From assembly GCA_023247445.1 (NCBI GenBank), contig JAHFGL010000027.1, positions 1 to 32,344 of the forward strand: a stretch of 32,344 nt of DNA. The letters run 5' to 3'. The position numbers were made by a program, and so were the translations under genes. The notes under the pieces are model-generated. The model had not been told where the DNA came from. It made no database searches and worked only from the letters and a program-made list of their open reading frames with translations. Position 1 is the stretch's first letter, and the number at the start of each line of letters is the position of its first letter. The stretch is from Candidatus Omnitrophota bacterium (GTDB taxonomy: Bacteria > Omnitrophota > Gorgyraeia > Zapsychrales > Zapsychraceae). Positions 1-32,344 of the stretch are shown here, piece after piece.

Positions 1-1
1 A

Positions 2-469
2 TTTAGCATGGCGATGTGGGTTAAGACGACGGAGAGTTTTGGCCCGATTCTGTCAGCTAGAAATGGCAGTGATGGTGGCGCGGTCATTGATATCATGGTT
101 GGTTATGATGGGGTGAATAGTTCAGCCGGCTCGCTCATGACGCTCGTTCGTGAAAATAATGGATCGAGTTATTCAAACATTGTTGGCGGCCAAATCAATA
201 ACGGCGCATGGCATCATGTGGTATTAACACGAAATGCGGCAAGCACCATTGAATTATTTTTAGATGGTGTATCGATGGGAACACGAACGAGCACAGCGAT
301 TGATGGGCCGATCACAACTAATCTGCGCGGCATTGGCAAAGAGATTTTATGGGGCAATGTCAGTTATGCTGATGCCGATAAGCGTCAGCTAAACGGACAA
401 GTTGATGACGTCCAGATTTATAACCGCCAGCTGACTAATACAGAAATCCAGAATTTGTTTAATCTATAA
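2..469 (+). CDS. C-terminal part of a LamG/concanavalin A-like domain protein (5' end outside window)
   Basis: Frame stays open to the window start (F-S-M-A-M-W-V-K-T); 'FSMAMWVKT...GAWHHVVLTRNAASTIELFLDGV...GQVDDVQIYNRQLTNTEIQNLF' is a typical LamG C-terminal pattern. Confidence 0.8.
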   Translation, partial: FSMAMWVKTTESFGPILSARNGSDGGAVIDIMVGYDGVNSSAGSLMTLVRENNGSSYSNIVGGQINNGAWHHVVLTRNAASTIELFLDGVSMGTRTSTAIDGPITTNLRGIGKEILWGNVSYADADKRQLNGQVDDVQIYNRQLTNTEIQNLFNL

Positions 470-473
470 AGAA

Positions 474-2291
474 TTATTCAAGAATATAATCCGTCGGCAT
501 GGTTTTGGACATAAGATCTGCCGTCACCGGATTTTCCTGCAGGTATTTGATAAGGTTGTCTGACCCAAGTCTTCGATGAAACTCACCTAAACTCTCACCA
601 GATTTTTGATTCTGTTTATAATTCTTAAACAAAACATCAATCACGATCGCCACTTTTTCACGTGGGACGCTTTTTAAATACATTTTCTCACCATCACCGC
701 TAATGAGTGGTTTACCCTGAAAACGGCCGGTCTCATCACCAAATAATTTAAATTGATAACGATCGACACCACTACCAATCAAACCGATTGTTTTTGTTGC
801 TGGACGAAAACATTGACGCTCGCAACCCGTAATCCCGATTGATTCGGTCATGTTGCCCCAACCCAAGGCTTCAAGTTCATCAATTAAGAATGGTTCAAAT
901 TTTTCTGAGTCAGTATAAGTTAACCGGCAAGTATCACGTCCAACGCAAGCGCCAGATAATAAGCGTAGCGTTGAATAAGCTTTACCGTTACGTTTACCAA
1001 ACCCAAATTTATCTAAGTCCGCTTGAAAATCTCCTTTAGCGGCCACGGGAATATTTGTAAAGAGCGCATCTTGATTTGGTGTGATCATTAGCTCGATTGG
1101 ATATTTATTCATCAGATGCGTCACCATTGATTTTAATTTACCGTTAGGGCTAAAATCACTTAAGCGGCCGTTTTCAATAAAGGCACCGTAAGCTAAAAGT
1201 CCGTTCGACGGTTGCGTGATCCAACCATGATGCATATGACGTGCGCCATAATCGTGATTAAGATCTGGTTTTAAAAGTGGAAAGCCAACAATACCGCTAA
1301 CCTGGTCACGATACCAATCAATGCCCATTTTTTTGACGACAAATTTGATACGCGCAAACCAGCGATTTTCACGGTCACCCCATTCTTTGTGAACTTTAAC
1401 AATCGCATCCAAGACTTGCAAAAGTTGCGCTTCCGGAACTTGGCACAAGGGAAGACCTAACGTAGCCATACTAACTTTAGCGTTACGTTCACCTTGCCCA
1501 CCACCAATATAAATCTGGAATAGTCCGACCTTGCCATTTTCAATGATCGGTGCAATGGCAAGATCATTGGTTAATAGCTCAACGCAATTATCCGGAATTA
1601 ATTTACCGCTTACTGGATCACGATGAACGGCGGAGAAGGCGATTTTAAATTTACGATTAAGCAGTTGTGGTCCATACTCAAAACTTTTCGTTGGCTTGCG
1701 GATAAATTTTGGATCAATTTCAAACACTTTAATAAACGGTTCAATCGGCAGTTGGAAATATTCGCCGACCTTGTGCGCCCAGGCATGTGCATTATAAACG
1801 TCAGAGAAACGCGAGAGAGGGCAACCCATCACGTTACGCGTATTATCACCGCAGCCATTTAAACTATTCCATCCCGATTCCGCGATGCGTTTAATGAGCT
1901 CAATGACGTGCGCTTTTTTGATCCAGTGAAATTGAACATTTTGACGATTGGTTAATCGAAGCGATGGATGGCCATCAGAATCAATTGTATATTTATTAGA
2001 CAAATCATTGAAAATATTCCATTGATTGCGCGTAATCGGTCCACCGCCAAAGATACTGATGCGGATCATGTACATCCAGTCTTTTTCTTCACCAGTTTTG
2101 GCGCGATCAAATTCTAAATAAATCCCGTGAGACTTGGCGAGCGCCTCAGATTCCCAAACAAGATCAGGCTTATCATCACGAAAATCTTCGTAAAGTTTTC
2201 CAACAATCCCGTGCGAGGCGATTTTGTTGAGTTCCTCTTTGCAGAGTTTTTCTGGAGGTGTTTTTAGATTTGGTGTAAAAGGTTTTTTCAT
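474..2291 (-). CDS. Ferredoxin-type nitrite/sulfite reductase (siroheme, [4Fe-4S])
   Basis: 605 aa; 'SLRLTNRQNVQFHWI', 'GCGDNTRNVMGCP', and C-terminal CX5C (CVGRDTC) plus CX3C (GCERQC) siroheme/Fe-S ligand motifs. Confidence 0.88.
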   Translation of the reverse strand: MKKPFTPNLKTPPEKLCKEELNKIASHGIVGKLYEDFRDDKPDLVWESEALAKSHGIYLEFDRAKTGEEKDWMYMIRISIFGGGPITRNQWNIFNDLSNKYTIDSDGHPSLRLTNRQNVQFHWIKKAHVIELIKRIAESGWNSLNGCGDNTRNVMGCPLSRFSDVYNAHAWAHKVGEYFQLPIEPFIKVFEIDPKFIRKPTKSFEYGPQLLNRKFKIAFSAVHRDPVSGKLIPDNCVELLTNDLAIAPIIENGKVGLFQIYIGGGQGERNAKVSMATLGLPLCQVPEAQLLQVLDAIVKVHKEWGDRENRWFARIKFVVKKMGIDWYRDQVSGIVGFPLLKPDLNHDYGARHMHHGWITQPSNGLLAYGAFIENGRLSDFSPNGKLKSMVTHLMNKYPIELMITPNQDALFTNIPVAAKGDFQADLDKFGFGKRNGKAYSTLRLLSGACVGRDTCRLTYTDSEKFEPFLIDELEALGWGNMTESIGITGCERQCFRPATKTIGLIGSGVDRYQFKLFGDETGRFQGKPLISGDGEKMYLKSVPREKVAIVIDVLFKNYKQNQKSGESLGEFHRRLGSDNLIKYLQENPVTADLMSKTMPTDYILE

Positions 2292-2375
2292 AACGTCGAC
2301 TTGAAATTGTCCTTCTTAAAAATTCTTTTTTATATATAATAACGGTGGCAGGATTATTGTCAAAGGGTTTTTCCT

Positions 2376-3458
2376 ATGGTTACATCAAATTATATCGGCC
2401 GATTTTGGAAAAAGGTAGAGAACGATCGTATTCTCTGTAATTTATGTCCGCGTCACTGCACTTTAAGCGAAGGCCAGCGCGGATTTTGTTTTGTCCGCCA
2501 AAATTTGGGCGGCCAAATGGTTTTAACAACCTACGGACGCAGTAGTGGATTTTGTATTGATCCTATCGAAAAAAAACCGCTCAATCATTTTTATCCTGGT
2601 TCAAGTATTCTTTCCTTTGGAACGGCTGGATGCAATTTAGGATGCAAATTTTGTCAGAATTGGGATATCAGTAAATCCAAAGAATGGGATAAACTTAATG
2701 ATCAGGCCGATCCAAAAACAATCGCCAAGGCCGCGAAGGAGTTAGGCTGCAAGAGTGTGGCCTTTACCTATAATGATCCAGTCATTTTTGCCGAATACGC
2801 GATGGATGTTGCCGATGCCTGTCGCGACCTAGGGATTCATTCTGTCGCTAAAACCGCTGGCTACATCACCAATGAAGCTCGCCCTGAATTTTATAAACAT
2901 ATGGACGCCGCTAATATTGATTTAAAAGCCTTCACCGAAGATTTTTATAAAAAGTTGACTCTTTCAGCATTACAACCAGTTCTTGATACGCTGCTTTATT
3001 TAAAACATGAAACAAATATTTGGTTTGAGGTGACGAATTTAATTATTCCTGGTGAAAATGATTCAGATAAAGAGCTGCATGAAATGACAGAGTGGCTGAT
3101 GAAGAATTTAGGCCCCGATGTGCCACTTCACTTTAGCGCCTTTCATCCTGACTTTAAAATGAGGGATCATCCGCCAACACCACCAAAAACCTTGACTCAT
3201 GCCCGGGCCATTGCGCTATCAAAAGGTTTACGTTATGTCTACACCGGCAACGTTCACGATCCGATTGGCTCAAGTACGTATTGCCATAAGTGTGGAATGC
3301 TCTTGATTGAACGGGATTGGTATGTCCTTGGTAAATGGAATTTAACAAATAAAAATGAGTGCGCTAAATGTAGAACGATTTTGCCTGGGTGTTTTGATGA
3401 TATGCCTGGGAATTGGGGAGCAAAACGTGTTGCCGTTGAATTAAAGGATTATCGTTAA
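2376..3458 (+). CDS. amrS: AmmeMemoRadiSam-system-type radical SAM enzyme (AmrS-like)
   Basis: 360 aa; N-terminal 'CNLCPRHCTLSEGQRGFCFVRQN', radical SAM CX3CX2C 'CNLGCKFC', C-terminal Zn-ribbon-like 'CHKCG...CAKC'. Confidence 0.88.
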   Translation: MVTSNYIGRFWKKVENDRILCNLCPRHCTLSEGQRGFCFVRQNLGGQMVLTTYGRSSGFCIDPIEKKPLNHFYPGSSILSFGTAGCNLGCKFCQNWDISKSKEWDKLNDQADPKTIAKAAKELGCKSVAFTYNDPVIFAEYAMDVADACRDLGIHSVAKTAGYITNEARPEFYKHMDAANIDLKAFTEDFYKKLTLSALQPVLDTLLYLKHETNIWFEVTNLIIPGENDSDKELHEMTEWLMKNLGPDVPLHFSAFHPDFKMRDHPPTPPKTLTHARAIALSKGLRYVYTGNVHDPIGSSTYCHKCGMLLIERDWYVLGKWNLTNKNECAKCRTILPGCFDDMPGNWGAKRVAVELKDYR

Positions 3459-3559
3459 ACTTTGCTTATAACTTAAAAATTGCTTCCAATTTTTTAAAAA
3501 ATATTTATACTAAAGAAGTTAAAAGTCGACTTTCTGATTTCCGTTTTGATTAACATTCT

Positions 3560-4132
3560 ATGTCCGCCAAAGAACAGACAACAGCATTACAGAATGCCGC
3601 CAACGCCCTTAAAGTGGTCATTGATAATACCGTCGGGTCAAAAGGGACACTTGGCTATACCACGGATCCCCAAATAAAAGAACGTGATATTATTGAATAT
3701 GACAGCCGAATGCGTGTATTTGGCATGGAAAAATTTAACGCCCCGTGTTTTATATCTTACGTCAACTTTTTTGCCTCTTCCAATCATCAAGCCAATCATC
3801 AGCCCCTCGGAGCCATGATTATTTATATTGAAGAAAGTAATGTTGAACGATTTTTAAAAGCAGCAGGGCATTCGATTAAATTAGATGAAGAGAAAGATAT
3901 TGTCTTTAAGGTTTGTGGTGAATTTTGTAAGAATATAGCGGAAAATTTTAAAACAAGCATTCGTTCCTTGGGTTACAACGAACTTATTATTTCTGATCCT
4001 GTGAGCTATCATAATCAAATTTCAGAAGGCGTACCCTTTAATTATGATGAATATAAAATGTATGAGTTAATTTTCTCTATTTGGAAACAAAAAATATTGG
4101 CTATTGATTTGACGTTAGCTCCACCCAAATAA
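3560..4132 (+). CDS. Hypothetical protein, possible CheX-like chemotaxis phosphatase fold
   Basis: 190 aa ORF; 'VCGEFCKNIAENFKTSIRSLGYNELIISDP' resembles the CheX/CheC helix motif; weak assignment. Confidence 0.5.
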   Translation: MSAKEQTTALQNAANALKVVIDNTVGSKGTLGYTTDPQIKERDIIEYDSRMRVFGMEKFNAPCFISYVNFFASSNHQANHQPLGAMIIYIEESNVERFLKAAGHSIKLDEEKDIVFKVCGEFCKNIAENFKTSIRSLGYNELIISDPVSYHNQISEGVPFNYDEYKMYELIFSIWKQKILAIDLTLAPPK

Positions 4133-4140
4133 GGTTAATT

Positions 4141-4317
4141 ATGAGTGTTTTTTATAATCCAACAACGAGAAAACCACAAGCATGGGTGATGGTTTTAATT
4201 GTGTTAGTTCCGATTTTTTTAGCTGTCGTCACATGGTTCTATGGTCAAGGCGAAATAGAAAAAAAGAAAAGTAAACAGATTCAGCAAGTTGAGGAGGATA
4301 TTTTTAAGAAGCTTTAA
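4141..4317 (+). CDS. Small single-TM membrane protein, 58 aa (not in supplied ORF track)
   Basis: Manual translation MSVFYNPTTRKPQAWVMVLIVLVPIFLAVVTWFYGQGEIEKKKSKQIQQVEEDIFKKL*; starts 8 nt after the previous stop; one TM helix plus charged tail. Confidence 0.6.
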   Translation: MSVFYNPTTRKPQAWVMVLIVLVPIFLAVVTWFYGQGEIEKKKSKQIQQVEEDIFKKL

Positions 4318-4388
4318 AAAAGGCCGCCTTAAGGCGAGCCTCGTCATTTCCTTTTAGAAGGAAATGGGAAAAATGACGGGAGAAATAA

Positions 4389-5063
4389 ATGAGTCGAGGA
4401 AATTTAAAAATTATTTTTGGATTATTATCGGCGATTGTGTTGACAAGTCCGTGTTACGCCCAAATGGATAATGCCCCTATGGTTATGGATAACGCTATCA
4501 TGACGCCACCAATGGAAGAGGTTATGATAAACACAGTTGAACCGATTACTGAAATTGTGGGAGAAGATGCTGCTGAAGATGATATGGCGGACGGGGTTGA
4601 TGCCAGTGCACAGGCCATTGCCATTATTGAAGGGACTAAAGAAGATTCAGAACTTTACGGCGAGGTTGAATTTGTCGAAACCAAAGACGGTCTTTCCGTC
4701 ACGGTGGAAGTTTATAATGCTCCTATCGGTAAACATGGTATCCATATTCATGAAAATGGAAGTTGTGAGGATGCGGGTAATGCTGCGGGTGGACATTTTA
4801 ATCCTGATTCCATGCAGCATGGAATGGTTGCCAACGATGGTCTTGCCAAAGCCCATGTGGGTGATTTAGGCAACATTGAAGTTGATCAATATGGTGACGG
4901 TTTATTAACGACGTTTATTCCCGGCGCAAGTTTGGCGCAAGGAAAATATAGCGTAATTGGCAAAGCGATTATCCTGCATGAAAAAGAAGATGATTTTGGT
5001 CAGCCAACAGGCAATGCAGGTTCCCGCATTGGTTGCGGCGTTATTGAGAAAACAACGGAATAA
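4389..5063 (+). CDS. sodC: Cu/Zn superoxide dismutase, secreted, with Met-rich N-terminal extension
   Basis: 'HGIHIHENGSCEDAGNAAGGHFNP...AHVGDLGN...HEKEDDFG...GSRIGCGVI' carries the Cu/Zn SOD ligands; N-terminal signal peptide. Confidence 0.93.
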   Translation: MSRGNLKIIFGLLSAIVLTSPCYAQMDNAPMVMDNAIMTPPMEEVMINTVEPITEIVGEDAAEDDMADGVDASAQAIAIIEGTKEDSELYGEVEFVETKDGLSVTVEVYNAPIGKHGIHIHENGSCEDAGNAAGGHFNPDSMQHGMVANDGLAKAHVGDLGNIEVDQYGDGLLTTFIPGASLAQGKYSVIGKAIILHEKEDDFGQPTGNAGSRIGCGVIEKTTE

Positions 5064-5071
5064 GTTTAATT

Positions 5072-5110
5072 TAGGGACACGTACCTTTTTTAAAAAGGTA
5101 CGTGTCCCTA
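5072..5110. terminator. Perfect 19-bp-arm palindrome, possible bidirectional terminator or REP-like element
   Basis: TAGGGACACGTACCTTTTT-T-AAAAAGGTACGTGTCCCTA between sodC and the isochorismatase-family gene; pyrimidine-rich tract follows. Confidence 0.6.
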
Positions 5111-5143
5111 TTTCTTTTCCCTATTTCTTTTTTCTTTCCTAAT

Positions 5144-5686
5144 ATGATGTTTACGCCAGAAAATACTGTTCTTCTTGTCATTGATGTTCAAGGGCGTTTG
5201 GCCTACTTAATGCACGAGAAGGAGAAAATATTTAAACACATCCAAGCGCTCATCCAAATGGCCAGACATCTTAGTATCCCCATTATTTATACCGAGCAAG
5301 TTCCTGAAAAGATCGGAGTGACGATTCCTGAGATAAAAAATAGTTTGCAGGATCATCAGCCAATTATTAAAAAAACATTTAGCTGTTGTGGTGAGCCACA
5401 ATTTCTCAAACACCTAAGTTCGTTTAAACGTAAACAAATTATTGTGTGTGGTATCGAGACACACGTTTGTGTTTACCAAACGGTTTCTGATTTGTTGGAT
5501 AAAAAATACAGCATCCAGGTTGTTCTTGATGCTATTTCCTCCAGAACAAAGGAAAATAATGATTTGGCGATTGATCGTATGAAAATGTTAGGGGCAGTTA
5601 TGACTAGTACCGAAATGATCGCAACAGAATTGCTACGCACCTCAGCCCATCCAAAGTTTAAAGAAATTTTAAATCTGATTCGTTAA
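5144..5686 (+). CDS. Isochorismatase-family hydrolase
   Basis: '[16 protein letters not shown]...[17 protein letters not shown]' isochorismatase/nicotinamidase-like motifs; start moved in from 5102 because upstream codons fall in the hairpin/pyrimidine tract. Confidence 0.88.
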
Positions 5687-5708
5687 AAGATATGAAGGAG
5701 GCTTCGTT

Positions 5709-7676
5709 ATGTCCAAGGGAATAAAAGAAATCCCAAAACTTACCGTTGATGCACTTCTAACAGAAAATCGCGTATTTAAGCCTAGCGCAGAATTTACCAA
5801 ACAAGCGAACGTTAAAAATGATTCGCTTCATAAGAAAGCCGCAAAAGATCGTCTAGCTTTCTGGGCTGAGTGTGCCGAAAAGTTGGATTGGTTTAAGCCG
5901 TGGGATAAAGTTCTTGAGTGGAAAGTCCCCTTTTCAAAATGGTTCGTCGGAGGGAAATTAAATGCGAGCTTTAACTGTCTCGATCGACATATCAAGGCAG
6001 GACTTGGTAATAAAACAGCTATTTTTTGGGAGGGCGAGCCGGCTGGTGAACAAAAAATTATTAGCTACGATGAAGCTTATAAGCAGGTTAATAAATTAGC
6101 CAATGTTTTTAAATCACTTGGGATCAAAAAAGGCGATCGTGTCGCAATTTATATGCCGATGATTCCTGAGGCGGCATACGCGATGCTTGCCTGCAGTCGC
6201 ATTGGGGCGATTCACACCGTTGTCTTTGGTGGATTTAGTGCCGATGCACTGCGTGAACGAATGAATGATGCGCAAGCTAAACTTCTTATTACCGCTGATG
6301 GGGGTTACCGTCGCGGAAAAGTCTTACCGCTTAAAGATATTGCGGATGAGGCGGTCGCTGGTGCGCCAACGATTAAACATGTTCTGGTTGTTAAGCGCGC
6401 GAAAAATAATATCACGATGCATGAAAAACGCGACCTTTGGTATCACGAGCTCATGGGCAAGGCCAAAGATTTTTGTGAACCCGAACACATGGATGCGGAA
6501 GATGTCTTGTTTATTCTTTATACATCAGGGACAACGGGCAAGCCCAAAGGAATTATCCACACAACCGGCGGTTATCTGACAGGTGTTACTAATACTATGC
6601 AGTGGGTTTTTGATCTAAAATCCAAAGACGTTTTTTGGTGCACGGCGGATGTGGGTTGGGTCACGGGGCATAGTTATTTTGTTTACGGACCGATGGCAAA
6701 TGCCGCTACCCAAGTTATGTATGAAGGCACGCCGGATTTTCCTGAACGTAATCGTTTCTGGAAAATTATTGAAAAATATAAAGTCACGATTTTTTATACG
6801 GCTCCGACGGCTATTCGTGCTTTTATGAAATGGGGAACGAAGTGGGTGGAGGATTGTAAGTTAACTAGCTTACGTTTATTAGGCAGCGTTGGCGAACCGA
6901 TTAATCCCGAGGCCTGGATTTGGTATCACTTAAATATCGGTAAACAAAAATGTCCGATTGTTGATACCTGGTGGCAGACGGAAACGGGATGTATTTTGAT
7001 TGCGCCGCTACCTGGCATCACTGCGACAAAACCTGGATCAGCGACAAAACCTTTGCCGGGCATTGAAACAGTTGTGCTTGATGACGATGGAAAAGAAATT
7101 AAAGAAGGTGGCGGGATATTGGCCATCAAAAGTCCGTGGCCGTCGATGCTACGCGGGATTTGGCGAGATCCAGAACGTTACAAAAAAACGTACTGGAGCC
7201 GCTGGCCGAATACTTACTTTCCTGGTGATGGCGCAAAGAAGGATGAAGACGGTTACCTGTGGCTTTTGGGTCGTGTTGACGACATTATGCTAGTCGCCGG
7301 CCACAACATTTCAACGATGGAAGTTGAAAGTGCGCTGGTCGATAATCCAATCGTGGCTGAATCCGCGGTCGTTGGAATCACTGATGAGTTAAAAGGTCAG
7401 GCGATTGCTGCGTTTGTTATTCTTAAAGAAGGCAACAACCCAAGTGAAGAATCCCAAAATATTTTAAAGGCGCATGTCGTTAAGAAAATTGGTGCCATTG
7501 CCCGTCCAGAAAAAATTATCTTTACGCCAGAGCTTCCAAAAACCCGCAGCGGAAAGATTATGCGAAGGCTTTTACGCGACATCGCCGAAGGCCGCGCGCT
7601 TGGCGACGTCACCACTCTTGCCGATGCCAGTGTTGTTGAAAGTTTAAAGAGTAAATACGAAGATAAAGAAGGGTAG
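5709..7676 (+). CDS. acsA: Acetyl-CoA synthetase (AMP-forming)
   Basis: 655 aa; '[20 protein letters not shown]', 'WWQTETG', '[17 protein letters not shown]'; RBS-like 'gaaggagg' upstream. Confidence 0.96.
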
Positions 7677-7681
7677 TCGTT

Positions 7682-8422
7682 TTGCCCGTAAATAACTCCA
7701 TTTTACGTTGCGTTGAATTAATCAAAAACGCTCAGTCAATTGGTGTCCTTACTGGCGCGGGGATATCAACGAGCGCGGGGATTCCGGATTTTCGTGGACC
7801 CAAAGGTTTATACGTCACGCGTCAGTATGATCCCGATAAAGTTTTTGATATTAATTATTTCCACCGCGATCCAAAACCATTCTACGAATTTGCCCGCGAC
7901 TTCATTAAACTTGAAGGAACACTAAAGCCAACCGTGGCCCATCAATTTCTCGCCAAACTTGAACAAAAAGGAAAGCTCAAGGGAATCGTCACGCAAAATA
8001 TTGATTCACTTCATCAGATGGCGGGATCAAAAAAAGTTTATGAGATGCATGGCAGTTTTTGGGTTAGCCACTGCTTAGAGTGTGGGAAAAATTTTAGTTA
8101 TGAAGAGATGAAGGTGAAGTTATATAGGGAAGAGGTTTGTCATTGCTCTTGCGGTGGCGTTATCAAACCTGATATCGTCTTTTTCGGTGAGAATGTTAAA
8201 TATCTTAATGAATCGATTGCGCTCGCGGAGCGGTCTGATTTATTTTTTGTCATTGGAACATCCTGTGTCGTTTATCCAGCGGCGACAATACCGGAATATA
8301 CAAACGGCGACATCGTGGTCGTTAACATGTCTGATATTAAGTTGCAGCATGGTAATATTGTTTTGACCATCAAAGAAGATATTGATCAGTTCTTTAAAAA
8401 GTTATCTGAACAACTGTTTTAG
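7682..8422 (+). CDS. cobB: NAD-dependent protein deacylase, Sir2 family (TTG start)
   Basis: 'GVLTGAGISTSAGIPDFRGPKGLY', 'TQNIDSLHQMAGS', 'YEMHGSF', Zn cysteines 'CLEC...CHCSC'. Confidence 0.93.
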   Translation: MPVNNSILRCVELIKNAQSIGVLTGAGISTSAGIPDFRGPKGLYVTRQYDPDKVFDINYFHRDPKPFYEFARDFIKLEGTLKPTVAHQFLAKLEQKGKLKGIVTQNIDSLHQMAGSKKVYEMHGSFWVSHCLECGKNFSYEEMKVKLYREEVCHCSCGGVIKPDIVFFGENVKYLNESIALAERSDLFFVIGTSCVVYPAATIPEYTNGDIVVVNMSDIKLQHGNIVLTIKEDIDQFFKKLSEQLF

Positions 8423-8430
8423 TTTGACAG

Positions 8431-8532
8431 ACAAGTTATCCAGGCTAATGTCGTTCATCCGTCCTGCATTTTTCTAAATGGAATTATGGAAATTTGAACG
8501 GCAATTCACTTCCATTAGCCTTCCTAACTTGT
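8431..8532. repeat. Large imperfect inverted repeat (20-bp arms, 17/20 matching)
   Basis: ACAAGTTATCCAGGCTAATG (8431-8450) vs CATTAGCCTTCCTAACTTGT (8513-8532). Confidence 0.6.
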
Positions 8533-8608
8533 TAAAAAATTCAAAAAAGGTACGCGCCCTCATTTAATCCTATGTTATAATCACGCCAGTTTAAAAAATT
8601 ATTAATCC

Positions 8609-9289
8609 ATGTGTAATCTTAATCAATACTTCAATTCTTCCATCGGTAAAAAACAAATCGTCGCTACAACCGGCCTTTTGTTAATCCTTTTTGTCGTCGG
8701 TCATTTGGCCGGCAATCTTATCATCTATTTAGGGCCAGAAGCATTTAATAACTACGCGAAAAAGTTGGCGGGTTTGCGTCCTGGATTATATTTCGTTGAA
8801 GTCGGCTTGGCACTGGTTTTTTTAACGCATATTCTGGTTACTGCGCTTTTGATTATCCAAAACATCAAAGCCCGCCCAGTGGGTTATCGTGTTTACGGTG
8901 ATTCAGGGGAGCGATCATTTGCCACGCGTCTTATGCCTTACACAGGAACATTTCTTTTAATTTTTATCATCTGGCATCTTTTCGATTTTACTTTTATCGA
9001 TAAACATGGGTCACGCAGTATGCTCATGGGGCATAGTTATGGACTTTTTGGCGTCGTCTATAATTCGTTTGTTGATCCTATTCATAGTCTGCTTTATATT
9101 TTAGCGATGTGTTGCCTGGGTTTTCATTTAGGTCATGGAATTGAAAGTTTCGCCCAAACCTTCGGATGCACTAATCTAACATCAACACCACTGATTAAGC
9201 GAATTAGCTATTATTCGGCCTTGATTATTACTGTTGCTTACAGTTCAATTCCCGTTTATGTGTTTTTTAGTTATCCTATTTTAAAATAA
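8609..9289 (+). CDS. sdhC: Succinate dehydrogenase/fumarate reductase cytochrome b subunit
   Basis: 226 aa, five hydrophobic segments, single-subunit cytochrome b558-type, directly upstream of sdhA. Confidence 0.9.
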
Positions 9290-9290
9290 A

Positions 9291-11207
9291 ATGTCTATGC
9301 TTGATTCCAAAATTCCAGAAGGTCCGCTTAAAGAAAAATGGACCAAACACAAATCCAAGATAAAGCTGGTTAATCCAGCAAACAAACGCAAGTATCATGT
9401 CATCGTCGTTGGCACCGGTTTAGCTGGCGCCTCTGCTGCAGCTTCCTTATCTGAACTTGGTTACAATGTTCACGTTTTCTGCATTCAAGACAGTCCTCGC
9501 CGGGCCCATTCGATTGCCGCGCAGGGAGGAATCAATGCCGCCAAAAATTATCCCAACGATGGCGACAGTATTTATCGTTTATTTTATGACACGGTTAAGG
9601 GTGGCGACTTTCGTTCGCGTGAGGCAAACGTTTATCGATTAGCGGAGGTGAGTAACTGCATCATTGATCAATGTGTCGCTCAAGGCGTTCCTTTTGCCCG
9701 TGAATATTCTGGATATTTAGATAATCGTTCTTTTGGTGGCGCGCAAGTTTCACGAACATTTTATGCCCGTGGGCAAACAGGCCAGCAACTTTTATTGGGC
9801 GCCTATAGTGCGTTGATGAAAGAAGTCGGCAAGGGAGCTATCAAACTCTATCCGCGTACGGAAATGCTCGATTTGGTTATTGCTGATGGTGTTGCACGCG
9901 GCATTATCACCCGAAATTTAGTTACTGGAAAAGTTGAACGTTTTGCCGCTGATGCGGTTGTTTTAGCCACCGGCGGTTATGGAAATGTTTTTTATCTATC
10001 AACAAATGCCAAGGCCTGTAATGTAACGGCGAGTTGGCGCGCGCATAAAAAAGGCGCGTTATTTGCCAATCCTTGTTATACCCAAATTCATCCTACGTGC
10101 ATTCCAGTTCATGGCGATTATCAATCAAAACTTACACTGATGAGTGAGAGTTTACGTAACGATGGCCGCGTTTGGGTGCCCAAGAAAAAAGGCGATACTC
10201 GTCAAGCATCACAAATCCCTGAAGATGAACGTGATTATTATCTTGAACGAAAATATCCGAGCTTTGGAAATCTTGTCCCACGTGATTTAGCGTCGCGTAA
10301 TGCAAAACTAGTTTGCGATGAAGGTAAGGGTGTTGGCGCAACTGGCCAAGCGGTCTATTTAGATTTTGCCGATGCGATTAAACGTTTAGGCGCGGACAAA
10401 TTAAAAGAGCGTTACGAAAATCTTTTTGAGATGTATGAACGGATTTCTGGCGTCAGCGCTTACAAAGAACCGATGATGATTTATCCGGCGGTGCATTACA
10501 CAATGGGTGGACTTTGGGTTGATTATAATCTGATGAGCAATCTGCCTGGGCTATTCGTCATTGGTGAAGCGAATTTTTCTGATCATGGGGCTAACCGTTT
10601 AGGGGCGAGCGCGCTTATGCAAGGGCTGGCCGATGGATATTTTGTTTTGCCGTACACAATCGGTGATTATCTGGCGGGAGTTAAATCCGGACAAACAAAA
10701 ACGGACCTGCCTGAGTTTGCTGAGGCTGAAAAACAAGTCAAAGAAAAGACAGATCGTTTGCTATCTATTAAAGGGAAGAAGACAGTTGATGAATTTCATC
10801 GCGAGTTAGGAAAGCTTGTTTGGGATAAATGTGGCATGGCGCGTAACGACGCGGGATTAAAAGAAGCCTTAAAACGCATTCCCGAAATTCGTGATGAATT
10901 TTGGAAAAATGTTAATGTCCCTGGCTCAGGTACAGATTTAAATCAGTCGCTTGAGCGCGCCGGACGTGTCGCTGACTTTTTAGAGTTTTCTGAAACCTTG
11001 GTGCGTGATGCACTCCACCGCCGAGAATCCTGCGGCGGACATTTCCGTGAAGAATTTCAAACGCCCGAAGGCGAAGCCTTACGTGATGATAATAATTTTT
11101 GCTATGTTGGGGCCTGGCAGTTTCAAGGTGTTGGCAATGAACCGACGCTTCATAAAGAAGCACTTAATTTTGAAGAGGTGCACTTAGCGCAGCGAAATTA
11201 TAAATAG
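9291..11207 (+). CDS. sdhA: Succinate dehydrogenase/fumarate reductase flavoprotein subunit
   Basis: 638 aa; '[19 protein letters not shown]', '[15 protein letters not shown]', '[32 protein letters not shown]'. Confidence 0.96.
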
Positions 11208-11255
11208 GGTCAAGTAGCAAGGGACAAAGGACCATGGTCCTTGCCCCATGACCCT
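11206..11255. repeat. sdhA-sdhB intergenic hairpin with perfect 16-bp palindrome core
   Basis: AGGGTCA ... AAGGACCATGGTCCTT ... TGACCCT. Confidence 0.65.
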
Positions 11256-11273
11256 TTACCCAACTTAATTATT

Positions 11274-12029
11274 ATGACCAAAACTATCACCCTCACCCTC
11301 AAAGTCTGGCGACAAAAAAGTAAATCTGAAAAAGGCAAGTTCGAGGTTTATAAAGCCGACAACATTGATACGGATATGTCTTTTCTGGAAATGCTTGATG
11401 TCGTCAATGAAAAGCTAACCAAAGAAGGCAAAGAGCCGATTGCCTTTGATCACGATTGTCGCGAAGGAATCTGTGGAGCGTGTGGCGCTGTTGTTAATGG
11501 CCAGCCGCATGGACCGCTGGATGCCACAACCCTTTGCCAGCTTCATATGCGTAATTTTAAAACTGGTCAGACCCTTGTCATTGAACCTTGGCGTGCGAAA
11601 GGATTTCCTATTGTGCGTGACTTGGTTGTTGATCGGTCGTCGTTTGATCGCATCATGGCCGCGGGTGGATTTGTTTCAGTTAAAACTGGTTCCGCCCCAG
11701 AAGCTAACTCGATTGCGGTTGCCAAAAAAAATGCTGAGCTTGCCATGGATGCGGCGCAGTGTATTGGCTGTGGCGCGTGTGTGGCCGCTTGTCCAAACGC
11801 CTCAGCGATGTTATTCGTTGGTGCTAAAGTCAGCCAATTATCCTTACTTCCCCAAGGAAAGATTGAAAGCAAAGAACGCGTGCTGAAAATGGTCAAAAAA
11901 ATGGATGAAGAAGGATTTGGTAACTGCTCCAATGAATATGAATGTGAAGCCGCCTGCCCTAAAAGTATCAGCGTTACAAACATCGCCCGCATGAACAAAG
12001 AATTCCGCCAGGCGGAAGTTGATTCTTGA
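11274..12029 (+). CDS. sdhB: Succinate dehydrogenase/fumarate reductase iron-sulfur subunit
   Basis: '[15 protein letters not shown]...C' [2Fe-2S] and '[12 protein letters not shown]...[12 protein letters not shown]' cluster motifs; start set to 11274 because the ORF-track start lies in the hairpin. Confidence 0.94.
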
Positions 12030-12053
12030 AATCACTGTTAAATCTGTTATCCT
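12026..12053 (+). promoter_or_regulatory. Candidate sigma70-type promoter for the hemN block
   Basis: TTGAAA (12026-12031), 16-bp spacer, TATCCT (12048-12053), upstream of hemN. Confidence 0.35.
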
Positions 12054-12093
12054 ACCTATCTAAGGAAATTTAATCCCACGAACTAAACCAAGC

Positions 12094-13461
12094 ATGATTG
12101 ATAAACAAACTATTCGTAAATACGATATCGCTGGGCCGCGCTATACAAGTTATCCCACGGCTCCCAATTGGACGACAGATGTTAATCAAGATACTTATAT
12201 TGAAAAGTTAAAGGTGTTTGGTAAGACCAATAAAACACTTTCGCTTTATATTCATTTACCGTTTTGTGAGTCCATGTGTACTTATTGCGCCTGCAATGTT
12301 GTCATCCGCAAAAAAGATGTTAAGTATGCCGAAGAATATTTAAAATACTTGTTTAAAGAAATTGATTTAGTTGCGCGATATATCGGGCGCAATATGCCGG
12401 TTAAACAATTTCACTGGGGGGGAGGAACGCCAACTTTTTTAAACGAAGATCAGATCGAACGACTTTTTAAAAAGGTTGCTGAAAATTTTAACATAGATTT
12501 TTCGGGGGAAATTGCCATTGAAATTGATCCAAGGACTATCGATAAAAGTAAAGTTAAGAAATTAAAAGACCTTGGATTTAATCGTATCTCAATGGGGATT
12601 CAGGATTTTGATTCAGAGGTTCAAAAAAGTGTTAACCGTCTTCAGCCTTTTGAATTAGTTAGGGAATTTAACGATTGGTGCCGAGAGCTAAAATTTCTTT
12701 CCATTAATTTTGATTTAATCTATGGACTTCCTCATCAAACTAAAGAAAGTTTTGATCAAACATTACGAAATATTTTTGATTTACGGCCAGACCGAATTGC
12801 TTTGTATAGCTTTGCGTATGTTCCCTGGCTTAAAAAACATCAAAATAAGTTAGATCCGCAAACCTTACCATCGAACGATCAAAAGTTAGACATTTTTTTA
12901 AGTGCCCGTCAGCAATTTTTAGATCATGGTTATCAAGCGATCGCCATGGATCATTTCGCACTTAAAGATGATGAGTTAGCCAAGGCCTTTAATCGGGGAA
13001 CTCTTTATCGAAATTTTATGGGCTATACGGTTAAACCCGCGGATGAATATCTTGGTTTGGGATTAACATCGATTGGGTTCTTGGAAAATACATTTATTCA
13101 AAATTATAAAGAGCTTCCCGAATATTATCGCTTACTTAAAGAAGAAACTTTGCCTGTTGAGCGTGGAAAAGTTTTAAGTGTTGACGATCAAATAAGGCAA
13201 TGGGTTATTAGTTCCTTAATGTGTCAGTTCAAACTTGATAAAAATATTTTTAAGGAAAAGTTTTCAATTTCTTTTGATGAATATTTTGCGCACGAGAAAG
13301 AGCACATTGAGCAATGCGTTAGCGATAACCTTATTGAAACACGATCAAATCTTATTTGCGTGACCGAATTGGGTAAGATTTTTATCCGCAATGTCTGCAT
13401 GGGATTTGATTGGTATTTAAAGCAGCAGGGAGCTCATAAACGATTTTCAAAAACAGTCTAA
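12094..13461 (+). CDS. hemN: Oxygen-independent coproporphyrinogen III oxidase
   Basis: 455 aa; 'GPRYTSYPTAPNW' and radical SAM 'CESMCTYCAC' (CX3CX2CXC) distinguishing true HemN. Confidence 0.93.
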   Translation: MIDKQTIRKYDIAGPRYTSYPTAPNWTTDVNQDTYIEKLKVFGKTNKTLSLYIHLPFCESMCTYCACNVVIRKKDVKYAEEYLKYLFKEIDLVARYIGRNMPVKQFHWGGGTPTFLNEDQIERLFKKVAENFNIDFSGEIAIEIDPRTIDKSKVKKLKDLGFNRISMGIQDFDSEVQKSVNRLQPFELVREFNDWCRELKFLSINFDLIYGLPHQTKESFDQTLRNIFDLRPDRIALYSFAYVPWLKKHQNKLDPQTLPSNDQKLDIFLSARQQFLDHGYQAIAMDHFALKDDELAKAFNRGTLYRNFMGYTVKPADEYLGLGLTSIGFLENTFIQNYKELPEYYRLLKEETLPVERGKVLSVDDQIRQWVISSLMCQFKLDKNIFKEKFSISFDEYFAHEKEHIEQCVSDNLIETRSNLICVTELGKIFIRNVCMGFDWYLKQQGAHKRFSKTV

Positions 13462-13462
13462 C

Positions 13463-13525
13463 TTAGGTTTTAGGGTAAAGGGGATAGGGCATAGTTCGCC
13501 CTAATCTCTAACCCCTAAAACCTAA
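13463..13525. repeat. Inverted repeat with heptad-phased TAG/CTA, hemN-hemE spacer
   Basis: TTAGGTTTTAGGG (13463-13475) vs CCCTAAAACCTAA (13513-13525); TAG/CTA recur every 7 nt. Confidence 0.75.
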
Positions 13526-13535
13526 TCCCTACTAA

Positions 13536-14552
13536 ATGACAAACCAACCACTTCTCCTACAAGCCTTCGAAGGCAAAAATAAAACTATTCCTGTCTGGTT
13601 CATGCGCCAGGCCGGGCGATACCTTCCAGAATATCGAGCATTTAAAGAAAAATATTCGCTGGATCAAATGTTCCACACGCCGGAGGTGGCGGCTAAGATC
13701 ACGTGTCTTCCTATTGATATCTTAGGCGTTGATGCGGCCATTTTATTTGCGGACATTCTTACATTACCGTCAAAAATGGGGTTCCATATTCGATTTGATA
13801 ATAAAGAAGGGCCGGTGATTGAAAATCCAATCAAAGATGTCGATGATATCAAACGCATGCATAACTTTAGTGATTTGTCGTTTGTTAAAGAAACGATTCA
13901 AAATGTTAACCATGATTTGCCAGCGCATGTTCCTTTAATTGGTTTTGCTGGATCGCCATTTACCGTCTTAACATATTTAATTGAAGGCGGCTCTTCCGTT
14001 AGCTATGCCAAGACGTTTCAATTTGTGTCGTATCATCCCGCGGCATTTCACCAAGCCATGAAAATATTGACCAAAAATACAATTGACTATTTAAATCTAC
14101 AAAAAAAAGCTGGCATCAAGGCATTTCAAATTTTTGACACCTGGGCGGGGATTCTACGCCCAACGGACTATGCCCATTTTATCTTGCCCTATATTCAAGA
14201 CATTTTTGCCACGGTTGATCTTCCATCAATTTATTACGTTAAAAATTCCAATCATCTCCTGCCACTGATGGATAAATCAAAAGCTGATTTCTTATCTGTC
14301 GATCACACCGTTGTCCTCGGACATCATAGAACTCTTGCGCATACAAAAAAAGGCGTCCAAGGTAATTTGTTCAATGGACTTTTATATGCCAATAAAAAGA
14401 CGCTTACAAAAGAGGTTCATGATGTTCTACAAGGAGCCCGCAAACACAAACGTTATATCTTCAATTTAAGTCATGGAGTTTTTCCTGATACAAACGTTAA
14501 TCAGCTTAAAACTATTGTTGATTTAGTCCATCGTTTTAAGTGGAAGACTTAA
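13536..14552 (+). CDS. hemE: Uroporphyrinogen decarboxylase
   Basis: 338 aa; 'PVWFMRQAGRYLPEYRAFK', 'AAILFADIL', 'GFAGSPFTVLTYLIEGG'. Confidence 0.96.
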   Translation: MTNQPLLLQAFEGKNKTIPVWFMRQAGRYLPEYRAFKEKYSLDQMFHTPEVAAKITCLPIDILGVDAAILFADILTLPSKMGFHIRFDNKEGPVIENPIKDVDDIKRMHNFSDLSFVKETIQNVNHDLPAHVPLIGFAGSPFTVLTYLIEGGSSVSYAKTFQFVSYHPAAFHQAMKILTKNTIDYLNLQKKAGIKAFQIFDTWAGILRPTDYAHFILPYIQDIFATVDLPSIYYVKNSNHLLPLMDKSKADFLSVDHTVVLGHHRTLAHTKKGVQGNLFNGLLYANKKTLTKEVHDVLQGARKHKRYIFNLSHGVFPDTNVNQLKTIVDLVHRFKWKT

Positions 14553-14553
14553 A

Positions 14554-15912
14554 ATGTCTAAACAGATTATTATTGTTGGCGGGGGCATAAGCGGTCTTGC
14601 CCTGCTACACTATTTAAAAGTTAAATATTATTTTCAAGAAGACATTGTCATTCGACTTCTTGAAAAGAATGATTATGCTGGTGGAACAATCCGCACAATA
14701 GCTAAGGATGGATGTCTTTTTGAGATGGGGCCCAATGGGTTTCTAAACATTAATCCACGGACGCTGCAGCTTATTAATGATGTGCATTTAACGCGCAACT
14801 TAATTGAGGCCAAGAAAGATTCAAAGTTGCGGTTCATTTATCAGAAGGGAAGATTATATCCTTTGCCGAGCGATCCACTAAGCTTTTTAAACTCACCACT
14901 TTTGAATCCATTTGATAAAATTCGTATTTTGTTTGAACCATTTATTTTTAAAAAAAATAATCCGCATGAAACAATTTATGATTTTGGAAAACGTCGATTT
15001 GGTCAGAAGGCAGCGAATCTTTTTATTGACCCAATGATTAGTGGTATTTATGGCGGAGATGCTAAGAGAATTAACTTTAAAGCTGCTTTTCCGAAAGTTT
15101 ACGCAATGGAGCAAGAGTCAGGTTCTGTTATTAAGGCTTTAATTAAAGGAGGGAAGAAGGATAAGGGGAGAATTCCTAAAGCGCTTTTTTCATTTTTCAA
15201 TGGTATGTCAGAACTTGTTCATACAATTTCAAATCGATACCAGGATGACATTCAACTAAATCAAGATGTAAAAATGATTTCAACTCATCAAAATCGCTAT
15301 ATTGTTCACGCTAATGATAAGCAATATACCGCTGATGAATTGTTTATTTGCACTCCTGCATTTCAGGCCGCGTCATTGTTTAAAAAATTCGATGCCACAC
15401 TTGCCGAGCAGCTTGAACAAATTAATTACGTTCCCATGATTGTTGTTGGACTAATGTATTCAGAGAAAGCATTTAAAAATCTTCCCAAAGGGTATGGATA
15501 CCTTATCCCTTCAGCCCAAAAGAAAGAAATATTAGGTGTCTTGGTTGAAAGTAATATCTTTACCAATCGTTGTGTGCCTGGCCAAATTGTTTTTCGTGTG
15601 ATGATAGGAGGCGGCCGGTTTCCTGATATTCTTAAAAAATCAGAAGAAGAATTAGTTGCCCTAGCGATAAATGAAATCAAGTCAACGTATGAAACATTGG
15701 GTAATCCTAAAACAATATTTTTTACTGGTTGGTCGAAAGCAATTCCGCAATATGATGGAAACTATGTCCTATTTAAAGATTATTGGCAGGCCCACCAAAT
15801 CAAGTCAAAAAATCTGCATCTTGTGGCGAATTATCTGGAAGGGGTTTCCTTTAATGACTGCATTGAGAATGCATATCAGGCGGCAGTAAAATCTTCCCTT
15901 AATACCCATTAA
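14554..15912 (+). CDS. hemY: Protoporphyrinogen oxidase, HemY/PPOX type (FAD)
   Basis: 452 aa; 'IIVGGGISGLALLHYL', 'FEMGPNGFL', 'IDPMISGIYGGDAKRINFKAAFPKVYAMEQESGSVIKALI'; adjacent to hemE. Confidence 0.93.
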   Translation: MSKQIIIVGGGISGLALLHYLKVKYYFQEDIVIRLLEKNDYAGGTIRTIAKDGCLFEMGPNGFLNINPRTLQLINDVHLTRNLIEAKKDSKLRFIYQKGRLYPLPSDPLSFLNSPLLNPFDKIRILFEPFIFKKNNPHETIYDFGKRRFGQKAANLFIDPMISGIYGGDAKRINFKAAFPKVYAMEQESGSVIKALIKGGKKDKGRIPKALFSFFNGMSELVHTISNRYQDDIQLNQDVKMISTHQNRYIVHANDKQYTADELFICTPAFQAASLFKKFDATLAEQLEQINYVPMIVVGLMYSEKAFKNLPKGYGYLIPSAQKKEILGVLVESNIFTNRCVPGQIVFRVMIGGGRFPDILKKSEEELVALAINEIKSTYETLGNPKTIFFTGWSKAIPQYDGNYVLFKDYWQAHQIKSKNLHLVANYLEGVSFNDCIENAYQAAVKSSLNTH

Positions 15913-17558
15913 CTATTTTCTAAAGTCTCTTTTTGTAATTCTGCCCTAACTTTCTTTGCGAAGATACCAGCGATGACAGCTAGTAATATATTGATGCTCA
16001 AGATAATCCGTATTTTTTCATAAAGGTGAACAGTGGGAGTTTTTGTAATCAAATCAACGATCGGAGAAATTCCGCCCCAAGGCGTAAAGGCCGAGAAATA
16101 TTGTTGTAAGATATCCGAGTGGGTAACGGAATTAAGAATAGTTCCTAAAGTTGGAATCAGAATCCATAAGATGATAAGAATTGTCCAAAAAATTATTATT
16201 TTATTATGATGGCGACTTAAATGAAAATATTCAAGGAAACAAGCAAAGAAGATGGGGCTACTGAGCATAAAGACAATACTTATTAGGTAAGCGGTGAACG
16301 AAATTTTGTATAAATAAACAAAAAATGAAAAAATAATAATGGTAACTATTGAAAAGCCAAACAGCCAAACTGTACTACTCGCTTGATCATCTCCTGAATC
16401 AATTTTTTTAAGCCCTAATTTCTTACATCGTCGAAGGCCTTTTATATATTGAAGGCGGCTGGGGGTAATAATCCATGCGCCGATAATTCCTAAACACATG
16501 ATCAAGGCAATAAGACAGTAAAACACCATTTCTTCCCCCCAAGAGTACCAACCTTTGCCTTCTCCTGCGGTAATTATCGGAAAAACACTTCCACAAAAAA
16601 GAAATAAGATATAAAAGATTGTTAAAAGTAGTATCGGTTTAGAAACGATGGGGTGTTCAGGTTTCGAAATTTTACGTAAAATAGCAACAAAGACAACTCC
16701 CAGGAAGGGAACTTGTACCATGATTTGTAGGAACAATGATGGAAGGTTAAATCCTAAGAAGTTATATAAAAGCTTAACTCTTTCTTGGTTGTCGTAGGAA
16801 TAATAGGAACGATGCGTAAATAATTTACCCTGAACATCACTATAGAGTTGTTCATAAGCGGGTTGCCACGATAAATGATAGAGCGTAGAAAGCGCTGGGT
16901 AACTAAGGAGCATAATTATGATGTATATCCCAAAAATCATTGGGATCGATGTGAGCTTTGATTTATGGGGTTGATGAATAATTCCCAGGAGCGCCGCCAG
17001 TGAGTGATATAAAAGGGCACATAAAATAAGTGCAAAGTTAAAATTTAGAAACGTTGAAAAATTAATTGAGGTTGTTAAAACAAGAAATAATTCGATGAAG
17101 GCAATGCCTGCAAATATACACCACTCGAGTGAAGTTGCTCCAAGCAATAACCCTAAGGTTTGATTTCCTGGAGGTGTCGGGGAGCTGCGATGAAAATCCA
17201 GAGTTCCACTAACGCGTTCCCGTGCCGCCATCCGATAAGCTGAGCCCGTGGCAATGAGCAAAATGATAATGCCTTGCAAGCTGCACAGATCCAAGAAAAA
17301 CTTTTTAATCCAAGGCAATATCTCTTGGTGTTGAGTTGGAACGCAATTACTGCCATGATTGTAACGCGTTTCTGGCTGGCAATTCATTTGGTTATAATCA
17401 TATGAATATACATATGTCGGATTAAGATAAGCATTCATGTAGATAAGGACAATGATAATGATCAAGAGAATAACCGCGGAAGCCAAAGATGGAAGCCGCA
17501 TACGCTCCCGCCAATTTTGTAAGAATAAAGCATTATCTTGTAAGCTAATCATTTTCAT
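15909..17558 (-). CDS. ABC-2-type transporter permease
   Basis: 549 aa, many TM segments, 'AARERVSGTLDFHRSSP' motif, overlaps the ATPase gene. Confidence 0.8.
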   Translation of the reverse strand: MKMISLQDNALFLQNWRERMRLPSLASAVILLIIIIVLIYMNAYLNPTYVYSYDYNQMNCQPETRYNHGSNCVPTQHQEILPWIKKFFLDLCSLQGIIILLIATGSAYRMAARERVSGTLDFHRSSPTPPGNQTLGLLLGATSLEWCIFAGIAFIELFLVLTTSINFSTFLNFNFALILCALLYHSLAALLGIIHQPHKSKLTSIPMIFGIYIIIMLLSYPALSTLYHLSWQPAYEQLYSDVQGKLFTHRSYYSYDNQERVKLLYNFLGFNLPSLFLQIMVQVPFLGVVFVAILRKISKPEHPIVSKPILLLTIFYILFLFCGSVFPIITAGEGKGWYSWGEEMVFYCLIALIMCLGIIGAWIITPSRLQYIKGLRRCKKLGLKKIDSGDDQASSTVWLFGFSIVTIIIFSFFVYLYKISFTAYLISIVFMLSSPIFFACFLEYFHLSRHHNKIIIFWTILIILWILIPTLGTILNSVTHSDILQQYFSAFTPWGGISPIVDLITKTPTVHLYEKIRIILSINILLAVIAGIFAKKVRAELQKETLENS

Positions 17559-18496
17559 GAGACTTGTTTGGCCCCAACGTGAAAGAAAATTTCTTCAACA
17601 TTCGCTTCTTTGACGAAATACGTCGAAATAGAAAATCCTTCCCGCACCAGTTTTGCCAAAAGGGCGGAGGCATCATTGGGATCACCACTAAAGCTTGCCT
17701 GCAATTCGATCGAGTTATTATGTTTTATATTAGTTAAAAAGGGGATGATCTGTAGAAATGTTGTTAATTTTTGGATCGTTTCTTGATTGGCCACCGCTAG
17801 GCGAATCACTAGCTGTCCGGTTGAGTTGATATGTTTTCGAATATCATCTAAGCTTCCCGAGAGAACCATTTTTCCTTTTTCCATAATCCCAATGGCGTTA
17901 CAAAAATCACTAAGCTCGGTTAAGATATGACTGGAAATAAGGATTGTTTTCTTTTCCTCTGCAACGCTTTTTAGAATGTCGTGTAAATCTTTGCGGGCAA
18001 TGGGATCAAGGCCGCTGGCAGGTTCATCAAGGAGTAATACATCAGGATCGTGTAGAAGTGTCTTGGCAAGGACCAGGCGTTGACGCATCCCGCGAGAAAG
18101 TTCACGAATTACGGTATTCGTCTTATCCTGGAGATTAACACGTTTAATCCAATGCTCTACTTTTTCTGGACGCACGGAGCGATCGATCAAGTACGCCGCG
18201 GCAAAGACATCTAGATATTCCCAAACCTTTAGATTTTCATAAACAGGAGAAAAGTCCGGCATGTAGCCTAATTTACCAAGAGCATTTTCGGATTCTAATT
18301 CCATATCAAAACCAGCGATTTTAATTTCACCGTAGGTGGGCTCGATAATTCCAGCGATGGCTTTGATCATCGATGTTTTGCCCGCGCCATTAGGGCCAAC
18401 TAATCCGAAAATTTGGCCTGGACCGATATCTAAGTTGACATCGCAGACCGCATTAAGGTCGTCATAATCGACACGTAAGGATTTAATATTTATCAT
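17555..18496 (-). CDS. ABC transporter ATP-binding protein
   Basis: Walker A 'GPNGAGKTS', signature 'LSRGMRQR', Walker B 'VLLLDEPASGLDP'. Confidence 0.95.
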   Translation of the reverse strand: MINIKSLRVDYDDLNAVCDVNLDIGPGQIFGLVGPNGAGKTSMIKAIAGIIEPTYGEIKIAGFDMELESENALGKLGYMPDFSPVYENLKVWEYLDVFAAAYLIDRSVRPEKVEHWIKRVNLQDKTNTVIRELSRGMRQRLVLAKTLLHDPDVLLLDEPASGLDPIARKDLHDILKSVAEEKKTILISSHILTELSDFCNAIGIMEKGKMVLSGSLDDIRKHINSTGQLVIRLAVANQETIQKLTTFLQIIPFLTNIKHNNSIELQASFSGDPNDASALLAKLVREGFSISTYFVKEANVEEIFFHVGAKQVS

Positions 18497-18669
18497 AAAC
18501 GTTTTGGCTTGAGCAATACTGAATTGAACGTAGTATAAACCAAATTAAATTGCGCGAGAAGGATAATTTTTATAATTTTGAGAAAAGAGATCAAGTTTTC
18601 ACCAACTATTTCCTTGTTTTATTTAGGAATGTCATTAAAATAAATTAACATTAATAACTAATTTATCCG

Positions 18670-19356
18670 ATGTCGATCCCCATAAACATTTACAGAAGCT
18701 TTCTTCTTTGTTTGATTCTTTGTGCCACTTCCTGTGGCCAAAATAATCCTAAACACGAATATCGCGAGATTGTTATTGAATCGCCAGAGCGTGCGGCCTC
18801 CGCCATGCAAAATCCACATCAACTATCTTCAGCAAAGGGGCTAGCCATACCACCATCGATGAATGTTAAAGATGTCGAAACACAAAAAATGTTGGATGCT
18901 TCCGTTGCGGATATTTCTTTAGTCTGGAAAACACCACCCACTTGGTCGCAATCAAAAGGCTCCGGAATGCGGCTGGTGACTTTTAAAAACAAAAATGAGA
19001 GTGAGCCCATTGAGTGCAGCATTGTCTCTTTGGGAGGAATGGCCGGAGGACTTGAATCAAATATTGTGCGGTGGATGCGCCAGATTAATTTAACAGATTT
19101 GCCCGAAGATAAAGTTAGTCAATTCGTTGATGATTATGAAGGATTAACCAGTGATGGGGGACTTGCGATTAAAATTTTTGATTTTACAAAGCTTCAAGCG
19201 CAAGAGCCCGATTCCGTGCCCTCGATGATCGGCGCGATCGTAACAATTGGCGACAAATCTATTTTTGTTAAAATGACGGGAACCAAATCGACCGTTATTA
19301 AAAATTACACTTCTTTTAAAGAACTTTGCCAGTCGCTTAAAACTCCCAATGATTAA
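18670..19356 (+). CDS. Putative lipoprotein, cytochrome c biogenesis-associated
   Basis: 228 aa; N-terminal hydrophobic segment ending 'LCATSC|GQNN'; overlaps resB start. Confidence 0.6.
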   Translation: MSIPINIYRSFLLCLILCATSCGQNNPKHEYREIVIESPERAASAMQNPHQLSSAKGLAIPPSMNVKDVETQKMLDASVADISLVWKTPPTWSQSKGSGMRLVTFKNKNESEPIECSIVSLGGMAGGLESNIVRWMRQINLTDLPEDKVSQFVDDYEGLTSDGGLAIKIFDFTKLQAQEPDSVPSMIGAIVTIGDKSIFVKMTGTKSTVIKNYTSFKELCQSLKTPND

Positions 19357-20491
19357 ACGTAATCAATCAATAAAAAGTAATCGTCTACTACAACTGGGAT
19401 CTTCGATTAAGATTACCGTGACATGTCTTTCATTACTTTTTATTCTTACCCTTTGGGGAACGATCGCCCAAGTTCAAACCGGATTATATATTGCTCAAGA
19501 GCGATTTTTTCATTCATGGTATTTTTTGGCGCTTGGATTTATTCCGTTTCCTGGGGCTAAATTAGTTCTTAGCATTCTTTTTGTTAATTTAGTTTGTGTG
19601 GCCATCACACGGTTTGTTTATAAGTTAAGTCATATTGGAATTCTTATCATACATTTTGGATTGCTGATTTATTTTGTGTCAGCGTATGTGACGCTTAATA
19701 TCGTTAAAGAATCTCAGGTGACGCTCATGGAAGGCGATGGGACCAATGTTTCAACTGCGTATCATGACTGGGAAATTTCGGTCTGGGCCGAGCGTTCCGA
19801 TAAAAAGCGTGATGTCATTGGCTATGACACAAGAAATTTAAAACCCGGTGTCATCATTGCCCTTAATGAACTTGGCTTTCAATTAATCACCAAAAGTTAT
19901 TTCCCTAATGCAACGGCGTATACGTCAGCACCTGAGAACGCGAAAGAAATAATGCTCAATGCCTCTGGAATCAAATATTTGACCAAAGTTAATCTTAATA
20001 AAGAACCAGAAAAAAATATCCCGGGAAGTGTTTTTGAACTGCAAACCAACGATGGTCAAGATATTAACATTCTTGTCTATGGAGGAGAATCAAAACCAAC
20101 TCAGTTTAAAGTTGACGATAATAAATATAATATTATTTTGCGTCGTAAACGTTTTGTATTGCCATTTACAATTGTCCTTAAAGATTTTGAGATGGAGCTT
20201 CATCCGGGAACTAATATCGCCAGATCATATAAGAGTAAAGTTGAGGTTGAAGGTGGAGGGTTAAATCGCGAAGCGATCATTTATATGAATCATCCGCTGC
20301 GGTATAAAGATTATACATTTTATCAGGCGTCGTATGCGGTTGATCAACTCGGCCGCGAATTATCGACACTTGCCGTTGTCAAAAACACAGGACAATTGTT
20401 GCCGTACATTGCCTGTTTTGTCACATTCGCTGGATTAAGTACGCATTTTTTACTGATGGCGTTTAAAAGTAAGAAGAAAAATAAAAAATGA
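19349..20491 (+). CDS. resB: ResB-like cytochrome c biogenesis protein
   Basis: 380 aa; three N-terminal TMs, periplasmic domain, 'MNHPLRYKDYTFYQASY' ResB motif, C-terminal TM. Confidence 0.88.
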   Translation: MIKRNQSIKSNRLLQLGSSIKITVTCLSLLFILTLWGTIAQVQTGLYIAQERFFHSWYFLALGFIPFPGAKLVLSILFVNLVCVAITRFVYKLSHIGILIIHFGLLIYFVSAYVTLNIVKESQVTLMEGDGTNVSTAYHDWEISVWAERSDKKRDVIGYDTRNLKPGVIIALNELGFQLITKSYFPNATAYTSAPENAKEIMLNASGIKYLTKVNLNKEPEKNIPGSVFELQTNDGQDINILVYGGESKPTQFKVDDNKYNIILRRKRFVLPFTIVLKDFEMELHPGTNIARSYKSKVEVEGGGLNREAIIYMNHPLRYKDYTFYQASYAVDQLGRELSTLAVVKNTGQLLPYIACFVTFAGLSTHFLLMAFKSKKKNKK

Positions 20492-22515
20492 AAAAGATTA
20501 AATTCACGCGATATGCGAATTTCCGTCATCCTGAGCGAAGCGAAGGATCTCTTAGGAGATTCTTCGGCCTGCGGCCTCAGAATGACGATGATATAAAAAA
20601 TCTTGCACACGGCGTTAAATTCATAACATTATTTTTTGTTTTCCTAATCTGCACTTCAACTCTTTATGCAGAGTCAGAAACTAAAATATTATCTCCAAAA
20701 GGGCTGACATCGCTTGAGACCTTTAAACACATCGCTGTTTTAGAAAATGGCCGGATCAAACCCATGGACACGTATGCCCGCAATATTTTGTTACAACTTT
20801 CCGGGAAAACAACCTTTGATAGAAAAGAGGCCATTAATTGGTTGGCCAAACTTTTATTCGCGCCAGAGACAACCAAGGAAGATAAAATATTTTTGATTAA
20901 CAATCCTGACATTGCCGATGCCTTAGGGATCGCCGCGGAAAAATCTAGACGTTATAGTTTCACACAACTCGAACCCCATTTAGATCGATTAAGTGAGCTT
21001 GCCACCGCTGCGCAAGGGATGGACCCGAAACAACGCGATTTGGTTGAGAATGAACTAGTTCGTGTCTATGACAACGTTAAACTCTACGCATCGTTATCGC
21101 TAAGCTTTTCATTTGCTTTTCCTAATCCAGATTTTACGATCAAAAATTCTAACAATTTATATCAATTGAATCTTCCCTTAAATGTTGAGCAATTTACATT
21201 TATCGATTTAGCCCAGCGCGCTGATCTTTTACAAAAATTGACAAAGCCGTTGGAACTGAAACTTCCCGAAAAATGGACGCCAGCTGAAAAGGAAATTATT
21301 CTTGTTGTTAACAATCTTTATCAATGGGCACAAAATTATCATCAATTGCCACCAACAATTATTCCAGCCTATTCATCAAAAGAAGAAGTCTGGATTAGTC
21401 CGTGGGATGCTATAGGAGAGGGCCTTTCATCTGTCTTTGGACGAAAGGAACTACTGGCCTTGGGACAACTTCCCGGCGCTTATTGGAATGGGAAACAAAT
21501 TGATTTTGATATGGCGGCACGGACATTTACGGATAATGTTGAGAAACGACTCGTTCAAAAGGAAGTCAAGCAGCCGCGGCACATTGGTCTTGAGCTATTA
21601 TTTAACCAGCTGAATCTATTTTTTACAGCTAAAATATTTTACTTTCTTTCTTTCCTGACATTTCTTATTTCGCTGGTGATTTCAAACAAAAATATCCGTA
21701 TTATCGGTTGGAGTGCGATTATTTTAGCCTTTCTTCCCCATGCGTTGGCGCTTATTTGTCGTATCATTATTCTAGAGCGGCCGCCGGTATCAAACCTTTA
21801 CGAAACCTTTATTTTTGTCGGTTTCGTGACGGCACTAGTTGGCATCATTATTGAGTTAATTTATCAGCAGTGGATCGGCATTGTTATATCGAGCATTTGT
21901 GGATTTACGTTTCTAACGATCGCCAGCAAGTTTAGTGTTGAAGGCGATACACTGCAGATGCTTGTTGCTGTTTTAAATTCCAATTTTTGGTTGGGTACAC
22001 ATGTTTTAAGTATTACGATTGGCTATGCGGGAACGTGTGTGGCGGGGGTTGTTGGTCACATCTATCTTTTGCAAGCGATCAGTAAACCAAAAGATAAAAA
22101 ACGATTAGAAACCACATATCATATTTTGATCGGTGCTCTCGGGTTTGCCTTGACCATGGCCTTTTTGGGAACAAATTTAGGGGGAATCTGGGCGGATCAA
22201 TCATGGGGAAGATTTTGGGGCTGGGATCCGAAAGAAAACGGCGCGCTTCTAATTATTTTATGGATTGCGCTTTTATTTCATTTACGTGTTGGAAAAATGA
22301 TCGGGCCATTAGGCTTAGCCGTGGGTAGTGCGGCAAGCATTATGGTTGTCATGTGGGCGTGGTTTGGTGTTAATTTACTTAGCATTGGACTTCATTCATA
22401 TGGATTTACCTCAGGGCTTGCGACTAATTTAATTATTTATGGCATCATTCAAATCTTATTTATTGTAATCGTGACTCCCATGGCTTACAAAAAATTACAA
22501 TCAACAAAACTATGA
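20488..22515 (+). CDS. ccsA: CcsA-type cytochrome c biogenesis protein with large N-terminal periplasmic domain
   Basis: 675 aa; WWD-type motif 'WADQSWGRFWGWDPKENGALLIILWIALLFHLR'; ATGA overlap with resB; N-terminus contains translated palindromic repeat. Confidence 0.92.
   Translation: MKKIKFTRYANFRHPERSEGSLRRFFGLRPQNDDDIKNLAHGVKFITLFFVFLICTSTLYAESETKILSPKGLTSLETFKHIAVLENGRIKPMDTYARNILLQLSGKTTFDRKEAINWLAKLLFAPETTKEDKIFLINNPDIADALGIAAEKSRRYSFTQLEPHLDRLSELATAAQGMDPKQRDLVENELVRVYDNVKLYASLSLSFSFAFPNPDFTIKNSNNLYQLNLPLNVEQFTFIDLAQRADLLQKLTKPLELKLPEKWTPAEKEIILVVNNLYQWAQNYHQLPPTIIPAYSSKEEVWISPWDAIGEGLSSVFGRKELLALGQLPGAYWNGKQIDFDMAARTFTDNVEKRLVQKEVKQPRHIGLELLFNQLNLFFTAKIFYFLSFLTFLISLVISNKNIRIIGWSAIILAFLPHALALICRIIILERPPVSNLYETFIFVGFVTALVGIIIELIYQQWIGIVISSICGFTFLTIASKFSVEGDTLQMLVAVLNSNFWLGTHVLSITIGYAGTCVAGVVGHIYLLQAISKPKDKKRLETTYHILIGALGFALTMAFLGTNLGGIWADQSWGRFWGWDPKENGALLIILWIALLFHLRVGKMIGPLGLAVGSAASIMVVMWAWFGVNLLSIGLHSYGFTSGLATNLIIYGIIQILFIVIVTPMAYKKLQSTKL
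20524..20587. repeat. CGTCATCCTGAGCGAAGCGAAGGATCT-type palindromic repeat inside ccsA ORF
   Basis: cgtcatcctgagcgaagcgaaggatctcttaggagattcttcggcctgcggcctcagaatgacg, imperfect inverted repeat; second copy at 24557. Confidence 0.85.
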
Positions 22516-23705
22516 TCTCCGTAACTGAAGCTGAACAAATCATTCTTAAAAATTTGATCTGTTTTCCTGTGGTCAGCATTCCCCTGGAAAAAGCTTATGG
22601 AGCGATTTTGCGCGAAGATATTTTTGCGGATCGCGATTTGCCACCGTTTAACAAGGCGCTGATGGATGGGATCGCGATTAAATCAGATGCCTTCGTAAAA
22701 GGAACTCATCAATTTACAATTGAGGGAATCCAACCTGCGGGTCAAAAGCAATCAGCCTTAAAATCAGATCAAGGTTGTATCGAAATTATGACGGGAGCGG
22801 TCCTTCCTAAGGGTTGTGATGCGGTTATTCCCATTGAAGGCGTTGAAATAAAAAATAACAAAGCGTTTATTAAAAATGATGTTGAGATTAAAAAAGGCCA
22901 ATCGATTCAGCCGCAGGGATGGGAACATAAAAAGGGAGAGCGGCTTTTGCAGTTTGGAGATTTACTTAATCCTGTTCGTATCGGGATTGCGGCGAACGTT
23001 GGCAAAAGTAAACTCAAAGTCAGCTATAAACCAAGAGTTGCGATTATTTCTACCGGCGATGAATTGGTTAATATCAATGCCAAAATAAAACCATTTCAGA
23101 TTCGTAAATCAAATTCGTATGCGCTACAAGCGGCATTTACCAAAACTAATCTTTTTGAAACCGGACTATTTCATATCAATGATGATAAAATAGCTTTGCG
23201 AAAAAAGTTAGCCCAGATTTTAAAGAAATTTGATGTGCTCGTTTTAAGTGGTGGTGTATCGATGGGGAAATTTGATTTTATTCCAGAGGTGATGAAAGAA
23301 TTGGGCGTCAAGGTTGTATTTCATAAAGTCGCTCAGAGGCCAGGCAAACCGTTTTGGTTTGGAAAATATAAAAACAGAAAATTAGTTTTTGCGTTGCCAG
23401 GCAATCCCGTATCGACGCTCGTTTGTGCCTATCGGTATGCTATTCCTCAATTAAAACGCGCGCTTGGGGTTAGCGAGCAACAAAGTCATGCCATTTTAAA
23501 TCATGATTGTTCAGCTTCAAGCAAGTTGACATCTTTTATGCCGGTTACGATAATAAAAGAGCATGGACAGCTAAATGCGCATCCGGTTTCTATTGCCGGT
23601 TCAGGGGATTTTGCCCATTTGTCGCAATCAGATGGTTTTGTTGAGTTACCTATCGGAAAAAATGAATACAAAAAAGGGTCGATTGTTAAGTTATTTCTAT
23701 GGTAA
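22512..23705 (+). CDS. moeA: Molybdopterin molybdotransferase
   Basis: 397 aa; 'FNKALMDGIAIKSD', 'IMTGAVLPKGCDAVIPIE', 'ISTGDELV', 'SGGVSMGKFDF', 'ALPGNPVSTLV'. Confidence 0.95.
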   Translation: MISVTEAEQIILKNLICFPVVSIPLEKAYGAILREDIFADRDLPPFNKALMDGIAIKSDAFVKGTHQFTIEGIQPAGQKQSALKSDQGCIEIMTGAVLPKGCDAVIPIEGVEIKNNKAFIKNDVEIKKGQSIQPQGWEHKKGERLLQFGDLLNPVRIGIAANVGKSKLKVSYKPRVAIISTGDELVNINAKIKPFQIRKSNSYALQAAFTKTNLFETGLFHINDDKIALRKKLAQILKKFDVLVLSGGVSMGKFDFIPEVMKELGVKVVFHKVAQRPGKPFWFGKYKNRKLVFALPGNPVSTLVCAYRYAIPQLKRALGVSEQQSHAILNHDCSASSKLTSFMPVTIIKEHGQLNAHPVSIAGSGDFAHLSQSDGFVELPIGKNEYKKGSIVKLFLW

Positions 23706-24313
23706 CTAAAATTAAATCTTTGTATGGATTGGTCTTGACCGGCGGCAAAAGTACGCGCATGAAGATTGATAAAGCGTCGCTGGAATTTCATGGCAAAAAA
23801 CAATCGGTTGTTTGCTATGAACTCTTAGATAAATTTTGTGAACAGGTTTTTATTTCGAATCGGCAAGAGCAAGAAAATATTGAAGGTCAGAGAAATTATC
23901 CGCAAATCCACGATCAAGCTCCATTTCTGGATATTGGACCTTTGGGGGGAATTTTATCCGCGATGACAACACATCCAAAGGTCGATTGGCTTGTTCTCGC
24001 CTGCGATTTGCCTTTTATTAATGATGCGGTTATTGAGAATCTTATCAAATCACGTAATCCCAAAAAAGTCGCTACCGCTTATATCAGCGCACATGATAGC
24101 CTGCCTGAACCGCTCTGCGCGATTTATGAGGCGCACAGTTTCCCTACGCTAAAAGCACATTTGAATAGTGGTAAATCATGTCCGCGCAAATTTTTGATCA
24201 ATGCTGAAGTGGAATTACTCAAACCCGTTGATACAAAAGCACTCGATAACATCAATAATCCAAATGAATATCAAGAAGCGTTAAGCACACTAAAAAAACA
24301 TCATGCCGCTTAA
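23699..24313 (+). CDS. mobA: Molybdenum cofactor guanylyltransferase
   Basis: 'GLVLTGGKSTRMKIDKASLEFHGK', 'GPLGGILSAM', 'LACDLPFI'. Confidence 0.92.
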   Translation: MVTKIKSLYGLVLTGGKSTRMKIDKASLEFHGKKQSVVCYELLDKFCEQVFISNRQEQENIEGQRNYPQIHDQAPFLDIGPLGGILSAMTTHPKVDWLVLACDLPFINDAVIENLIKSRNPKKVATAYISAHDSLPEPLCAIYEAHSFPTLKAHLNSGKSCPRKFLINAEVELLKPVDTKALDNINNPNEYQEALSTLKKHHAA

Positions 24314-24551
24314 AACAATCCATATTCAATACTATGCCTTATTAAGAGAAGAGAGCGGTGTCAGCAAAGAGGACGTTTCAACATCTGCGTTAACAGCAGC
24401 CGAACTTTATCAAGAGTTAAAAAATAAATATAATTTTAAATTATCAATGGGTTTATTCAAAGTTGCGATCAACAATCAATTTTCGGATTGGGCAACAAAG
24501 TTAAACGATGGCGATTCAGTTGTCTTTATTCCACCTGTGGCTGGTGGTTAG
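24303..24551 (+). CDS. moaD: MoaD/ThiS-family sulfur carrier protein
   Basis: 82 aa ending 'VVFIPPVAGG*' (C-terminal di-glycine). Confidence 0.93.
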   Translation: MPLKTIHIQYYALLREESGVSKEDVSTSALTAAELYQELKNKYNFKLSMGLFKVAINNQFSDWATKLNDGDSVVFIPPVAGG

Positions 24552-24556
24552 CTCTT

Positions 24557-24624
24557 CGTCATCCTGAAGGAGCAAAAGCGACTGAAGGATCTCCGAAGAG
24601 ATCCTTCGCTGCGCTCAGGATGAC
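24557..24624. repeat. Second copy of the CGTCATCCTGA palindromic repeat (intergenic)
   Basis: cgtcatcctgaaggagcaaaagcgactgaaggatctccgaagagatccttcgctgcgctcaggatgac. Confidence 0.85.
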
Positions 24625-24670
24625 AAAAATTAAAATATCACCTTAATCTATGAATGAAGGAGAATCTGCT

Positions 24671-24982
24671 ATGGGAAATCTAATCAAAGTTGCAAATAAA
24701 AATGATCTTGCACCGGGCAAAGCTATCTCGGCTAGTGTAAATAATAAGGAAATCGCCATTTTTAATATCGATGGAAAATTTTATGCCATTGATAACGAAT
24801 GCACGCATGCCGGCGGGCCGCTATGTGAAGGTGAGCTGGGTGGCACGACAGTAACTTGTCCTTGGCATGGCGCTACTTTTGATGTTGCCTCCGGTGCCGC
24901 GCTGGGCGCCCCAGCCTTTACTGGTGTTTGCAGTTACAAAGTCCATGTCGAAGGTGATGAAATCAAAGTAGAAATGCCATAA
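24671..24982 (+). CDS. Small Rieske [2Fe-2S] protein
   Basis: 'CTHAGGPL...CPWHGATFD'; start set at 24671 because 'gaaggaga' 5' of it looks like the RBS. Confidence 0.93.
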   Translation: MGNLIKVANKNDLAPGKAISASVNNKEIAIFNIDGKFYAIDNECTHAGGPLCEGELGGTTVTCPWHGATFDVASGAALGAPAFTGVCSYKVHVEGDEIKVEMP

Positions 24983-24983
24983 A

Positions 24984-25832
24984 ATGTCGAACGACTATTT
25001 TAACCGGATGCATGAACTCATCCATACAGCCGGCCAACTTTCCCTGCAACTGATTGATCAAAGTGAACCTCGACTTAAAGGTGATCGCTCCGTTATAACC
25101 AAAACAGATACAGCTGTTTCAGAGCTAGCTCGTGTTCATTTGGCGGACTTATTGTCAAGCGGCGATCATATTCTTATTGATGAAGAAGATCCCGATGTTG
25201 CCCAATATCTCGATCAAAATATTTTAGATAAAACGACTTATATCTGGTCCATTGATCCAATTGATGGGACGCGATTGTATGCCAATAAAATTCCAACCTA
25301 CGGATTATCTATTGGGCTTCTAAAAAATTTAAGACCTTGGATGGGGATTGTTTATTTCCCGCTTCTTAACGAACTTTTTTACTGTGACGGTGAAAAATCT
25401 TATTTTGTCCAAAACGCATTTGCTAAAGATGAAAAACGCCAAGTGATTAAACCTGTTGATGAAAACATCACCAGCCGATCGATTTTCTTCATGGATGATT
25501 TAATCTTTCGTGACTTTGATTGGGATTACAAAGATTGTCAGGCCATGATGCAGACCTGTGCGGTCGTTGATCTGTGCTGGCCATCGATTGGACGCGCCTG
25601 CGGCTCAATTTTTAGATCGCATCTGTGGGATTTTGCCGGATCCTGGCCGATCTTTTTAAGCGCGGGGCTTAACCTGCGCTCAATGAAAACTGGACAAATT
25701 TTAGATAAAGTTGACACGAACTTTTTTGAAAAAGACAAGCGGCCGTGGAAAACGAAAGATTATTATATTCTTTCATCGGAACGAAATTATTCCATTATTA
25801 AAAACAAGTTAACGCCAAGAATAAAGGGCTAA
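24984..25832 (+). CDS. Inositol monophosphatase-family phosphatase (CysQ/BPNase-like)
   Basis: 'WSIDPIDGTRLYANKIPTYGLSIGLL' metal motif, 'LWDFAGSWPIF' C-terminal motif. Confidence 0.87.
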   Translation: MSNDYFNRMHELIHTAGQLSLQLIDQSEPRLKGDRSVITKTDTAVSELARVHLADLLSSGDHILIDEEDPDVAQYLDQNILDKTTYIWSIDPIDGTRLYANKIPTYGLSIGLLKNLRPWMGIVYFPLLNELFYCDGEKSYFVQNAFAKDEKRQVIKPVDENITSRSIFFMDDLIFRDFDWDYKDCQAMMQTCAVVDLCWPSIGRACGSIFRSHLWDFAGSWPIFLSAGLNLRSMKTGQILDKVDTNFFEKDKRPWKTKDYYILSSERNYSIIKNKLTPRIKG

Positions 25833-26749
25833 TGCGCATTGTATCATTATTACCAAGTAGCACCGAAGTTGTTTGTCGATTAGGTTACGAGAAAAATCTC
25901 GTTGGTCGTTCGCACGAATGCGATTATCCGTTAACCGTCCATAAACTTCCCATATGTTCTGAACCTAAATTTGATCCTTCCCAAGGTTCTAGCCGAGATA
26001 TTGATCAACAAGTAAAAACTATTGTCGCCGAATCATTATCGGTTTATCGCATTCATACTGACAAACTCAAAGAATTAGCGCCGGATATAATTATTACGCA
26101 AGATCATTGTGAGGTTTGCGCGGTCAGTGTCAGTGATGTCAAAGCCGCGGTTTGTACGTGGCTTAAATCGCAACCAAAGATCGTGACCTTAAGCTCTAAT
26201 AACTTGGATGATATCTGGAAAAGTTTTGTCCTCGTGGCAGAAGCTTTTGGTGAGCCCCAAAAAGGTCAAGAACTTATCAGGCAATGTCAAAATCAAATGT
26301 TAGCCATTTCAAAAAAGGCAAAGGCCATTGGGGAGTGCCCATCGATCCTTTGCATTGAATGGTTTGATCCTTTAATGGCGGCGGGCAATTGGATTCCTGA
26401 GTTTATTGATATGCTGGGTGCAAAAAATGCGTTTGGTCATGCGGGAGAGCATTCCCCAATAATCACTTGGGATGACGTAATGAAAAAAGATCCAGACATC
26501 ATTGTTAACATGCCTTGTGGTTGGGATATCAAACGGAGTTTAAATGAAATCAAAGTTTTAACAGATCAATCCGGATGGAAAAATTTAAAGGCTGTTAAAA
26601 ATGGCCAAGTTTATATCACTGATGGACATCAATACTTTAATCGACCTGGACCACGCTTGGTTGATTCACTTGAAATTCTGGCTGAAATTATGTATCCAAA
26701 ACATTTTCATTTTGGCCATCATGGTCCTGGCTGGCAAAAGTTAGATTAA
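25832..26749 (+). CDS. BtuF-like cobalamin-binding protein without signal peptide
   Basis: 'MRIVSLLPSSTEVVCRLGYEKNLVGRSHECDYP', periplasmic-binding-protein-like; no ABC partner in window. Confidence 0.85.
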   Translation: MRIVSLLPSSTEVVCRLGYEKNLVGRSHECDYPLTVHKLPICSEPKFDPSQGSSRDIDQQVKTIVAESLSVYRIHTDKLKELAPDIIITQDHCEVCAVSVSDVKAAVCTWLKSQPKIVTLSSNNLDDIWKSFVLVAEAFGEPQKGQELIRQCQNQMLAISKKAKAIGECPSILCIEWFDPLMAAGNWIPEFIDMLGAKNAFGHAGEHSPIITWDDVMKKDPDIIVNMPCGWDIKRSLNEIKVLTDQSGWKNLKAVKNGQVYITDGHQYFNRPGPRLVDSLEILAEIMYPKHFHFGHHGPGWQKLD

Positions 26750-26753
26750 TTTT

Positions 26754-27908
26754 ATGAAAATTATTGCTCATATAGACATGGATGCGTTTTTCGCGGCAGT
26801 TGAACAGCGCGATAATCCGGCGCTTATTGGAAAACCCGTCATTGTTGGCGCTGATCCTAAAGGTGGAAAAGGTCGCGGGGTTGTTTCGACATGTTCCTAT
26901 GAAGCCAGAAAATTTGGCGTTCATTCAGCGATGCCGATCTCAAAGGCATATTCCCTTTGTCCAAAAGGAATTTATGTCCCTGTTGAGATGAAAAAATATG
27001 CGCTAGTGTCCGATCAGATTTTTAAAATCCTTTATGATTTTACACCGGATATTGAACCCATTAGCATTGATGAGGCCTTTATGGAATTAACCGGCTGTAC
27101 CCATTTTTACGGCAACGCCTATAACACATGTTTAAAAATTAAAGATCGTATTAAAAAAGAATTACAGCTAAACGCCTCAATTGGTATCGCGCCGAACAAA
27201 ATGGTGGCGAAGTTGGCATCAGACTTTTCTAAGCCAGATGGCTTACTAGAAATTACCCAAGAAAATTTGCTTAAATTTTTATGGGCCTTGCCGGTTGAGC
27301 GACTGTGGGGTGTTGGCAAAAAGACCAAAGAAGTTTTCGAGGCGATGGGAATTGAGAAGGTGGAGGATTTGGCCAAGACACCAACTGAAGTCTTACGTAA
27401 ACAATTCGGCGAATCAGGCGAGCATTTATATCAATTAGCTCAGGGCATTGATCATCGCGATGTGGCCGTTAACGATGAAGTCAAATCTGTTAGCAATGAA
27501 CACACCTTTGATGTTGATACTGATAAAAAACCAGAGGTTTATGAAATATTGTCTCATTTAAGCGAACGGGTTTCATATCGCTTGCGTAACGCCGACTTAA
27601 AAGGGAAGACCTTAAGTATTAAAATTCGTTTAAGCAATTTTAGAACCTTTACGCGTGCATACACCTTTAGCGAACGGATTAATTTTTTTGATACGATTTA
27701 TAAGAAAAGTAAAACCTTGTTTGATGAATTTTATAAACCAGGGATGAAGATTCGATTGATTGGCGTACGCCTATCGAATTTTAATGAGCCGTACGTTCAA
27801 GATAGTTTGTTTGAGAATCCTAAAAGCCAGAAGCTCGAAAAAGTCCATCAAGCGCTCGATAAAATTAAAAATAAATTTGGCGAATCCGCCATTCATCACG
27901 GAAGTTAA
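26754..27908 (+). CDS. dinB: DNA polymerase IV
   Basis: 384 aa; 'IAHIDMDAFFAAVEQRDNP', 'SYEARKFGVHSAMP', 'SIDEAFMELTG', 'SIGIAPNKMVAKLASDFSKPDG'. Confidence 0.96.
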   Translation: MKIIAHIDMDAFFAAVEQRDNPALIGKPVIVGADPKGGKGRGVVSTCSYEARKFGVHSAMPISKAYSLCPKGIYVPVEMKKYALVSDQIFKILYDFTPDIEPISIDEAFMELTGCTHFYGNAYNTCLKIKDRIKKELQLNASIGIAPNKMVAKLASDFSKPDGLLEITQENLLKFLWALPVERLWGVGKKTKEVFEAMGIEKVEDLAKTPTEVLRKQFGESGEHLYQLAQGIDHRDVAVNDEVKSVSNEHTFDVDTDKKPEVYEILSHLSERVSYRLRNADLKGKTLSIKIRLSNFRTFTRAYTFSERINFFDTIYKKSKTLFDEFYKPGMKIRLIGVRLSNFNEPYVQDSLFENPKSQKLEKVHQALDKIKNKFGESAIHHGS

Positions 27909-27910
27909 AA

Positions 27911-28645
27911 GTGTTTATAAAATTTTTAATCCAATTTACGTTGTGTCTGGCCATCGCCGTTATTGCTCTTATCGCTTTTCAGGCCATTCGTATTGCGATG
28001 AATGCGGGGAAGCTTTCCTATAAACAAGTCCCTTACGAGCAACATCCCGCTAATGCAACACTTAAAGTTTTATTTATGGGTGACAGCACGGTGGTTGGCA
28101 CGGGGACGATATCAAATAACGAAAGCACTGCCGGCTGGTTTGGACAGGACTTTCCCAGCGCCGATATCAAAAATTTTAGTCTTAATGGTCGAAGAATTGC
28201 GGGACTGATCAATGATTTCAAACCTTCAATTGGCGATCATTATAATCTTATTGTCATTCAAATCGGGGCCAACGATATCATGCGCTTTACTTCATATAAG
28301 GATATCGAACGCGATTTGTCCATATTGATTGATCGCGTAAAGGGGCTGGCCAACCATGTTGTTATTTTACATTCCGGGAATGTCGGGTTATCACCAATTT
28401 TTAGCTGGCCGTTTAATTCGATTTTTACCCAGCGTTCGCGCGATGTGCGGCAGATCTATCTTCAGAAAGCAAAAGAGACCGGGGTTTTATATGTGGATCT
28501 ATTCCAAGAACGCGAAGATGATTTCTTTTTAAAAGATATTAATAAATATTATTCTGTTGATCATCTGCATCCCAGTGGCGCTGGATACCGTTGGTGGTAT
28601 GACAATATTCGAAAAACATTGACCCAATCTGGCGTAAAGTTGTAA
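27911..28645 (+). CDS. SGNH/GDSL hydrolase, N-terminally membrane-anchored (GTG start)
   Basis: 'LFMGDSTVVGTG', 'IQIGANDIM', 'DHLHPSGAGY' SGNH blocks; N-terminal TM. Confidence 0.88.
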   Translation: MFIKFLIQFTLCLAIAVIALIAFQAIRIAMNAGKLSYKQVPYEQHPANATLKVLFMGDSTVVGTGTISNNESTAGWFGQDFPSADIKNFSLNGRRIAGLINDFKPSIGDHYNLIVIQIGANDIMRFTSYKDIERDLSILIDRVKGLANHVVILHSGNVGLSPIFSWPFNSIFTQRSRDVRQIYLQKAKETGVLYVDLFQEREDDFFLKDINKYYSVDHLHPSGAGYRWWYDNIRKTLTQSGVKL

Positions 28646-28651
28646 AATTTT

Positions 28652-28679
28652 ACTAACCACTAGCCACTAAACACTATAC
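28652..28679. repeat. Degenerate heptamer tandem repeat ACTANNC x4
   Basis: ACTAACC ACTAGCC ACTAAAC ACTATAC. Confidence 0.75.
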
Positions 28680-28701
28680 GCAAAAATAAACAGGATATCA
28701 T

Positions 28702-28730
28702 TTGCCCGTAAATAAAGATTTTGTTATACT
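28702..28730 (+). promoter_or_regulatory. Candidate sigma70-type promoter for hemA
   Basis: TTGCCC (28702-28707), 17-bp spacer, TATACT (28725-28730); 33 nt before the hemA ATG. Confidence 0.5.
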
Positions 28731-28763
28731 GCAGCAACATCAAACAAAAAAATATTTTTCCCT

Positions 28764-29837
28764 ATGAATATTTCCGTAATTGGTTTAAACCACAAAGCTG
28801 CCCCGATTGACATTCGCGAAAAATTTTATTTAAATCCAACGCAGCAAGAACTTTTCTTAAGCGAACTTAAAAGTAATCCTGCCGTCGCCGAAAGTTTTAT
28901 CCTTTCAACGTGCAACCGCACTGAAGTTTATTCCCATAATATTGATGACCGGCTTCATCCAACACTTTTTATGCGGATGATCATGAATATTAAAAAAATT
29001 CAATTTACGACTGAATTTGAAAGTTATTTTTATCATTTAAAAGATGAGGAGGCTATTGATCATCTATTTAAAGTTTCTTCCGGACTTGATTCACTTGTCC
29101 TTGGTGAAAAACAAATCTTAGGCCAAGTCAAAGAGGCCTTTGAACGAGCGCGCGCCATGGGGATGTTTTCAAAACATTTTAATGTGCTTTCGAACTTAGC
29201 CATCCGTGCTGGGAAAAAGGCTCAGACAGAAACTAATATTAGTTTGGGTGGATCATCGATTAGCTGGGCGGCTATTGAAATGGCCGAAAAACATTTAGGA
29301 ACGCTTGCTGATAAGTCGATTTTAATTATCGGCGCTGGGAAAATGAGCGAGCTGGCCGTTACCCAAATTCAAAATAAAGGATTAAAAAAATTATATTTAA
29401 TGAATCGAACACCTGAGAATGCCATGACGCTCGCGGAAAAATATGGGGGAGAGGCTGTTGGATTTTGTGATATTAAAGAGATCTTAAGTTCAGTCGATTT
29501 GTGTATCTGTTCCGTTGGCGCGCCACACTACATCATTGATAAAAGTACGGTTCAACGTGTGTTGCCAGCTACGGGATCAAAAAAGATAATGTTTATTGAT
29601 ATTTCAATGCCACGTAACATTGATCCTGCTGTTGCGGATCTTAATGGTGTGTTGTTGTACACCATCGATGATTTAAAAGAAGTCGTTGACTTAAACATGA
29701 AACTCCGTGAACAATCGATTGCCCAAGTCCATGAGATCATCCAGCAAAAAATCACGGAATATGAACAAAAAATTAGTCGCCTCAACAATGATTATGCCAC
29801 GAGTACCCTTGAGAATCGTGAAACAATCAATAGTTAA
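28764..29837 (+). CDS. hemA: Glutamyl-tRNA reductase, short form
   Basis: 'GLNHKAAPIDIREKF', 'FILSTCNRTEVYS', 'GLDSLVLGEKQILGQVKEAF', 'IIGAGKMSELA'; ends at 357 aa. Confidence 0.95.
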   Translation: MNISVIGLNHKAAPIDIREKFYLNPTQQELFLSELKSNPAVAESFILSTCNRTEVYSHNIDDRLHPTLFMRMIMNIKKIQFTTEFESYFYHLKDEEAIDHLFKVSSGLDSLVLGEKQILGQVKEAFERARAMGMFSKHFNVLSNLAIRAGKKAQTETNISLGGSSISWAAIEMAEKHLGTLADKSILIIGAGKMSELAVTQIQNKGLKKLYLMNRTPENAMTLAEKYGGEAVGFCDIKEILSSVDLCICSVGAPHYIIDKSTVQRVLPATGSKKIMFIDISMPRNIDPAVADLNGVLLYTIDDLKEVVDLNMKLREQSIAQVHEIIQQKITEYEQKISRLNNDYATSTLENRETINS

Positions 29838-29875
29838 ACTTTCTACGCGTTAAATCTTTTATCTAACTATCCACT

Positions 29876-30901
29876 ATGATCAATGAATCAAAAATAATGG
29901 TAGCCCTTTTAAACATGGGGGGACCAAAGACTAATGAAGATGTGAAAGAATTTCAAAAACATCTTTTTAATGATGCGCGTTTGATTCGTTTTCCTTTGTC
30001 TTTTTTGTTGCAAGGATTGTTTGCCTGGGCGCTCGTTAAATTTCGTCTGGAAGCGGTTAAGGAGCGTTATAAATTGATCGGTGGGGGAAGTCCCATTTAT
30101 AAATCGACAGAAAATCAGGTCAAGGCTCTTGCGAAGGAACTAAATCGTCGCGGAAGAAATATCGATGTCACCTATTCCTTTAATTACAGCCCACCTTATC
30201 CAACAAACACAATCAATCAAATTCAGGCAGCAAATAAAGAATACATTTTGCCGTTAAGCTTATATCCACATTATTCGAAAGCCACAACAGGATCAAATAT
30301 GTTTTATTTAAAAAAAGCGGCGCAAGAACAATATCCCAGCTTGAAGTTTATCGAAACACCATCGTATCATCTTCATGATGGTTACATTGAAGCATTTGTG
30401 GATCGAATTCAAGAGGCGCTTAAGCCAGGAGAGTCGCTAGATGATTTTTATCTCATTTTTTCCGCTCATGGCTTACCTGTCTATTATTTAATGGAAGGCG
30501 ATCCGTACCCATTTTTAATTTCGCAAACCGTTGCCAAAATTTTAACCCATCTTCATCGAACGCAGGATTGGATTATTGCGTATCAAAGTGCGGTCGGACC
30601 ATTTAAATGGCTTGAACCAGCAACTGAAAAAGTGCTCCATGCGCTAGCCACAGAAGGGAAGAAAAAGGTTCTTATTATTCCGATTGCTTTTGTTGGGGAT
30701 CATATTGAAACAACATGTGAAATTGATATGGAATACCGACAGCTCGCGCAAGAAGCTGGTATCACCGATTACCGTATGTCAAAAGCCATTGAATGTCATC
30801 CACGATTTATTGAAGCGTTGGCCGACACGGTAGAAGCTTCTCTTAATAAGGGGCTGGAGAAATCTAGTTTGAAAACGTTGATGGAACCTGCAAACGTTTA
30901 G
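29876..30901 (+). CDS. hemH: Ferrochelatase
   Basis: 341 aa; 'VALLNMGGPKTNEDVKEF', 'FSAHGLP', 'YQSAVGPFKWLEP', 'PIAFVGDHIETTCEID'. Confidence 0.97.
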   Translation: MINESKIMVALLNMGGPKTNEDVKEFQKHLFNDARLIRFPLSFLLQGLFAWALVKFRLEAVKERYKLIGGGSPIYKSTENQVKALAKELNRRGRNIDVTYSFNYSPPYPTNTINQIQAANKEYILPLSLYPHYSKATTGSNMFYLKKAAQEQYPSLKFIETPSYHLHDGYIEAFVDRIQEALKPGESLDDFYLIFSAHGLPVYYLMEGDPYPFLISQTVAKILTHLHRTQDWIIAYQSAVGPFKWLEPATEKVLHALATEGKKKVLIIPIAFVGDHIETTCEIDMEYRQLAQEAGITDYRMSKAIECHPRFIEALADTVEASLNKGLEKSSLKTLMEPANV

Positions 30902-30909
30902 GAATCTTT

Positions 30910-31215
30910 ATGATTGATCAAATTGTTATTGTCATTTATGGATTGTTTTTGTTGGTAGGCGCTTTTATCGGCTTTAAAGCCGGCAGCAAAGTTTCCTTAA
31001 TTATGGGGTTGCTATCAAGCAGTGTCGTCTTTCTAGGTCTTTACCTATCACGCCAAAATTTTAAAATGGGATTTGGGATTATTGCTGGAGTGTCGATAGT
31101 TCTTGTTCTGGTGTTCATCAAACGATATTTAAAAACAAAGAAAGTTATGCCAGCGATTCCGTTGATTGTTTTAAGTTTGATTGCTTTAATAGTTTCAGTT
31201 AGAAATTTTATTTAA
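30910..31215 (+). CDS. TMEM14-family small membrane protein
   Basis: 101 aa, about four TMs; 'GAFIGFKAGSKVSLIMGLLS...KRYLKTKKVMPA' matches the TMEM14 pattern. Confidence 0.85.
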   Translation: MIDQIVIVIYGLFLLVGAFIGFKAGSKVSLIMGLLSSSVVFLGLYLSRQNFKMGFGIIAGVSIVLVLVFIKRYLKTKKVMPAIPLIVLSLIALIVSVRNFI

Positions 31216-31219
31216 TTTT

Positions 31220-31435
31220 ATGCCGACAAATAACAAGAATCCAATGTTCCAAAATAACAATGTCCTTTTAGGGCTCAATATGGCCTTAGGTATTGGGTTG
31301 TTTAGTTTCGCCGGGCATTGGGTGGATGAAAAGAGGGGAACTTCCCCTTGGGGAATTTTGGGTGGAATGTTTGTTGGACTATGTTACGCGGGATATGAGC
31401 TTTGGAAATTTATACAACAGATGAATAAACATTAA
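31220..31435 (+). CDS. atpZ: AtpZ/AtpI-family F0F1-ATPase assembly-associated protein
   Basis: 71 aa, two TMs, 'GLFSFAGHWVDEKRGTSPWGILGGMFVGLCYAGYELWKFI'. Confidence 0.82.
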   Translation: MPTNNKNPMFQNNNVLLGLNMALGIGLFSFAGHWVDEKRGTSPWGILGGMFVGLCYAGYELWKFIQQMNKH

Positions 31436-31436
31436 T

Positions 31437-31817
31437 ATGCCGATCAAAATTTCACTGAAATCAATTCTTATTTTTTCTGCAATATTAATTGTGATGATTG
31501 TTTTAAATTTTATCATGCAAAATTTGTTGTTTAAGAAAACTTACTTGTGGGAAATTGGATTAGCGTCGTTACTTATTATATTTAATGATGCACTATCAAA
31601 GTTTATAAAAACAATATCTCCCAGCAGCGATTTAAGAACGTTCATGGCGAAATTTGTAGGATTTAATCTTTTAAAAGTGCTGCTACTTCTGGCAATATTA
31701 TCCGTTATCATTATTTCCAAGGCCGTTAACATTAATTCATTTATGCTCACCTTTATCACGATGTATATCATATTTTTCTTTTACTCAACACTAACCTTTA
31801 ACTTGGAGAAACAATAA
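31437..31817 (+). CDS. Four-TM protein, likely ATP synthase subunit I-like
   Basis: 126 aa, hydrophobic, between atpZ and atpB. Confidence 0.6.
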   Translation: MPIKISLKSILIFSAILIVMIVLNFIMQNLLFKKTYLWEIGLASLLIIFNDALSKFIKTISPSSDLRTFMAKFVGFNLLKVLLLLAILSVIIISKAVNINSFMLTFITMYIIFFFYSTLTFNLEKQ

Positions 31818-31823
31818 AACATT

Positions 31824-32344
31824 ATGGACTTTGATTTTAAAAATCATATTTTGCATCACATGAATGATACGTATCAATGGCATCTGCCGTTTCCGTTTGT
31901 TCCTCCTATCAATCTACCAGAACCAATCACGCTTCATGCGCTCATGCTTTTGTTTGGGGCTTTTTTAGTTATCCTCACGTTTTGTTTTATTTATCGTAAG
32001 AATGATCGCGTACCAAGAGGCTTCACCAATCTTCTAGAAAGTTTAATTATATTTATACGTGATGATATTGCCATCGGCTGTTTAGGAGAAGAAGAGGGGC
32101 CGCGCTTTACCCCATACTTATGTAGTTTATTCTTTTTTATTTTGATTTTAAACGTACTTGGATTGATCCCGATTTTTGCGCCGGCTACTTCTAATATAAA
32201 TATTACCGGAGCGCTCGCGAGTGTTACCTTTATATTTATGGTTTTTGGTGCGATTCGTAAAAATGGTTTTAAAGGTTTTCTTAAAACTTTTGTTCCGTCC
32301 GGAATGCCACTGCCAATTCTTTTTATCGTTGTGACACTTGAGTT
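31824..32344 (+). CDS. atpB: ATP synthase F0 subunit a (truncated by window end)
   Basis: Manual translation MDFDFKNHILHHMNDTYQWHLPFPF...GEEEGPRFTPYLCSLFFFILILNVLGLIPIFAPATSNINITGALA...; open to window end, absent from ORF track. Confidence 0.9.
   Translation, partial: MDFDFKNHILHHMNDTYQWHLPFPFVPPINLPEPITLHALMLLFGAFLVILTFCFIYRKNDRVPRGFTNLLESLIIFIRDDIAIGCLGEEEGPRFTPYLCSLFFFILILNVLGLIPIFAPATSNINITGALASVTFIFMVFGAIRKNGFKGFLKTFVPSGMPLPILFIVVTLE

Follow-up and report, generated by a model that had tools for sequence, protein, structure and literature searches.

Whether a bacterial member of the TMEM14 family takes part in heme synthesis is the question raised by a small gene that directly follows the ferrochelatase gene hemH in the 32,344-nucleotide stretch of Omnitrophota DNA analysed here (hereafter, the window). 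Different cargoes have been named for TMEM14 proteins, porphyrin for TMEM14C and fatty acids for FAX1, and a lineage that keeps TMEM14 clustered with ferrochelatase lends the tetrapyrrole option support that is independent though indirect. Among the papers searched, none named TMEM14 together with hemH. The original prediction, made from this locus, held that the protein may move or present porphyrinogen to HemH, which would make the heme role ancestral to eukaryotic TMEM14C.

The TMEM14 gene and its surroundings in the window

The product of the 101-aa ORF matched the Pfam profile PF03647 (Tmemb_14) over profile positions 2-91 of 92 with 64.3 bits (E 1.7e-17), against a gathering cut-off of 24.8 bits for this family. 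The motifs from which the original prediction had recognised a TMEM14 signature are present and form part of the family signature, and the profile match that it proposed as a check was obtained. When a profile of the protein and its relatives was searched against the PDB, human TMEM14C (2los, 1.4e-14) and TMEM14A (2loo/2lop, 3e-11) were matched and nothing else was. The AlphaFold2 model (mean pLDDT 86.9, pTM 0.75) placed helices at 2-23, 27-49, 51-76, and 83-100; Tmemb_14 proteins are expected to be about 100 aa long and to have four hydrophobic helices, of which three span the membrane. A Foldseek search of the model against the PDB did not return 2los or 2loo and gave nothing under E 0.001. 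Across 66 bacterial TMEM14 sequences, G17, G21, S26, S29, F69, and P81 were invariant, and neither histidine nor cysteine was among the invariant residues, a point against the tetrapyrrole reading favoured below. Judged from its sequence, the ORF encodes a genuine bacterial Tmemb_14 protein, and the 2.29-Mb source genome holds no other Tmemb_14 gene.

The start codon of TMEM14 lies 8 nt past the hemH stop, as had been read originally, and only 4 nt separate TMEM14 from atpZ, all on one strand. Directly downstream, the ATP-synthase operon begins with atpZ, an atpI-like ORF, and atpB (Table 1), a neighbourhood absent from the original prediction. The atpI-like ORF had no weighty match in Pfam or NCBIfam, and one relative of it was found, at 32% identity, in locus L012. 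HemY and HemA, which had been cited as further heme context, were both found by profile, together with hemN and hemE. A promoter and terminator scan between hemH and the atp genes gave sites no more numerous than in shuffled sequence.

Table 1. Heme, respiratory, and ATP-synthase features of the window
Feature	Position	Strand	Basis
hemN, oxygen-independent coproporphyrinogen oxidase type	12094..13461	+	Radical_SAM 6.4e-25 and HemN_C 2.8e-7
hemE, uroporphyrinogen decarboxylase	13536..14552	+	PF01208, E 1.8e-100
hemY, protoporphyrinogen oxidase	14554..15912	+	TIGR00562, E 5.5e-76
resB, system II cytochrome c biogenesis	19349..20491	+	PF05140, 1.8e-12
ccsA, system II cytochrome c biogenesis	20488..22515	+	PF01578, 2.4e-18
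hemA, glutamyl-tRNA reductase	28764..29837	+	TIGR01035, E 2.4e-109
hemH, ferrochelatase, 341 aa	29876..30901	+	TIGR00109, E 2.2e-83; PF00762, 2.1e-93
TMEM14 (Tmemb_14, PF03647), 101 aa, four predicted helices	30910..31215	+	Pfam, PDB profile, AlphaFold2
atpZ-like (F0F1 gene 1), opens the atp operon	31220..31435	+	PF09527, E 7.2e-12
atpI-like small membrane protein, 126 aa	31437..31817	+	Position between atpZ and atpB only
atpB, ATP synthase subunit a, truncated by window end	31824..32342	+	PF00119, E 3.1e-30

Positions 8609-32342 of the window form a long, mostly co-directional island with sdh, hemN-E-Y, resB-ccsA, moeA-mobA-moaD, a Rieske protein, hemA-hemH-TMEM14, and atp genes. Much of this island is conserved throughout the order, and in many of its genomes sdh, hemN, hemE, hemY, resB, ccsA, moeA, mobA, and moaD run in the same direction around the core. 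The setting of TMEM14 is a respiratory and cofactor island rather than a pure heme operon, and adjacency to hem genes alone is therefore weak evidence for a heme function. A Cu/Zn superoxide dismutase is encoded at window positions 4389-5063 (PF00080, E 5.6e-37), consistent with an oxygen-exposed lifestyle; a study of the whole phylum reports that heme synthesis occurs in Omnitrophota but not universally and that aerobic respiration is variable (PMC10066038).

Such a setting admits a second explanation, in which TMEM14 works for the ATP synthase or more generally for the respiratory membrane, for instance as a small assembly or membrane-quality factor near atpZ and atpI, and its position beside hemH is a by-product of the hem-atp linkage. 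The 4-nt gap to atpZ on one strand and the presence of sdh, resB, and ccsA in the island both fit this explanation, which the comparative results below nevertheless make rather unlikely.

Linkage to heme genes within and outside the order

We surveyed 81 genomes of the order, 24 of which had TMEM14 and 38 a ferrochelatase. Spread over six families, 23 of the 24 TMEM14 genes adjoined hemH (16) or hemA (7), and only that of G336 lay away from heme genes. The usual arrangement was hemA-hemH-TMEM14-atpZ-atpI-atpB, followed by the remaining atp genes; in G006, TMEM14 came next after hemH with about 0.55 kb between them. TMEM14 and hemH occurred together in 22 genomes, TMEM14 only in 2, hemH only in 16, and neither in 41 (Fisher p 9e-8, shared descent ignored); the two genomes with TMEM14 only (G347 and G348) were 70% and 51% complete. 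Among the 38 high-quality genomes, the corresponding numbers were 11, 0, 6, and 21 (p 1e-5, shared descent likewise ignored). The linkage between TMEM14 and heme genes in the order is real and kept, far above chance, and the heme-gene context on which the original prediction leaned is borne out at this level.

In most genomes of the order, TMEM14 lies between the hem genes and atpZ/atpB and thus adjoins atpZ equally, which counts against a heme reading and for a role with the ATP synthase. However, the two sides differ in constancy. In four genomes (G012, G015, G029, and G006), a gene of about 564 aa, which in G015 is a member of the Na+/H+ exchanger family, parts TMEM14 from atp while hemH still precedes TMEM14, and in G031 no atp genes come after hemA-hemH-TMEM14. 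Adjacency to hem genes is thus more constant than adjacency to atp genes, which speaks against a service to the ATP synthase.

The ferrochelatase itself can be exchanged. In G275, G281, G358, and G359, the local hemH was absent and a non-orthologous ferrochelatase was encoded elsewhere, and TMEM14 remained beside hemA; in G002, a hemH of a different type preceded hemA-TMEM14. A ferrochelatase type weakly similar to that of the window replaced the cluster type at L028, L029, L030, L031, L032, and L033, mostly elsewhere in the genome, and some genomes with a replaced type left hemA and TMEM14 in place. A HemH-specific partner or subunit is unlikely, because TMEM14 persists after the HemH type has changed. 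Among 25 surveyed genomes, 22 had a HemY above the cut-off and one each had ChdC and HemJ, which indicates a protoporphyrin-dependent pathway. The type of late pathway was rejected as an explanation of TMEM14 presence, because HemY occurred in genomes with and without TMEM14 and ChdC and HemJ were almost absent.

The orthologous HemH of most genomes in the order carries an N-terminal multi-helix membrane extension of about 100-105 aa (e.g., L045:1438-2784 (-) and L042:1177-2508 (+)). This extension contains the conserved motif NIPxGYxRE..PKFS..W..WIHASIP, is without a Pfam match, and was modelled by AlphaFold2 as helices ahead of the ferrochelatase domain. In other Omnitrophota the module occurs as a free protein of 80-100 aa, in some cases beside an ABC-transporter gene. 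An alignment of relatives showed that the window HemH is without it. TMEM14 as a substitute for the extension was rejected, since both occurred in G008, G015, G026, G031, G034, G264, and G361 and neither in G028/G352.

Outside the order, 94 TMEM14 loci of about 2 to 12 kb were examined: 68 from Cyanobacteria, Vampirovibrionia, and Verrucomicrobiota, 10 from other Omnitrophota, and 16 further loci from Verrucomicrobiota. Heme genes (hemA/B/C/D/E/H/L/N/Y) were found at only one of these 94 loci, the cyanobacterial contig L077, and the commonest neighbour families were unrelated to heme. Viewed from hemH, ten further TMEM14-bearing genomes had no TMEM14 nearby. Of 13 TMEM14-bearing outside genomes checked, two, one of them labelled Akkermansia, had no detectable hemH, possibly because the assemblies are incomplete. 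The survey of bacterial TMEM14 neighbourhoods that the original prediction proposed thus turned out negative beyond the order: the linkage is lineage-specific and peculiar to one order of Omnitrophota. Nor were atp genes seen near outside TMEM14 among the 25 commonest neighbour families listed, a further point against a tie to the ATP synthase.

Contig L077 carried two very similar TMEM14 copies (1680-1988 and 5980-6294), one of them 0.5 kb from hemH. We treated this proximity as chance rather than true linkage, since the genes are divergently transcribed, the copies are recent, and the proximity is absent from other cyanobacterial loci. A second TMEM14 group of Omnitrophota (L016, L017, L018, L022, and L023) carried MPDL or MPEL in place of the MPSG/MPAG motif and had no heme-gene linkage; an MFS-transporter-like ORF was seen by eye near TMEM14 in L017 and L018.

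A third explanation is that TMEM14 handles fatty acids or lipids, as does plant FAX1, the Tmemb_14 exporter of plastid fatty acids (PMC4344464), and sits in the cluster by history. The unrelated neighbourhoods of most bacterial TMEM14 genes agree with this, and the retention of TMEM14 after an exchange of HemH suits a role independent of HemH. However, no lipid genes were recognised beside TMEM14 in the order, and a lipid role alone would not predict the co-occurrence with hemH unless aerobic respiration were the shared cause of both. We consider this explanation unlikely.

Descent of the cluster

In nine genomes of the order (G003, G014, G019, G028, G336, G352, G365, G366, and G367), the atp genes come straight after the orthologous hemH and TMEM14 is missing from this junction, which indicates that HemH works without it. 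These genomes bear in two ways on the idea that TMEM14 serves the ATP synthase: the hemH-atp border exists without TMEM14 and so does not depend on it, as a by-product position beside hemH would allow, but the atp operon stands in the same place and dispenses with TMEM14. On the AtpB tree, the presence of TMEM14 required 4 changes, compared with a mean of 8.8 after shuffling, a number consistent with a single early gain followed by about four losses. Because these losses mostly left the hemH-atp linkage intact, TMEM14 appears to be a useful but dispensable accessory.

In a TMEM14 tree of 93 rows and 107 columns, the hem-linked genes formed one clade (support 96/93), which included the unlinked copy of G336, and the TMEM14s of other Omnitrophota formed a separate group. 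Together, the trees suggest that the cluster formed once in the ancestor of the order and then descended vertically, with TMEM14 lost about four times. The G336 gene (L013:1471-1785 (-)) belongs to the hem-linked clade and lies apart from heme genes, and the hemH-atp junction of its own genome has no TMEM14; the gene is possibly a moved copy, a transfer, or a binning error.

As a single event suffices for all linked cases, TMEM14 could also have entered the island once by chance and been kept merely because the cluster was inherited as a block. Against such neutral carry-over, the relatives share only about 35-50% identity, yet have retained an intact frame of 100 aa, the motifs of the family, and their place in the cluster, while other island genes move or vanish. 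This pattern points to selection on the TMEM14 gene and probably on the gene order too, and makes neutral carry-over improbable.

The same tree bears on the idea that the heme role is ancestral to eukaryotic TMEM14C. Eukaryotes were represented by two human sequences only, TMEM14A and TMEM14C, which had a very long branch (2.7 changes per site) and were not specifically joined to the hem-linked clade. Grouping the two human sequences with the hem-linked clade, Verrucomicrobiota, or Cyanobacteria gave AU p values of 0.41, 0.38, and 0.58, respectively, none of which was rejected; the short protein does not let the tree choose among these placements, and the tree speaks neither for nor against the ancestral idea. 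Since the hem-linked genes are one derived clade, a single ancestral event explains the linkage, and it provides no argument for a heme role that predates TMEM14C. With the single linked locus among 94 outside the order, a heme-ancestral origin of TMEM14C is not supported.

Proposed function and comparison with known systems

Taken together, we tentatively favour, with somewhat less than even confidence, the reading that TMEM14, as part of a conserved hemA-hemH-TMEM14-atp cluster, is a dispensable membrane-bound accessory to late heme synthesis. Expressed together with ferrochelatase, the protein would sit in the cytoplasmic membrane as a small bundle of helices, where it may hold or hand on a membrane-soluble tetrapyrrole, either protoporphyrin(ogen) IX or newly made heme, close to HemY, HemH, and the machinery for cytochrome assembly. 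It could thereby keep photoreactive intermediates from accumulating; transport across a compartment border, the task proposed for TMEM14C in mitochondria, would not be part of this role. HemY and HemH act at the same cytoplasmic face, so that bacteria have no obvious need for the delivery of porphyrinogen to HemH that the original prediction envisaged; as there is no border to cross, import is less likely than a role in which porphyrin or heme is handed on or buffered within the membrane. A stronger form, that bacterial TMEM14 is an accessory dedicated to the HemY and HemH steps at the end of heme synthesis, whether as an old property of the family or by independent recruitment, is possible but doubtful. 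If true, it would provide the first prokaryotic genetic system for studying the disputed heme function of the TMEM14 family, and hemA-hemH-TMEM14 is a compact gene set that can be tested in a laboratory bacterium.

The closest bacterial relatives outside the phylum are the Tmemb_14 (UPF0136) proteins of Cyanobacteria, Vampirovibrionia, and Verrucomicrobiota, at about 30-45% identity. Unlike the window TMEM14, they are not heme-linked (1 of 94 loci, other Omnitrophota included). FAX1 of plant plastids belongs to the same Pfam family and has four predicted hydrophobic helices (PMC4344464), a number that the AlphaFold2 model also suggests for the window protein, but it differs in having a plastid-targeting peptide and additional N-terminal sequence, and a lipid gene context is absent here.

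Human TMEM14C (2los), of the inner mitochondrial membrane and likewise of this Pfam family, is required for erythroid heme synthesis and is needed for protoporphyrinogen IX to reach the mitochondrial matrix (PMC4673221). Its mechanism and substrate specificity have been described as uncharacterised, and porphyrin levels were unchanged in Toxoplasma Tmem14c knock-outs (PMC7511413). Unlike mitochondria with TMEM14C, a bacterium needs no transport step between HemY and HemH. In the profile alignment, which covered positions 9-102 of 105, TMEM14C and the window TMEM14 shared the motifs GG..GY.KAGS..SL..G and R....KFMP, and both are associated with late heme synthesis, the window protein by gene linkage.
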